A stretch of 64,000 bases of DNA, from contig JABLXW010000004.1 in the NCBI GenBank assembly GCA_013177945.1, forward strand, positions 1-64,000. The letters are read 5' to 3'. The translations under genes were made by a program, and so were the position numbers. Position 1 is the stretch's first letter. Every line of letters begins with the position of its first letter. Positions 1 to 64,000 of the stretch are shown here, one piece after another. The notes beneath the pieces are model-generated. The model saw only the letters and a list, made by a program, of their open reading frames with translations, searched no databases and was not told the origin of the DNA. This DNA comes from Bacillota bacterium (GTDB lineage Bacteria > Bacillota > DSM-12270 > Thermacetogeniales > Thermacetogeniaceae).

Positions 1-83
<83 letters not shown>

Positions 84-107
84 TCTTTTCGAGGTGCCCT
101 ATACGGC

Positions 108-163
108 TGTTCAGTTTTCAAGGACCTGGTTCTGGCGACTCAGAGCCGGTCAACAACCGGCTC
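108..163 (-). promoter_or_regulatory. rRNA operon leader with conserved element and hairpin
   Basis: The minus strand at 123-108 reads CCTTGAAAACTGAACA, the leader element common upstream of 16S in Bacilli and Clostridia and linked with boxA-type antitermination and processing. A perfect 7-bp hairpin (arms 143-149 and 157-163) lies just upstream of it. Both sit between the promoter and the mature 16S 5' end. Confidence 0.6.
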
Positions 164-172
164 CGGGTTTTT

Positions 173-201
173 ATCATAGCATACTCCCGTTCTCTTGTCA
201 A
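173..201 (-). promoter_or_regulatory. rRNA operon promoter (sigma-A type)
   Basis: On the minus strand TTGACA (201-196) and TATGAT (178-173) are separated by exactly 17 bp. A TGC immediately upstream of the -10 gives an extended -10. Transcription would start near 166 and run leftward into 16S. It lies between the end of lysS and 16S, so the rRNA operon need not depend on read-through from lysS. Confidence 0.8.
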
Positions 202-269
202 CTGCGTTCTCTTCTCTTCCTGCGGTTTTTTCTATTTTTTCTTCTTTATTTTCTGCACCCAGCCTTTCC

Positions 270-1745
270 TCATATTTCCCTCGGGCGCATGGTGGGAAAG
301 AAGATAACATCCCGAATCGAAGGGGAATCCGTCAAAATCATGACCAGACGGTCAATCCCAATCCCAAGCCCTCCCGCAGGAGGCATCCCGAATTCCAGGG
401 CATGCAAAAATTCCTCATCCATCATGTGCGCCTGTTCATCCCCCCGCTCCCGCGCCTCCAGCTGCTGCTGGAAGCGCGCCCGCTGCTCGAGGGGATCGTT
501 CAATTCGGAAAAGGCATTTGCAATTTCCCAGGATATGATAAACAGCTCAAAGCGGTCTGTCAAGCGAGGGTTGTCCCTGTTCCGCTTCGCCAGCGGCGAA
601 ACCTCAACCGGGTGCCCCGTGATAAAGGTCGGCTGCACCAGATGTTCCTCGCAAAAAGCCTCAAAAACTTCGTTCAAGACGATCCCCCAGGCCGCCCCGG
701 AGGGAACTTCCAACCCCAAATTCCGGGCCTGCCGGCGCGCCGCCTCATCGTCGAAGTGGCCGAAATCCTCACCGGTATACTTTTGGACCGCCTCGAGCAT
801 GGTCATCCTTCGCCAGGGGAGGGAAAAGTCAATCACCCGGCCCCCATACTGAACCTGAGTCGTCCCCAAAACCTCCTGGACCACTGTATTCAGGAGTTCC
901 TCCGTAATCCGCATCATGTCTTCGTAATCTGCATATGCCTGGTAGAGTTCCAGCATGGTAAATTCGGGGTTGTGCTTTGTGGAAATCCCTTCGTTCCGGA
1001 AGCTCCGGTTGATTTCGAAGATTTTCTCGAATCCTCCTACAAGGAGCCGCTTCAGGTACAGCTCCGGGGCAATCCGCAAATAAAGAGTCATATCCAGGGC
1101 GTTATGGTAAGTAATGAAAGGCCGGGCTGCCGCTCCTCCTGCAACCGGATGCATCATCGGCGTTTCCACTTCGAGAAACCCGCGGGCTTCCAAAAAGCGG
1201 CGAATCGCACTGATGATCTTGAACCTGGTAAGAAAGGTCTGCTTTACCTGAGGGTTGACGATCAAATCCAGGTAACGCTGCCGGTAGCGCAAATCCACAT
1301 CTTTCAGGCCGTGCCACTTTTCCGGAAGGGGATGGAGGGACTTGGCCAGAATTTGAAAAGATGCCACCTCTACAGAGATTTCCTGGCGCCTGGTGCGAAA
1401 GACCTTCCCCCGGACCCCGACAATGTCTCCGATATCGAGCCTGTTAAATAAATCGTACGCATCGGCCCCCAAACCATCCACCCGGGCGTAGATCTGGATC
1501 CGGCCCGAAAAGTCCAGCAGATCCGCAAAGCAGGCTTTGCCGTGGCTTCTTTTCCCCACCAACCGCCCGGCAAGCGCCACTTCCTTTCCTTCCATGGCAG
1601 GGAAGTTCTGAACGATTTCCCCGGCATGGTGGGTTACAGGGAACCTCCCGCCGAAAGGTTCAATCCCGCGCGCCCGCATTTCCTCCAGCTTTTCGCGCCT
1701 TGTCATGAGGAGATCAGATGCCTGGCCCTCACGAATGGTAGACAT
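270..1745 (-). CDS. lysS: Lysyl-tRNA synthetase, class II
   Basis: Charges tRNA-Lys with lysine in the cytoplasm. The product is about 491 aa, normal for bacterial LysRS. An N-terminal OB-fold anticodon-binding domain is followed by a class II catalytic domain. Motif 2 is the [18 protein letters not shown] region and motif 3 is [14 protein letters not shown] near the C-terminus. The ATG at 1745 is chosen because GGGGAGG lies 7 nt upstream; the frame is open another 10 codons without a ribosome site. greA ends 50 nt upstream, so the two are probably co-transcribed. lysS next to an rRNA operon is conserved in Firmicutes. Confidence 0.97.
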
Positions 1746-1794
1746 AATATTCCTCCCCTGCAGTCGCTGTAGCATCTCTTAAATCGTCGCCTGT

Positions 1795-2271
1795 TTACTT
1801 ATGGATTTCAAGAATCTGATACTTCAAAATTCCCGCGGGAACCTTGACCTCAACCACGGCCCCCGTCTTTTGCCCCAAGAGCGCTCTTCCTACCGGTGAG
1901 GCATGAGAGATTTTGTTCGCGGCAGGATCTGCTTCCGCAGAGCCGACGATGGTATACTCGATCTCATCGCCGTATTCCAGGTCCTTTAAGCGCACCGTGG
2001 CGCCGATGGAAACGGTGTCAGTGGGAACTTCACTGGTATCGATAACCCGCGCGTGGCGAAGCATCTTTTCAAGAGTGAGAATCCGGCCTTCGACAAAAGC
2101 CTGCTCATTTTTTGCCTCTTCGTATTCGGAGTTTTCGCTGATATCGCCAAATTCAATCGCGGCCCGGATCCGGTCCGCGATTTCCCGACGCTTGACGGAT
2201 TTCAAATACGCAAGCTCCTCCTCAAGCTTCTTGATCCCGTTTCCCGTCAAAAGAACTTCTTTTTCTGGCAA
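1795..2271 (-). CDS. greA: Transcription elongation factor GreA
   Basis: Enters the RNA polymerase secondary channel and rescues backtracked complexes by stimulating transcript cleavage. It has 158 aa, the usual length. The N-terminal coiled coil carries the acidic tip ([14 protein letters not shown]), and the C-terminal FKBP-like domain contains [11 protein letters not shown]. The start is TTG at 2271, with a GAGGGAG ribosome site about 8 nt upstream. It is the first gene of a greA-lysS unit driven by the promoter at 2478-2507. Confidence 0.96.
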
Positions 2272-2425
2272 TGCGCTCGCTCCCTCAAAGTGATTTTGCT
2301 CCTAAAATCTTATGAACATCACCTTTTTTTTATTCGGCCCCCACCATGACCAAAAAAAGGCGACAAGGAAATGTCTTGCCTGCCTTCCCTCAAATTAAAA
2401 ATTAAAAACCCTATAGGACTAAGGA

Positions 2426-2444
2426 GTCCAGCCTGGGGCTGGAC
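2426..2444. other. Perfect 8-bp hairpin in greA leader
   Basis: Arms 2426-2433 and 2437-2444 (GTCCAGCC/GGCTGGAC) with a 3-nt loop lie in the roughly 200-nt untranslated leader between the greA promoter and its start codon. No adjacent U-run makes it a terminator on either strand. It could stabilise the leader or take part in regulation, but no known riboswitch class was recognised. Confidence 0.35.
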
Positions 2445-2477
2445 GCTGCTGTTGCACCTTTACCTACCTTATACGCT

Positions 2478-2507
2478 ATTATATGTAACCTGCTTTCAAC
2501 TTGTCAA
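2478..2507 (-). promoter_or_regulatory. Promoter for greA-lysS
   Basis: The minus strand has a consensus TTGACA (2507-2502), an 18-bp spacer and a consensus TATAAT (2483-2478). It overlaps the last codons of the upstream oxidoreductase gene and would start transcription near 2471, leaving a leader of about 200 nt before greA. Confidence 0.7.
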
Positions 2508-3578
2508 GGATTTCGCGCGGGCAGCAGCGGCGCGGATCCTTTCCAGCTCAGCCTGGCTCAATGCGCGCTCAAAACTGCGGAAGCCTGCAAGCTTAAATCC
2601 GTGCTTCGCAGCAAGGCGGCTGATCTCCTCCACCTGGGCAACGGTGAGGTCGCGCCCCAGGGAGAAATTCTCGCACCTTCCTTCAAGCGCCAGAATCATC
2701 GTTTCGGCCATGCAGGCGTAGGCTGTTTTCGAAGGGAAGCCGAAATTGAAATTAAATTCCACATCCCCCGGCACCTCCACGACGCCCCCTTCGATGACGA
2801 GGACATCAGGGCGCACCTCCGCCACCCGGCGCGACACGTCGCGAGGGCGGGCAACGTCGCAGACCACCGCCCCCGGCTTCAAATCCCCGGGCTCGATCAC
2901 GGCATCGACCGCAGAAGTTACGGTGATCACCACATCTGCGCCGCGCAGCGCCTCCCTTACATTTGTCGCCAGACGCGCCGCAACTCCCGTTTCGTACAAG
3001 ATCTGGCGGGCAAGACGCTCCAGGCGGGAGCGCTGGCGGGCAACCAGAGTCAGGCGCCCCGCCTCCCGCGCCATGATTTTGGCGCAGACGCTTCCGATCG
3101 AGCCTGTTGCCCCGATGACCGCCACCTCAGCACGCGCCAGATTAATCCCCATGAATTCGGCGGCTTTCCGCGTCCCTTCGAGGGCTGTCGCGACGGTGTA
3201 GCTGTTTCCCGTTGTCACGGCAATCTTTAAATTCTTTGCGATAGTAACACCCGCGTCACCCACCACCGAAGTCATCGCTCCAAGCCCCACGATCCCGGCC
3301 CCCAGCCGTTCTGCCAGCCTCCCCGCTTCAATGATCCGGCGGGTCACGTAGGATGCGGGAAGCTCCAGCATCTGGCGGGAAGTAAGCGGACAGATGATAA
3401 ACCACCCCTCGGTTTCAGCCCAGGGGGATTTCACCCCCCGGATCTCCGAGGCCTTGTAAACAGGAAAGCGCCTGACGATCCCCTCCACCATGCGGCCCGG
3501 CAAAAGCCTGAAAAACTTCAGCCTTTTCGTAATATCCTCGAGGTCGATGGGGTGAATGATAAAGGCAAATCTGACCAT
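2496..3578 (-). CDS. COG5322-type oxidoreductase, related to acyl-ACP reductase
   Basis: A protein of about 360 aa. Its central Rossmann domain has GATGSIGSVCAK (NAD(P)-binding glycine motif), and the overall pattern recalls the predicted-dehydrogenase family that includes cyanobacterial acyl-ACP reductase. That enzyme reduces fatty acyl-ACP to aldehyde. The resemblance is family-level; the substrate here is unknown. GTSY/TTGNSYTVA and CDVARPRDVS segments are typical of the family. The ATG at 3578 is preceded by GAGGGGG at 6 nt; a TTG six codons upstream is the alternative. It is the last gene of a three-gene unit with an uncharacterised protein and an HTH regulator, which suggests a small regulated pathway. 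Confidence 0.75.
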   Translation of the reverse strand: MVRFAFIIHPIDLEDITKRLKFFRLLPGRMVEGIVRRFPVYKASEIRGVKSPWAETEGWFIICPLTSRQMLELPASYVTRRIIEAGRLAERLGAGIVGLGAMTSVVGDAGVTIAKNLKIAVTTGNSYTVATALEGTRKAAEFMGINLARAEVAVIGATGSIGSVCAKIMAREAGRLTLVARQRSRLERLARQILYETGVAARLATNVREALRGADVVITVTSAVDAVIEPGDLKPGAVVCDVARPRDVSRRVAEVRPDVLVIEGGVVEVPGDVEFNFNFGFPSKTAYACMAETMILALEGRCENFSLGRDLTVAQVEEISRLAAKHGFKLAGFRSFERALSQAELERIRAAAARAKSLTS

Positions 3579-3614
3579 TTTTCGCCCCCTCTTCAAAGAG
3601 ATGAAAAACTCGAC

Positions 3615-4523
3615 CTAAGGAGTCTGCAGGTACTCCACGCGGGGTTTAAATCCGATTCTATCCAGGAGAGCACTGTAATCCTCCGGAGTAACTTCGGCCG
3701 TTGTTTTCCCCAAAAGGCTAATCAAAACCCCCTCCAGGACATTCGTTCCAAAGGAGCGGCCGCCAAACTCCGGGGTGGTGGTTACGAGAACAGCGGCCCC
3801 CCGCTCCCGCAGCAGTTCTACGTCGTCCCTGGTAACCGTATTCGTAATGACGATCTTCCCCGGGAGCTTCGGGGGCATGTACCTGCGAATGAAGTGGAAG
3901 TCGCCGGCGATGATGTCCGCATCCAGGTAATACCGCTCGTACTTCGCGGTCACCTCTTCCTGCTTTGCCCCAGTAGGATAGAGGTACTTAAAGGGAAGCT
4001 GGCTCAGAATGGGAAGCAGGAGGCGGGCAAGCATCTCCAGCGTCTTCAGGTTGTGAAGGGGAATCGGAATCCCCAGCGCGAAGATCAGATCCCCGAACGT
4101 CATCATGCATCCTGCCTCGGTCAGGGCTTCGGCCAGCCCGAAGCGGTCCACAGCGGAGACCATCAGCGCGCGCTTTCCCGCGAGGGACCAGCCCAACTCT
4201 TTTTGCAGATAAGGAACGACTTTTCGCTCCAGCGTGTTTTTAAGCCCGCTGCCGTCCACAATGGGAGTGAGCCGGGCGGCCGCCGCGATCTTTTTTGCTT
4301 CCCGGATCATCCAGCGCCGTTTTCCTGCAACCAGGTAAAGGTCGATCCCCCCCATCCCAAAGGCATCCACCTTGCCGTCCAGTTCGCGGATCATCTGGAT
4401 CGCCCTGTTCATATCCCCGTCTGTACCGATGCGCTCGATAAGGAATTTCTCTCCTAGAAATTCCGCTTCCACCTTGTGGTCCCGCTTTGATGAGCCAAGG
4501 CTCACGCTGATAATGCGCTTCAT
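3615..4523 (-). CDS. Conserved protein often labelled quinate 5-dehydrogenase
   Basis: 302 aa, no signal peptide, probably cytoplasmic. I recognise it as a family conserved in thermophilic Clostridia and usually annotated quinate 5-dehydrogenase. I cannot see a canonical Rossmann GxGxxG motif that would prove this. It begins with a basic strand and an SLGSSKRDHK motif, carries GMGGIDLYL near residue 58, and has a hydrophobic middle around residues 150-185. It lies 36 nt upstream of the COG5322 oxidoreductase and 46 nt downstream of the HTH regulator, so all three probably share one transcript. Treat the function as unknown. Confidence 0.6.
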   Translation of the reverse strand: MKRIISVSLGSSKRDHKVEAEFLGEKFLIERIGTDGDMNRAIQMIRELDGKVDAFGMGGIDLYLVAGKRRWMIREAKKIAAAARLTPIVDGSGLKNTLERKVVPYLQKELGWSLAGKRALMVSAVDRFGLAEALTEAGCMMTFGDLIFALGIPIPLHNLKTLEMLARLLLPILSQLPFKYLYPTGAKQEEVTAKYERYYLDADIIAGDFHFIRRYMPPKLPGKIVITNTVTRDDVELLRERGAAVLVTTTPEFGGRSFGTNVLEGVLISLLGKTTAEVTPEDYSALLDRIGFKPRVEYLQTP

Positions 4524-4569
4524 AAACCGCCCCCGCTTTCTGAAATTTCCATGGCCTTACCGAAAAGAT

Positions 4570-5103
4570 TCATCGAACCGCCAGGATCAGCTCCTGCAGG
4601 CGTTCCGGATCCACGTACTGATCCTCTGTCAGCGGCGTTTCTCCCAAATTAATGCCGAGCACCTCCTTGTCCAGCAGGGCTGCTCCCCAGTTAATCCGCT
4701 GCCGCGAACCGATCAGAATCACGACGTCGTAGGCCCGGACCCGGGCGATGAGATCCATCACTTCGTTGAACAGCTCCAGGCCGGATTTCTCTTCGACAAA
4801 ACGCCAGCGCTCCTCATTGGTCATGATGAGATGGAAATCGACGCCAAGTTCTTCCAGCAGAGAAACAATTTCATCTTTGTTCTTGACGGGAAAACCAACA
4901 ACGGCAATGCGGGCTCCCCTCCGGACCGCGCCCAGGCTCTCCAGCCTCGAAACAAAGCTCCGGTCCACTCCAACGCGGTCGGCAACTTCCTGTTGGGAAA
5001 AACCCTGGCTGCGCAGGGATAAGATCTGATTGAGGACGCGGCTGACCTTCTCCATGCTGACCAGCTTGTCCCCGATGCGGAAGAAATCGCGCAATCCCCA
5101 CAC
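4570..5103 (-). CDS. XRE-like HTH transcriptional regulator
   Basis: 177 aa. Residues about 25-60 form a helix-turn-helix (GFSQQEVADRVGVDRSFVSR). A C-terminal alpha/beta domain of about 110 residues has a hydrophobic strand RIAVVGFPV and could bind a ligand or sense state. It is the first gene of the three-gene operon. The start is uncertain: GTG at 5103, TTG at 5094 (with AAGGG 8 nt upstream), or the ATG before EKVSRVL at 5055. A dyad over its predicted transcription start suggests that it represses its own operon. I do not recognise a named family for the C-terminal domain. Confidence 0.75.
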   Translation of the reverse strand: MWGLRDFFRIGDKLVSMEKVSRVLNQILSLRSQGFSQQEVADRVGVDRSFVSRLESLGAVRRGARIAVVGFPVKNKDEIVSLLEELGVDFHLIMTNEERWRFVEEKSGLELFNEVMDLIARVRAYDVVILIGSRQRINWGAALLDKEVLGINLGETPLTEDQYVDPERLQELILAVR

Positions 5104-5110
5104 CCTTTTC

Positions 5111-5162
5111 TGTGCACACTTTTGTGTACATTAATTTTAACAAAAACACCCTGCCGGAGCAA
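5111..5162 (-). promoter_or_regulatory. Promoter with overlapping operator-like dyad
   Basis: On the minus strand TTGCTC (5162-5157), 17 bp and TAAAAT (5139-5134) form a plausible sigma-A promoter. The predicted start near 5127 falls inside an inverted repeat, TGTGCACA (5111-5118) and TGTGTACA (5123-5130), which matches at 7 of 8 positions with a 4-bp spacer. The placement fits a repressor site for the adjacent HTH gene; this is an inference from position. Confidence 0.5.
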
Positions 5163-5233
5163 GCACAGAATTTTCAATTTAGCAATTGGCCGGGCCAACA
5201 CACAGGAGAAATACGCCGGCCATGTTCACCAAA

Positions 5234-6274
5234 TCAAATGGGATTGTGGGGAGCAAGAGAAGCAAGGGAGGCTTCTTTTAAAAAGGTGACGAGGAGGGTG
5301 CGGACTTCGTCCGGGGTTCTGGCAGCGTTGATTGCAGCACGCTTCTGGGCGGCCCCGGGAAGGCCCTTGAGGTACCAGGCAAGGTGCTTCCGCATCTGGG
5401 GGAGGGCCTTCTCCCCTTTGAACGAGAGAAACAGGTCGAGGTGGCAGAGGGCAAGTCCAATCCTCTCCGCCGGGGCTGACGGGGGAAGGAGTTCTCCTGT
5501 GGCCAGGAAGTGGACGGTGCGGCGGAAGAGCCAGGGGTTCCCCAGCGCGCCCCGCCCGATCATCACCGCGTCGCACCCCGTTTCTTCCAGCATCCGGAGG
5601 GCGTCCTGGGGGGAGAAGATGTCGCCGTTTCCGATCACGGGGATGCGAACGGCCTGCTTGACGAGGCGGATGATCTCCCAGTCGGCCTTCCCCGCGTAAA
5701 ACTGGTCCCTGGTACGCCCGTGCACGGCGACGGCATCGGCTCCGTTCTCCTCCGCCAGGAAGGCAAGTTCAGGCGCGGTCACCTCCTGCGCGTCCCAACC
5801 CTTGCGCATTTTGACTGTCACGGGAACGGACACCGCCTCTCTCACGGCCCGGATGATTGCTGCAGCCCGGGGGAGATCCCGCATCAGGGCGCATCCCTCC
5901 CCGTTCTTGACGATTTTCGGGGTGGGGCACCCCATGTTGATGTCGACCAGCGCCGCCCCCCGGGCGACCGCAGCCCGGGCCGCCTCTGACATCTTCCCGG
6001 GATCCGAGCCGAAAATCTGCACCCCTACGGGCCCGGGCTCCCCCTCCAGATCGAAGAGGGAAAGGGTCCGGGCGTTCCGGTAGAGGATTGCTTCGCTGCT
6101 CACCATCTCCGTGTAAACAAGCGCGCACCCCGCCTGCCGGGCAAGGATCCGGTAAGCCTTATCGGTAAATCCGGCCATCGGGGCGGCAAGCACCGGATTG
6201 GCGAGGACAAGATCGCCGATTTTGAGCGAAAAATTTCTCCCGGGAAGAAGGCTGCAGAACCTGCCTGCATCCAA
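5234..6274 (-). CDS. dusB: tRNA-dihydrouridine synthase B
   Basis: An FMN enzyme that reduces specific uridines in tRNA D-loops to dihydrouridine. It has about 346 aa. The N-terminal TIM barrel begins with NPVLAAPMAGFTDKAYR. The catalytic-cysteine region is DINMGCPTPKIVKNGEGCAL, and phosphate-binding residues lie in VIGNGDI and MIGRGALGNPW. A helical C-terminal domain follows. The frame opens with TTG at 6274; a later start before residue 15 would still keep the barrel. It is the last gene of the nadA-nadB-nadC-birA-coaX-dusB unit. The dusB-lysS neighbourhood is conserved in Bacillus. Confidence 0.94.
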   Translation of the reverse strand: MDAGRFCSLLPGRNFSLKIGDLVLANPVLAAPMAGFTDKAYRILARQAGCALVYTEMVSSEAILYRNARTLSLFDLEGEPGPVGVQIFGSDPGKMSEAARAAVARGAALVDINMGCPTPKIVKNGEGCALMRDLPRAAAIIRAVREAVSVPVTVKMRKGWDAQEVTAPELAFLAEENGADAVAVHGRTRDQFYAGKADWEIIRLVKQAVRIPVIGNGDIFSPQDALRMLEETGCDAVMIGRGALGNPWLFRRTVHFLATGELLPPSAPAERIGLALCHLDLFLSFKGEKALPQMRKHLAWYLKGLPGAAQKRAAINAARTPDEVRTLLVTFLKEASLASLAPHNPI

Positions 6275-6320
6275 GGCAAATCACCGCACTCCAAACGACT
6301 TCTAAATTGCAGCGGCCTGT

Positions 6321-7085
6321 CTACTTGTTGCGCTCGTAGATGATCTTCAGGCCCCAGAGGGTGAGGTAAGGATCCACGTAGTCGACGGTCCTGGTTCCCT
6401 TGCAGATCAGTTCCGCCAGGCCTCCGGTAGCGACAACCACCGCCTCCCCTCCAAGCTCCTCCTTCATGCGGGAAACAATCTCGTCCACCTGGCCCACAAA
6501 ACCGTAGTAAATGCCTGACTGCATGCTGGCTACGGTATTTTTTCCGATCACCTGGCGCGGCCGGACGATTTCGATCCGGGGCAGTTTTGCAGCCCGCTCG
6601 AAAAGTGCTTCCGTGGAAATGGCGATCCCGGGGGCAATGGCACCCCCCAGATACTCCCCTTCGCGGGAAATGGCACAGAAGGTGGTTGCCGTGCCGAAAT
6701 CAACAACAATCAGCGGGCCTCCGTACCGGGCGTAGGCGGCAACGGCGTTCACAATGCGGTCCGCCCCCACCTCACGAGGGTTTTCGTACCTGATGGGCAT
6801 CCCCGTCTTCACGCCGGGCCCCACAACCAGGGGCTCCTTCTTAAAGTAGCGGCGGCACATTTCGGTGAGCACAGGAGTCAACGGGGGCACCACCGAGGAA
6901 ATCACAACGGCCTCAATCTGCTCGAAGGTAAGGTTCTGAAAGTCAAACAGGTTTTTCACCAGCATCCCCAGGTCATCAGCGGTCCGGCGCCGGTCGGTTC
7001 CGATGCGCCAGCTTACGATCAATTCCTGCGCGGTGAAAATCCCTAGCACGATATTTGTATTGCCCACGTCAAAGACGAGAATCAC
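6321..7085 (-). CDS. coaX: Type III pantothenate kinase
   Basis: Phosphorylates pantothenate, the first step of coenzyme A synthesis. About 254 aa of the ASKHA fold. The N-terminal DVGNTN phosphate motif, [12 protein letters not shown] and DFGTATTF motifs are all present. The GTG at 7085 is preferred because GGAGGGAGGA lies directly upstream and translation then begins just before the DVGNTN strand. It ends close to dusB and follows birA by one base, so coupled translation is likely. It links the pantothenate made by panBCD in the same window to CoA. Confidence 0.95.
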
Positions 7086-7086
7086 T

Positions 7087-8094
7087 TTAAAATCCTCCCT
7101 CCTGCTGCCCGCCCTCCCGGCACAAAGCAACTTCTCCGGCGGCACAGCGGCGCATCGTGCCGTCCGGCATGCGCAGAAGCAGGCTCCCATCAAGGTCTAA
7201 ATCAACAGCTTCGCCGAAAAACTCCTCTTTCCCTTCATGCACCCGGACCCTCTTTCCCAGAGTTACCTGGTACGCCAGCCACCTCTCGCGCGCCCCGGCA
7301 AAACCGGAGCAGCAGAACAGATCGTACTCCTCCTCCAAAAGAGCTAAAAGCCTGCGGACGATGGGAATGCGCCGCAGCCTGCTCCCCGTAAGAATCCTCA
7401 GTGAAGTTGCCGTTTCCCGGAGATCCGGAGGGAAGTCCTCCCGCTCCTGGTTCACGTTGATCCCGATCCCCAAAACCAGGTAGTTAATCTGCTCCGCAGC
7501 GGCCTCCAGCTCCGCCAGAATCCCGCAAACCTTTTTCCCGTTGAATACCAGGTCGTTGGGCCACTTGATCCCCGGTTTCAAGCCCAGTTCCGCGTGGAGG
7601 GCGCGGGCGCAGGCCACTCCGGCAACAAGGGTAATTTGCGGAACCTGTGAAGGAGCAACAGGGGGCCGCAGGATTAAAGAAAGCCAGATGCCCAGCTCCG
7701 GAGGCGAAAACCAGGCCCGCTGCCAGCGGCCCCTCCCGGCGGTCTGCTCTTCGGCCACGACCACCGTCCCTTCGGGATAGCCTTTGCGGCCCAGGTCCTG
7801 GGCAACCTGGTTTGTTGAACCAACCTGCCGGAAGTGAAAGATCTGCTTTCCAAAGCGGAGGGTCTCAAGCCCTTTCCGGATCTCCCAGGGATAAAGGAGG
7901 TCCGGGGCGTCTTCAAACAGGTAGCCGGTGCGGGGGCTTCCCGTGATCTTATACCCTAAATCCCGCAAGTGCCTGATCTGCTTCCAGACCGCGCTCCTGC
8001 TCACACCGAGCTTCACGCTGATCTCCTCACCCGAAATGTAGCAGCCCTGGCTCCCTTCCAAAATGGCAAGGATCTCTTCTTTTCCCAACGGCAC
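7087..8094 (-). CDS. birA: Bifunctional biotin ligase/biotin operon repressor
   Basis: Attaches biotin to carboxylase carrier proteins. The N-terminal winged helix ([19 protein letters not shown]) indicates that it also represses biotin genes. About 335 aa. Catalytic motifs are GRGRWQRAW near the biotinyl-AMP site and KWPNDL. The start is not firm: GTG at 8094 has GGGAG only 3 nt away, while TTG at 8088 has the same site 9 nt away. nadC ends 14 nt upstream and coaX follows after one base, so it sits inside a cofactor operon. Confidence 0.94.
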
Positions 8095-8107
8095 CAACTC
8101 CCGCCAA

Positions 8108-8968
8108 TTAACCCGATTTCCTGGCCCCTTTAATTTCCCCAACATCCATGCTGATGTCCAGAGCAGGAGCGGAGTGGGTAATTGCGCCCACCGAAATAAA
8201 GTCCACCCCGGTTTCCGCCACCTCCCGGATCCGCTCCGCCGTGATCCCGCCCGAGGCCTCCAGGGGAACCCTCCCCCCGGCCAGCGCAACCGCCTTCCGG
8301 AGCAGGGGAAGCGGCATGTTATCCAGCATAATCAGGTCGGCCCCGGCAGCCAGGGCCTCCTCCAGCTGCTCCAGAGTTTCCACCTCGATCTCAATTTTAA
8401 TGGTATGCGGAACTGCCGCCCGCGCCCGCCTGACGGCCTCGGCGATGCCTCCGGCAACTTTAATGTGGTTGTCCTTAATTAAGATTCCGTCGTAAAGCCC
8501 GATCCGGTGGTTGCAACCTCCGCCGATCCGGACCGCGTACTTTTCCAGAACCCGCAAACCGGGAGCGGTCTTTCTTGTATCCACAAGGCGCGCCCTGGTT
8601 CCTGCAATCAGTTCCACCAGATGCCTGGTTGCCGTCGCGATTCCGGAAAGCCGCTGCAGGAAATTCAAGGCAACCCGCTCCCCGGTGAGCACCGCCCGCG
8701 CCCTGCCCCGGACCCGGGCGATGATGCTCCCGGGCCTGATGAAACTCCCCTCGGGGATTTGCTCCTCTACCCTGATATCCGGATCGAGGACGCGAAAAAC
8801 ACGGGCGGCAACGGGAAGACCGGCCAGAACTCCCGTGCTCTTGCTGTGAATCACGGCCTCCGCTTCTGCTCCGGCGGGAACCAGAGAATCTGTCGTGAGA
8901 TCTCCGGTGCCGATGTCTTCGGCCAGCGCCCGGTGCACCACCTCGTCAAGGATCCAAGCCGGCAGCAA
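8108..8968 (-). CDS. nadC: Quinolinate phosphoribosyltransferase
   Basis: Converts quinolinate and PRPP to nicotinate mononucleotide, the third step of de novo NAD synthesis. 286 aa, normal length. Typical motifs are VDTRKTAPGLRVLEKYAV, GGGCNHRIGLYDGILIKDNH and LDNMPL. The start is TTG at 8968 with a GGGGGGAGAGG ribosome site. It lies 20 nt downstream of nadB in the same transcript. Confidence 0.96.
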   Translation of the reverse strand: MLPAWILDEVVHRALAEDIGTGDLTTDSLVPAGAEAEAVIHSKSTGVLAGLPVAARVFRVLDPDIRVEEQIPEGSFIRPGSIIARVRGRARAVLTGERVALNFLQRLSGIATATRHLVELIAGTRARLVDTRKTAPGLRVLEKYAVRIGGGCNHRIGLYDGILIKDNHIKVAGGIAEAVRRARAAVPHTIKIEIEVETLEQLEEALAAGADLIMLDNMPLPLLRKAVALAGGRVPLEASGGITAERIREVAETGVDFISVGAITHSAPALDISMDVGEIKGARKSG

Positions 8969-8988
8969 GCCTCTCCCCCCTTTCCGGG

Positions 8989-10596
8989 TTAGATTTGAAA
9001 AACCAGATGCCTCAACCAGAAAAGGTCATCCCGGGCCGGAAAATCCTTCCGGAAGTGGCCGCCCCGGCTTTCCGTCCGGAGCAGGGCGGCAACCACCGTC
9101 AGGCGCCCCAGGGTCAAAAGATTCACCGCTTCGACGGCTTCCCGCAAGGGAGCGCTGGAGGGAATCTCCTCCGCCAGTTTCTCCAGCTCTGCTGCAGCTT
9201 CAACCAGCCCCTGCCCGGTTCGAATGATCCCGGCCTTTTCCCACATCACCGTCCGCACGCGGTCTGCGACCCTCCCCCAAAAGGAATCCTCCGGCAGGGA
9301 AGCATCAACTTTGCTTTTTCCGGCAAGATACGGGGGCAACTCTGGAATTCGCCGGCCCGTCTCTTCCAGGTAGCGAATCCCCGCAGCCGCAGCCCTTGCC
9401 CCGAAGACCAGCCCTTCCAGCAGGGAGTTGCTCGCAAGGCGGTTCGCACCGTGCACCCCGTTGCAGGCAACCTCCCCGCAGGCGTACAAACCAGGTATGT
9501 TAGTTTCCCCTTCGGTGTTTGTTTTAATGCCTCCCATGATGTAGTGGGCGGCAGGAGCAACGGGAATGTAGCCCTGCGCCGGATCGAGCCCGTAGCGCTG
9601 GCAGGTGCGCCAGATATTGGGAAACCGCGCCCTGAACCTGTCCCGGTCGAGGTGGGTGATATCGAGATAGACATGGTCCGCCCCGGTTTTTTCCATTTCA
9701 AGGACAATTGCCCTTGAGACGATATCCCGGGGAGCCAGTTCTGCCAGCTCGTGAAACCTGAGCATAAACCGCTCACCCTTCACATTCCGCAAAAAGGCCC
9801 CCTCGCCCCGCACCGCCTCGGAAATCAAAAAGCGCGGAGCGCCGGACAGGGCCAGCGCCGTCGGGTGAAACTGAACAAATTCCATGTCCATCAGTTCCGC
9901 CCCGGCACGGTAAGCAGCCGCCATTCCATCCCCGGTCGCGACGGCGGGATTCGTCGTGTTAAGGTAAAGCTGGCCCGCCCCGCCGGTGGCCGCAACCACG
10001 ACCCCTGCCCGGCAGACCGTAAAACCCCCGGTCCCCGCATCCAAAACCAGGGCCCCTCCGCACCGCCCTGTGCGGGGCTCCCTGATAAAATCCACGAGAA
10101 AACAGCCCTCTTTAAGGGTGATGTTCTGCTCCCTGCGGCATTCCCGGATCAGGGCCTGGGCGATCTCCTCTCCTGTCGCATCGCTTGCATGGAGGATCCT
10201 CCGCCGCCTGTGGGCACCCTCCTGCCCCAAAGCCCAGGCATCCCCCTCACGGTCGAAGCGCACCCCCAACTCCACAAGCTCCATCACCCGCACCGGACCC
10301 TCGGTAACAAGAATTTCTACGGCGCGGGGGTCGCAAAGCCCCGCCCCTGCCGCCAGGGTGTCCTCCAGGTGAAGTACAGGGGAATCGGTTTCATCAATTG
10401 CAGCAGCAATTCCCCCCTGGGCCATCTCGGTGTTGCTGTCCTCGGCCCGCTGCTTTGTGAGCACAAGAACCGAACCGAACTCCCGCGCCTTGTAGGCGGT
10501 AAAAAGGCCGGCGATGCCGCTCCCGATAACCAAAAAATCAGCTTCGTAAGAAGGGAGCTGGTCCAGTTCCAGAGCAAAAAGATACCGGGGGGTCAC
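8989..10596 (-). CDS. nadB: L-aspartate oxidase
   Basis: A flavoprotein that oxidises L-aspartate to iminoaspartate for NadA. Anaerobes use fumarate as electron acceptor. About 535 aa. The FAD-binding VIGSGIAGLFTAYKA is at the N-terminus. FVQFHPTAL, SEAVRGEGAFL and GLYACGEVACNGVHGANRLA are family signatures. The GTG at 10596 is chosen because AAGGAGAGG lies 7 nt upstream; the longer open frame would overlap nadA. The preceding gene nadA ends 53 nt away. Confidence 0.95.
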   Translation of the reverse strand: MTPRYLFALELDQLPSYEADFLVIGSGIAGLFTAYKAREFGSVLVLTKQRAEDSNTEMAQGGIAAAIDETDSPVLHLEDTLAAGAGLCDPRAVEILVTEGPVRVMELVELGVRFDREGDAWALGQEGAHRRRRILHASDATGEEIAQALIRECRREQNITLKEGCFLVDFIREPRTGRCGGALVLDAGTGGFTVCRAGVVVAATGGAGQLYLNTTNPAVATGDGMAAAYRAGAELMDMEFVQFHPTALALSGAPRFLISEAVRGEGAFLRNVKGERFMLRFHELAELAPRDIVSRAIVLEMEKTGADHVYLDITHLDRDRFRARFPNIWRTCQRYGLDPAQGYIPVAPAAHYIMGGIKTNTEGETNIPGLYACGEVACNGVHGANRLASNSLLEGLVFGARAAAAGIRYLEETGRRIPELPPYLAGKSKVDASLPEDSFWGRVADRVRTVMWEKAGIIRTGQGLVEAAAELEKLAEEIPSSAPLREAVEAVNLLTLGRLTVVAALLRTESRGGHFRKDFPARDDLFWLRHLVFQI

Positions 10597-10649
10597 GGAG
10601 CATCCTCTCCTTAAAAAAATCCTCTTGCCTTCGCAAGAGGAGAGAAAGT

Positions 10650-11576
10650 TCACGCAAGCTCGAGCATCCGGGTGAGAGCTTTCCGCGCCCGGTCCCGAAT
10701 TTCAGGAGCCACCTCAATCCGGGGCGCAAGGTCCTCCAGCGCCCACTTCACCTTTTCCAGGGTAGTCAGCTTCATATTGGGGCAAACCATATGGGGGGCG
10801 GCGGGGTAAAAAGACTTGTCGGGGCAGGCCTTCTGCAGGGGGTAAAGCATCCCCTGCTCTGTTCCGACAATAAAAGCGGAAAAGGGAGCCTCTTTTGCGT
10901 ATTTGAGCATACCCCCTGTACTTGCAACGTGGTCCGCCAGGCGGATGACTTCAGGCCGGCACTCAGGGTGAACCATAACCACCGCACCGGGATGGCGAGT
11001 TCGCGCTGCTTCGATCTCCCCGGCCGTGAGGCTGTCGTGCACGTGGCAGTAACCGTCCCATAAAATCAAGTTACGGCCGGTTTTCCGGGCAAGGTAGAGC
11101 CCGAGATTCCGGTCAGGAACAAAGAGAACCGGTTTCTCTTTGGGGAGGGAGGAAATCACCTTTACCGCATTAGACGAGGTGCAGCAGACGTCGCTTTCCG
11201 CCTTGACCTCCGCCGAGGAGTTTACATAGGTGACAACAAGGCAGCCAGAAACCTCCGCCTTCTTCGCCCGCACCGCGGCGGCTGTGGCCATGTCGGCCAG
11301 GGGGCAGCCCGCCTCCTCCTCGGGAAGCACAACGATCTTATCAGGAGAAAGGATCTTGGCGCTTTCTGCCATAAAGTAGACGCCGCAAAAAACGATAACA
11401 TCGGCATCGGTACCTGCAGCCTGCTGGGCCAGCTGCAGGGAGTCCCCAACGAAATCGGCGACATCCTGAACCTCGGGGCGCTGGTAAAAGTGAGCCAGGA
11501 TGACCGCCCTCCGCTTTTCTTTTAATTCTCTGATTTCCCGGCTCAGCTCGGCAATCTTTGCTGTTTCCTCCCTCAT
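10650..11576 (-). CDS. nadA: Quinolinate synthase A
   Basis: A [4Fe-4S] enzyme that condenses iminoaspartate with dihydroxyacetone phosphate to quinolinate. About 308 aa. The three cluster cysteines are expected in VIVFCGVYFMAE, VMVHPECRPEV and PHMVCPNMKL, which are all present. The ATG at 11576 has a strong GGGGGAGAGGGG site 7 nt upstream. It is the first gene of the NAD/biotin/CoA/tRNA operon, transcribed from 11643-11671. Confidence 0.96.
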   Translation of the reverse strand: MREETAKIAELSREIRELKEKRRAVILAHFYQRPEVQDVADFVGDSLQLAQQAAGTDADVIVFCGVYFMAESAKILSPDKIVVLPEEEAGCPLADMATAAAVRAKKAEVSGCLVVTYVNSSAEVKAESDVCCTSSNAVKVISSLPKEKPVLFVPDRNLGLYLARKTGRNLILWDGYCHVHDSLTAGEIEAARTRHPGAVVMVHPECRPEVIRLADHVASTGGMLKYAKEAPFSAFIVGTEQGMLYPLQKACPDKSFYPAAPHMVCPNMKLTTLEKVKWALEDLAPRIEVAPEIRDRARKALTRMLELA

Positions 11577-11642
11577 TTCTGAACCCCTCTCCCCCATTTG
11601 CCAGGTTTTTCCCGGCATCCGCAAAAACGAAGATTTTCTTTT

Positions 11643-11671
11643 ATCTTACGCAAAACAACAGGCACCGTCAA
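11643..11671 (-). promoter_or_regulatory. Promoter for nadA operon
   Basis: The minus strand has TTGACG (11671-11666), a 17-bp spacer and TAAGAT (11648-11643), upstream of nadA in the intergenic region shared with the divergent plus-strand phosphoesterase gene. No known NiaR-type operator was recognised. Confidence 0.55.
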
Positions 11672-11758
11672 GCAAGAGGAGGATGAGGAAGGACTTCCGC
11701 CTTTTCTGGGCGAATCTCAAGGATAAAGATCATTTCCGGGAAAGGAGCGGAGAAGAGA

Positions 11759-12694
11759 TTGCGTCTCGGTCTGGTCAGCGACACCCATGGTGAACTGAAA
11801 AACCTGAGGGAAGCGCTCAGGCAGCTAACGCAGGTGCACAACGTAGAGAGGGTTGTACACCTGGGGGACGAATGGGAGGACGGCGAGGTTTTCAAAGAGG
11901 TGCCGGGAATCGAGGTGCTGATGATTCCTGGAGTTTACGCCCCGCAGTACCGCGACCCGGCCCTTCCCAACCGGGTGATCTGCAATTTCGAGGGCTGGGA
12001 GGTGCTTTTCACCCACGCTCCTGAGGTTCATGCCAACGACCTTCCTGAAGACCCGGACCCCCAAGAACTGGCCGCCGCCCAGAAAATAGACGTGGTGGCC
12101 TCCGGCCACACCCACATCCCGGTGCTTGAAGAAAGGGAGCATGTGCTCTGGATCAACCCCGGCCACCTGAAGGCCGAAGATAAAAAAGGGTACGCTCCCA
12201 GCTACGGGGTGCTCGAATTCCGGCCCGGTGAAATAGAAGCAAAAATCATTGATCTGGCAAGCCAGAAAACCCTGATCCAGCAGGTGTTCACCAAAAAGAA
12301 AATCACCGTGCAGGCATCCGGCCTGAAATTGAGGGCGATCCTGAACAACACGGAAACCGCCCGGAAAATCTGGGACGCCCTCCCCATTGAAGAGAAGGCA
12401 AACCTCTGGGGGGAAGAAATCTACTTCCCGATTCCCGTTGCAGCCGAGCTGGAAAACGGCCGGGAAACGGTTCGGCTGGGGGAGATCGGATACTGGCCGC
12501 CGGGCAAGGCGATCTGCTTCTTCTTCGGACCCACGCCCGGGTCAAAGGGGGATGAAATCCGCCCGTACAGCCCGGTCACCGTAGTCGGGAAACTGGTCGA
12601 CGACCCCAAGGCATTGAAAGCGGTAAGGGAAAACGAAACTGTGAAAATAACCCGCCTCTGGCAGTGCCAGCAGAACCCCTGCTTCTCTACCTGA
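11759..12694 (+). CDS. Metallophosphoesterase fused to cyclophilin-like domain
   Basis: 311 aa in two parts. Residues 1-160 are a YfcE/MJ0936-type calcineurin-like phosphoesterase with SDTHG (7-11), HLGDEWEDG (34-42), FTHAP (84-88) and GHTHIP (116-121). The usual GNHD/GNCD motif is replaced by GVYAPQY near residue 58. Residues about 185-305 resemble the TM1367-like cyclophilin fold (DUF369), with [20 protein letters not shown] and [17 protein letters not shown]. The start is TTG at 11759. It is the only plus-strand gene in the left 40 kb, and its 3' end overlaps the convergent panD by 8 nt. The substrate is unknown. Confidence 0.8.
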
Positions 12695-13055
12695 GGGCAT
12701 CCTCCGGCGAGACAACCCGGTTTTGGGAATCCACAAAGACGATCCGGGGGCGGTAATTTCGCGCATCTTCTTCGGACAGCTGCAGGTAAGACAAAATGAT
12801 CAAAACGTCGCCGGGCTGCCCGAGTCTTGCCGCCGCGCCGTTCAAGCAAACGATTCCCGAGCCCCGGGGGCCCTCGATGCAGTAGGTTTCGAATCTTGCC
12901 CCGTTGTTGTTGTTCACAACCTGCACCTTTTCGTAGGGGAGAATGTCCGCTGCATCCATGAGATCCCGGTCAATGGTAATGCTCCCCATGTAATTCAGGT
13001 CTGCACCGGTGAGCACCGCCCGGTGGATTTTGGATTTTAACATGGTTCGGAACAT
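12687..13055 (-). CDS. panD: Aspartate 1-decarboxylase
   Basis: Makes beta-alanine for pantothenate. 122 aa proenzyme. Self-cleavage between Gly24 and Ser25 is predicted in NYMGSITID, generating the pyruvoyl cofactor on the alpha chain. [14 protein letters not shown] lies in the C-terminal half. The gene overlaps panC by 19 nt, indicating translational coupling at the end of the pantothenate operon. Its own 3' end overlaps the convergent phosphoesterase gene. Confidence 0.96.
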
Positions 13056-13906
13056 GGCCCCACCTCCAGGTAAACGTTATCGATCAGCCGCGTTTTTCCG
13101 ACCCGGACTGCCGCCGCCAGCAGAACAGGCCCCTCCAGCAGAAGCAGTTCCGCCAGAGTCTGGCCGTGACAGACCTCCACATAATCCACCTCGATCAGGG
13201 GGGAGGAGGCAAGAACCTCCAGGATTCTTTTCCGCACCTTTTGAGGGTCGCGCTCTCCCTCAAATATCAGCCGGCGCCCTGCTTCCAGGGCGCGCGGCAA
13301 AGCTCGCGCTGCCTCCCTTTCCCCGGGGCTCAAATAGACGTTGCGGGAGCTTAATGCAAGACCGTCCGCTTCCCGGACAATCGGGCAGGTAACAATTTCT
13401 ACCGGAACATTCAGGTCCCGGGCCATTCTTTTAATCACCAGCGCCTGCTGGGCATCTTTCTGGCCAAAGTAGGCCCGCGTCGGCTGGACGATCTGGAAGA
13501 GCTTCATGACAACGGTGGCCACGCCCCGGAAGTGGCCGGGACGGGAACGGCCGCACATCTTTTCCGTAAGAGGGCCCGCAACCTCAACATATGTGGAGTA
13601 CCCCTCCGGGTACATCTCTTTTTCATCAGGCACAAAGACATAATCAACCCCCTCCGGCCGCGCCAGTTCCAGATCGCGTTCCAGATCCCGGGGGTATATG
13701 GCAAAATCCTCCTGGGGCCCGAACTGCAAGGGGTTGACAAAGATGCTCATGACAACGACGTCGCAATCGGCGCGGGCTCTTTTCACCAGGCTCAGGTGCC
13801 CGGCGTGGAGGTACCCCATCGTGGGGACAAAGCCAATGCTCCTTCCTTCTCCTCGCAGACCTAAAGCGATTCCCTGCATTTCCCTCACACCCGTAACAAC
13901 TCGCAT
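13037..13906 (-). CDS. panC: Pantothenate synthetase
   Basis: ATP-dependent ligation of pantoate and beta-alanine. 289 aa, standard length. The nucleotidyltransferase HxGH-type motif is in [14 protein letters not shown]. The [19 protein letters not shown] and [10 protein letters not shown] segments bind substrates. It follows panB by 101 nt; that spacer contains hairpin-forming GC-rich sequence but no U-run terminator. It overlaps panD. Confidence 0.97.
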
Positions 13907-14007
13907 CTCGCAGTCCGCACCTCTTCTATCCTGGAATCGTTAACCGGCCCCGAAGGCCTGAGAGCGAGCAGCAACCTCCGAAGGCCGCTCGCGCTTGAAA
14001 TTCCACC

Positions 14008-14817
14008 TTACCCGGCGAAGTCATAGCAGTGCTCTGGCCCCGGAAACTTCCCCTCCCTGACTTCGGCCTGGAAGTCCCGGATTGCAGCCGTGATCTGCTC
14101 GCATAAATTGGCGTACTGCTTCACGAACTTCGGAACCTTTCTCCCCGTCAAACCCAGCAGGTCATGGGTCACCAGAACCTGCCCGTCGCAGGCTGGGCCT
14201 GCCCCAATGCCCAGGGTGGGCACCCGGAGCCGGGAGGTGACTTCGGCCGCAACCTTTGCGGGCACACACTCCAGGACTAGGGCAAAAATGCCTGCTTCCT
14301 CCAGAATCAGGGCATCTTCGATCAGGCGCCGGGCGGCCTCTTCAGTCCGCCCCTGGACGCGGTAGCCTCCCAGCTGGTGCACCGACTGGGGAGTCAGGCC
14401 CAGGTGGCCCATCACGGGGATCCCGGTCTCAACCAGGGCCCTGACCGTTTCGGCCCGCTCCCTGCCGCCCTCCAGCTTTACCCCCTGCGCCCCGCCTTCC
14501 TGGAGAAAGCGCCCTCCGTTCCGGATCGCCTCGGCGATGCTGACCTGATAGGACAGGAAGGGCATATCCCCGACAACGAAGGCCCTCCGGGCACCCCGCG
14601 CCACAGCCCTGGTGTGGTGGATTATTTCATCCATCGTGACGGCCAGAGTGTTTTCGTAGCCCAGGATGACATTGCCAACCGAATCTCCTACGAGAAGAAT
14701 GTCAATCCCCGCCTCGTCAAGGAGGCGCGCCGTCGGATAATCGTAGGCGGTGAGCAGGGTGATCTTTTCGCCTTTTGCCTTCATCTCCTGCAAGGTCGCT
14801 GTTGTCACACGTGGCAT
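14008..14817 (-). CDS. panB: 3-methyl-2-oxobutanoate hydroxymethyltransferase
   Basis: Transfers a one-carbon unit from methylene-THF to alpha-ketoisovalerate, giving ketopantoate. 269 aa TIM barrel. Signatures are [27 protein letters not shown] and [17 protein letters not shown]. It lies 21 nt downstream of a Rossmann reductase candidate and upstream of panC, so the operon carries both entry branches of pantothenate synthesis. Confidence 0.97.
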
Positions 14818-14838
14818 TTTTTACTCCTCCTCTTTTCA

Positions 14839-15747
14839 TCAGGTGTTGAGCGGGCCGCCGAGAACCCCTTCAAAAAGTGCCCTGATCGCCGCAGCCTGTT
14901 CGTCCCCTAGCGTCCCCTTCGCCCGGGCCACCCTCACGGCAAAGAGCCCGAGGGTTGCGTAAACCCGGAGTTGTTCGGGCATATCTTTAAAAGCAGCAAG
15001 GTGCTTTTCAAGCGTGCCCCGGTCCCCCCGGGCAATAGGCCCTGTTAAGGCATCTGGAATCCCCAGGGCGCGTACATTATTGAGCGTTCCCGCAACCAGA
15101 GGAAGAAGCGCAGGGAGCCGCAACTCCGGCGGAATCCCGGCTGCCGCCAGGAGATCCAGGCTGCAGGCAAGAAGCCCGACCAGGTAATTGGAGGCCACGC
15201 AGGCCGCCGCGTGGTAAAGGACCTTCGCCCCGGCGTCGAGGAAGAAGAACCTGCCCTTTAATTTTTCCACAATCTCCCGGGCGAAGGAAAACCCCCGCGG
15301 GTCCCCTTCAATGCTGAAAAAGGAGCCTGGCAGCACCGCGAGGGCTTGCTCTACGCTGGCAAAGGACTGGAGAGGGTGGAGGGAAAGGGCAAGGGCGCCC
15401 TGCTCTGCCGCCGGCCTCAAAGCATCAGCGGTCAGGGCGCCGCTGGTGTGCAGGACGATCTGGCCGGGGCGAAAGGCCCCCACCCGGGCGAGTTCGGCAG
15501 CAACAGGTGCAATGGCATCATCGGTCGTGGTTAGAAAAAGCCCCTCCGCTCTCCGGGCGACCTCATCTGCCGAAAGGACCGGACAGTTCAGGCGCTTCGC
15601 AAGACTTTCCGCCGAAGCCCGGGTCCGGCTGGCGACCCCAACGATCTCGCAGCCGGCCCTCTGGAGCAGCAAGGCGAGCGCCGAACCAACTTTTCCTGCC
15701 CCAATGAAACCGAGTTTGAAAACCTTTTCTTCCATCCCCTTCACCAA
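14839..15747 (-). CDS. Rossmann-like/DUF2520 reductase, candidate ketopantoate reductase
   Basis: 302 aa. An N-terminal NAD(P)-binding GFIGAGKVGSALALLL is followed by a helical DUF2520-type C-terminal domain (YHAAACVASNYLVGLLACS). The family is uncharacterised in most genomes. Its position as first gene of an apparent reductase-panB-panC-panD unit makes NADPH-dependent ketopantoate reduction a reasonable guess, because no panE/ilvC is in the window; this is inference. The frame opens with TTG at 15747; an in-frame GTG and an ATG follow within four codons and no strong ribosome site decides between them. A terminator-like hairpin sits only 7 nt upstream. Confidence 0.75.
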   Translation of the reverse strand: MVKGMEEKVFKLGFIGAGKVGSALALLLQRAGCEIVGVASRTRASAESLAKRLNCPVLSADEVARRAEGLFLTTTDDAIAPVAAELARVGAFRPGQIVLHTSGALTADALRPAAEQGALALSLHPLQSFASVEQALAVLPGSFFSIEGDPRGFSFAREIVEKLKGRFFFLDAGAKVLYHAAACVASNYLVGLLACSLDLLAAAGIPPELRLPALLPLVAGTLNNVRALGIPDALTGPIARGDRGTLEKHLAAFKDMPEQLRVYATLGLFAVRVARAKGTLGDEQAAAIRALFEGVLGGPLNT

Positions 15748-15753
15748 ACCCCG

Positions 15754-15790
15754 AAAAAATATAAAAACCTTCTGACCGAAAAGCAGAAGG
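15754..15790 (-). terminator. Rho-independent terminator directly ahead of pan operon
   Basis: On the minus strand CCTTCTG (15790-15784) and CAGAAGG (15774-15768) form a 7-bp stem, followed by a long run of U residues (15767-15754). It ends only a few bases before the first gene of the pantothenate operon. It either stops read-through from folK or, more interestingly, acts as a conditional attenuator. Confidence 0.75.
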
Positions 15791-15955
15791 CAGCAAAAAA
15801 TTCTCCTTTTTACCCACCTTCCGTCTCAGTCCTTCTCAGGTACAAGCGGATGGTTGCCTGGAACGGCTCTCAGGGCGTTCTCCCCGGTATAGCTCCCTCC
15901 CGTTTCTATCCGGGGCTCCGCCGCAAGAAGCCTTTGTTCGCGTTAATTTGTTCGC
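15791..15955 (-). promoter_or_regulatory. Structured leader of the pan operon, candidate attenuator
   Basis: About 165 nt of minus-strand leader between a promoter and the terminator. Visible structure: a hairpin with CCCCGG/CCGGGG and inner ATAG/CTAT arms (about 15851-15915), then two smaller hairpins each with a CCTGAGA segment. AGAAGG within the second segment could pair with CCTTCT of the terminator stem and so compete with termination. A pan RNA motif upstream of panBCD genes has been described in Firmicutes. I suspect this is a member but cannot align it to the family here. Confidence 0.45.
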
Positions 15956-15960
15956 GTTAA
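15933..15960. repeat. Perfect 14-bp tandem repeat
   Basis: Two adjacent identical copies of TTTGTTCGCGTTAA (15933-15946 and 15947-15960). They lie at the predicted transcription start of the pan leader, immediately downstream of a TATAAT on the minus strand. They may be a regulator site or a simple duplication. Confidence 0.8.
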
Positions 15961-15989
15961 TTATATCACAAGGGGAGGCCCTGAAACAA
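15960..15989 (-). promoter_or_regulatory. Candidate promoter for pan operon
   Basis: The minus strand has TTGTTT (15989-15984), an 18-bp spacer and a consensus TATAAT (15965-15960). The -35 lies in the final codons of folK. Transcripts would pass through the structured leader and the terminator before the first gene. Confidence 0.5.
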
Positions 15990-16469
15990 CCTGATCTTTT
16001 CCCCGGGTGCTTTTTCGTGAAACTCCCTGAGATGCTCCCGCGTTGACCTCCCGTCCGGGTGGAGCAAATCCGGAGCGATCTCATGCAAAGGAACCAGCAC
16101 AAAATTGCGCTCGTACATCCGGGGATGGGGAAGAACCAGTTCCGGAGTTGCAAGGGTCCGGTTGTCAAAAAGCAAGAGATCGAGATCGATGACGCGGGGG
16201 CCCCACCTGATCTCCCGCTTTCTGCCGAGAGTGTTTTCGATCCCCTGAAGGACGCGGAGCAGGGCAAAGGGATCAAGGTCTGTTTCGATTTCGACCACCT
16301 GGTTGAGAAACCAGCCCTGATCCAGGAAACCCACCGGCTCTGATTCGTAAAGAGAGGAGGTGCGGGTAATCCTGATCTGGGGATGAGAATCCAGTTCCTG
16401 GCGGGCGCGGCCGAGATTGGCAGCCCGGTCACCCAGGTTGGAACCGAGCCCCACATAGGCGCGCTTCAT
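15966..16469 (-). CDS. folK: 6-hydroxymethyl-dihydropterin pyrophosphokinase (HPPK)
   Basis: Transfers pyrophosphate from ATP to 6-hydroxymethyl-dihydropterin. 167 aa. Signatures are YVGLGSNLGDR at the N-terminus and RWGPRVIDLDLLLFDN with the magnesium-binding aspartates. It overlaps folB by 4 nt and is the last gene of the HD-folP-folB-folK unit. Gene order folP-folB-folK is as in Bacillus. Confidence 0.96.
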   Translation of the reverse strand: MKRAYVGLGSNLGDRAANLGRARQELDSHPQIRITRTSSLYESEPVGFLDQGWFLNQVVEIETDLDPFALLRVLQGIENTLGRKREIRWGPRVIDLDLLLFDNRTLATPELVLPHPRMYERNFVLVPLHEIAPDLLHPDGRSTREHLREFHEKAPGEKIRLFQGLPL

Positions 16470-16846
16470 CTTGCCCGGGTCCGCCCTCTCCTGACCTCGA
16501 CCCCCACATAAGAAAAAATGCCGCCGAGCGGAGCATGGGGCTTTTTCACCCGCACCAGCACTTCTTCCGCGGTGTATTTTCCGAGAACCGCCTGGGCAAT
16601 CCGCTCCGCCAGGGCCTCGATCAGGTTGTAGCGCTCCTCCTGAACAATTCCCCGGACCAGTTCAAAGACCTCCTGGTAGTCGATGGTTTCTTCAAGCTCG
16701 TCAAGGCGCGCTGGAAAGTTCAGGTGGCAGGAAATTTCCACATCCACAATGAACCGCTGGCCCAGCTCCTGCTCCCCGGGAAGCACCCCGTGGTAGCCGT
16801 AAAATTCCATCCCGTTCAAAATGATTTTATCAAGAGGCTGCTGCAT
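16466..16846 (-). CDS. folB: Dihydroneopterin aldolase
   Basis: Cleaves dihydroneopterin to 6-hydroxymethyl-dihydropterin and glycolaldehyde. About 126 aa. The GMEFYGYHGVLPGEQELGQ N-terminal signature and the KKPHAPLGG loop are typical. The ATG at 16846 is preceded by GGTGG; a GTG three codons upstream is less likely. It overlaps folK by 4 nt and lies about 26 nt after folP. Confidence 0.95.
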   Translation of the reverse strand: MQQPLDKIILNGMEFYGYHGVLPGEQELGQRFIVDVEISCHLNFPARLDELEETIDYQEVFELVRGIVQEERYNLIEALAERIAQAVLGKYTAEEVLVRVKKPHAPLGGIFSYVGVEVRRGRTRAR

Positions 16847-16871
16847 CGTGACCACCTTTCCCCATCCGGGA

Positions 16872-18113
16872 TCAACTGCGCAGGATGGCGTCCGTCATGC
16901 GCGCCACCCGCACCATCTCCTTCACGTCGTGGACGCGTACAATGGCAGCACCCTGGCTGATCCCCCACGCAACTGTGGCCGCCGTCCCCTCCAGCCTTTG
17001 ATCAACGGGAAGGTTCAAAGTGTTCCCGATTACCGATTTTCTGGAGGTGCCGAGCAGAATCGGCTTCCCGAGGGAGCGGAGTTCCCCCAAGCGGCGCAAA
17101 ACCTCCAGGTTCTGTTCCGTTGTTTTTCCAAAACCGATTCCGGGGTCGATAACGATCTGTTCGGGCCGCACCCCGGCGGCCTCGGCAATCTTGATGCTGC
17201 GCCGGAGGTAGCGAATGATATCCCCCATCAGATCCCGGTACTCGTAGCCGTGCTGGTTGTGCATGAGGATCACAGGAACATCATGGCTTGCGGCAACTTC
17301 CGCGAGATCGGGATCGTACTGGAGGCCCCAAACATCATTGATCATGTGCGCACCGGCCTTGAGGACGGCGCGGGCCGTCTCGGCCTTGTAGGTATCTACA
17401 GAAATGGGGACTTCCAGCTCCTCCAGGAGCTTCTCGAGGACCGGCATAATCCTCCTGATTTCCTCCGCTGCGGGAAGAGGCTCCCAGGACCGCGCCCGGG
17501 CGGAGTCGCCGTAGGCGGCCGGATTTGCCTGGAGGCGGGTCGACTCACCCCCCAGGTCGATGATGTCCGCCCCTTCTTCAACCATCCTTCTGGCATGGGC
17601 AACAGCCGCCTCAACCTCGGTAAATTTCCCCCCATCTGAAAAGGAGTCGGGTGTAACGTTGAGAATCCCCATGATCAGGGTGCGCTCTCCTAAAGGGAGG
17701 GAAAGGTCGCGGCAGCGCAAACGGATGGCCTCTTTTCGCTCCAGGTTATCCAGAACATCCTTAATCTCCTGGGCAAGGCGGGACAGGCCAAAGGGCTGCA
17801 TCCGGAGCTTCTGGCAGAGCTGGTCATACTGCTTCAAGGTTCCCATGAGGAGCACGTCGGTGGTCTCCACAGCAAGGTGTACGGCCTCCCGGTGGATCGC
17901 TGCTTCTCCTCCCCGGGAGAGCATTTCCTGCTTCAGGATGTTGGCAGCCCGGGTGGGCAGGTTTTCAATTCTGAGGACACGATGCACCGCCTTCGGAACC
18001 ATCCAGGTGACACCCCCGGCATCGGCCCCAACTGCCCGGATGGCGCGGCGCGCCTCTTCCCGATCGCTGATCCCTATCACCCGAACGTTGTGCAGTTCGT
18101 AATATTCCATCAT
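16872..18113 (-). CDS. folP: Dihydropteroate synthase with N-terminal extension
   Basis: Joins p-aminobenzoate to the pterin, the sulfonamide target. About 413 aa, longer than the usual 260-290. Residues 1-140 are an extension of unknown role. The TIM barrel begins at TLIMGILNVTPDSFSDGG and contains DIIDLGGESTR, ISVDTYKAE, MINDVWG and IDPGIGFGKT. After STR the normal PG turn is replaced by an insertion of about 16 residues (near 194-211) in the pABA/sulfonamide loop. The start is ATG at 18113 or the adjacent ATG. It follows the HD-domain gene closely. Confidence 0.93.
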   Translation of the reverse strand: MMEYYELHNVRVIGISDREEARRAIRAVGADAGGVTWMVPKAVHRVLRIENLPTRAANILKQEMLSRGGEAAIHREAVHLAVETTDVLLMGTLKQYDQLCQKLRMQPFGLSRLAQEIKDVLDNLERKEAIRLRCRDLSLPLGERTLIMGILNVTPDSFSDGGKFTEVEAAVAHARRMVEEGADIIDLGGESTRLQANPAAYGDSARARSWEPLPAAEEIRRIMPVLEKLLEELEVPISVDTYKAETARAVLKAGAHMINDVWGLQYDPDLAEVAASHDVPVILMHNQHGYEYRDLMGDIIRYLRRSIKIAEAAGVRPEQIVIDPGIGFGKTTEQNLEVLRRLGELRSLGKPILLGTSRKSVIGNTLNLPVDQRLEGTAATVAWGISQGAAIVRVHDVKEMVRVARMTDAILRS

Positions 18114-18130
18114 CCACCACCCCCGCCGGG

Positions 18131-18655
18131 CTAGTAAATCAGAACAAGATTGCCCGTTTCCATGGTGGGAAACTTGTAGCACTTATCCTGGACGCTGCAC
18201 TCGTGGCAGGCGCGCGAAAGGTTATCGGCCCTGTGGAGGATTTCCCCGAGCCTGGTCATCTGGGTGCGCTGCTCGCGGTGCTCGTAAATGGCCTGGGTAA
18301 TCACCCTGATTTCCCCGGGCGTAAACCCCGCTCTGGGAAGAATCTGTCCGGCCAGCTCCGCTCCCAGCGGGGCGTGGTCCTCCCCGCTCTCGTACTCCTG
18401 CCAGCGTCCGATATCGTGCAAGATCCCTGCCGCGTAGATTACCTCCTTGGCCGCATGCGGACCGCTCAATTGATTTTCCTGAATGAACTGACGAAGATCT
18501 CCCGATTCCAGCATCAGAATGTAGGCGATCCTTGCCACATCGACGAAATGCTGGAGGTCGTGTTTGCAGAACTCCCGGTCTCTTTCCGCCCTTTTATTTT
18601 TCCCAAGACACTCCTGAAATAAAGGATCCCGAACAATCGCGTCTATCCTCTCCAT
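18131..18655 (-). CDS. HD-domain phosphohydrolase
   Basis: 174 aa. An HD superfamily metal site is visible in CKHDLQHFVDVARIAY and AAGILHDIGRWQEY, with a further His in AIYEHREQ. The C-terminus has a cysteine cluster, RACHECSVQDKCYKF, that could bind metal. It opens the folP-folB-folK unit. A role in pterin or nucleotide processing is possible from context but not shown. The start at 18655 follows the promoter at 18688-18717. Confidence 0.8.
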   Translation of the reverse strand: MERIDAIVRDPLFQECLGKNKRAERDREFCKHDLQHFVDVARIAYILMLESGDLRQFIQENQLSGPHAAKEVIYAAGILHDIGRWQEYESGEDHAPLGAELAGQILPRAGFTPGEIRVITQAIYEHREQRTQMTRLGEILHRADNLSRACHECSVQDKCYKFPTMETGNLVLIY

Positions 18656-18687
18656 ACCAACTCTCCTTAATTTTTTAATACGACACT

Positions 18688-18717
18688 ATTATAACCAGAA
18701 CTTTTTTCACCCTGCAA
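18688..18717 (-). promoter_or_regulatory. Promoter for HD-folP-folB-folK
   Basis: The minus strand has TTGCAG (18717-18712), an 18-bp spacer and TATAAT (18693-18688), about 30 bp ahead of the HD gene and after the fhs terminator. Confidence 0.55.
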
Positions 18718-18741
18718 CAGAATTATCCTCCTCTCTCAAGC

Positions 18742-18775
18742 AAAAAAAGCCCCGGGTGCAATACCCGAGGCTTTT
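18742..18775 (-). terminator. Terminator of fhs
   Basis: The minus strand has a 9-bp GC-rich stem (arms 18771-18763 and 18757-18749, one G-U pair) with a 5-nt loop, followed by seven U residues (18748-18742). It begins about 20 nt after the fhs stop codon. Confidence 0.85.
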
Positions 18776-18794
18776 AGAAATTCTCTGTTGGCTT

Positions 18795-20548
18795 TTAGAA
18801 GAGGCCCTTCACGACACCGGTCTCCACATCGACATCGATTCTCCGGAAGGCCGGGTCGGAGGCGGTGCCGGGGATCAGCCTGATCTCGCCGCAGACGGGC
18901 ACCAGGAACTTGGCGCCGGCGAAGACCAGGACGTCGCGGACCGGCAGCATCCAGCCCTTGGGTACGCCTTTCAGGTTCGGGTCGTGGGTCAGGCTCAGGT
19001 GGGTCTTGGCCACCATCGTGTAGAAGTCGGGGTACCTCTTCTGCATTTCCCTGGCCTTGGCTTCCGCAGCGGGCTGCCAGATCACGCCGTCGGCGCCGTA
19101 AATCTCCTTCGCGATGAGCTCAACCCGCTCCATGAAGGGCATTTCCAGCGGGTAGAGGAACTTGAAGTCGACCTCTTCCTCGCAGGCGTCGATGACGGCA
19201 TCGGCAAGCTCCAGCGCGCCGTCCCCGCCGTAGCGCCAGTGGTTGGACACCGCGCAGCGGGCTCCTGCCTGCTCGACGATCCGCTTGATGAGCTTGTGCT
19301 CTTCTGCGGTGTCGGTGGGGAAGCTGTTGATGCAGACAACCGGCTTGACCCCGGATTTCTTGACGATGCCGATGTGGTGCAGCAGGTTCTCGCAGCCCTT
19401 CTCGACGAGCGGGAGGTTCTCGGTCTTGTAGGCCTCATCAAGCGGCCGGCCGGGAACCACAGCAGGTCCTCCACCGTGCATCTTCATGCTTCTGACGGAG
19501 GTGACAATGATCGAGACGTTGGGCTTGAGTCCGCTGTGGCGGCACTTCACGTTCCAGAACTTCTCGAATCCGATGTCGCAGCCGAATCCGCTCTCGGTGC
19601 AGTGGTAGTCAAACAGCTTGAGGCCAACCCGGTCGGCAATGATGGAGGCTGGCCGACGGCGATGTTGGCGAAGGGCCCGGCGTGCACCATCACGGGCTGG
19701 TACTCTGCAGTCCAGCAGAGGGTTGGGTTGATGGACTCCCGCATGATGGCGGTCATGGCGCCGGCCACTTCCAGGTCTCCGGTCGTGATCGGGTTCCCCT
19801 GGCGGTCGTAGGCCACCACGATCCGCTCCAGGCTCTCCCGGAGGTCCTTGAGGTCGCGCACCATCGCCAGGATGGCCATGATCTCCGAGGCCACGGTGAC
19901 CATGAATCCGGACTGCATCAGGAAGCCGTCCATCTCGGTGCCGAGACCGACAATGATGTTCCTCAAGCACTGGGCGCCGAGGTCCATCACCCATCTCTGC
20001 TCGATCTTCTTGGGATGGATGTTAAGCCGTCGCAGGCCGCGCTTTGCCAGCTCTTCATCGGTGTAGTTTGCCTCGTGCTGCATCCGGGCGTTGAGGGCGA
20101 CCATCATCAGGTTGTGGGCGTTCATGATGTTGTTGATGTCGCCGGTCAGGCCCAGCGAAAACTCGGTCATCGGGATGAGGAGGGCGTTGCCCCCGCCGGC
20201 TGCGGTACCCTTGATGTTGAAGGTCGGGGCGCCTGAAGGCTGGCGGATGGCGCCGCCCACGCTCTTGCCCCGCTTGGCAAGGCCCTCGATGATCCCCAGG
20301 GTTGTCGTGGTCTTGCCCTCGCCCAGGGGGGTGGGTGTGATTGCGGTAATCTCAATGTACTTTCCGTCAGGCTTGTCCTTCAAACGCTCCAGGATCTTCA
20401 TGTAGTCGAGCCTGGATACCCTGCCGTAGGGAATGACCTCGTCTTTTTCCAGCCCCAGCTTATCGGCCACTTCATAGGGTTTCGGCATGTTTTTCTCGGC
20501 TTCTACGGCAATCTCCCAGTCCGCCATCTTTGTTGAATCCCAAGGCAT
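18795..20548 (-). pseudogene. fhs: Formate-tetrahydrofolate ligase, interrupted by a frameshift
   Basis: Makes 10-formyl-THF from formate, ATP and THF in the methyl branch of the Wood-Ljungdahl pathway. The N-terminal frame (20548 to about 19649) has the P-loop [13 protein letters not shown] and [10 protein letters not shown]. The C-terminal frame resumes directly with [14 protein letters not shown] and runs to GVVKGLF. The total is 1754 nt, one base short of 585 codons, so a single base is missing near 19648 (CAGCC where CAGNCC is expected). The two halves fit a full-length enzyme of about 584 aa. Codon use is biased as in a highly expressed gene, so a sequencing error or a very recent mutation is more likely than decay. 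ATG at 20548 has an AAGGGGGATGA site. Confidence 0.9.
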
Positions 20549-20965
20549 TAAATATCATCCCCCTTTTGATTAATGTTTTACTTGAGTGAATTCCAAAAAA
20601 ACTTCTGGATAAAACCCCCGGCCCCTGCCGGTAAAACCTCCCGAGCAACACCCCCCCTTTTTTTTAAAAAAAACTTACATCCTGGTTACAGCCTCTTCCC
20701 GAAAGGTTCTGGTGTAACCAATAAGGCGCCCCGCATGCTCTGTGGACGGCAAAAAAGAACCCCTGCTCCGGCCTGTCCACTTGCCGCGAAGCAGTAAAAT
20801 TAAACGTATCGACCATTTTGAAGATCTGAGCTGTGAAATCTTGAAGGGTATGGGAAGGATTAAAAATGCTGGCTGGTGGGGAAAGTAATGCAGCAACCCC
20901 TTTTGCAGTCCACATAGTGCTTTTAATATATTCGCCGTTGCTTTATATTTTCCTGCTGACGCTAT
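20549..20965 (-). promoter_or_regulatory. Long upstream region of fhs with hairpin
   Basis: A stretch of 417 nt without a credible gene. On the minus strand a hairpin with arms GGTTACA (20719-20713) and TGTAACC (20690-20684) is followed by an A/T block (eight T then eight A, 20658-20673) and seven G. This could be a weak terminator or attenuator in the fhs leader. No THF riboswitch, T-box or consensus promoter was recognised. Confidence 0.35.
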
Positions 20966-21012
20966 AGAAAAAAAATTAAAAACCCCCTGGTTCTATTCGT
21001 AAATCCAGGGGG
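20966..21012 (-). terminator. Terminator of ndk
   Basis: The minus strand has CCCCCTGG (21012-21005) and CCAGGGGG (20990-20983) as a perfect 8-bp stem, followed by a U-rich tract to 20966. The left arm is inside the ndk coding end, so the stop codon lies in the loop. Confidence 0.85.
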
Positions 21013-21442
21013 CAAGGCTCAACGAGTAATCGAACAGCTCTTCTTCCCGGAAAAACAACGGAATTTCCCGCGCCGCGCTGGCCGGGGAATCAGAGCCGTG
21101 CACAAGATTCCGCCCGATATCAATCCCGTAGGAGCCCCTGATGGTTCCCGCCGCCGCGCGGGCGGGGTCGGTTGCGCCCATCATCTCCCGGACCAGGCTG
21201 ATGCAGTTGCGGCCCTCCAGAACCATTACCACAACCGGGCCCGATGTAATAAACTGCACCAGCCCCTGAAAAAAGGGTTTATCCCGGTGTTCGGCGTAGT
21301 GCCGGGCCGCAAGCTCCGGAGTAATCCAGACCATCTTCAGGCCCACAATTTTCAGGCCCCGGCGCTCAAAAGCCCTGATCACCTCCCCAACCAGCTGGCG
21401 CTGGACCCCATCAGGCTTCACCATGACAAAGGTTCTTTCCAC
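20993..21442 (-). CDS. ndk: Nucleoside diphosphate kinase
   Basis: Transfers gamma-phosphate between nucleotides via a phosphohistidine. 149 aa. [11 protein letters not shown] opens the fold, and the active-site histidine is in [12 protein letters not shown]. It follows ftsH by about 21 nt and is closed by its own terminator overlapping the stop codon. Confidence 0.97.
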
Positions 21443-21463
21443 CAGACGCTTCCCCTTTCTCTT

Positions 21464-23281
21464 TTAAGCCTCTTGCATCAAAAGCTGAAATTCGCTTGCT
21501 TCAATCGTCTCCTTTTCCAGGAGAGTGTTTGCAACCAGATGCAGTTTATTGATGTGCTGCTCCAACAGGCTTTTCGCCTTCTGATAGCACTTCTCGATGA
21601 TCTGGCGCGCCTCCTTATCAATGGAGAAGGCGATGGCTTCGCTGTAGTTCCGGTCGCGCGCCAGGTCCCGCCCCAGGAAAACCTGCTCCTGACGGCGCCC
21701 GAAGGTGAGGGGGCCGAGTTCCTCGGACATTCCGTATTCCGTGATCATCTTCCGGACGAGCTCGGTCGCCCGCTCCAGGTCGTTCTGGGCGCCGGTGCTG
21801 ATTTCCTTGAGGACCAGGCTCTCCGCAACACGCCCTCCCAGGAGGGTGGTGATTTCATCCAAAAGCCGGGACTTCGTCACGTAGTGGCGGTCCTCGGTGG
21901 GCAGGAGCAGGGTGTAGCCCCCGGCCCTCCCCCGCGGAATGATGGAAATCTTGTGCACCGGATCGGTGTGGGGAAGGAGGCTCCCCACCACCGCGTGCCC
22001 CGCCTCGTGGTAGGCCACCAGCCTCTTTTCCGTTTCGCTCATGACGCGGGACTTCTTTTCGGGCCCCGCGATCACCCGCTCGATGGAGTCCTCCAGTTCC
22101 TTCATGGTGATCTTCTTTTTGCCCCGGCGGGCCGCCAGCAGGGCGGCCTCGTTCACCATATTGGCGAGGTCGGCGCCGGTGAAGCCCGGCGTCCGGCGGG
22201 CAAGAACCTCCAGCTCCACATCTTCGGCGAGGGGTTTTCCCTTCAGGTGCACCTGGAGGATCTCTCGCCTGCCCTGGAGATCGGGGCGGTCCACAACGAT
22301 CTGGCGGTCAAAGCGCCCTGGCCGCAGTAGGGCGGGATCCAGAATATCGGGCCGGTTCGTTGCGGCAATGATGATGATCCCCTCGTTGGCGCTGAATCCA
22401 TCCATTTCAACAAGCAGCTGGTTCAGGGTCTGCTCCCGCTCATCATGGCCCCCTCCCAGGCCGGCGCCCCGGTGCCGCCCGACCGCGTCGATTTCGTCCA
22501 CAAAAACGATGCAGGGGGCGTTTTTCTTTGCCTGCTCGAAGAGGTCCCGCACCCGGGCGGCTCCCACTCCGACAAACATCTCCACAAAGTCGGAACCGCT
22601 GATGCTGAAGAAAGGGACCCCCGCTTCCCCTGCCACCGCCCGCGCCAGGAGGGTTTTCCCCGTCCCCGGGGGGCCATAGAGGAGAACACCCTTCGGGATC
22701 TTTGCACCCAGTTCGTTGTACTTCTTCGGATCCTTGAGAAATTCGACAATCTCCTGAAGCTCCTCTTTTGCCTCATCAACCCCGGCAACATCGGCAAAAG
22801 TAACCTTCCTCTTGTCAGGATCGAGCAGCCTGGCCCTGCTGCGCCCGAACTGCATCACCCGGTTGCCGCTCCCCTGGGTTTGCTGAAGCATAAAAAAAAC
22901 GAAACCGACGATTAAAATTATGGGGAGAAGGGTCGAAAGGAGGCCTGCCCACCAGGGCGTCCCCTGATGCGGCTGGTAATCAACAACCGTCTCTCCTGCC
23001 AGCACCTTTTCCGCAAGGAGCTGGTGGAGGTTGGAGTCGTGAAAGGGAACGTAGGTGGCAAATTCCTCACCCTCCCTGGTTACTCCCTCAACATGGTAAC
23101 CGTCCTCCCCATTCCCGGTTAACTTCACGCTTTTGATTTTCCCGCTTGCCAGAGATGTATAAAACTGATTATAGGACCAATCCTTGGGATGGGACTGGGG
23201 AGGTACTGCCAGCTTAATTGCCATAACTGCAAAGAGAACGATGACCAGATAAATTAATAAGTTCTTCATGACCCGGCCCAC
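21464..23281 (-). CDS. ftsH: ATP-dependent zinc metalloprotease FtsH
   Basis: A membrane-anchored AAA+ protease for quality control. 605 aa. Transmembrane segments lie near residues 5-23 and 108-133 around an extracytoplasmic loop. Walker A is GPPGTGKT, Walker B is [11 protein letters not shown], and the zinc site is HEAGHA. The start is GTG at 23281, with GGAGGGG about 5 nt upstream; an in-frame ATG follows four codons later. It lies downstream of tilS, but hpt, which usually sits between them, is absent. Confidence 0.97.
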
Positions 23282-23333
23282 TTTACCCCTCCTCTCGCAA
23301 GGATAAAGAGCAAACTCTTCCAGGATTCAAATT

Positions 23334-23363
23334 ATTGTAACACAATTCAGCAGCTTTCTTCAA
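23334..23363 (-). promoter_or_regulatory. Candidate promoter for ftsH
   Basis: The minus strand has TTGAAG (23363-23358), an 18-bp spacer and TACAAT (23339-23334), overlapping the last codons of tilS and about 55 bp ahead of the ftsH start. Confidence 0.4.
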
Positions 23364-24747
23364 TTTCTTTGAGAACTCGTAAGACGAGAACACGCCTGGT
23401 CTGAGGCGTTACTCTGGCCTCCTCGCTTATCCTGTAACCCACCACCCAGTAAACCAGGCCGTTGGAGGCCACAAGGGGGACGCGTTCCCGCTCGGGCCGG
23501 GGAATTTTCAGGTCGCTCAACAGCTTTTTGATCTTTTTCGTTCCTCCCAGGCCCAGAAGCCGAATCCGGTCGCCGGGCCGCCGCGTCCGTACATACAGGG
23601 GCAATTTTATTTTATCATAATCGAAGCAAGCCTGGTACCTCCCGTGCGGCATGAAAGCATAACCGCCTGCCCGGACTTCTGCGTGAAAGGTCAGGCCCAG
23701 GGAGGGAATATCCGTTCTTCCGGGTATCTCCAGCTTCTGAAAAACATCTTTCAATCCGGAAACTGCTCCGGCAGCCCGCTCCATCGCAAAAAAGCGGTAG
23801 CTTTTCCGGAGCCTGACCCCGTGTGGCAGGTGGATTTCTCCCCCCGTGGGCCCATTCGCGAGAAAGGCAAGGGAATCCTCGAGGTGCTGGAAGCCGAGGC
23901 CGCGCAAATCCCCGCCCGCAGCCCGGAATGCCGCACGGAGCAGCCGGCGCCGGAGGGCAAGGGGAAGATGGAGAAAGACCGGGAGGGGAAGCTCCACCTT
24001 TCCGGATTCACAACGCGCCAGACTCTTCAGCAAACCCGCGCTAATCTTTTCCAGAAAGCGGTTCTCCTCCTCCATAATGCCTGCCAGCCTCAAGACCGCC
24101 CGGTTGATGCCGGGGTTGAATTCCCGCCGCAAATAAGGCAAAAGTTCGTGCCGGATCTTGTTCCGGAGGTAAAAAGTTTCCAGGTTGGAGGGATCGGTGC
24201 ACCAGGTGAGGCCCTGCTCCCGGCAATAGGCCTCAATCTCCTCCCTTGTTGCCTCCAGGAGGGGGCGGATGATCATCCCGCGCCGGGCCGGGATTCCGGC
24301 CAAACCGGCAGGCCCCGTGCCGCGCAGAATGTTGAAGACAACCGTCTCAACCTGATCATCCGCATGGTGGCCGACCGCGATCCGCTGGGCACCTGCCTGG
24401 CGCGCCACGTGAAAAAGGAACCGGTAACGCGCCTGGCGCGCTGCCTCTTCGATCCCCAGCTTCCGGAGGGAGGCGAAACGCGCCACCCGGCAGTAGCCTG
24501 TGGTAACGGGAATTCCCCAGCTGTGGGCGATCCTCTGCACAAAGGCGGCCTCCACCCGGGCGCCAGGGCGCAGCAGGTGGTTCAGGTGGGCGACATGCAG
24601 TTTAAGGGAATAATCAGGAGCCAGTTCTTTCAAGATATGGAGCAGGGCCAGGGAGTCCGCTCCTCCTGACACCCCGACAACCACTGTCATTCCCTGCTGA
24701 AGCAGCCGCTTCCGTTCGATAAAATCTCGCACCCTTGCCTGAAGCAT
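23347..24747 (-). CDS. tilS: tRNA(Ile)-lysidine synthase
   Basis: Modifies C34 of tRNA-Ile(CAU) to lysidine so that it reads AUA. About 466 aa. The N-type ATP-pyrophosphatase motif SGGADSLALLH is near residue 30 and the family motif GHHADDQVET follows. A C-terminal substrate-binding domain is present (residues about 370-466). The ATG at 24747 has GGAG 7 nt upstream; its 5' end nearly touches the spoIIE stop. The spoIIE-tilS order is conserved in spore formers. Confidence 0.95.
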   Translation of the reverse strand: MLQARVRDFIERKRLLQQGMTVVVGVSGGADSLALLHILKELAPDYSLKLHVAHLNHLLRPGARVEAAFVQRIAHSWGIPVTTGYCRVARFASLRKLGIEEAARQARYRFLFHVARQAGAQRIAVGHHADDQVETVVFNILRGTGPAGLAGIPARRGMIIRPLLEATREEIEAYCREQGLTWCTDPSNLETFYLRNKIRHELLPYLRREFNPGINRAVLRLAGIMEEENRFLEKISAGLLKSLARCESGKVELPLPVFLHLPLALRRRLLRAAFRAAGGDLRGLGFQHLEDSLAFLANGPTGGEIHLPHGVRLRKSYRFFAMERAAGAVSGLKDVFQKLEIPGRTDIPSLGLTFHAEVRAGGYAFMPHGRYQACFDYDKIKLPLYVRTRRPGDRIRLLGLGGTKKIKKLLSDLKIPRPERERVPLVASNGLVYWVVGYRISEEARVTPQTRRVLVLRVLKEIEESC

Positions 24748-24751
24748 CTTT

Positions 24752-26350
24752 TCACTCCAGTTCCGATTCTCTAAAAAAGCGCGCCACAAGCACTGTCATG
24801 TCATCCCGGTGCTCCGGCCCTCCGGCCCTGAGGGCGCGCTTTAAAACCAGGTCGGCAACCGCCTGGGGATCGTCAAGCTTCAACTCCTTAAGATAAGTAT
24901 AAAGCCATTCCCCCGGCATGATGCCTTCCTGATCCGCCTCCGTAACGCCATCTGTTGCCATCACCAGGAGATCCCCGGAGGAAATCTTTCTCCTCAAGAG
25001 CTGGACCTCAACCTGTTCGAGGATCCCGGCGGGCCAGCAGGGAGACCTGATCACCTCAACGTGCTCCCCTCTTTTCAGGAAGCTGGGAGGTGCCCCCGCC
25101 TTCAAAAAATCCAGAGTTCCGGCTTCAAGCTCGACCAGAGCCAGATCAATCGTTGCCGCGCTTTCTTCACCGCCCCGCAGGAAGAGGGCGGTGTTGACGA
25201 TCCCTGCAGCGGTTTCCGGATCGACTCCGTTCCCCAGCAATTGTTCGAGCATTTTCACCACAATCCTGCTTTCCCGCGCGGCGTTGATCCCCGTTCCCAT
25301 TCCGTCGCTTACGGTGAGCAGGAGGCGGTGAGGCGCCAGCCGGGCAACGGCAAGGCTGTCGCCGCACAGGGGCTCGGCGGGTTTAGAGCGCTGGGAAAAA
25401 CCAATTTCTGCCTGGAGGGGCGCAGCGGGATCGCTCTCCCTCCTTCCCTTCCCAAGCCAGGGGAGCAGGAAAGGAGAGCCAAGGTAAAAAACCAGGGCCG
25501 CAAGGAGGCCGGCCGTAAGGTGCCCGGAGAGTTGCTCCGGGCTCCCGCACACAAAGGAAAAAAGGAGGTTCGCCACAAAGAATCCCAACAGGACGCCGCA
25601 GCGGCCGAAACCCTGGAGCAGCCCCGAAAAAAAACCGGTTCCCGCGTAGAATCCCGCTCTTGGAAGGACCAAAAAAAGGTCGCCCCCCAGAAACAACCCC
25701 AGCAATACACCGGCGCCTGCTCCCCAGCCCGCCCCCCAACCCAGCGCCACCACCAGCAGAATTCCCCGCGCTCCAACCTCCCTGAGCATCGTCGGGCCAA
25801 GCGGGAGATCTCCCAGGCCGCATAAAATTAAAATCAGCCCCAGGAGCGCCTTGAACTCCCGGGGACGGCCCCTGACCCCTTTTAGAATGCAGGCAAAAGG
25901 AATGGTCAGGAGCCCGGCCAGGAGGGACTCACACAAGATTCCCAAAAAAGCCCCGTGCTTGAGCCCCGGGTAAAGAAAAAAACAGCCCTTGACAAGGAGG
26001 TTGACTCCCCCGGCAGCCGCCGCGGGAGGCAGAAAACCCTCGCCGGAAAAACCTCTTACCCGGCGCGCCAGCAGGACTCCTCCCGCGACCGCAAAAACAC
26101 CCGCCAGGGGGGGAACCGGGGCCTCCGACCCGCCCTGCATGATGATGCCGAGCAGCACCCCTCCCAAAACAGGCCAGGGGGTTTGTTCAGAGGCCACAGC
26201 GGAAGCAACCGCAAAGGAGGAGGCAAAGGGGGCGAGGCCGCCCAGGAGAAAGCGGCCGGCAGCTAAACCCAGAACGAATTGCAGGCAGTACTGCAAGATG
26301 GAGCTTTTCCCGAACTGCTTGAAAAGCGCGCGCAGGCTTCCGGCCTTCAT
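24752..26350 (-). CDS. spoIIE: Stage II sporulation protein E, compact form
   Basis: A membrane PP2C-type phosphatase that dephosphorylates SpoIIAA and so activates sigma-F in the forespore. About 532 aa against about 827 in Bacillus. Residues 1-310 form many hydrophobic segments, and residues about 314-532 are the PP2C domain with CGDSLAV, SDGMGTGINAARES and ATDGVTEAD. The central regulatory region of about 250 residues found in Bacillus is missing, with only about 20 residues between membrane and phosphatase parts. The ATG at 26350 has GGGAGATCGGGAAG upstream. A TATAAT and three TTTGTCGG octamers lie upstream. Confidence 0.92.
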   Translation of the reverse strand: MKAGSLRALFKQFGKSSILQYCLQFVLGLAAGRFLLGGLAPFASSFAVASAVASEQTPWPVLGGVLLGIIMQGGSEAPVPPLAGVFAVAGGVLLARRVRGFSGEGFLPPAAAAGGVNLLVKGCFFLYPGLKHGAFLGILCESLLAGLLTIPFACILKGVRGRPREFKALLGLILILCGLGDLPLGPTMLREVGARGILLVVALGWGAGWGAGAGVLLGLFLGGDLFLVLPRAGFYAGTGFFSGLLQGFGRCGVLLGFFVANLLFSFVCGSPEQLSGHLTAGLLAALVFYLGSPFLLPWLGKGRRESDPAAPLQAEIGFSQRSKPAEPLCGDSLAVARLAPHRLLLTVSDGMGTGINAARESRIVVKMLEQLLGNGVDPETAAGIVNTALFLRGGEESAATIDLALVELEAGTLDFLKAGAPPSFLKRGEHVEVIRSPCWPAGILEQVEVQLLRRKISSGDLLVMATDGVTEADQEGIMPGEWLYTYLKELKLDDPQAVADLVLKRALRAGGPEHRDDMTVLVARFFRESELE

Positions 26351-26363
26351 TCTTCCCGATCTC

Positions 26364-26471
26364 CCGACAAAGGTTTGGGTTTCGTCCTGACTATTATAAT
26401 ATACAGAAACGCAGAAACAAGGAATTTTATGGATGAAGGGGCGAGAAAACTGCCGACAAATTACCGACAAA
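26364..26471 (-). promoter_or_regulatory. spoIIE promoter region with three TTTGTCGG boxes
   Basis: A TATAAT -10 lies on the minus strand at 26398-26393, with a weak TTGTTT 16 bp upstream. Identical TTTGTCGG octamers occur at 26471-26464 and 26460-26453, exactly 11 bp apart, and a third at 26371-26364 near the ribosome site. They resemble Spo0A boxes (TGTCGAA core) but end in GG. The arrangement suits Spo0A activation of a sigma-A promoter, as known for Bacillus spoIIE; this is inferred. Confidence 0.5.
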
Positions 26472-26476
26472 TTAAA

Positions 26477-26510
26477 AGAAAAAACCCCCACTCTTTCTTC
26501 AGGTGGGGGC
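26477..26510 (-). terminator. Terminator of the tRNA cluster
   Basis: The minus strand has CCCCCAC (26509-26503) and GTGGGGG (26491-26485) as a 7-bp stem with an 11-nt loop, followed by six U residues and a further U-rich stretch (to 26477). It lies just after tRNA-Glu and next to the spoIIE upstream boxes. Confidence 0.85.
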
Positions 26511-26518
26511 TATTTTTC

Positions 26519-26594
26519 TGGTGACCCGTAGGGGATTCGAACCCCTGTTACCGGCTTGAAAGGCCGGTGTCTTAGACCACTTGACCAACGGGCC
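26519..26594 (-). tRNA. tRNA-Glu (anticodon UUC)
   Basis: The minus strand folds as a cloverleaf: acceptor GGCCCGT with ACGGGTC, anticodon loop CTTTCAA between CCGGC and GCCGG, T-arm GGGGTTCGAATCCCC, and an encoded 3' CCA (26521-26519). It is the last of three tRNAs in the cluster. Confidence 0.95.
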
Positions 26595-26610
26595 CCTGAT
26601 CTCCGTTTAA

Positions 26611-26687
26611 TGGTAGCGGCGGAGGGATTCGAACCCCCGACACTGCGGGTATGAACCGCATGCTCTGACCAGCTGAGCTACGCCGCC
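26611..26687 (-). tRNA. tRNA with CAU anticodon (elongator Met or Ile2)
   Basis: Acceptor GGCGGCG, D-arm GCTCAGCTGGTCAGAGC, anticodon loop TTCATAC, a GGTTCGAATC T-arm and encoded CCA. The lack of the three stacked G-C pairs of initiator tRNA points to elongator methionine. A lysidine-modified tRNA-Ile2, the TilS substrate, cannot be excluded by eye. Confidence 0.9.
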
Positions 26688-26698
26688 ATAAGAAGTTT

Positions 26699-26774
26699 TG
26701 GTAGCGGGGGCTGGATTCGAACCAGCGACCTTCGGGTTATGAGCCCGACGAGCTGACCACTGCTCCACCCCGCA
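26699..26774 (-). tRNA. Initiator tRNA-fMet (anticodon CAU)
   Basis: The anticodon arm is CGGGCTCATAACCCG, with the three consecutive G-C pairs diagnostic of initiator tRNA. The 1-72 pair is mismatched (U-U), as expected for an initiator. The T-arm CTGGTTCGAATCCAG and an encoded CCA (26701-26699) are present. It is the first tRNA of the cluster. Confidence 0.92.
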
Positions 26775-26791
26775 CCGGCTGACACACATAA

Positions 26792-26820
26792 ATTATGCCC
26801 GAAAATAAAGGAACTGTCAA
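26792..26820 (-). promoter_or_regulatory. Promoter for the tRNA cluster
   Basis: The minus strand has TTGACA (26820-26815), a 17-bp spacer and CATAAT (26797-26792), about 18 bp ahead of the initiator tRNA and just after the hypB stop codon. Confidence 0.65.
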
Positions 26821-26839
26821 GAGGTATCTCCCGCGCCTT

Positions 26840-27505
26840 TCACGCTTTTTGCTTTTTGATTTTTACCTGTTCCTTAAGCCAGGAGAGCCAGGGAGAAAAT
26901 CCCGTGTTTTCCCGGGCGGAAATCCGGAAAATCTCGAGATCCGGATTGATTGCCCTGATGTCCTTTTCCAAAAGGGAAAGGTCGCAGTCGGTGTAAGGCA
27001 AGAGGTCGATCTTGTTGATCAGGACAACCTGCGCCTGCCTGAAAATTAAAGGGTACTTCAGCGGCTTGTCGTTGCCTTCGGCAACGCTCAAAACCACGGC
27101 GCGGGCGTCCTCGCCGAGATCGAACTCCGCCGGGCAGACGAGATTTCCGACGTTTTCGATGATCAGCAGGTCGAGTCCCCCGAAATCAAAATCCTCCAGG
27201 GCGGGCCTGATCATGCGGGCATCCAGGTGACAGGCCCCGGCGGTGTTGATCTGAACAACGGGAACGCCGTACGCTTCGATCCGCTCCGCATCCCGCGTTG
27301 TATAAATGTCCCCCTCGATCACCCCCAGCTTCAGGCTCCCTGCCAGATGCTCAATGGTGCGCTCGAGGGTGCTGGTTTTTCCGGAGCCGGGGGAACTCAT
27401 GAGATTCAAAACAAAAATTCCATGCTTTTGAAAAAAAGTCCGGTTCTCGCGGGCAACCTCTTCGTTCTGCTGCAGAACCGGGGCAGCCAGCCTCACCTTA
27501 ACCAT
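26840..27505 (-). CDS. hypB: Hydrogenase nickel incorporation GTPase HypB
   Basis: A GTPase that with HypA delivers nickel to the [NiFe] hydrogenase large subunit. 221 aa. The P-loop is SSPGSGKTSTLER, and G-domain motifs include EGDIYTT, IENVGNLVCP and INKIDLLPY. It lacks the N-terminal histidine-rich nickel-storage stretch seen in some HypB. It starts at ATG 27505, 3 nt after hypA. It is the last gene of the hydrogenase operon; hypC-F are not in this window. Confidence 0.96.
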   Translation of the reverse strand: MVKVRLAAPVLQQNEEVARENRTFFQKHGIFVLNLMSSPGSGKTSTLERTIEHLAGSLKLGVIEGDIYTTRDAERIEAYGVPVVQINTAGACHLDARMIRPALEDFDFGGLDLLIIENVGNLVCPAEFDLGEDARAVVLSVAEGNDKPLKYPLIFRQAQVVLINKIDLLPYTDCDLSLLEKDIRAINPDLEIFRISARENTGFSPWLSWLKEQVKIKKQKA

Positions 27506-27508
27506 CGC

Positions 27509-27850
27509 TCAGTCTCCTTCGTAAAAGTCGATGTAGAGCTCCCTTCCCCCCACCAGCTTCACCTGGGGGCTGGAGCAGGAAGGGCACAAAAATTCATAAT
27601 CTTTAATTTCAAAGGCATGCTGACATTCTTTGCACTCTCCTCTTACAGGCTCCTCTTTAATTTCCAGGACCGCGCTTTTGAAAAGATCCTCCTCCTTAAA
27701 GACTTCAAAGGCAAACTGCAGAGCCTCAGGGACGGCCATCGTCAGCTTCCCCACAACCAGCTGGATTCGCGTAATCTTTTTAATCCTGTTTTCTGCGGCA
27801 CTGGCGCGCAGGGTAGCAACCACATTTTCCATCAAAGAAAGTTCGTGCAT
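27509..27850 (-). CDS. hypA: Hydrogenase nickel insertion protein HypA
   Basis: Nickel-binding chaperone acting with HypB. 113 aa. The MHELSLMENVV start gives the conserved nickel-binding His2. The zinc site is ECKECQHAFEIKDYEFLCPSC (two CxxC pairs, near residues 73-94). ATG at 27850 has AAGGCGGGG upstream. It lies 76 nt after the maturation protease gene. Confidence 0.96.
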   Translation of the reverse strand: MHELSLMENVVATLRASAAENRIKKITRIQLVVGKLTMAVPEALQFAFEVFKEEDLFKSAVLEIKEEPVRGECKECQHAFEIKDYEFLCPSCSSPQVKLVGGRELYIDFYEGD

Positions 27851-27926
27851 CTGGTTCCCCGCCTTCAAGATCTCTTGCGTGCGCCACCACCATTTTAAGC
27901 GAAACCGTCCGGGCGCGCAACCCCTG

Positions 27927-28391
27927 CTAAAGCAGGCGCGCGATTTCAGCCAGGACGCGGTCCCGGGCGCGCGGCACTGCAGCCGCAACCTGGGGGGAAA
28001 GCCCCTCCTGAAACGGCTCTTCTGAAAGAATTTCCACCCCTACGATCACAAGCTGGGCGGGGATTTTTTCCAGCAGCCTCCCCATCTCCACGGCATCAAT
28101 TACATTGATCCCGTGGGAAGAGAGGGGCATCACTTCCCGCGGGGGGAGAAGAGAGGAATCGAAGCAGTGGACGGTGCCCGGCGGCGCCCCGCTCCTGACC
28201 GCATCTACGATGATCACCCGGTCTGCTCCCTCCCAGAGATCAAGGAGATTGAGGCCGGGGCAACCGGCCTCAATCACTTTTACTCCGTTTGGAAGCTGGC
28301 GCTCTTTTAAGCTCCGGACCACGTGCAGGCCCACGGCGTCGTCTGACGCGTATTGATTGCCGCAGCCGATCACAAGGATCCGGTGCTGCAT
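27927..28391 (-). CDS. Hydrogenase maturation endopeptidase
   Basis: Removes the C-terminal peptide from the hydrogenase large subunit after nickel insertion. About 154 aa. GCGNQYASDDAVGLHVV, CPGLNLLDLWEGADRVIIVDAV and MPLSSHGI carry the conserved metal-sensing acidic residues and histidine. The ATG at 28391 overlaps the large-subunit stop by one base (TAATG), so the protease is translationally coupled to its substrate. Confidence 0.93.
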   Translation of the reverse strand: MQHRILVIGCGNQYASDDAVGLHVVRSLKERQLPNGVKVIEAGCPGLNLLDLWEGADRVIIVDAVRSGAPPGTVHCFDSSLLPPREVMPLSSHGINVIDAVEMGRLLEKIPAQLVIVGVEILSEEPFQEGLSPQVAAAVPRARDRVLAEIARLL

Positions 28392-29704
28392 TACTCCTCC
28401 CGGCGGATCCTGACCTTGATGGAGTGGGTGGCGCAGGACTGGCACGGGTCGTAGTTGCGCACCATGATCTCGCACTTGAGAGTCAGTTCTTCGTCGGAAA
28501 GGTGGAGCAGCTTGGGCACAAATTCTTCAAAGTCTTTTTCCAGGTTGTAGACGTTCCGGGCCGTCGGCGCCACGATGTCCCACTTCTGGACAACCCCGTC
28601 CTTGTCAATCCGCCCGCCGTGGCAGCAGATCCCGCGCGCCGCCTCCGTGACGGCGTAGGACTCGCCGGCCTTGTATTCGAACTTCGGCTCCTCGTACTTG
28701 GGATCGCCGAGTTCATCGATCAGCTCAATGGAGGCGTCAATGGAGTGCACAAGTTCGATCCCGCGTGCCACAATGCTCATGAACGGGTTGAAGCAAGGAG
28801 CCGTAAAGCCGACTTCCTTCGCCGCAGCCTTGGCGTCGGCAGAAAGCTGTTCGAAGTTGTTGTTGACCCGCGGGAGCGGACCGACCATGAAGGAGTCGCG
28901 GCCCTTGATGATGGCATGCTTGCAGTTGCAGCTGGGGACGTGCTTCTCGATGATCCAGACGGGGTACTCCCAGTCGGGGACGTTGAGCCCCTCGGTGGAG
29001 ACAAGGCGCCCGTCGTTAATCGCGTACCTCTTGTCATCGTGCAGCGAAACGTGCTCGCACTTCCGCACCAGATCCGGGTACGGCGGCTGGGAGGCGAGCT
29101 TGGCGGCAAGCTTCACCGTTTCGAACGCAAACTCCTTGGCAGCCTTCAGGCGCTCTTTCAGCTTCCGGAGTTCGGAGCCTTCAGGAACCGCGGTAAAACC
29201 GCCTACCGTCGAGGCAACCGGGTGCACCTCGCGCCCGCCAACAATGCAACTGATGTCATTGCCGAGGCGCTTCAACTGCAGCGCCTTGCCCACGATGGGA
29301 AGAAGTTCAGAGTTCCCCGCCATGGCGATGACGCTTTCGTAGCCCAAAAAGTCAGGCACCGCCAGGCAGTAAACGTGGAGGGCGTGGCTCTGAATCCAGT
29401 CGCCGTAGTGCAGCAGCTCCCGGAGCAAAACAGTCTGCTCGCTGACCTTGACACCCATCGCCCGCTCCACAGCACGCACTGCCGCAAGGTGGTGCGCATG
29501 CGGGCAAATGCCGCAGATCCGCTGGACGATCTCGGGAACCTCTTCGGCTTTCCGGCCTACGAGGAAGGCTTCAAAGAATCTGGGCGGCTCCCAGACCTCC
29601 CAGCGGGCCTTCTTTAATTCTCCGTTCGGGCCGATGATGATGTCGATCGCCCCGTCTCCTTCTGTCCGGGCAATGTAATCAACAAAAATTCTCCGGTCGC
29701 TCAT
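28391..29704 (-). CDS. hydA: [NiFe] hydrogenase large (alpha) subunit, group 3b type
   Basis: Catalytic subunit for hydrogen oxidation or evolution. 437 aa, cytoplasmic. The L1 motif RICGICPHAHH (residues about 62-72) and the L2 motif DPCQSCATH near the C-terminus supply the four nickel cysteines. Cleavage after the L2 His would remove about ten residues (SIKVRIRREE). Small size and the company of diaphorase subunits indicate the bidirectional NADP-linked sulfhydrogenase type. It overlaps the small-subunit gene by 4 nt. Confidence 0.95.
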   Translation of the reverse strand: MSDRRIFVDYIARTEGDGAIDIIIGPNGELKKARWEVWEPPRFFEAFLVGRKAEEVPEIVQRICGICPHAHHLAAVRAVERAMGVKVSEQTVLLRELLHYGDWIQSHALHVYCLAVPDFLGYESVIAMAGNSELLPIVGKALQLKRLGNDISCIVGGREVHPVASTVGGFTAVPEGSELRKLKERLKAAKEFAFETVKLAAKLASQPPYPDLVRKCEHVSLHDDKRYAINDGRLVSTEGLNVPDWEYPVWIIEKHVPSCNCKHAIIKGRDSFMVGPLPRVNNNFEQLSADAKAAAKEVGFTAPCFNPFMSIVARGIELVHSIDASIELIDELGDPKYEEPKFEYKAGESYAVTEAARGICCHGGRIDKDGVVQKWDIVAPTARNVYNLEKDFEEFVPKLLHLSDEELTLKCEIMVRNYDPCQSCATHSIKVRIRREE

Positions 29705-30468
29705 ACAGCCTCAGCTCCTTTTCTAAACTCCGGCGTGTTCCCCGCGTACTTCAGGAACTTCCGCCTCACGTCGTCACGCGTAAGACCGAGTTCCGTGAGG
29801 AACGTCTGCGCGAGAGATGCCGCGTTGGCATCATTTGCCGGCCCCCGGCAGCCCTCACACGGCCTGTTCAAGCTGGGGCAAAGGGCGCCGCACCCAGCAG
29901 CGGTAACGGAACCCATGCACGGCTTTCCTTTGTTTACGAGGAGGCATACATTCTCCTTCAGCTTGCACTCATTGCAGACGCTGTGGGGCCTGAAGTGCGG
30001 GTTGACACCCAGCAGGGCGCTCTTGATCAGCTCCACCATTTCCCCAATATCGATCGGGCAGCCCCTCAGGTATGCGTCAACTTTGACATAATAGTCAATG
30101 CCGTAGGCCGGGATCGACTTGATGTCCCAGAGTTCAGTATAGACTCTTTCTTCCGCCTGCCGCTGGGTGCCGGCAAAGTTCTTGATGGAGGGGAGTCCAC
30201 CTGTGCAGGCACAAGCTCCCATCGCTACGAGAACCTTGCATTCTTCGCGGATTTTCTTCAATTCCAGCAGTTCTTTGGGGGAAGTAACGGCGCCTTCCAC
30301 AAACCCGATGTCGTACGGCCCCTCGTGGTTCTCCCGCTTGGCCATGACAAAGTAAGCAATGTCCACAGCCCCCAAGACATCCAGCAGGTGGTCCTCAATG
30401 TTGAGAAGCTCAAGCTGGCATCCTGCACAGGAACTGAACTTGAAAACTGCAATCCTTGGTTTTGCCAC
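29701..30468 (-). CDS. hydD: [NiFe] hydrogenase small (delta) subunit, group 3b type
   Basis: Electron-transfer subunit carrying iron-sulfur clusters. About 255 aa. The proximal-cluster motif FSSCAGCQLELL is at the N-terminus, MGACACTGG and RGCPI follow, and a cysteine-rich C-terminal half (CNECKLKENVCLL, CGALCPSLNRPCEGC) binds further clusters. There is no Tat signal, so the enzyme is cytoplasmic. The GTG at 30468 is chosen because AAGGAGGTG lies 6 nt upstream; a longer frame overlaps the upstream gene. It starts 13 nt after the beta-gamma gene. Confidence 0.94.
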   Translation of the reverse strand: MAKPRIAVFKFSSCAGCQLELLNIEDHLLDVLGAVDIAYFVMAKRENHEGPYDIGFVEGAVTSPKELLELKKIREECKVLVAMGACACTGGLPSIKNFAGTQRQAEERVYTELWDIKSIPAYGIDYYVKVDAYLRGCPIDIGEMVELIKSALLGVNPHFRPHSVCNECKLKENVCLLVNKGKPCMGSVTAAGCGALCPSLNRPCEGCRGPANDANAASLAQTFLTELGLTRDDVRRKFLKYAGNTPEFRKGAEAV

Positions 30469-30481
30469 CTGGCACACCTCC

Positions 30482-32389
30482 TTAAAAGATCTCTTCGGGG
30501 AGGTCTTTGATATCCGCGTACTTAAACACGGGGCCATCCTGGCAGACAAAGACCGGACCGATCTGGCAGTTGCCGCACTTCTTAATTCCGCAGCTCATGC
30601 GGCGCTCGAGGGAGACGTAAATCTGCTCCGGACTGAAGCCCCGCGCCAGGAGCCCCCGCACCACAAACTTCATCATGATCTCGGGACCGCAGGTGATCAT
30701 GATGGTGTTTTCGGGTCTGGAGGCCATCTTGTCGAACAGGGTGGTCACGACACCGATGTTGTGGCCCCACTCAACTCCCGGCGGGACGTAGTCCACCGTG
30801 AGATAAAGCCGCGTGTTCGGGATCTTCCGCCACTCCTCAAACTCATCGGTGAAGAGCATGTCATTGGGAGTGCGGGCGCCGTAAAGGATTTCAAAATCAC
30901 CGTACTGGTCGCGGCGCGCCTGGATGTACTTGATTACAGGGCGCAAGGGGGCAAGACCGATCCCTCCGGCAACCAGGAGCACGTTCTTGCCTTTCATTTC
31001 CTCGACAGGCCAGCCCACACCGTAGGGTCCCCGGATCCCGACAATGTCCCCGACCTGGAGCTTGGCAAGGGCATTGGTGACGTTGCCCACCGCACGGATT
31101 GTATGATCAAAGGAATCCTTCACATCCGCGCAGGAGCTGATGGAGATCGGAGCCTCTCCGATTCCGAAGATGCTGATCATATTGAAGACGCCGGGATCGT
31201 AGGTGTAGGCCTCCTGAACCTTGGCATCCACAAAGGCGAAGGTGTAGGTGGTAGTGTCCTTCGTCTGCGGCTTGATCGCCTTGATGACCGCTTTCTGCGG
31301 CTCCCAGGGGCTCTTCTCGGGGGTGATCTTCTTGATCACGGGGGTGAAGAGTTTTACTTCCTTGGGCGGGTTGGGATTGGCCTGGATCGCAGCAACAATT
31401 TCAACCGGATCGATGGACTTGATGCAGGTGGAAACGCAGCGCCCACATCCCACGCAGCCGGGTGATCCTTCAAACTGCTGGCTGAAGTAGGCTAATTTGT
31501 GGAAAATCCGCTGCTTGATCCGCGCCGCCCGGTCGGGACGAAAGATGTGGTCAAGCGCAACCCGGGAGAACTCGTAGAACATGCAGGAGTCCCAGGTCCT
31601 CGGGCGCTCCCCGGATTTGAGCGTGAGGTCGACGTAGTCCTTAACCCCGAAGCAGAAGCAGGTGGGGCAAACAGTGGTGCAGGTGCCGCAGGCAAGACAT
31701 TCCTCTTTAAGTTCTTCCCACTTGGGATGCTCAACGTTCTGATGGAGGAGTTCGCCCAGGTTTTCAGCATCGATCCGCCGCGTGATCTTCTGCTGGCAGG
31801 CCCGCAACGCCTTATTCCTGGCAATCAGGTCGTCCGCGGAGGCGGCCGCCAGACCTGCAGCCAGTTCTTTTCCTGCTGCGCTTCCCACTTCGACAACGTA
31901 CCTGTCGCCTATATCCGTCAGGGCAAGATCAAACCCGGCATCCATTGCCGGCCCCGTATTGAAGGAAGAGCAGAAGCCGTTTTCGCAGGGCGCCACACAG
32001 TTCAAGCCGATGATCACGGTGTTTTCGCGGCGGGCCTTGTAATAGGGATCGGGATATGTCCCCAGAAAAACCTTATCCAGGCTGAGCAGAGCGTTAACAT
32101 CGCAGGGATGAACCCCAAAGAGAACCTGTTTCCCTACTTTTTCGCCCTCTCCCGCAATCTCCACCGCCCCGTCAAATTTAAAAAGGGTCTCAACCGGCCG
32201 GTGGAAATACTTCTTCGGGGGCAGGATTGTGGTGTCGTAATCAAGGCGCAAATCTTCCGCAGCAGCAATAGGGCCAAAGACAAACTCCGTGTCCTTTGCA
32301 ACGGGGCCGAAGACTTCGTAATCAGCCTTTAGCTTTGCCACAAAGCCGCCCAACTCTGCTTTCGGGAGCACAAATGCTTCCACTGGCAA
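30482..32389 (-). CDS. hydBG: Fused sulfhydrogenase beta-gamma (iron-sulfur/diaphorase) subunit
   Basis: 635 aa, corresponding to the separate HydB and HydG of Pyrococcus sulfhydrogenase I. Residues 1 to about 345 match HydB, with two ferredoxin-type clusters (cysteines 231-244 and 312-322). Residues about 350-635 match HydG: an FAD/NAD(P)-binding ferredoxin-reductase fold (RGPYGVGWPVEE, LLVAGGIGLAPLRPV, TCGPEIMMK) and a terminal [2Fe-2S] site (CGIKKCGNCQIG). It passes electrons between NAD(P)H and the hydrogenase. The start is TTG at 32389, with GGGAGGTG just upstream. The reading frame is continuous across the joint. The gene opens the operon. Confidence 0.92.
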   Translation of the reverse strand: MPVEAFVLPKAELGGFVAKLKADYEVFGPVAKDTEFVFGPIAAAEDLRLDYDTTILPPKKYFHRPVETLFKFDGAVEIAGEGEKVGKQVLFGVHPCDVNALLSLDKVFLGTYPDPYYKARRENTVIIGLNCVAPCENGFCSSFNTGPAMDAGFDLALTDIGDRYVVEVGSAAGKELAAGLAAASADDLIARNKALRACQQKITRRIDAENLGELLHQNVEHPKWEELKEECLACGTCTTVCPTCFCFGVKDYVDLTLKSGERPRTWDSCMFYEFSRVALDHIFRPDRAARIKQRIFHKLAYFSQQFEGSPGCVGCGRCVSTCIKSIDPVEIVAAIQANPNPPKEVKLFTPVIKKITPEKSPWEPQKAVIKAIKPQTKDTTTYTFAFVDAKVQEAYTYDPGVFNMISIFGIGEAPISISSCADVKDSFDHTIRAVGNVTNALAKLQVGDIVGIRGPYGVGWPVEEMKGKNVLLVAGGIGLAPLRPVIKYIQARRDQYGDFEILYGARTPNDMLFTDEFEEWRKIPNTRLYLTVDYVPPGVEWGHNIGVVTTLFDKMASRPENTIMITCGPEIMMKFVVRGLLARGFSPEQIYVSLERRMSCGIKKCGNCQIGPVFVCQDGPVFKYADIKDLPEEIF

Positions 32390-32414
32390 AATACACCTCC
32401 CACAAAAATTAGAT

Positions 32415-32540
32415 GTGAACTACTCCTCCTCGCAAAGAAGGAGCTTCCTGCTTCATCGAGGAAACCTCTCCCGCAGGCGTAACTTCCCGCAGTCCCTGCG
32501 GTAGCCCGCCCCTCTCCTCTCCCTTAAAGCAAATTTTCTA
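32415..32540 (-). mobile_element. IS200/IS605-family right-end remnant with degenerate tnpB tail
   Basis: On the minus strand the segment ends in GAGGAGGAGTAGTTCAC (at 32415) after a hairpin CTCCT...AGGAG and GATGAAGCAGGAAGC. This is the characteristic right end and omega-RNA 3' region of IS605-type elements. One frame reads GLREVTPAGEVSSMKQEAP, reminiscent of TnpB C-terminal tails, but is stopped about 40 codons upstream. No intact tnpA, tnpB or left end was found. The element stops 26 nt before the hydrogenase start codon. Confidence 0.55.
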
Positions 32541-33013
32541 AGGAGATTCCCCGGCGGGAATTAAAGAGCACTACTTCTGGAATCCCCCCCTCTCACCTCC
32601 TACTGCCAGTTCTCCAAACAATTCCCCTTCACCTGAGTCTGGGCAGCATGAAACAACGCAGGGCACAAAAAAGGGGCTGCAATGTATTGTCCGTCCGGTG
32701 GGAAAAACGTGCGGTAAAGGAACCTGAGCTGAACAAAGACTGCCTTAGATTTATTCTACATGCAGGGGTAAAATCCTCCTGAAAATTTATCGATCTACCT
32801 CAAATTTGATTCGACATTTTTTCTGGAAATCCTCGTTTATGCAGTAAAAAGTACAAAATAAGCCGGATGGTTGGGGGAGGAGGCAAAAATGATTTCCCGC
32901 CTTGGGATTGCCTGCACCCGGGAGGGTGGTGATGGGATATATGGGACTGGGAAGGAAGGTGCTTTTGCTGCGGATTGATGAGTAAGGAAGGGTGCCTTTA
33001 AGCCCTATGAGAT
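32541..33013. other. Non-coding region upstream of hydrogenase operon
   Basis: About 470 nt with no convincing gene. A 94-codon minus-strand frame crosses it but has no family resemblance and runs into the neighbouring transporter. Part of it may be decayed tnpB sequence upstream of the right end. No consensus promoter for the hydrogenase operon was found here. Confidence 0.4.
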
Positions 33014-33457
33014 CTAGTTCAGCATCAGCTTCGCACCTGTCGCAAGGAGGGCAAGGCCGAGAACCTTCCACCAGGTAAAGGGAACCGCCTTCAGGCCAAA
33101 GAGGCCGAAGTGGTCGATCACAAGAGCAGTAGAAACCTGGCCGACGATGATCAGGGTTGTGGCAACAGCCACACCCAGCTTGGGGATGCTGGCTACAACG
33201 GCGTAAATGATCAGGACTCCTAGCAGTCCCCCCAGGTAAGTGTACCAGGGGGCCTGCGCCCAGCGGCCCAGGTCTCCCCTGCCCAGCTGGAAAAGAAAGA
33301 GTAAAATGATCAGGGTCAGTGTTCCCGTAACGTGAACGATAAAGGTGGCCTCCAGAAGGCCGACGACCTTGCTCAGGGCGGAATTTAAAGACCCCTGAAG
33401 GGCCATCGTGATCCCTGCGATGAGGGCAAAGAACAGGGGAAGCAGCGCGAGAGACAC
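33014..33457 (-). CDS. DMT/DUF606 (YdcZ) family membrane protein
   Basis: 147 aa with five predicted membrane helices (LLPLFFALIAGITMAL, ATFIVHVTGTLTLIILLFLF, YLGGLLGVLIIYAVV, VAVATTLIIVGQVSTALV, VLGLALLATGAKLML). QGSLNSALSK after the first helix is typical of the small half-size DMT transporters. The substrate is unknown. It starts just after the Ppx/GppA gene and may share its transcript. Confidence 0.85.
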   Translation of the reverse strand: MSLALLPLFFALIAGITMALQGSLNSALSKVVGLLEATFIVHVTGTLTLIILLFLFQLGRGDLGRWAQAPWYTYLGGLLGVLIIYAVVASIPKLGVAVATTLIIVGQVSTALVIDHFGLFGLKAVPFTWWKVLGLALLATGAKLMLN

Positions 33458-33462
33458 GGAGA

Positions 33463-34383
33463 CTATGACCCCTTCCGCGGCTGGCTTAATTCCAGAATGA
33501 TCCCGTGCAGGAGATCAGCTTCGCTGACGGTGATTTCCGGAATCTGGAGATAACCTAAAATAGCCCATAAAATGGTAGTCCCGGCCACAATGATATCAGC
33601 CCGCTCCGGCTGGAGGCCGGGCACGTTTTTTCTTTCGTCTTTATTCTTCGCCGCGAGGTGAAACAATATTCTCTCTACCGCATCTCTGGTGAGACGGTAG
33701 CCGTGCACCCGGTCCGGGTCGTAGGTCGCCAGCGCCTGGTCCACGGCTGCAAGGGTTGTAATCGTCCCTCCCACTCCGATGAGGTTTCGCTCCCGCCGGA
33801 GCGCGATCTCGTCCAAAACGGCCTTCATCGGGGCAAGGAGTTCGGAGAGCAAAGCCGGCCGCTCGGTAAGCCTGACCGCGCCCAGGGGAACGCTGACACA
33901 GCGCAAACCAGAGGCAGGCGCCCCGGGCCGTGCCGGGAAAGTGAACTCCGTGCTTCCCCCGCCGATGTCCACCACCACCCCCTCTGCAACCCCGGGCAGG
34001 GCGCGGCAAGCGCCCAGGTAGCTGAGATAAGCCTCTTCTTCCCCGCTGATGACATCCACCTCAAATCCCGCTTCCTCTCTGACCTGTTTTAAGAACCCGG
34101 GTGCGTTGGGGGCCTCCCGCACGGCGCTGGTTGCCACCACCCGCATGCAGGAAACCCCGTACCGGCGGGCCAGGGCCCCGAACTCCTGAAGGGCGCGCAG
34201 GGTCCGGGCAACAGGCTCGGGCCGCAACCCCTCCCCCCTTGCCACACCCTCCCCGACGCGGGTCATCCGCAAAGCAAAAAACCTGGGGATAACCCGCCCC
34301 CCTTCAACCTCTGCAATGAGCAAACGGGTGGAGTTGGTGCCGATATCAATTGCCGCAAACCTTTCTTTTCCTGCAGCCTGCAC
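33463..34383 (-). CDS. Ppx/GppA family phosphatase
   Basis: An exopolyphosphatase or pppGpp phosphohydrolase of the ASKHA fold. 306 aa, the short form lacking a C-terminal HD domain. Phosphate motifs are AAIDIGTNSTRLLIAE and VVDIGGGSTEFTF, with GVGGTITTLAAV near residue 225. A link to polyphosphate or the stringent response is known for the family, but substrate preference cannot be read from sequence. It follows divIC by about 21 nt. Confidence 0.93.
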   Translation of the reverse strand: MQAAGKERFAAIDIGTNSTRLLIAEVEGGRVIPRFFALRMTRVGEGVARGEGLRPEPVARTLRALQEFGALARRYGVSCMRVVATSAVREAPNAPGFLKQVREEAGFEVDVISGEEEAYLSYLGACRALPGVAEGVVVDIGGGSTEFTFPARPGAPASGLRCVSVPLGAVRLTERPALLSELLAPMKAVLDEIALRRERNLIGVGGTITTLAAVDQALATYDPDRVHGYRLTRDAVERILFHLAAKNKDERKNVPGLQPERADIIVAGTTILWAILGYLQIPEITVSEADLLHGIILELSQPRKGS

Positions 34384-34404
34384 CGAAAACCGCTCCTTAA
34401 TGAA

Positions 34405-34764
34405 TCAGTCGCCGTAAGGGTTCTGCCCGTAATTTTTGGGGCGGGGCTGGACCCTCCCGGGAACTGCAGGAACAACCAGGACCTCGCCCGGCTTCACCAG
34501 CCCGAGATGCCGGCGCGCCGCCTCCTCGATGTAGGCGTCGCTCCTGTAAAACTCAAGCTTCTCTCGAATCTCCCGCTGTTTTTGCAGAAGCGCCTGCTCT
34601 TCCCGGCGGAGCCGGAGCAGCTCCCTCTCCAGGCCCCAGATTTTAAGCTGCAGGGGAAGCAGGAAAAGGGCGCAGAGAAACCCCGTCATGATTAAAAAGA
34701 AGAACCGCCGCTTCCAGAGCAACCTCCGGCCTTTGTGATCCAGTTTTTTCCTGCGCCGCCTCAT
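34405..34764 (-). CDS. divIC: Septum formation initiator DivIC/FtsB
   Basis: A bitopic divisome protein. 119 aa. A basic cytoplasmic N-terminus (MRRRRKK) is followed by one membrane helix (residues about 21-40), a leucine-rich coiled coil (LERELLRLRREEQALLQKQ) and YIEEAARRHLGLVKPGE, the family signature. It overlaps the small HTH gene by 4 nt. In Bacillus divIC follows yabQ; here an HTH gene lies between them. Confidence 0.93.
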   Translation of the reverse strand: MRRRRKKLDHKGRRLLWKRRFFFLIMTGFLCALFLLPLQLKIWGLERELLRLRREEQALLQKQREIREKLEFYRSDAYIEEAARRHLGLVKPGEVLVVPAVPGRVQPRPKNYGQNPYGD

Positions 34765-34997
34765 GTGGTTTCTTCCTCCGCTTCATCCTCTTCCCGGAAA
34801 AGACCCAGGGATGTAGGAATGATGATCACAACCTCATAACCCTTGCTGCGCGCCCGGTTCAGAAGGGTGGCAACCGTCGTGGCGTTGATGCCCATCTGCT
34901 TTGCAATTGCCTCATTGCTGTACCCCAATTCTTTGAGAACAACCGCCTGCTTTTCCCGAAAGCTGAGCCTTTCGGCGCCGCGAATCTCAAGATGCAC
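34761..34997 (-). CDS. Small HTH protein (LuxR/sigma region 4-like)
   Basis: 78 aa. Residues about 10-50 form a helix-turn-helix of the GerE/sigma-4 kind (LSFREKQAVVLKELGYSNEA then IAKQMGINATTVATLL). An acidic tail (REEDEAEEETT) ends the protein. ATG at 34997 has GGCGGGG 4 nt upstream. It sits between yabQ and divIC, with three DnaA boxes and a 16-bp palindrome in its upstream region. Target genes are unknown. Confidence 0.75.
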   Translation of the reverse strand: MHLEIRGAERLSFREKQAVVLKELGYSNEAIAKQMGINATTVATLLNRARSKGYEVVIIIPTSLGLFREEDEAEEETT

Positions 34998-35013
34998 ATG
35001 CTACCCCGCCTGT

Positions 35014-35045
35014 TTATCCACATTTTGTGGATATATTGTGGATAA
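35014..35045. promoter_or_regulatory. Cluster of three DnaA boxes
   Basis: TTATCCACA at 35014-35022 on the plus strand and at 35045-35037 on the minus strand are perfect consensus boxes. ATATCCACA at 35034-35026 on the minus strand differs by one base. Start spacings of 12 and 11 bp put them on the same helix face. They occupy the promoter area of the small HTH gene and divIC. Confidence 0.75.
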
Positions 35046-35060
35046 ATTTTGTACAAAATT
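35045..35060. promoter_or_regulatory. Perfect 16-bp palindrome next to the DnaA boxes
   Basis: AATTTTGTACAAAATT is exactly self-complementary, and its first base is shared with the third DnaA box. It has no stable loop and no U-run context, so it looks like a protein-binding site rather than a terminator. Its binding factor is unknown; the adjacent small HTH protein is a candidate. Confidence 0.6.
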
Positions 35061-35103
35061 ATTCTCTTTAAAAATAAAAAATCCTCCTTGGGCGGCTGGA
35101 AAA

Positions 35104-35637
35104 TTACAAGGCGGGGGGTTCGGGAGGGGGGGCAGGCGGCCTGCGAAACTTCAGAGCCCGCACCGCCTCCTTAATCTTCCGGCGAACCAGGCGCAGGAAA
35201 AAGAGCTCCGGCAGCCAGCACAGCCTGATGAAACCGAGCGCCAGCTGGAGGGTAAACCGGGCCGGCAGGAAAAGGAGATGAAGGGCCAGGCCAAGCACCC
35301 GGAGGCAGAAACGGAGGAGCCTGCCGCACCGAAGGAAAAAATGAAAAAGAACCACCCTGACCCGGGGGCTGAGATATTTCAGGTAAGCTCCCAGGCCTGC
35401 CGGAATAATGAGGAGCGTGTAAAAGCGCACCTCCCCGCCGGTTGCTAAAAAAAGAATCCCGAAGACCAGGGCGGCGCAGAGGACCCAGAAGAAAAAATCC
35501 GCCACCTGGGTGCAAAACCAGCCCGGGCGCAGGACCGACCGGAGGACCCGGTAGCAATCAAAAAGGAGCCCGATTCCAATCCCGGCACCCAGATTCAAAA
35601 AAAGAACGAGAAAGTCCCGGGCCACCGTTTCGTTCAT
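35104..35637 (-). CDS. yabQ: Spore cortex biosynthesis protein YabQ
   Basis: Required for cortex formation around the spore in Bacillus. 177 aa. About four hydrophobic segments (FLVLFLNLGAGIGIGLLF, FFFWVLCAALVFGILFLA, FYTLLIIPAGLGAYL, LCLRVLGLALHLLFLP region) and a basic, proline-rich C-terminus. CYRVLRS after the first helix is a family mark. It overlaps yabP by 4 nt and is expected to share its sigma-E promoter. Confidence 0.9.
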   Translation of the reverse strand: MNETVARDFLVLFLNLGAGIGIGLLFDCYRVLRSVLRPGWFCTQVADFFFWVLCAALVFGILFLATGGEVRFYTLLIIPAGLGAYLKYLSPRVRVVLFHFFLRCGRLLRFCLRVLGLALHLLFLPARFTLQLALGFIRLCWLPELFFLRLVRRKIKEAVRALKFRRPPAPPPEPPAL

Positions 35638-35912
35638 TTGAGGAGGCGCTCTAAAATATTTTTCCCTTTTGCCTTCAGCTTCTTCCCCCGGTGCTCGCTG
35701 TATTCAAGCGAGGTGATCAGCCCCTGAACCATCAGCTCCCCGGCGGTCAAATCCAGGTGGGTGATGTGCATCCCTTCCCCCCGCAGGATAAGCAGCCCGA
35801 TTTGGGTTTCGAGGACAATCTCCCCTGCATCGAAGCTCACAACCTGCAGGACCCCCGTCGCTTCCAGCCTTTCCCGGTTCGTTATGGTGACTTCCTGGTT
35901 CGTTCCCGGCAT
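35634..35912 (-). CDS. yabP: Sporulation protein YabP
   Basis: A small mother-cell protein of the YabP/YqfC family that assists coat or cortex assembly. 92 aa. TITNRERLEATGVLQVVSFD and GEGMHITHLDLTAGELMVQG are typical. It is the first gene of yabP-yabQ, preceded at 35969-35998 by a sigma-E-like promoter. Confidence 0.92.
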   Translation of the reverse strand: MPGTNQEVTITNRERLEATGVLQVVSFDAGEIVLETQIGLLILRGEGMHITHLDLTAGELMVQGLITSLEYSEHRGKKLKAKGKNILERLLK

Positions 35913-35968
35913 CTCCCGCCCCTCCTCTCCCCTTTGTTTTAAAGCAAAAGCCGGCCCCTTTACCTTCC

Positions 35969-35998
35969 ATATTATGCCTCTAAACCCCTGAATATAAC
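35969..35998 (-). promoter_or_regulatory. Sigma-E-like promoter for yabPQ
   Basis: The minus strand has GTTATATT (35998-35991), a 14-bp spacer and CATAATAT (35976-35969). This is close to the Bacillus sigma-E consensus (GTCATATT, then CATACAAT). It lies about 57 bp ahead of yabP, consistent with mother-cell expression. Confidence 0.6.
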
Positions 35999-36023
35999 TT
36001 TCCAGCCGTCAGGAGCGGAACGC

Positions 36024-36057
36024 AAAAATAAAAGAGAACCGGAATCAATCCGGTTCT
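36024..36057 (-). terminator. Terminator after flagellar rod genes
   Basis: The minus strand has a perfect 9-bp stem (arms 36057-36049 and 36043-36035) with a 5-nt loop, followed by a U-rich tract. It closes the flgF-flgG-flgJ unit and separates it from yabP. Confidence 0.85.
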
Positions 36058-36081
36058 GAATTCCAGGAAATCTGGAAGCCT

Positions 36082-36408
36082 TTAGCTTTCCTTTCCTCCG
36101 GGCCGGCGCAGCTGTTCGTAAAGAATCTTCCCGATCCCGGAAAAACCCCGTCTGGCCAGGAGCAGGGCGTACTGCTCATCCAGCAGATCTTCGTAGATCG
36201 CCCTTTCAGAGCTTTTTTCCAGCAAGCCTCCACGCGGGATTGTCTTCCGCATCGCCCTTAAAAGGTAATGCCAGAAGATGCCCTCAAGCTCCTGACAGGC
36301 TTTTTTCAGCCTTTCGTCTTCCGGTTTCTCCCCGGCACCATGCCGCACTTCCGCGCTCCCTTCAGCGCTTCGCGGCAAATCTGGAGGGTGCAACGCACCG
36401 ACCGCCAT
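36082..36408 (-). CDS. flgJ: Rod-binding protein, FlgJ N-terminal domain only
   Basis: 108 aa matching the rod-binding domain of FlgJ: ACQELEGIFWHYLLRAMRKTIP and LLDEQYALLLARRGFSGIG. There is no C-terminal muramidase domain, as is common in Firmicutes. It assists flagellar rod assembly in the cell wall. ATG at 36408 has GGGGTGGG upstream. It follows flgG by 62 nt. Confidence 0.85.
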   Translation of the reverse strand: MAVGALHPPDLPRSAEGSAEVRHGAGEKPEDERLKKACQELEGIFWHYLLRAMRKTIPRGGLLEKSSERAIYEDLLDEQYALLLARRGFSGIGKILYEQLRRPGGKES

Positions 36409-36470
36409 TTATTTCCCACCCCTCACAGGGCACGCAACGCCCGAACTCCCAACAACCGGCGCGGGAGAAG

Positions 36471-37268
36471 CTAGCGGCGCAGGTTGTTAGCGATCTGCAG
36501 CATCTCATCCGCCGCCTGAACCGCCTTCGAGTTTAGCTCGTAGGCGCGCTGGGCGGTGATCAGGCTCACCATCTCCTCAACCACCTGGACATTTGACGAC
36601 TCCAGGAAGCCCTGCTCCACCGTAACATTCTGGGAACCGTTTTCACCCACCTCTTGAGGTTCTCCGGAAGCTGCAGTTGCCCTATAAATATTGCGACCCA
36701 ACTTTTCCAGCCCCGCGGGGTTTATAAACTGAACAATTAACAGTTTATCCACCTCCTGCGGTTTAGAATCCTCTGAAGACAAGTAAGTAATTGTTCCGTC
36801 TGCGGATACACTTATTTCTTTAGCCTCTGGTGGAATTTCGATGTCGCCGTCCTCACCCTGAACAAGATAGCCATCGGTGGTAACAAGGCGGCCTTCTCCA
36901 TCAAGCTTAAAGCTTCCATCACGGGTGTACAATTCTTCATCTCCAGGACCTTTAACAACAAAAAACCCCGGGCCTGACAGGGCCAGATCCAGCGGATTTC
37001 CGGTCGGCTGGAGGCTCCCCTGCTGGAAGATCGTGTGGGAGCCTGCAGCTCTCACCCCAAGCCCCACATCAATGCCTGTGGGAGCGCCGGCGGCCCCCCC
37101 TTCAACGGCCACGGGCCTCCTGATCGTTAAATACAAAAGATCCTGAAATTCAGGCCTGACACGCTTAAAAGCAGTGGTGTTGACATTTGCCAGATTGTGG
37201 GAAATAGTGTCGATGTTAAACTGCTGCGCGGTCATCCCGGAAGCAGCAGTATAAAGCGCCCTCAGCAT
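36471..37268 (-). CDS. flgG: Flagellar basal-body rod protein FlgG (FlhP-like)
   Basis: Distal rod component exported by the flagellar type III system. About 265 aa. It begins MLRALYTAASGMTAQQF with the SHNLANVNTTAFKR rod signature. The body has NPLDLALSGPGFFVV, and the C-terminus is VQVVEEMVSLITAQRAYELN. The ATG at 37268 has GAGGGGGTTGGAG upstream; the open frame extends 65 codons further without similarity. The 223-nt gap to flgF holds a hairpin (GGCACC/GGTGCC, 37402-37423) and no gene. Confidence 0.93.
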   Translation of the reverse strand: MLRALYTAASGMTAQQFNIDTISHNLANVNTTAFKRVRPEFQDLLYLTIRRPVAVEGGAAGAPTGIDVGLGVRAAGSHTIFQQGSLQPTGNPLDLALSGPGFFVVKGPGDEELYTRDGSFKLDGEGRLVTTDGYLVQGEDGDIEIPPEAKEISVSADGTITYLSSEDSKPQEVDKLLIVQFINPAGLEKLGRNIYRATAASGEPQEVGENGSQNVTVEQGFLESSNVQVVEEMVSLITAQRAYELNSKAVQAADEMLQIANNLRR

Positions 37269-37491
37269 AAAGCTCCAACCCCCTCTAAAAACCTCTTCAA
37301 ACAGTTTCTCCCCTGATTTCTCTTCCCGGAAAGGTAATTCGTCCATCAGGTTTCTCGTGGCGAACCTTCGGGAAAGAAAGGCTTGAGGAAAAGACGACCC
37401 GGGCACCTCGGTCGGTCGGTGCCGGAGGGGGCTCCTGTCAAGCAGTCCGCCCCGAACTCTCATCTGGCTGGGCCAAAAAAGCAGCCTCTCC

Positions 37492-38298
37492 CTATCTCAC
37501 GCGTCCGACTTCATTCACCACCTTTTCCAGGGTGCTGTCAATTGCCTGCACCACCTTCTGGTTCGCTTCATAGGCACGCATCACGGCAATCAGGCTGGCC
37601 ATCTCTTCCACAGGATTCACGTTGGAGCCTTCCCGAAACCCCTGCTTTACCTCGTAATCCACTCCCGCAACGGGCTGGGGCTCCCCCTGGAAAAGAGAGT
37701 TGCCGACCTTTCTCCAGCCTGCCCCTGCGCCCCCGGGCGGCCCCGCAACCAGCGCCAGCCTGGGGATCTCCTGCCCGGCCGCATTAACCGCCCCGCGCAA
37801 AGAACCATCTGGGCCCACCTCAAGCTTTCCGTCCGAAACATAGATTTCCTCCAGCTGCCCGTTGCGCTCCCCCAGGACCGCAAGGTTTGCCGTTGTAACA
37901 AGGCGGCCGGTCCCGTCAAGCACAAAACTCCCGTTCCTGGTATAAAAAGTCTGCCCTCCGGCGTCCCGGACCGCAAAGTAGACATTTCCCCGCAGGGCGA
38001 GGTCCAGCGGATTTCCCGTCTCCTGCCAGATTCCGGGGCGGTAAGATGTGGCCACCGCGTCTACGACAGATCCCGTTCCCAGGGTCCCAATCCGGGGGGG
38101 AGCCTGCAACCCTGCACCGAGCTCGCCCCGAACCCGGTCCCGGCAGCGGACAAGGAGCATCTGAGGAAAGGATCTGAGGGCCACCTCGTCCCGGCGGTAC
38201 CCCGGCGTGCCGGCATTGGCCAGATTATGGGAGATCACGTCGGACTGAACCTGTTTTGCCATCATCCCTGCTGCTGCAGTGTAAAGCCCCCGCACCAT
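37492..38298 (-). CDS. Flagellar basal-body rod protein FlgF/FlhO-like
   Basis: 268 aa. It has the same rod architecture as its neighbour: MVRGLYTAAAGMMAKQ, SHNLANAGTPGYRRDEVALR, NPLDLALRGNVYFAV and EEMASLIAVMRAYEANQKV. The order mbl-flhO-flhP is conserved in Bacillus, so this is the flhO equivalent. An inner segment rich in glycine and proline (about residues 183-195) is unusual but does not break the frame. Confidence 0.92.
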   Translation of the reverse strand: MVRGLYTAAAGMMAKQVQSDVISHNLANAGTPGYRRDEVALRSFPQMLLVRCRDRVRGELGAGLQAPPRIGTLGTGSVVDAVATSYRPGIWQETGNPLDLALRGNVYFAVRDAGGQTFYTRNGSFVLDGTGRLVTTANLAVLGERNGQLEEIYVSDGKLEVGPDGSLRGAVNAAGQEIPRLALVAGPPGGAGAGWRKVGNSLFQGEPQPVAGVDYEVKQGFREGSNVNPVEEMASLIAVMRAYEANQKVVQAIDSTLEKVVNEVGRVR

Positions 38299-38400
38299 TT
38301 TCTCACCCCCTTGACTGCCAGTTTCCCTGGATACTAAATACTACCTTTTTCAACGAAATCCTGCAAAAGCAAACAAAAAATTCCTTCAAAAGTCCCAAGC

Positions 38401-38439
38401 CGAAAGAGAAAAAAGGCGGCAACCCGGTCCGCCGCCTTT
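38401..38439 (-). terminator. Terminator of mbl
   Basis: The minus strand has AAAGGCGGC (38439-38431) and GCCGCCTTT (38420-38412) as a 9-bp stem with a 10-nt loop, continuing into a U-rich run. It lies 24 nt after the mbl stop. Confidence 0.85.
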
Positions 38440-38462
38440 ATGCTGCTCCTTCAGGCCTGCAC

Positions 38463-39635
<1,173 letters not shown>

Positions 39636-39884
39636 TCAGTCGCCCCGGTACTTTTTGCGGGTCGCCTCTCCCCCCCTGATGTGGCGCTCGGCCTTGTTGA
39701 GCTCCAGAATATTTCTCACCTGAAGCGCCAGCTGGGGGTTGATCTTGGGAAGCCGTTCTGTCACATCTTTATGAATTGTGCTCTTGCTGACACCGAAAAC
39801 CTGGGCAGTCTGGCGCACAGTAGCTGCTGATTCCAGGATGTAGTGGCTTACCTCCAGGACCCGGCGGCGGATGTACTCTTGCAT
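39636..39884 (-). CDS. spoIIID: Stage III sporulation transcription factor SpoIIID
   Basis: A mother-cell DNA-binding protein acting between sigma-E and sigma-K. 82 aa. The helix-turn-helix is ATVRQTAQVFGVSKSTIHKD, and a basic tail (RHIRGGEATRKKYRG) helps DNA binding. A possible sigma-E -10 (CATATAAA) lies on the minus strand at 39924-39917, with only a weak GTCTTTTT upstream. Confidence 0.97.
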   Translation of the reverse strand: MQEYIRRRVLEVSHYILESAATVRQTAQVFGVSKSTIHKDVTERLPKINPQLALQVRNILELNKAERHIRGGEATRKKYRGD

Positions 39885-40037
39885 TCTGATCCTCCCCTGG
39901 TTCCGAGTTTAGTACATTTATATGAACCGGGAAGGGAAAAAGACTAACGGGACAGGCCGGAGAAGACGAGTTAATTTTGCATAATCTGAAATCGATGCGT
40001 GCATACTACAGTTGAAAAGCTCCAAAAGGAGGTGAGG

Positions 40038-40241
40038 ATGTTGGCCAAACTTACTTCGAAAGAGCTAGGTTTAATTGAAGACAGCCTGCGCCAGGAGCAA
40101 CTCATGATTCAGAAATTCGGTTTTTATGCCAATCAGGCAACTGATCCAGAAATCAAGAGTCTGTGTCAGAACCTGCGCGATATGCACCAGCGCCACCTGG
40201 ACACCCTGATGAGACACCTGAACGAGGCGGCAACGCTCTAA
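40038..40241 (+). CDS. Small CotF-like spore coat or ferritin-like protein
   Basis: 67 aa, mostly helical (LTSKELGLIEDSLRQEQLMI, then FGFYANQATDPEIKSLC). It ends with MHQRHLDTLMRHL. The layout resembles half of a CotF/ferritin-like bundle. ATG at 40038 has a near-perfect AAAGGAGGTG site. The next gene follows after 66 nt and is of the same kind. A CATACTAC at 40002-40009 could be a late-sporulation -10 but is unproven. Confidence 0.75.
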   Translation: MLAKLTSKELGLIEDSLRQEQLMIQKFGFYANQATDPEIKSLCQNLRDMHQRHLDTLMRHLNEAATL

Positions 40242-40307
40242 GACGGCAGGAAAAAAGGAGCGGTGCAGGCCAAAGCAGCACTTCAACCACCAGAAAGGAG
40301 GATAAAA

Positions 40308-40607
40308 ATGCCTGAGCATAGAATAAGCGACCAGATCTGTGCAGAGGATCTCTTATCAAGCCAGAAGTTCCTGATGGGCAACTACAACACCGCCATCTAC
40401 GAGTCGGCCAACTCTGACCTCCGGAAAGATTTCATGGAAATTCACCGGCAGGAGCAAGACGGCGCCCAGAAGGTTTTTAACTTTATGAATCAGAAGGGCT
40501 GGTACAAGCCTGCTGCTGCCGATCCCAAGATGATCTCCGAGGCGAGGTCAAAAGCCCAGCAACAAATGGGCGCGCAGGGCGGCGGTGCCGCCGGTCGTTT
40601 TATTTAA
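40308..40607 (+). CDS. CotF-family spore coat protein
   Basis: 99 aa. ISDQICAEDLLSSQKFLMGN then YNTAIYESANSDLRKDFMEI resembles the CotF family found in spore coats. It ends in a glycine/glutamine-rich tail (QQQMGAQGGGAAGRFI). ATG at 40308 has a GGAGG site. It is co-transcribed with the shorter helical protein and closed by the terminator at 40637-40672. Confidence 0.85.
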   Translation: MPEHRISDQICAEDLLSSQKFLMGNYNTAIYESANSDLRKDFMEIHRQEQDGAQKVFNFMNQKGWYKPAAADPKMISEARSKAQQQMGAQGGGAAGRFI

Positions 40608-40636
40608 CAGGAACGTCGTTTTAAGTGTCCTCAATC

Positions 40637-40672
40637 AAAATCAAGGGGAGTTAAGCTCCCCTTGATTTTTTA
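40637..40672 (+). terminator. Terminator of the coat-protein pair
   Basis: A perfect 14-bp stem (40637-40650 with 40656-40669) with a 5-nt TTAAG loop, ending in a T-run. It is about 30 nt after the second coat gene. The symmetrical A/T flanks mean it could also work on the other strand. Confidence 0.9.
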
Positions 40673-40752
40673 ATGGGCTTGATGCTCCAACAGGAGGACT
40701 TAAAAGAAATTGCGAGAAAGAGTAAGAAAACACCGCGCCGGGAGGTGGTTTG

Positions 40753-41748
40753 ATGCCGGAAAGCTCCGGCGGACTGTTTCGAAACATCACCGATGTGCCC
40801 GGGATACTCCTCGGCCATGCCTCGGATTATGAAGCACTGACAGGCTGCACCGTGGTGCTCTGCCCCGAAGGGGGAACAGGGGGTGTCGCGGTGAGGGGTG
40901 CTGCCCCGGGCACCAGAGAAACAGATTTGCTGCGCCCGGGGTGCCGGGTGGAATTGGTGCACGGCATTGTTCTTGCAGGGGGCAGCGCTTTTGGCCTCGA
41001 CGCTGCCTGCGGCGTCGTCCGGTACCTGGAGGAGAGGGGTTGCGGGTACGATACGGGGATCGCCCGGGTCCCCATTGTCCCGGCAGCAATCATTTTCGAC
41101 CTGCACATCGGCAGGAAAGATGTCCGCCCCGACCGGGAAATGGGATACGCCGCCTGTCTCGCCGCGGCCAGGGGAAAAATCTCCGAAGGATGCATCGGAG
41201 CGGGAACCGGCGCTACGGTGGGCAATCTCCTGGGGCCCTCCTTTGCCACGAAAGGGGGTCTGGGGTCCTGGTCCCAGCGGCAGGGAGACTTAATCGTGGG
41301 AGCGGTTGCAGTCGTCAACGCCCTGGGAGATGTCGTACACCCCGTTACGGGAGAAATTTACGCAGGACTGCGCCACCCGGAGCGCGGCGTCTTCCTGAAC
41401 ACGAAGCAGTTAATGGCAAAGGGAGAGGTGGGCCGGATCTTTCCCGGAACGAGCACGGTCCTGGGCGTTGTAGCAACAAATGCTGCGCTCAACAAGGAGC
41501 AGGTCAACCGGGTCGCCGCCCTCAGCCACCTGGGACTGGCGCGCACCATCAGCCCGGCCCACACCGGATACGACGGTGACGCCGTTTTTGTCCTGGCGCG
41601 GGGTGAGGTGCAGGCAAACCCGGACCAGGTGGGGATCCTGGCTGCGGAGTGCATGGCTCATGCCATCATCCGGGCGGTGCGGGAGGCCTGGTCCCTGGGC
41701 GGGATTCCGGCAGCCTGCGACCTCAAAAACCGGGGCTCCAAAAAATAA
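40753..41748 (+). CDS. P1/S58 family peptidase (DmpA-type aminopeptidase)
   Basis: 331 aa of the self-processing Ntn-like DmpA family. ITDVPGILLGHASD opens it. GIVLAGGSAFGLDAACGVVR, GAGTGATVGNLLGP and VLGVVATNAALNKEQ contain the conserved substrate and autocleavage regions, and HTGYDGDAVFVLA is near the end. ATG at 40753 has GGAGGTGG upstream. It is the third plus-strand gene of this island and convergent with spoIID. Confidence 0.9.
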   Translation: MPESSGGLFRNITDVPGILLGHASDYEALTGCTVVLCPEGGTGGVAVRGAAPGTRETDLLRPGCRVELVHGIVLAGGSAFGLDAACGVVRYLEERGCGYDTGIARVPIVPAAIIFDLHIGRKDVRPDREMGYAACLAAARGKISEGCIGAGTGATVGNLLGPSFATKGGLGSWSQRQGDLIVGAVAVVNALGDVVHPVTGEIYAGLRHPERGVFLNTKQLMAKGEVGRIFPGTSTVLGVVATNAALNKEQVNRVAALSHLGLARTISPAHTGYDGDAVFVLARGEVQANPDQVGILAAECMAHAIIRAVREAWSLGGIPAACDLKNRGSKK

Positions 41749-41761
41749 AAACACCGCTGAC

Positions 41762-42763
41762 TTACCGCCGGCCTTTGCCGGAAGCAGAATTGCGGTCAGA
41801 AACTTTCAGCTGGACGCCCCGGTAGTAGTAGGTCAGAATCTGCCGGTATGTCCGCCCCTGCAGGGCAAGGCCCTGAGCACCGTACTGGCACAGGCCTACG
41901 GCGTGGCCATACCCGCGCGTGGAAAAAATTACCTGGTTTCCGGTCGCCCTGACGGTGAAATCGGTTGACCGCAATCCCAAACTTTCCCTGAAATCAACCC
42001 CTCTGAAGACCCGGGTCCCCACCCTTACCTTCTTGACCCGGCCGCTCCGGGTCCGTTCCAGAACCTGGACCGGCCCCCCCAAACCCTGCCCCGCAGGAAC
42101 GGCGCTTTCGTTCAACCCCAGGCGGGCAAAAAAATCCTGAAGAGATAAGCTCGCAAGAACCGGCTGCATCCGGTGGGGGGGGTCCCAGGTGCAGGGAACT
42201 CCTTTCAAATAAGGGACCTCGCGGCCCCAGACTTCAACCGCGTCTTCCGTCCCCTTCCCGCCGCAGCTTGCATGGTAAACCGGGTCGATCAACCGATCCT
42301 GATAAACCAGCACCTCCCCGGTTGTGGCCCTGACCGCATCCGCGATCCGCCCGTAGTAAAAGTGAAAGCGCACCAGGCCCCACCTCCTGCGCATTTCGGC
42401 GCGGGGAATCCAGGCCTGGCAGTGGCCGGGATCCGCGCAGAGGTGGGCGCCGGGGTGTTTTTCATCACGGCTCCCGGAGGTGAGGCGGTGCAGGGCGTAG
42501 GTTCGCGCAGCAACAGCCTGAGCCTTCAAGGCTTCCGGGTGAAAAGAGGCCGGCATTTCTGCAGCAACAACACCAATGAGGTATTCCTCAAGCGGGAGGG
42601 AAACCACCAGGTCCGGCTCGATTTGCAGCCGGATCTCAGGCCCCCGTGGCCCGGTGCCTGACGGGAGCTTTTCCCGGCTGCAACCCCGCGCCAGCAGTGC
42701 GGGAAGCCCAACCAAAATCAAGGCGAGCATAAGGACGGCAAAGCCCAAGCGCCTGCAACCCAA
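41762..42763 (-). CDS. spoIID: Stage II sporulation protein D
   Basis: A membrane-anchored lytic transglycosylase needed for engulfment. About 333 aa. An N-terminal anchor (GFAVLMLALILVGLPALL) is followed by PLEEYLIGVVAAEMPASFHPEALKAQAVAARTYAL (split motifs, including the catalytic Glu) and by GYGHAVGLCQYGAQGLA near the end. TTG at 42763 is proposed: GGGGAGG lies 12 nt upstream, and a sigma-E-like promoter at 42808-42837 falls within the longer open frame, whose first ATG is at 42829. Confidence 0.92.
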   Translation of the reverse strand: MGCRRLGFAVLMLALILVGLPALLARGCSREKLPSGTGPRGPEIRLQIEPDLVVSLPLEEYLIGVVAAEMPASFHPEALKAQAVAARTYALHRLTSGSRDEKHPGAHLCADPGHCQAWIPRAEMRRRWGLVRFHFYYGRIADAVRATTGEVLVYQDRLIDPVYHASCGGKGTEDAVEVWGREVPYLKGVPCTWDPPHRMQPVLASLSLQDFFARLGLNESAVPAGQGLGGPVQVLERTRSGRVKKVRVGTRVFRGVDFRESLGLRSTDFTVRATGNQVIFSTRGYGHAVGLCQYGAQGLALQGRTYRQILTYYYRGVQLKVSDRNSASGKGRR

Positions 42764-42807
42764 AATAAAACAAAACCTCCCCGAAGGCGGACATTTCCCT
42801 GTTACCC

Positions 42808-42837
42808 TATTTATGAAAAAAGATGGCATGTTAGACC
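42808..42837 (-). promoter_or_regulatory. Candidate sigma-E promoter for spoIID
   Basis: The minus strand has CATAAATA (42815-42808) as a good sigma-E -10, with GGTCTAAC (42837-42830) 14 bp upstream as a weaker -35. spoIID is a sigma-E gene in Bacillus. The promoter position argues for a start codon downstream of 42800. Confidence 0.45.
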
Positions 42838-42963
42838 GGAATAAAAAAGTGCGGCTCGCGCACAGGCCTCCGGAGTGCCGCCGAAGGCCGGCAATGCCCG
42901 CACGGGATCGCAAGGGAGGAAGATTACTGGACCGTCCAGCCAAAAGCGGGAGCAAGCGGTTCG

Positions 42964-44235
42964 TTAGAGGCTGGCGGCCTGCTCCGTGAGCCGCCGGATG
43001 CGGGCTCCCAGGCGCCGCAGCTTCTCCTCAAAATCTTCGTAGCCCCGGTCCAGGTGGTGAACACAGCTGATCTCGGTTTTCCCCCATGTTTTCAGGGCGG
43101 CGATCACCAGCGCCGCCCCCGCCCGGAGGTCCGGCACCTCCACCCGCGCCGGGTGGAGGCACTTGACCCCCCGGATCAGGGCTGTCGCACCGGAAACTTC
43201 AATTAAGGCCCCCATCCGGCGCAGCTCTTTTGCATAGAGAAAGCGCTCCTCAAAAACAGTTTCCACAATCCTGCTGGTGCCGGCCGCCGTCGTCAGGAGG
43301 GCGGCAAACTGCGGCTGCAGGTCCGTGGGAAAACCGGGGTACGGAGAGGTCCGGATCCGCAAGGCGGTAAGCTTGGGGGGAGCGGCCACAAAGAGCTCGC
43401 CATCCCCCACTTCTACCGCCGCCCCGGCTTTCCGGAGCTTCTGAATGACGGAGCGGAGGTGCGCCGGGTTTGCTTTGAGAAGGCGCACCTGCCCCCCTGT
43501 TGCCGCTGCCGCAACCATGTAGGTTCCTGCCTCAATGCGGTCGGGAATCACCGTGTGGACTGCCCCCTGCAAAGAGGGTTTTCCCTCAATTCGTACCACC
43601 CGCGTTCCCGCCCCCGCAACCTTTGCCCCCATTTTATTCAAGAAGCGCGCCAGGTCCTCAATCTCCGGCTCCGCGGCGGCATTGAGCAGGGTCGTGGTAC
43701 CCCGGGCGCAGGCAGCAGCCATCATGATGTTTTCTGTGGCGCCAACGCTGGGAAACTCAAGGCAAATCTCATTTCCCGTCAGGCGTTCGGCGGTTGCCGT
43801 GACATACCCTTTTTCAACTGTAATTTCCGCTCCTAAAGCGGCCAGCCCCTTCAGGTGCAAATCAACAGGGCGCTTTCCGATGGCGCACCCCCCCGGGAGG
43901 GTCAAACGCGCCCTCCCGCACCGGGCGAGCAGGGGCCCCATCAGCAAAAAAGAGGCCCGCATTTTTCTTGCGTGCTGGTGAAGCCCATCTGTAACCTGCA
44001 GCTCCCGGGCCTGAACCGCAACCTGGCACCCTTGCATCGACACCTGGGCCCCAAGCTCCTCCAGCATCTGGATCATAATCCTGGTATCGGTCAAACGCGG
44101 CACCCCACAAATTACACACCGCTCCGGGGTGAGGAGAGAGGCAGCAAGAATCGGCAAACTGGCGTTTTTAGAGCCGCTGATCTCTACATCTCCGGCCAGA
44201 CTGGTGCCACCTTCGATCAAGAGCATATCCTCCAA
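42964..44235 (-). CDS. murA: UDP-N-acetylglucosamine 1-carboxyvinyltransferase
   Basis: First committed step of peptidoglycan synthesis, the fosfomycin target. 423 aa. The catalytic cysteine is in LPGGCAIGKRPVDLH, and GSKNASLPILAASLL is at the N-terminus. TTG at 44235 has AGGAG 5 nt upstream. An order of ywmB-murA-spoIID is as in Bacillus. Confidence 0.96.
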   Translation of the reverse strand: MEDMLLIEGGTSLAGDVEISGSKNASLPILAASLLTPERCVICGVPRLTDTRIMIQMLEELGAQVSMQGCQVAVQARELQVTDGLHQHARKMRASFLLMGPLLARCGRARLTLPGGCAIGKRPVDLHLKGLAALGAEITVEKGYVTATAERLTGNEICLEFPSVGATENIMMAAACARGTTTLLNAAAEPEIEDLARFLNKMGAKVAGAGTRVVRIEGKPSLQGAVHTVIPDRIEAGTYMVAAAATGGQVRLLKANPAHLRSVIQKLRKAGAAVEVGDGELFVAAPPKLTALRIRTSPYPGFPTDLQPQFAALLTTAAGTSRIVETVFEERFLYAKELRRMGALIEVSGATALIRGVKCLHPARVEVPDLRAGAALVIAALKTWGKTEISCVHHLDRGYEDFEEKLRRLGARIRRLTEQAASL

Positions 44236-44358
44236 AATTTCTCCTGCTTCGTAAACTGCAAAAATCCCGATTTAAAGCAGGATCCACCTCCTGAACCCAA
44301 AATTTCATCATAATTTGAGTAATTCGCCGTTTCAGGCAGGAATCCTGCCCGAAGCTCC

Positions 44359-45123
44359 CTAATACTCACTGGATATTAATGGAGTTCCCAGATAAACAAA
44401 GGTCGCACCAGAACCGGGAGGAGAGGCAAGCGCAACATTGATGTTTACCTTTTTCCTGCCAGCCCGCACCGCATCCGAAAAAAACGGGGTATAGCCCACG
44501 AGGCTCAGGTACTTTTCGGTCTCCAGGGAACCGGTAACGCTCCCCCCCAGATCGCGAAGCACCCCTTCTCCCCACACCAGCCGGGCTCCAGGCTCAAGCC
44601 TGCAGGGGAGCCTCCCCTTCACGGTAAGGTACAGCCCGTGCTCGCTCCCAAGACCGAGAGAGGCAAGGGCCCTTCTGAACCTTTTCTCCCAGAGCAGGGA
44701 ACCCTGCCCGCCAGGCGGCACGTGCGCCTTCAGCATTACATAAACCAGATCATGCGGGCCGGCCTTGCTCAGCTTCTGCAGGGTAATGCAAACATCGGCG
44801 CCCCCAGCAAGACGCGCCCGAAAGCGCATCCCCTCACCCTGCAGAGTATGCACCGGACTGAGGCTCCCCCCCGAGATCCCCAGAGCACCCGGGAGATTCA
44901 GCTCTTTCCAGATCTCCTCCGCTTCGCCCCTTTTCCTGGCCACAGCCCAGCCTTCCAGATCGAAACCGTCAATTTCGACCCCTTTCCGCTCCAGCAGAGC
45001 GGCAAGCTCAGGAAGACAGGGTTTTTCCCTGCTCCCCCGGCCTTCCCCCGGCAGGAAAAAGGTCAACAAAACACCCAGGATCACAACAAAAAGCAATCCC
45101 TTTTGCGCCGCTCCCTGCTTCAA
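44359..45123 (-). CDS. ywmB: YwmB-like protein (TATA-box-binding fold)
   Basis: 254 aa. A signal or anchor segment (GLLFVVILGVLLTFFLP) is followed by an extracytoplasmic domain resembling the YwmB/DUF1779 family. The family is thought to act near the cell surface, but its role is unknown. TTG at 45123 follows GGGGGGAGGG. It lies between the ATP synthase operon terminator and murA, the expected place. Confidence 0.8.
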   Translation of the reverse strand: MKQGAAQKGLLFVVILGVLLTFFLPGEGRGSREKPCLPELAALLERKGVEIDGFDLEGWAVARKRGEAEEIWKELNLPGALGISGGSLSPVHTLQGEGMRFRARLAGGADVCITLQKLSKAGPHDLVYVMLKAHVPPGGQGSLLWEKRFRRALASLGLGSEHGLYLTVKGRLPCRLEPGARLVWGEGVLRDLGGSVTGSLETEKYLSLVGYTPFFSDAVRAGRKKVNINVALASPPGSGATFVYLGTPLISSEY

Positions 45124-45189
45124 CTGCCCTCCCCCCTGATGCCATTTTCTTCCTAATATTTTTGCCCACCCCCTCGGGCTTTATTCCCA

Positions 45190-45218
45190 AAATAAAAAAA
45201 CCTGGCGTAAACCAGGTT
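45190..45218 (-). terminator. Terminator of the ATP synthase operon
   Basis: The minus strand has AACCTGG (45218-45212) and CCAGGTT (45205-45199) with a 6-nt loop, followed by a U-tract to 45190. It begins about 25 nt after atpC. Confidence 0.88.
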
Positions 45219-45243
45219 CTCAAAGGGGAAGAAACTACAGTAA

Positions 45244-45681
45244 TTACAGTGGATCCTTCGCCTCGTATGCGGCGGCCTTCAAGCGTGCCAGGGCGCGCCG
45301 GAGCGCCAGTTCGGCGCGGACGTAGTCTAAATCCGTCTCTTTCTCGCGCAGGCGCCTGAGCGCCCTGTCCCGCGCCTGCTGCGCCCGGAGCACATTGATA
45401 TCCTCTCCCCGCTCGGCGGTGTCGGCAAGAATCCGCAGGGTGTTTTCCTTTACTTCAAAGACCCCCGTGCTGCAGGCAACCCAGTGGAATTTTCCCTCGC
45501 GGCGGTATTTGATCACACCGATTTCCAGGCCTCCAAGAAAAGGGGCGTGGTTCCGCAAAATCCCCAGGAAACCCTGGGCTGCCGGAATCACGACAGCCTC
45601 TACCTCTTCTTCCACAACAAGGCGCTCGGGGGTGATGATCTCCAGTTTAAAGGTTTTTCCCTTCTTCGCCCGTTCTGCCAC
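45244..45681 (-). CDS. atpC: ATP synthase F1 epsilon subunit
   Basis: Central-stalk subunit that couples rotation and inhibits ATP hydrolysis. 145 aa. The beta-sandwich with GFLGILRNHAPFLGGLEIG is followed by the C-terminal helical hairpin (INVLRAQQARDRALRRL). It follows atpD by one base and ends the operon. Confidence 0.96.
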   Translation of the reverse strand: MAERAKKGKTFKLEIITPERLVVEEEVEAVVIPAAQGFLGILRNHAPFLGGLEIGVIKYRREGKFHWVACSTGVFEVKENTLRILADTAERGEDINVLRAQQARDRALRRLREKETDLDYVRAELALRRALARLKAAAYEAKDPL

Positions 45682-45682
45682 C

Positions 45683-48003
<2,321 letters not shown>

Positions 48004-48030
48004 GGAGTACTGTCACCACCTTGAAATTTC

Positions 48031-50127
<2,097 letters not shown>

Positions 50128-50131
<4 letters not shown>

Positions 50132-50613
50132 TGCAATTCCCCCACCTCATCGAGAAACTGCTCCACCAGGCGCGTGTGGTCCTCCCTGGTCACCGTACGC
50201 CCGAGGATTTTTCCCGCGGCCATCACGGCAAGGGCGGCAACCTCCTGGCGGAGGGCCTGCACTGCCTCGTCCCGCTCCCGCTGGATTTCGGCGCGTGCCT
50301 TTTCCAGCAGCGCCGCTGCCTCATCGCGGCCCTGCTCAAGGAGGCTTGCCCGCGCCTCTTCGCCGGCTTTTACGGCGCGCGCCACAATCTCCTGCGCCTC
50401 CTGCTCGGCTCCCGCCAGTTTTTCGCGGTACTCGGTTAATAAGGCTGCTGCTTCACTCCGGGCCTGTTCCGCCTCCTGAATATTGCGCGCAATTTCGGCC
50501 CGGCGGTGATCGAGAAACCGGAGGACAGGTTTATAAAATAAAAGATACAAAATTGCGAGAATCACCAGAAAGTTGATGATTGCCCAGACAAAGGTGTGCC
50601 ATTCTATTTCCAC
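50128..50613 (-). CDS. atpF: ATP synthase Fo b subunit
   Basis: Peripheral stalk. 161 aa. One N-terminal membrane helix (FVWAIINFLVILAILYLLFY) with the PVLRFLDHRR junction is followed by a long alanine/glutamate-rich right-handed coiled coil. There is only one b gene, so a homodimer is expected. Confidence 0.95.
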
Positions 50614-50700
50614 TTTTCGGTCCCCTCCGTCTCGCGTGAGTAGGCCGTTAACCCGAGGGGCGTTTGAGCCACGCCCCCGGGCATCCCTCCGACCTGAAAT

Positions 50701-50979
<279 letters not shown>

Positions 50980-51063
50980 TCACATCCCGTTCGATTCAGC
51001 CCGGTTTTCGGAACCGGTGCTTTTTTGCCTTCCGGGACTTCCAGATTATGGGAACTTTTATCT

Positions 51064-51744
51064 TCAGTGGGCCTCAGCGGTGGCATTGGCAATGTAAATT
51101 GCGGTGAGGGTTGTAAAGACCAGAGCCTGAATAAAGCCAAAGAGGAGGCCCAGCATCTGCATGGGAATTGGTGAAAAATAAGGCGCAAGGCTGAACAAAA
51201 CCGCGACCACGGTTTCCTCTCCAAAAATATTACCATAAAGACGGAGGGAAAGGGATAACGGCTTGACAAATTCCTCAATGATGGTCATCGGGAGAAAAAC
51301 GGGAATTGGCTCGATGAAGTGCTTCAGGTATTTTAAACCCTTTTCCCGGACGCCGGCGATCTGGACCGAAAAAAACACCACAATGGCAAGCCCTGCCGTA
51401 ACACTCCAGGTGCTTGTAGGCGGCCTGAAACCCTTGACGTGGCCGGCCCCGGGCAAAACGCCCGACCAGTTGGAAAAGAGAATAAAGAGGAAAAGGGTGG
51501 CCAGCAGAGGGAAGTACCGGCGCGCCTTTTCTGGCCCCAAAATGCCGCCGAAAAAGTTGAGCAAGGCTTCCACGGTGAACTCGACCAGGTTTTGAAGCCG
51601 GCCCGGCACCATGTTCAGGCGCCTCGTGACAAAGAGGCAGATGATTAAAAGCACTCCCATAATCGCCCACATCGTTGTGACATAGCTCGTAACGGGTAAA
51701 CCAAAGATAGAGAACAGAATATCGCTCCCGTGACTCCCGTGCAT
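51064..51744 (-). CDS. atpB: ATP synthase Fo a subunit
   Basis: Stator half-channels. 226 aa with five or six membrane helices. The essential arginine is in SLSLRLYGNIFGEE, followed by the final helices (LGLLFGFIQALVFTTLTAIY). It is 133 nt upstream of atpE. Confidence 0.96.
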   Translation of the reverse strand: MHGSHGSDILFSIFGLPVTSYVTTMWAIMGVLLIICLFVTRRLNMVPGRLQNLVEFTVEALLNFFGGILGPEKARRYFPLLATLFLFILFSNWSGVLPGAGHVKGFRPPTSTWSVTAGLAIVVFFSVQIAGVREKGLKYLKHFIEPIPVFLPMTIIEEFVKPLSLSLRLYGNIFGEETVVAVLFSLAPYFSPIPMQMLGLLFGFIQALVFTTLTAIYIANATAEAH

Positions 51745-51867
51745 TTTTGACCCCTTTCTCCGTCTTTTTCATTTATGAAGACCGGGCAAGGCCCGGGAAT
51801 CAGGCCTGATGTCAGGTTACCAGATCCGCCTGTTTTCTGCAACCCCCGACAGGACAAAACCGAAAAA

Positions 51868-52164
51868 CTACTTTTTCGGGGCTCTGGAAGTTTTCCGGCT
51901 CTTCAGGTACCGCAGGATAGATATGTGCATCATGACCGTGAGCCCCGCCGCGGTCCCTGCAAGCATCCACATGTTCCGGTAAACCGCAAAGAGCGCGGCG
52001 ATATTAATAAAATAGCGGACAATATAGCAGTTGATGATCGCCAGCATCCCCTTATCCGGCGGCTGGCCCTCGTTTTTTTTAATCACTCTCTTCAAATAGT
52101 AATGGTTGAAAACACTGACGCACGACCCCCACAAAAAGCCGATTAAAAATGATTTCAGGAGCAC
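51868..52164 (-). CDS. atpI: ATP synthase subunit I
   Basis: 98 aa, four short hydrophobic segments (LKSFLIGFLWGSCVSVF, MLAIINCYIVRYFINIAALFA region and the MWMLAGTAAGLTVMMHISIL segment), basic C-terminus. It fits the AtpI family, which assists c-ring assembly. It lies between atpZ and atpB. Confidence 0.8.
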   Translation of the reverse strand: MLLKSFLIGFLWGSCVSVFNHYYLKRVIKKNEGQPPDKGMLAIINCYIVRYFINIAALFAVYRNMWMLAGTAAGLTVMMHISILRYLKSRKTSRAPKK

Positions 52165-52173
52165 CGCGGTTCA

Positions 52174-52428
52174 TCACTCCTTGCCCCCTTCTCGGAGTGA
52201 TTGGTTGATCAGCCGGAATACGCCGCGGAAACCTGCTGCAACCCCAAAAAGGGAAAAAATCATGGTAAGCCAGGGATTTGTATAATGAATCCAATTTTGT
52301 AATAATTTGTCCAGGTAGTGCCCCATATAATACCCGATAAAAACAGATGCCGCCATCGTAATCCCGATATTGGTCATCAACCCCAGAGCACGCCATACCG
52401 AGGCACCTGTACCCCTTTTCTTAACCAA
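52174..52428 (-). CDS. atpZ: AtpZ/AtpI-type small membrane protein
   Basis: 84 aa with two helices (ALGLMTNIGITMAASVFIGYY and NPWLTMIFSLFGVAAGFRGV). The GYYMGHYLD motif marks the AtpZ family, associated with ion uptake or assembly of F-type ATPases. It is the first gene of the operon; the 74-nt gap before it has no clear consensus promoter. Confidence 0.85.
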   Translation of the reverse strand: MVKKRGTGASVWRALGLMTNIGITMAASVFIGYYMGHYLDKLLQNWIHYTNPWLTMIFSLFGVAAGFRGVFRLINQSLREGGKE

Positions 52429-52502
52429 AGACGCTCCACCCTTTTAGCAAAACGAAGGTTCACATTGTTATTCGCCTTAACAACTCAAATTCCTTCCTTG
52501 CT

Positions 52503-53675
52503 TCAAAAAAATCTTCGAGGTTCAGGTTTAAAATCGGCCGGCGGAGCAGCCAGATCAAAATACGAGAGGAGAGCCTGGACGATGCGCCGGGCAGCCCGCC
52601 CATCCCCGTAGGGGTTGACAGCGTTCGCCATTTCCCTGTAAGCTCCTTCATCTTCAAGCAGGCGCGCCACCTCCTGCTCCACCCGGGCGCGGTCCGTTCC
52701 CACAAGCCTGGCGGTCCCCGCGGCGACCGCCTCGGGCCGTTCTGTCACCTCTCGCAGGACGAGCACCGGCTTGCCAAGGGCGGGGGCCTCCTCCTGAACC
52801 CCCCCCGAATCGGTGAGAACGAGGTGCGCCCTCTTCATCACGTGAACAAAGGGGAGGTAATCAAGCGGCTCTGTAAAGTAAATCCTCTCTGCCCCCGCGA
52901 GCACCCGGTTGACCTCCTGGCGCACTCCCGGGTTTTTATGCACGGGAAAGATGATGCCGAGATCCGGGAAGCGGCGGAGAATCTCCCGCAGGGCCAGGTA
53001 AACCTCGCGCAGGGGTTCCCCCAGGTTTTCCCGGCGGTGGGTGGTTAAGAGAATGACACGCCGGTTTTCTTCAAAAGGGCGCGCCAGGTCCGGCTCAAGC
53101 CGGTACGGCCGGGCCAGGGCGAGATGAAGGGCATCAATAACCGGGTTTCCGGTTACAAAAATCTTTCTTTCGGAGATACCTTCTTTAAGCAAAGACCTCC
53201 TGGCGGTTTCCGTAGGGGCAAAGTGAAGATCCGCCAGGTGAGAGGTTAAGACGCGGTTGACCTCCTCGGGAAAGGGAGCGTATTTCTCGTACGTCCGGAG
53301 CCCTGCCTCCACATGACCCACCGGAATCTGATAATAAAAGGCTGCCAGCGCCCCGGCAAAGGTGGTTGTGGTATCCCCCTGAACGAGGACAAAATCAGGC
53401 CGCTCCTGCGCGAGAACCCTCTGGAGCCCCTGCAGGGCGGCCCCGGTGATATCAAACAGATCCTGACCCGGGCGCATCAGGGCCAGGTCGTGGTCGGGCT
53501 GCAGGTTGAAGGTGTGCAGGACCTGATCCAGCATTTCCCGGTGCTGCGCCGTCACCACGACCCGGCTCTCAACAACTGCATGGCACTGCAGCTCCCTGAC
53601 GACAGGCGCCATTTTAATTGCCTCGGGGCGCGTTCCGAAAATGCTTAATACCTTAACTTTCTTTCCCCGTGTCAC
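52503..53675 (-). CDS. wecB: UDP-N-acetylglucosamine 2-epimerase (non-hydrolysing)
   Basis: Interconverts UDP-GlcNAc and UDP-ManNAc for teichoic acid or surface polymers. About 390 aa. VLSIFGTRPEAIKMAPVV opens it, and LTDSGGVQEEAPALGKPVLV is the catalytic signature. The GTG at 53675 is proposed but no strong ribosome site decides it; the longest frame starts at TTG 53717 and overlaps the MazG-like gene. The position upstream of atp matches mnaA in Bacillus. Confidence 0.93.
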   Translation of the reverse strand: MTRGKKVKVLSIFGTRPEAIKMAPVVRELQCHAVVESRVVVTAQHREMLDQVLHTFNLQPDHDLALMRPGQDLFDITGAALQGLQRVLAQERPDFVLVQGDTTTTFAGALAAFYYQIPVGHVEAGLRTYEKYAPFPEEVNRVLTSHLADLHFAPTETARRSLLKEGISERKIFVTGNPVIDALHLALARPYRLEPDLARPFEENRRVILLTTHRRENLGEPLREVYLALREILRRFPDLGIIFPVHKNPGVRQEVNRVLAGAERIYFTEPLDYLPFVHVMKRAHLVLTDSGGVQEEAPALGKPVLVLREVTERPEAVAAGTARLVGTDRARVEQEVARLLEDEGAYREMANAVNPYGDGRAARRIVQALLSYFDLAAPPADFKPEPRRFF

Positions 53676-53997
53676 TTTTCTCTGTTTCCCACTCCAGCCT
53701 AAGATAGTCCTTTTCAATCAGTTTCCTGACATGGCGTTCCAGGGCCGCCCCGATGTCCGCCCCATACTTTTCCTCCAGCACAAAGAGCAGGGAGACTGCC
53801 GTCTGCGCCACATCCAGCAGTTCGCGCAGGATCAGGTTAACCACCCGCTCCTCATCCAGGGTTGCGCGCTCCCCGCTCAACCCCCGGAACTTTCCGATCG
53901 CCTGGGCAAGCTCCCCGGCCTCCTCCATCAACTTGAGAGCTGTTGATTCAAGAGTGGGAGAAAGATTATTCAGGCGCGGGAGCGCGATCGTTTTCAT
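53653..53997 (-). CDS. MazG-like nucleotide pyrophosphohydrolase
   Basis: About 114 aa of the all-alpha NTP pyrophosphatase superfamily. [19 protein letters not shown] carries the EExxE-type metal motif, and [15 protein letters not shown] the second acidic helix. It may clear non-canonical nucleotides. The start is the ATG before KTIALPRL (53997). Its ends overlap dCMP deaminase and wecB. Confidence 0.82.
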
Positions 53998-54478
53998 CTT
54001 CAGGTCCAATCTGGTCCTCCTCTCCCTTGCGTTGCTGTCCGAAACAGACAAGGCGGACCCCCGCCTCGGCAAAAATGTTCAGGGCAAGCCGGTCGGGGTA
54101 ATCCCCTTCGAAAAAGACCTCCCTGATCCCTGCATTGCAGATCATCTTTGCACACAGGATACAGGGCTGGTGCGTGATATAAAAGGTTCCCCCCTTAATG
54201 CTGATCCCGTGCAGTGCCGCCTGGATAATGGCGTTCTGCTCCGCATGCAGGCCGCGGCACAGTTCATGGCGCTCTCCCGAAGGAACGTGGAGCTTCTCCC
54301 GCAGGCAGCCCACATCAGTGCAGTGGGGCAGGCCCGCCGGGGCCCCGTTGTATCCGGTGCAAAGAATGCGCCGCTCTTTCACAATAATCGCACCCACCTG
54401 CCGCCGCACGCAGGTGGAACGCCGGGCAACCACCCGCGTGATTTCCATGAAGTATTCGTGCCAGCTGGGCCGACCCAA
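53966..54478 (-). CDS. dCMP deaminase (ComEB-type)
   Basis: A zinc-dependent deaminase making dUMP for thymidylate synthesis. About 170 aa. The zinc site is HAEQNAI with PCILCAKMI. The N-terminal [19 protein letters not shown] is typical. TTG at 54478 has GGGGAGGGAG 4 nt upstream; the longer frame has no similarity. It lies 13 nt after glyA. Confidence 0.92.
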
Positions 54479-54491
54479 ACAGCTCCCTCCC

Positions 54492-55739
54492 CTATTCAGA
54501 ATAAAGGGGAAAACTGGAGCAAAGGGAGCGGACGATCCGGCGCGCCGCCTCCCGCTTCGCTTCTTCACCCGGATAGGAGATCACATAGTGAATCGCCGTC
54601 GCAATCTGCTCCATTTCCTTTTCCTTCATCCCCCGCGTTGTGACGGCAGGAGTTCCAATCCGGATTCCGCTCGTAACCTGGGGGCTCTGGGGATCAAAAG
54701 GAATCGTGTTCTTGTTGACCGTAATCCCCACCTCATCCAGCATTGCTTCCGCTTCTTTTCCGGTCAAATTTTTGTTGCGAAGGTCAACCAGGATCAGGTG
54801 GGTGTCGGTCCCTCCGGAAACGAGGTTGAAACCGTATTCTTTCAGAAACCCGGCGAGGGCGCGGGCGTTCGCCACCACCTGGCACTGGTATTCCCGGAAA
54901 TCCTCGGTCTGCGCCTGCTTCAGGCAAACGGCCTTTGCCGCGATGACGTGCATCAGGGGGCCCCCCTGGGTCCCGGGGAAAACCGCCTTGTCGATTTCGG
55001 CAGCATAGCGGGCCTGGCATAAGATCAGCCCCCCGCGCGGCCCCCTCAGGGTTTTGTGGGTGGTTGAAGTTACAAATTCGGCGTGAGGAACCGGGTTGGG
55101 GTGAAGGCCCGCTGCCACCAGCCCGGCAATGTGGGCCATGTCTACCATGAGGTAGGCCCCGACCTCTCTCGCAATTGCTGCAAAAGAGGCAAAATCGATA
55201 ATCCGGGGGTAGGCGCTTGCCCCCGCAATAATCAAGCGCGGGCGAACGGTGCGCGCCAGCGTCCTCACCGCATCGAAGTCAAGAAAACCGTTTTCGTTCA
55301 CCCCGTAAAAGTGGGCCTCGTAGTAGGTGCCCGAAATGCTTACAGGGCTCCCGTGCGTGAGGTGGCCGCCGTGGCTCAGGTTCATCCCCAGCACCCGGTC
55401 CCCCGGCTTGAGGACCGCATAGTAAACGGCCATATTGGCCTGGGTTCCTGAGTGGGGCTGGACGTTGGCATGTTCTGCCCGGAACAATGCCTTCGCCCTC
55501 TCCCGCGCCAGATCTTCCACGAGGTCGACAAACTCACAGCCCCCGTAGTAACGCCTTCCCGGGTATCCCTCGGCGTACTTGTTGGTCATCACGCAGCCCT
55601 GGGCAGCAAGAATCGCCCTGTCAACGAAGTTCTCCGAGGCGATCAGTTCCAGGTTTCCCTGCTGGCGCCGCTCTTCTGAGAGGATGGCGTTGGCCACCTC
55701 GGGGTCCACCGGCATCAAGTATTTTACAATTTCCTCCAT
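54492..55739 (-). CDS. glyA: Serine hydroxymethyltransferase
   Basis: PLP enzyme making glycine and methylene-THF from serine, connecting to the folate and one-carbon genes here. 415 aa. The PLP lysine is in [30 protein letters not shown] and [14 protein letters not shown] are signatures. It starts 15 nt after rpiB. upp, which follows glyA in Bacillus, is missing. Confidence 0.97.
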
Positions 55740-55754
55740 TTCTGTACCCCCTGT

Positions 55755-56246
55755 TTATCGTTCACCACGCGGCAGGTGGTGGTGCTGCAGGCCCTCACCG
55801 CAACAGTATTTTTCTTCCAGCAAACGGATCTTGGCAAGCCGGCGAGCATGGCGGCCTCCCGCAAAACGCGCCTGCAGCCAGGCTTCGACAATCTCGCAGG
55901 CAAGGCCCGGCCCCAGCACCCTTTCCCCCAAAGCCAGAATGTTCGCATCATTATGCTCCCGTGCGGCGCGGGCTGTAAAAGGATCCTGGCAAAGGGCCGC
56001 CCTGATCCCGGGAACTTTATTGGCCGCGATCGTCATCCCGATCCCCGTGCCGCAGATCAGGATCCCCTGGTCGCAGGCCCCGCTTGCCACCGCCTCGGCC
56101 ACCACCCTGGCGATATCGGGGTAATCCACGGGCTCGGGATTCTCCACGCCGAAATCCGTGAACTCCACCTGGCGGGAAACAAGGTACTCCTTGACCCTCT
56201 CTTTGAGCTGAAAACCTGCATGATCACTGCCGATTGCGATATGCAA
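55755..56246 (-). CDS. rpiB: Ribose-5-phosphate isomerase B
   Basis: Interconverts ribose 5-phosphate and ribulose 5-phosphate. About 163 aa. IAIGSDHAGFQLKE is at the N-terminus, the catalytic cysteine is in ILICGTGIGM, and the histidine in REHNDANIL. TTG at 56246 with GGGGTGGG upstream gives a normal length; the open frame extends 47 further codons without similarity. Confidence 0.94.
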   Translation of the reverse strand: MHIAIGSDHAGFQLKERVKEYLVSRQVEFTDFGVENPEPVDYPDIARVVAEAVASGACDQGILICGTGIGMTIAANKVPGIRAALCQDPFTARAAREHNDANILALGERVLGPGLACEIVEAWLQARFAGGRHARRLAKIRLLEEKYCCGEGLQHHHLPRGER

Positions 56247-56329
56247 ACTTCCCACCCCGCAAACCTTCAGGAAAAATTTTCGCCGCCAAACCCTTTTTTT
56301 CCTCTTTTTCTGACCCCCCGGAAGCCGGC

Positions 56330-57016
56330 CTATCCGTTCAGCTTCTGGATCAGCTTCTCGATCGCCCTGGCAAGCTCCCGGGCGCAATCCCGGTAGGCCT
56401 CGCGGGGCTGCCCGTAGGGATCAGGAATGTCGTAGCCGGCAAGCTCGGCTTCGATTTTTCTGATTTCCCGCGTCTCCGGCCGGACCTCCTCCGCAAGAAG
56501 CTCCTCCCAGGCGGTGAGCTCATTCTCAATTTCCTGGAGGCGCTTCAAAATTTCGGATCTTTCCTGCTCCAGCCTGCCGATTGCCCCGCTGTACGCGGCC
56601 CGAAATCTTTCCTTCTTTTCCTGAACCCTCCTGATCAAATCCACCAGGCGGGCCTCTCTCTCCCTCCGGGCGGCGGGATCCAGAAACTCCTTTAAGATGA
56701 AGACCTTCCCCCGCGCCTCGGGGTAGAGCTCCAGGAGCTGGCGCTTCTGGCTCGCCGTCATGGTAAAAATCAAATCCGCCGCCTGCGCCATTTCCCGCGT
56801 CAGCTGCACCGCCCGGTGCCCCGAGAGGTCGAGCCCTTCATCTGCCAGAACAGAGAGCGCCTCCGTACTGGCGGGCGCGCCGGGCAGAGCGGCCAGCCCG
56901 GCTGAAGCCACTTCCACCTGGTTCTCCAGGTTGGAGCGGCGCAAAAGCTTTCGGGCAAGAGCCTCCGCCATGATGCTGCGGCAGGTGTTTCCGGTACAGA
57001 CAAACAGGATTCGCAA
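56330..57016 (-). CDS. ywlE: Low-molecular-weight (arginine) phosphatase with coiled-coil insertion
   Basis: 228 aa against about 150 for Bacillus YwlE. The P-loop VCTGNTCRS has Thr11, the residue that favours phosphoarginine in YwlE. The catalytic Asp is in YDIPDPYGQ near residue 199. Between FILKEF and this loop lies an insertion of about 80 residues (113-193), rich in Glu/Arg/Leu and predicted as a coiled-coil hairpin. It may mediate dimerisation or partner binding. It starts 27 nt downstream of mntP. Confidence 0.88.
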   Translation of the reverse strand: MRILFVCTGNTCRSIMAEALARKLLRRSNLENQVEVASAGLAALPGAPASTEALSVLADEGLDLSGHRAVQLTREMAQAADLIFTMTASQKRQLLELYPEARGKVFILKEFLDPAARREREARLVDLIRRVQEKKERFRAAYSGAIGRLEQERSEILKRLQEIENELTAWEELLAEEVRPETREIRKIEAELAGYDIPDPYGQPREAYRDCARELARAIEKLIQKLNG

Positions 57017-57042
57017 GACTATAACCCCCCGGAAAGATTAAA

Positions 57043-57624
57043 TTAAAAAAACAGCTTGAGGCCGATCCCTGCCAGTACCAGGCCCCCGATGGTCTCGGCC
57101 CAGCTTCCCGCCCGGCGGCTAAACCAGCGGCCCAGAACAAGACCTGCTGCAGTCATCAGTCCGGCCACAACCCCCAAAAGAAGAACGGTCCAGGAAAACC
57201 GCGCCATGAAGGCACCCAAACTGACCCCGGCGCCGAAAGAATCTACGCTGACGCCCCAGCTCAAGGCGAGGAGGGTGCTCCACCTCTGCAGGGGGGCGGG
57301 GGCCGGGCGCTCCATGAGGCAGCGCGCCTCCCGGAGGCTGCAAACCTCGCCGCGCCAGGGGAATCCGTTCCAGACCATCTGCAGCCCCAGGAGGATTAAA
57401 ATTCCGCCCCCGATCCAGACGGCTACCCTTCCGATCAGCCCGCCGAGGAGGGAGCCAACGCAAACGCCGGCGAGGGGCATGAGGATGTGAAAAATCCCGA
57501 CAACCGCAGCCGTCCTGAAAACATGATTGCGGGAAAAAGCGCTCATTCCCATCCCCAGCGCGAGCGAAAAAGCATCGGTTCCCAGGGCAACCGCCACCAG
57601 CAGCACCGTAAGCAAATCACTCAA
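57043..57624 (-). CDS. mntP: Manganese efflux pump MntP
   Basis: 193 aa with six membrane helices. The paired acidic motifs ALGTDAFSLALGMG and SWGVSVDSFGAGVSLG are diagnostic. TTG at 57624 has AAGGCGG 8 nt upstream. It sits between sua5 and ywlE, as ywlD does in Bacillus. Confidence 0.94.
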   Translation of the reverse strand: MSDLLTVLLVAVALGTDAFSLALGMGMSAFSRNHVFRTAAVVGIFHILMPLAGVCVGSLLGGLIGRVAVWIGGGILILLGLQMVWNGFPWRGEVCSLREARCLMERPAPAPLQRWSTLLALSWGVSVDSFGAGVSLGAFMARFSWTVLLLGVVAGLMTAAGLVLGRWFSRRAGSWAETIGGLVLAGIGLKLFF

Positions 57625-57655
57625 GGAAAAGACCGCCTTTCATGCAGGCACCTCT

Positions 57656-58741
57656 TCACAGGATGCGGTTCTCTGCAGCCCGGCATAAACGGTTCATCAC
57701 GGCAAGGCCAATGCCTGAAGCGGGAATTGCCTCAACCAGAATCACATCAACCCCCGCGTCATCACAATTCCGGAGCGCGCTGAAAAGCCTGCCTGCAATC
57801 TCCTCCGGGCAGTTCCGGGAGCCCAGGATTTCCAGGTATGCGGGGAGGATGCCCTCTGCCTGATAGAAGGGAAAATTTTCGGTTGTAGCCAGGACTCCCG
57901 CCCGCACGCCAGGGTGCTCGGCAAGGTAATTCTTAATTTTGGCAGCCTGTTCCTGCGGGGTGCCTGACACCAGCAACACCCGCGCCGCAGGAGCGTAATG
58001 CCTGAACAGGGTGCCCGGGCTCGGCGCCACGTCAAGCTCCCCTTCCGCCGCGCCGATCCCCCCTTGAAGCACCGCGGGGTGGAGCAGGATTTCCGTTTCA
58101 AGGACCCTTTCCAGCTCCTCCCGAGAGACTCCTCCGGGGCGGAGGAGAACAGGGCGCGGCCCGCTCAGGTCAAGGATTGTGGACTCCACACCGACTTCGG
58201 TGGCCCCCCCGTCCAGGATCAGGTCGATTCTGCCCGCCAGGTCCTTCCAGACGTGCCCGGCGCAGGTGGGGCTGGGGCGCCCCGAAATGTTCGCGCTCGG
58301 CGCCGCAATGGGAACACCGCTTGCCTCGATCAGGGCAAGGGCGACCGGATGGGCCGGCAGGCGCAGGGCGACGGTGGGAAGACCTGCGGTAACCTCGTCT
58401 GGCACCCCGGCGCCCCGGGGGAGGATCAGGGTCAGGGGGCCCGGCCAGAACCTCCGGGCGAGGGCTTCTGCCGCCGGCGGCCAGCAGGCAACAAGGGTGC
58501 GCGCCTGGGCGAGGGAGGCAATGTGCGCAATCAGGGGGTTCCCGCGCGGCCTCCCCTTGGCCCGGAAAATTTTCATGACCGCCTCCGGGTCCAGAGCATT
58601 GGCGCCCAGCCCGTAAACAGTTTCGGTGGGAAAGGCCACCGTTCCGCCCTGTTTAATCACCTCTGCCGCTGCTGCAATCACGGCAGGATCCGGGTGCTCC
58701 GGATCTACGCGCAGGATGCGTGTTTCCAGACGGTTTTCCAT
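57656..58741 (-). CDS. ywlC: L-threonylcarbamoyladenylate synthase, two-domain
   Basis: Makes the TC-AMP used for t6A modification of ANN-decoding tRNAs. About 361 aa: YrdC domain (GGTVAFPTETVYGLGANA, RPRGNPLIAH, AAPSANISGRPSPT) followed by a Sua5 C-terminal domain (SPGTLFRHYAPAARVLLV onward). ATG at 58741 has GGGTGG 5 nt upstream. Confidence 0.95.
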   Translation of the reverse strand: MENRLETRILRVDPEHPDPAVIAAAAEVIKQGGTVAFPTETVYGLGANALDPEAVMKIFRAKGRPRGNPLIAHIASLAQARTLVACWPPAAEALARRFWPGPLTLILPRGAGVPDEVTAGLPTVALRLPAHPVALALIEASGVPIAAPSANISGRPSPTCAGHVWKDLAGRIDLILDGGATEVGVESTILDLSGPRPVLLRPGGVSREELERVLETEILLHPAVLQGGIGAAEGELDVAPSPGTLFRHYAPAARVLLVSGTPQEQAAKIKNYLAEHPGVRAGVLATTENFPFYQAEGILPAYLEILGSRNCPEEIAGRLFSALRNCDDAGVDVILVEAIPASGIGLAVMNRLCRAAENRIL

Positions 58742-58800
58742 AACGGCCACCCAGTTTTAGAATTTCCTGCTTCCCTTCAGCTTAACCCCTGTCCGGGGTT

Positions 58801-60081
58801 CTAGCGCAGGTAGAAAAGGTAGAGATAGATATGTGCAATGATGATCGAAATCAGCATCAGGGGAAAGGCGACCTTTGTGTACTCCAGAAAAGAGAAGGGA
58901 CAGCCGTTGCGCTCGGCGATCCCGGCAACAGTCACGTTTGCGGAGGCCCCGATCAGGGTTCCGTTCCCCCCCAGGCAGGCGCCCAGTGAAAGCGCCCACC
59001 ACAATGGAAGGAGGGGCATGCCCGTTAACGCCCCGAGGTCCCTGATCAAGGGAATCATCGTCGCCACAAAGGGAATGTTGTCAACAAACGCGGAGGCAAG
59101 AGCAGAAAGCCACAAAATCAGGAAGGCGGTCGTCGCCAGCTTTCCGCCCGTGAGCTGGAGGGAGCCCCGGGCCACGGCGTGGATGACGCCTACCTTGTCA
59201 AGGGCCCCTACAACGACAAAAAGGCCCAGGAAGAAAAAGATGGTCGGCCACTCCACGGCAAGGAGGGCCTCTTCAGGGTCGGTCCGGCTCAAAATCAGGA
59301 GGAGAGCAGCGCCGCTCAAGGCAATCGTGGCAGACTCCAGCCGGAGGTACTGGTGCAGGAGGAAGCCCAGAATCGTGAGGCTCAAAACGAAGAGGGATTT
59401 TTTGAGCAGCAGCCAGTCCCGGATCTGGGCGCGGGGATCAAAATTCAAAATCCGGGTCTTCTGCTCCTGTTTGACCCTCAAACTGCGCCCCCAGATGAGC
59501 CAGAAGCAAAAAGCGGTTGCGATAAAAATGACCACGATGACCGGGGTGAGGTTTTTCACAAAATCAAGAAAGCCCAAACCGGTGGCGCTCCCGATCATGA
59601 TGTTGGGAGGGTCTCCGATTAAAGTGGCCGTCCCCCCGATATTCGAGGCGATGATTTCTGCAAAAAGAAAGGGAATGGGAGGCACGCCCAGGGCCTCGGT
59701 GACAGAAAGAGTTACCGGAACAATGAGAAGAACGGTGGTGACATTATCCAGAAAAGCAGAAAGAACCGCGGTAACCGCCGCCAGCACAAGAAGAATCCGG
59801 ATCGGCTCCCCCCGCACGGCGCGCGCCGACCAGATGGCGAGGAACTGGAAGAGGCCGGTGTGCTTCGTGATCCCGACGATGATCATCATCCCGATCAAAA
59901 GACCCAGGGTGTTGAAGTCGATGCTGGCAACCGCCTCGTGCTGAGTGAGAACACCCAGGAAAACCAGCAGGACGGCCCCCGCCAGGGCGACCACCGCCCG
60001 ATGCACCTTTTCGGAAATGATCAGGCCGTAGGTCAGCAAAAAAATAACAACAGCAGCAATGACCTGCGTCTGTCCCGTCAT
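58801..60081 (-). CDS. ArsB/NhaD/SLC13-type anion or ion permease
   Basis: 426 aa with about 11-12 membrane helices. Repeated motifs SAFLDNVTTVLLIVPV and SAFVDNIPFVATMIPL, with NIGGTATLIGDPPNIMIG and GGNGTLIGASANVTVAG, place it in the ion-transporter superfamily with ArsB, CitM and the P protein. The substrate cannot be told. It lies 20 nt after prmC and is not part of the Bacillus arrangement. Confidence 0.88.
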   Translation of the reverse strand: MTGQTQVIAAVVIFLLTYGLIISEKVHRAVVALAGAVLLVFLGVLTQHEAVASIDFNTLGLLIGMMIIVGITKHTGLFQFLAIWSARAVRGEPIRILLVLAAVTAVLSAFLDNVTTVLLIVPVTLSVTEALGVPPIPFLFAEIIASNIGGTATLIGDPPNIMIGSATGLGFLDFVKNLTPVIVVIFIATAFCFWLIWGRSLRVKQEQKTRILNFDPRAQIRDWLLLKKSLFVLSLTILGFLLHQYLRLESATIALSGAALLLILSRTDPEEALLAVEWPTIFFFLGLFVVVGALDKVGVIHAVARGSLQLTGGKLATTAFLILWLSALASAFVDNIPFVATMIPLIRDLGALTGMPLLPLWWALSLGACLGGNGTLIGASANVTVAGIAERNGCPFSFLEYTKVAFPLMLISIIIAHIYLYLFYLR

Positions 60082-60102
60082 CCTCTTTTCTCCTTCCCTT
60101 TT

Positions 60103-60975
60103 TCAAACCCTTTTCAAGGCCGTCACCATTCGGTTCAGGCCCTGGTAGTCCCGGTTCACCTGAACCTCCCCCCACCCCTGCTCTTCCAGCAGGCCGGCCA
60201 GCAGGGAAGCCTGTCCCGGGCCCACCTCGCAGGCCAGCAGCCCGCCCGGGGCAAGGAAAGCGGCCGCCTGGGGAAGGAGGCGCCGGTAAAGATCCAGCCC
60301 GTCGGCCCCCCCATCCAGGGCAAGGCGAGGCTCATACCGGACATCCCGGGGCAAAAAATCAAGGGAGGAGTGGGGAATGTAAGGCAGATTGGCCACAACT
60401 GCCGCGCCCCGGCCCGCCCTCCCTTCGGCGCCCAGGGGTGCCAGCAAATCCCCGGCCCGGAACGTGACGCGGTCTTCCACTCCGTGCCGCCGGGCGTTCT
60501 CGCGCGCCACGGCCAGGGCCTCTTCCGAAATATCTGTGGCAATCACCCGGAGGCGGGGGTGGTAGCAAGCCAGGCTTACCGCAAGCGCCCCGCACCCGGT
60601 GCCGACATCGGCAGCCAGCGGCGCGGACAAATTCTTTTCCTGCCATTCCGCAAGAAACTCCAGGGCTTTTTCCGCCAGCAGCTCCGTTTCCGGGCGGGGA
60701 ATCAAGACAGCAGGACTCACCAGAAAGGAAAGGGACATGAACTCCCGCGTCCCGGTTAAATAGGCGACAGGAATTCCTGCCGCCCTCCCCTCCAGCAGCT
60801 CCCAAAATTTTTCAACAACACCGACGGGAACCTCCCGTTCGGGATAAATCATGAGTTCGGTACGGCTCCGGCCCCAGGCAAAGGCCAGCAAAACCTCGGC
60901 CTCCAGGCGGGGGGATTCACTCCCCGCCCTTTTCAAAAAGTGCGCCCCCTCCAGCAGCAGGCTCCCGCAAGTCAC
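60103..60975 (-). CDS. prmC: Release factor glutamine methyltransferase
   Basis: Methylates the Gln of the GGQ motif of release factors. 290 aa. SAM-binding ADVGTGCGALAVSLA is present. The catalytic motif reads NLPY (in VVANLPYIPHS) instead of the usual NPPY. GTG at 60975 overlaps the prfA stop (TGAGTG), coupling it to its substrate gene. Confidence 0.94.
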   Translation of the reverse strand: MTCGSLLLEGAHFLKRAGSESPRLEAEVLLAFAWGRSRTELMIYPEREVPVGVVEKFWELLEGRAAGIPVAYLTGTREFMSLSFLVSPAVLIPRPETELLAEKALEFLAEWQEKNLSAPLAADVGTGCGALAVSLACYHPRLRVIATDISEEALAVARENARRHGVEDRVTFRAGDLLAPLGAEGRAGRGAAVVANLPYIPHSSLDFLPRDVRYEPRLALDGGADGLDLYRRLLPQAAAFLAPGGLLACEVGPGQASLLAGLLEEQGWGEVQVNRDYQGLNRMVTALKRV

Positions 60976-62067
60976 TCAGACCCCCACCTCTTTCTGGAGG
61001 GCCAGCTCCTGCCGGAGCTGTTCCGCCCGCTGGGCAGTCACCAGCGCGGTAATGATTTCTTCCAGATCCCCGTCCAGGATTTCGGGCAGCCGGTAGAGGG
61101 TGAGGCCGATCCGGTGGTCCGTGACCCGGCCCTGGGGAAAGTTATAGGTCCTGATCCGCTCGCTGCGATCCCCGCTTCCCACCTGAGTCCGGCGCAAAGA
61201 AGAGATTTCCCCCTGCAGGGCGCGCTGGGCGCGGTCTAGCAGCCGGGCGCGCAGGACCCGCAGGGCCTTCTCTTTATTCTTATGCTGCGACTTTTCGTCC
61301 TGGCAGGTAACCACAATCCCTGTCGGGAGGTGGGTGATCCTCACGGCAGACTGGGTGGTGTTCACCGACTGTCCGCCGGGACCGCTGGAGCAGAAAACAT
61401 CGATCCGCAGGTCCTGGGGGTTGATCTCGACATCAACCTCCTCCGCCTCGGGCAGGACCGCGACGGTTGCCGCCGAAGTGTGGATCCTCCCTCCGGATTC
61501 CGTCACCGGGATCCGCTGCACCCGGTGGACGCCGCTCTCGTATTTGAGCTTGCTGAAAACGGCATTCCCGCTTACCTGAAAGATGACCTCCTTGAAGCCT
61601 CCCATATCGGTGGGGTGGGTGCTCAAAACCTCAATCCGCCACCCCTGCCGCTCCGCGTAGCGCCCGTACATCCGGAAAAGGTCTGCGGCAAAAAGTGCAG
61701 CCTCTTCCCCCCCGGTGCCAGCCCGGATCTCCATGATCACATTCTTCTCGTCCCGGGGGTCCCGGGGCAGGAGCAAAATCTTCAATCTTTCCTCGAGCTT
61801 CTCTTTCTTCTCCTGCAGTTCTTCGAGTTCCGCCTCGGCCAGGTCGCGCAGTTCGGGCTCGATCTTCTCCTCCAGCAGGGACCTCGTATTCTTAATCTCG
61901 CCGCAGACCCGCTTGTAGGTGCGGTAGGTGTCCACAACCTCGCTCAGTTCAGCATGGCTCTTCGCGACCTTGCGCCATGCTTCCCGGTCGGCGATTACCG
62001 CCGGGTCGCCGAGCATCTGCTCCAGCTCCACATAACGGGCCTCTAAAGCTTCAAGTTTTTCCAGCAC
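60976..62067 (-). CDS. prfA: Peptide chain release factor 1
   Basis: Terminates at UAA and UAG. About 363 aa. The stop-codon tripeptide is PVT (in [14 protein letters not shown]), consistent with RF1 rather than the SPF of RF2. The catalytic GGQ is in [18 protein letters not shown] at 62067 ([11 protein letters not shown] follows) is chosen because GAGGAGG lies 8 nt upstream; a TTG at 62088 is the longer option. Confidence 0.96.
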
Positions 62068-62149
62068 CCTCCTCACCTCCTCAAACAAGAATTCGTAAAG
62101 AAGTCAAAGAATCAGGAGCAACGAGCCTGAGAGGCCGGCCGCTCAGGCT

Positions 62150-63028
62150 TCAGTTCGCAGCCCTGTCGGGAAGAACGCTCCGCAAGGCTGAAATCGCCAC
62201 TTCAAGCTGATCCGGATCGGGCTTCCCGGTCGTCAGTTTCTGGAGCCAGAGGCCGGGGAGAATCAGGAGCCCCAGCCCCCGGCGGCGGCGCCGGGCATAG
62301 CGGATAAACTCGTAACCAAGTCCGGCTACAAGGGGAAGGAGCAGCAGGCGCGCCCCGAATTTCCACCACCACGGCCCGTTCCCGAGCAGGGCAAAAACGA
62401 AAATGCTGATGACAAGCACAACCAGCAGAAAGGAGGTGCCGCAGCCGGGATGGAGAGGGGAACGCTTCGCCGCCTCGGCCACCGTAAGGCTCGCCCCTTC
62501 TTCAAAAGTGTTGATTACCATGTGCTCGGCGCCATGGTACTGAAAAACGCGCCTGATGTCCCGCAAGCGGCCGACCGCGACCAGGTACAGCAGAAAAATC
62601 CCCAGCCGGCTGGCCCCTTCGACCGTATTCTGCCCCCACGTTCCCAGCCAGGCACGGGTCAGGTGCCCGGCCCAGGTGGGAAGGAAAATAAAAAGAAAGG
62701 TTGCCAGCCCCAGCGCCAGGGCCACCGTCAGCCCGATCTCCAGCGAGCTCAAGCCCTCTCCCTCCTCCTCCCCGGCAACCAGGGAAGCAGAAAGGCTTAA
62801 AGCACGGACCCCGAGGATCAGCGACTCGATCAAGACCACCGTGCCCCGCACTAGCGGCCACTTCAGAAAAGGGTAGTTCTCTCCCCAGGGAAGGTATTCC
62901 TCTTCATTGACAACGATTTTATCTCCCACCCTGACGGCAACCGCAACCGCGCGCGGGCCGCGCATCATCACTCCTTCAATTACCGCCTGGCCGCCGTATT
63001 GAAAAGGAGTCCCGGAATCTTTCCTCAA
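62150..63028 (-). CDS. yqhQ: DUF1385 membrane protein (YqhQ-like)
   Basis: 292 aa. YGGQAVIEGVMMRGPRAVAVAVR at the N-terminus and YHGAEHMVINTFE then SPLHPGCGTSFLL are the DUF1385 signatures. Several hydrophobic segments lie in the middle and C-terminal parts. The function is unknown, though it is near-universally found beside prfA/rpmE in Clostridia. Confidence 0.9.
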   Translation of the reverse strand: MRKDSGTPFQYGGQAVIEGVMMRGPRAVAVAVRVGDKIVVNEEEYLPWGENYPFLKWPLVRGTVVLIESLILGVRALSLSASLVAGEEEGEGLSSLEIGLTVALALGLATFLFIFLPTWAGHLTRAWLGTWGQNTVEGASRLGIFLLYLVAVGRLRDIRRVFQYHGAEHMVINTFEEGASLTVAEAAKRSPLHPGCGTSFLLVVLVISIFVFALLGNGPWWWKFGARLLLLPLVAGLGYEFIRYARRRRRGLGLLILPGLWLQKLTTGKPDPDQLEVAISALRSVLPDRAAN

Positions 63029-63082
63029 AGGGCGCGCCCCCTTTTCTCGCGCGAAAAAAGAGCAGCACTTCTGCCACCCTTT

Positions 63083-63283
63083 TCAGCGCCCGTATTTCTT
63101 CCGGAATCTCTCGACACGACCGCCCCTTTCAACTACCCGCTGCCTCGTGCCAGTATAAAAGGGATGGCAGTTGGAGCAGACTTCAACCCTCATGCTCTGC
63201 CTGGTGGAACCCACTTCAAACCTGGCCCCACAGGCGCAGGTAATCACGGCCCTGGTATAGTTCGGATGAATTCCCTTTTTCAC
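63083..63283 (-). CDS. rpmE: Ribosomal protein L31 (zinc-binding form)
   Basis: 66 aa. [19 protein letters not shown] with [10 protein letters not shown] supplies the CxC and CxxC zinc ligands, the C-plus form. GTG at 63283 has GGAGGTG 6 nt upstream, better than the ATG codons before it. A strong promoter lies just upstream. Confidence 0.96.
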
Positions 63284-63315
63284 TTTTCTCACCTCCATGC
63301 CCATCAACGGTGATT

Positions 63316-63344
63316 ATTATAGCATACCCCCCAACCCCTGGCAA
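63316..63344 (-). promoter_or_regulatory. Promoter for rpmE
   Basis: The minus strand has TTGCCA (63344-63339), a 17-bp spacer and a consensus TATAAT (63321-63316), with a TGC extended -10. The predicted start near 63309 leaves a 5' leader of about 26 nt. Confidence 0.7.
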
Positions 63345-63439
63345 ACCCCCGCGGTCGTTCAGCTGAAATCATACCAGGAGGGAAACGGCTCACTCAAGAA
63401 AATCTTGACCTGGAGGATGAGCTTTATCAGGAGGCTACT

Positions 63440-63468
63440 TTACCCCCTGTTGATTCTCTGATATGATT
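63440..63468 (+). promoter_or_regulatory. Candidate promoter for the coiled-coil gene
   Basis: TTTACC (63440-63445), a 17-bp spacer and TATGAT (63463-63468) on the plus strand, about 57 bp ahead of the ATG at 63526. The -35 is weak. Confidence 0.35.
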
Positions 63469-63525
63469 TGTCTCAAAGGATAATAGAAAAGCGGGAAAAT
63501 TCCGGAGGGGAGAGGAGCAGCAAAG

Positions 63526-64000
63526 ATGAGCGAACAAATGCTCAAAGAAATCCTGAGCGAAATTAAAAACATGAAGGCTCAGATCAACAGGCTCGAAGAG
63601 AGGTATGAAGAGGGCCAGCAGAAGATAGAGCAGGACATCGGTGTGCTGCAGCAGGATATGGCAGTGGTGAAGCAGGACATCGGCGGGATGAAGCAGGACA
63701 TCGGTGTGCTGCAGCAGGACATGGCGGCAGTCAAAGAGGATATCACCGGGATGAAACAGGATATCAGCATTTTACAGCAGGACATGGTAGCGGTGAAGCA
63801 GGATATCGGTGTGCTGCAGCAGGACATGGCAGCTGTAAAGCAGGACATCAATGTGATGCGAGGCGACATCGACAACCTGAAACAGGAGGTTAAAGCAACC
63901 GGCCAGAAGGTTGATAAACTGGAACTCCGCATAGAGAACGAGGTCATCGAGAAGATCCGCGCTTTGTTTGATGCCCGCCAGGTACATGAAGAGAGGTTTC
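63526..64000 (+). CDS. Heptad-repeat coiled-coil protein (partial)
   Basis: Open from ATG 63526 (GGAGGGGAGAGGAG site) to the window edge, at least 158 codons, so the C-terminus is missing. After SEIKNMKAQINRLEERYEEG come about eleven nearly identical heptads of the types VLQQDMA, VVKQDIG and GMKQDIG (63640-63873), then a less regular coil (KVDKLELRIENEVIEKI). The hydrophobic a/d pattern predicts a long parallel coiled coil. No signal peptide or membrane helix is visible. The function is unknown; I do not recognise a named family. Confidence 0.8.
   Translation, partial: MSEQMLKEILSEIKNMKAQINRLEERYEEGQQKIEQDIGVLQQDMAVVKQDIGGMKQDIGVLQQDMAAVKEDITGMKQDISILQQDMVAVKQDIGVLQQDMAAVKQDINVMRGDIDNLKQEVKATGQKVDKLELRIENEVIEKIRALFDARQVHEERF

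Follow-up and report, generated by a model that had tools for sequence, protein, structure and literature searches.

As set out in the sections of the source that describe it, the PATE of Halanaerobium is composed of 28 nt of left end, the last 58 nt of tnpB, and 160 nt of right end (PMC7290912). In TnpB systems, the last ~16 nt of the reRNA come from flanking DNA, and the enzyme acts on TAM-flanked sites (PMC8612924). TnpB can make omega-RNA out of longer transcripts (PMC10278001), and repressors of the TldR type that work with guide RNAs are known (PMC13418256). IS200/IS605 elements target the lagging strand (PMC6006769), and the RAGATH-18 family (RF03064) comprises the reRNAs of IS607 TnpBs (PMC11061315). 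A literature search on solitary omega-RNAs returned no direct match.

The window examined here is a whole stretch of 64,000 nt at the start of contig JABLXW010000004.1, from a bacterium of the family Thermacetogeniaceae (Bacillota) whose genome, G000 or the host, is 2.71 Mb in size and 99.96% complete. The leader of its NiFe-hydrogenase operon contains what is very probably an ends-only miniature (PATE/MITE-like) of the IS200/IS605 family, stranded and of little or no effect. The kind is already known, as the ends-only IS605 miniature of which the Halanaerobium PATE is an example. At the level of sequence, the analysis establishes both ends, the structure, the absence of tnpA and tnpB, the autonomous relatives, and an empty site in the same-genus genome G002.

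Extent and parts of the element

The element reads GATGAAGCAGGAAGCTCCTTCTTTGCGAGGAGGAGTAGTTCAC on the minus strand, ahead of the hydrogenase operon, and its right end, GATGAAGCAGGAAGCTCC...GGAGGAGTAGTTCAC, terminates at 32415 (Table 1). The first-pass annotation had described an orphan omega-RNA-like IS605 right end with a decayed tnpB tail and no nuclease gene nearby. The right end is recovered far above chance by a covariance model, R1, which gives the window copy 101.7 bits over 32415-32519 (E ~1e-24 for the genome); the model was trained on nine right ends, the window copy among them, and rows outside the training set score 85-95 bits. One frame of the remnant reads ...RATAGTAGSYACGRGFLDEAGSS..., as in real TnpB C-termini, which bears out the decayed tail. 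No tnpA or tnpB gene was found inside 32415-32560 by the ORF list or by tblastn, so the element is solitary, and there is likewise no nuclease gene near it. The term orphan had to be given up, because a left end is also present and the feature is therefore a 146-nt miniature spanning 32415-32560.

Table 1. Features of the miniature and of the adjoining hydrogenase operon in the window
Feature	Position	Strand	Basis or remark
Whole miniature IS200/IS605-family element, 146 nt, left and right end	32415..32560	-	Ends match autonomous IS605 and sister miniatures
Left-end part, TTCCCGCCGGGGAATCTCC...TTAAGGGAGAGGAGAGGGGC, ~53 nt	32508..32560	-	Aligned with G015, G115, and G006 left ends
Right-end/omega-RNA-like part with tnpB-tail remnant, ~93 nt, terminating GTAGTTCAC	32415..32507	-	R1 model, consensus structure
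TAM-like TTTAA adjoining the left end	32561..32565	-	Intact copies TTTTAAC; G001 copy TTTTTAC
Guide-position sequence ATCTAATTTTTGTGGG, 16 nt, 3' flank of the right end	32399..32414	-	Analogy to TnpB reRNA (PMC8612924)
First hydrogenase-operon gene (Fer4_22 + NAD_binding_1 + DHODB_Fe-S_bind)	30482..32389	-	Likely GTG start 32383
Conserved promoter AGGATTTT-N10-GTAGAAT, presumably SigH-like, upstream of the element	32753..32777	-	Leaders of relatives

The consensus structure derived from the nine right ends contains 24 pairs, with compensatory changes in 10 of them. When 29 copies are aligned, double-sided change is seen in 17/24 pairs and exceeds 500/500 shuffles on every measure. Because the 29-copy alignment was fitted to the R1 model, slid controls are a fairer comparison than shuffles, and against these the covariation score is 0.48 versus 0.04-0.12. 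An Rfam scan of the element site gave no match at the gathering level. Membership in RAGATH-18 was rejected, as the best Rfam match reaches 23.8 bits against a gathering score of 44.9 and covers only 33 nt; this sub-threshold match overlaps part of the variable loop of the window element.

The left end of the window copy is diverged. Compared with the left end of the miniature in G015, a genome of another genus, 0/1000 shuffles are as good; compared with autonomous left ends alone it reaches only the 4-5% level, with 44/1000 shuffles as good for G115 and 51/1000 for G006. The window TAM lacks its final C.

The operon encodes a large subunit (NiFeSe_Hases), a small subunit (Oxidored_q6), and, as its first gene product, a Fer4_22/NAD-binding protein. 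The right end had been placed 26 nt before a TTG start codon. The adjacency stands and the distance does not: the TTG at 32389 is a stop codon, TAG or TAA, in several orthologues, which makes the GTG at 32383 the likelier start, 31 nt from the right end. Elsewhere on the minus strand of the window are a 16S rRNA gene cut by the window edge (1-82) and three consecutive tRNA genes (26522-26774).

Autonomous relatives, sister miniatures, and the hydrogenase leaders

Autonomous elements with the same ends are present in related genomes. In G115, three separate insertions start TTTTAAC-TTTCCCTGCCGGGAAGTCCC..GGGATGAAAGGCAGG, matching the miniature left ends (also TTTTAAC-TTTCCCTGCCGGGAAGTCCCCGCC...GGGATGAAAGGCAGG), and G148 has the same left end. 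Two IS605 copies in G006 have a common 1801-bp block that starts TTAC-GATCCCCCGCCGGGAAAGCCC...GGGATGAAAGGCGGGC and contains tnpA and tnpB. A tnpB directly precedes the same RNA in G076, G049, G148, G115, and other genomes. The host itself has only a C-terminal scrap of tnpB. A pattern search located the right-end motif on 40 stretches of viral contigs, and in several of these copies tnpB stops 5-17 nt before the motif end. Right ends of the window type occur on many viral contigs, and for a considerable share of them no tnpB was detected alongside. The family-level and order-level genome searches covered the same 20 genomes.

Solitary copies in G015, G225, the same-genus genome G001 (hydrogenase and folD), and G000 have the same left end, followed almost directly by the right end. 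Besides the hydrogenase copies, such miniatures lie in the leaders of folD (G001), gcvT (G015), and an acetate transporter (G000). No close second copy of the element was found in the host genome; R1 finds one diverged copy there, at G000:C7:34453-34555 (46.7 bits). A GPR1/FUN34/YaaH-type transporter gene follows that copy at a distance of 48 nt. The G001 miniature at C1:17874-17977 has its terminus 24 nt before the folD start codon, and the G015 miniature on C3 is situated between a glycine riboswitch (RF00504) and gcvT, within the riboswitch-controlled leader.

An almost identical junction between left end and right end at several loci indicates a mobile miniature. It is this junction, seen at no fewer than four other loci in three genomes, that makes it unlikely that a full-length IS605 inserted at the hydrogenase leader and lost its interior in place, a course of events that would be in keeping with the less deleted remnant, left end plus longer tnpB tail, at the MFS locus of G001. 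Orientation is the same as that of the downstream gene in 9/9 of the closest solitary copies, 7/9 of which lie within ~160 nt of its start. Lagging-strand targeting (PMC6006769) would give such an orientation bias without selection.

Among hydrogenase leaders, the element is observed in the host and in G001, where the copy lies at the matching place. It is absent from the hydrogenase leaders of G002, G004, G006, G010, G014, and G015, and R1 detected it in 0/49 hydrogenase loci from named genomes. Comparison of TTTTTAC-element-CGGGTGAGAAATTAAT in G001 with TTTTTAT-GGCCCAGGAAAATTAAT in G002 reveals a clean empty site in the latter. In the host, the TAM is TTTAA without C and the 3' flank is 9 nt shorter, and the left flanks of the two occupied sites align at the TAM-like site. 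The hydrogenase gene tree pairs G001 with G002 as sisters (bootstrap 99). By their variable loops, the copies in G000 and G001 fall into separate subtypes, and the best tree does not group them; together, the sisterhood and the different loops hint either at two insertions or at a loss from G002. Parallel insertion of two miniature subtypes into the two leaders, which is compatible with the explanation favored here, is thus a serious possibility, if short of probable, given that the left flanks align at the same site and that the AU test does not reject a common origin (p = 0.257).

Past mobilization by TnpA in trans, followed by stranding and passive transcription without appreciable consequence, is the history that we infer to be most likely. 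An element with tnpA and tnpB would have lost its interior, joining the left-end hairpin to a right end with the omega-RNA scaffold and a tnpB-tail remnant. With a suitable TnpA, and perhaps TnpB, present, such miniatures could have propagated to TTTAAC/TTAC-type sites through single-strand peel-and-paste, and the copy in the hydrogenase 5' untranslated region would be one of them. Once the partner enzymes were gone from the host, this copy would have been stranded there and subject to slow decay. Passive transcription within the hydrogenase leader is probable, with little or no effect. Identity of the window core to the G015 copy at gcvT is 81%, higher than the 73% of the hydrogenase gene, which fits past mobility.

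The element as a leader or a guide

The promoter listed in Table 1, which we take to be SigH-like, is found in the leaders of G000, G001, G002, G006, G010, G015, and further relatives. With this conserved promoter on its upstream side, the element probably forms part of the transcribed hydrogenase 5' untranslated region. Scans for sigma-70 promoters and terminators found nothing. Among the relatives, promoter and ribosome site are separated by 154-274 nt in leaders that lack the element and by 363-379 nt where it is present.

The first-pass annotation had suggested that the remnant became the leader of the operon. Its probable place inside a transcribed leader agrees with the promoter upstream; a function as leader does not follow. 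Such a function would make the miniature a structured 5' untranslated region controlling RNA stability or translation. Its sense orientation between conserved promoter and ribosome site would suit that role, as would a structure kept in two species with compensatory differences and a core slightly more conserved than its surroundings: G000 and G001 share 82% identity over the core and right end and 71.5% over the upstream leader (Fisher p = 0.055), which leaves weak grounds for some constraint. Against it, the element is missing from the sister species G002 and from every other relative examined, the length of the upstream leader is unconstrained, and the core is equally similar to the gcvT copy of another genus, so that the similarity reflects the element family and not the site. 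The effect of the element on the predicted accessibility of the ribosome site differs between G000 and G001, and hence shows no consistent change. With 0/49 loci carrying the element as well, we regard recruitment as a functional leader as very unlikely. Less probable still is the broader proposal that gene-less, omega-RNA-bearing IS605 miniatures have been repeatedly retained in this bacterial family as sense 5' leaders of central-metabolism genes (hydrogenase, folD, gcvT, acetate transporter), acting as structured regulatory RNAs or, in TnpB-bearing cells, as guide donors.

The leader might instead be processed to an omega-RNA for TnpB or a nuclease-dead TldR that targets the hydrogenase ribosome-site sequence or another sequence. 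Precedents are the production of omega-RNA from longer transcripts (PMC10278001) and the TldR repressors (PMC13418256), and the related G001 does possess an intact tnpB, paired with tnpA. In the host, neither a full TnpB or TldR nor an OrfB_IS605 domain match was found, despite its 99.96% completeness. Its sole TNB-domain match is a C-terminal scrap at C15:40157-40270, matching PF07282 only, over 33 profile positions (28-60); the scrap is without a recognizable right end of the window type. The only Y1 transposase match in the host is a 270-aa protein, TnpA_REP-like to judge from its length and weaker score.

The guide position had been equated with the hydrogenase ribosome-site sequence; the 16 nt read from 32414 to 32399 in fact cover the start of the Shine-Dalgarno region. 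This sequence has one exact genomic occurrence, at the element itself, and there the element stands between it and the TAM. No TAM-flanked second target was found in the host genome. The sole other site within two mismatches lacks a TAM and fits chance, as a reversed-pattern control gave three matches. Use of the RNA by a TnpB-like protein encoded elsewhere, as the annotation had envisaged, finds no support, given the lack of TnpB, TldR, and such a target in the host, and action as a guide in trans is exceedingly improbable. A guide mechanism is possible where TnpB exists, as in G001, and not in the host as assembled. For the element in the window, the regulatory and trans-guide ideas are both unsupported, and a stranded miniature remains the preferred reading.

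Comparison with known systems

The analysis defines a small family of omega-RNA-bearing IS605 miniatures, found in the bacterial family of the host and in one genome of another family, and often located in gene leaders. Should transcription of a copy and its binding by TnpB persist in a relative such as G001, the leader of a host mRNA could at the same time serve as precursor of a guide RNA. A right-end match near a promoter does not necessarily mark a regulator derived from TnpB; the left end, the partner genes, and the empty site come first.

Similar to the TnpB/reRNA system of ISDra2 (PMC8612924), the window element has a right end of the kind from which the RNA derives, a ~16-nt position for the flank-derived end, and a TAM beside the left end. 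ISDra2 differs in that its TAM is TTGAT and in that the host of the window element is without TnpB. With the guide RNAs of TldR systems (PMC13418256), the element shares a TnpB-derived guide-RNA scaffold retained outside an intact transposon; unlike those systems, the host lacks a TldR protein and a second target flanked by a TAM. The autonomous IS605 elements (tnpA and tnpB) of G115, G148, and other relatives have left and right ends and an omega-RNA fold as in the window copy, with TTTTAAC insertion sites in the G115/G148 group, whereas the window copy is without coding sequence save the tnpB-tail remnant.

The closest described counterpart is the PATE-like element of Halanaerobium hydrogeniformans (PMC7290912). 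The Halanaerobium PATE is 271 nt in length and the window element 146 nt, and the two are likened by the layout given in the sections of the source that describe it, not by sequence. The hydrogenase-leader context belongs to the window element, none being reported for the PATE in those same sections. As in the window, the element of H. hydrogeniformans is described there as a left-end hairpin followed by the tail of tnpB and a complete right end, with no tnpA.
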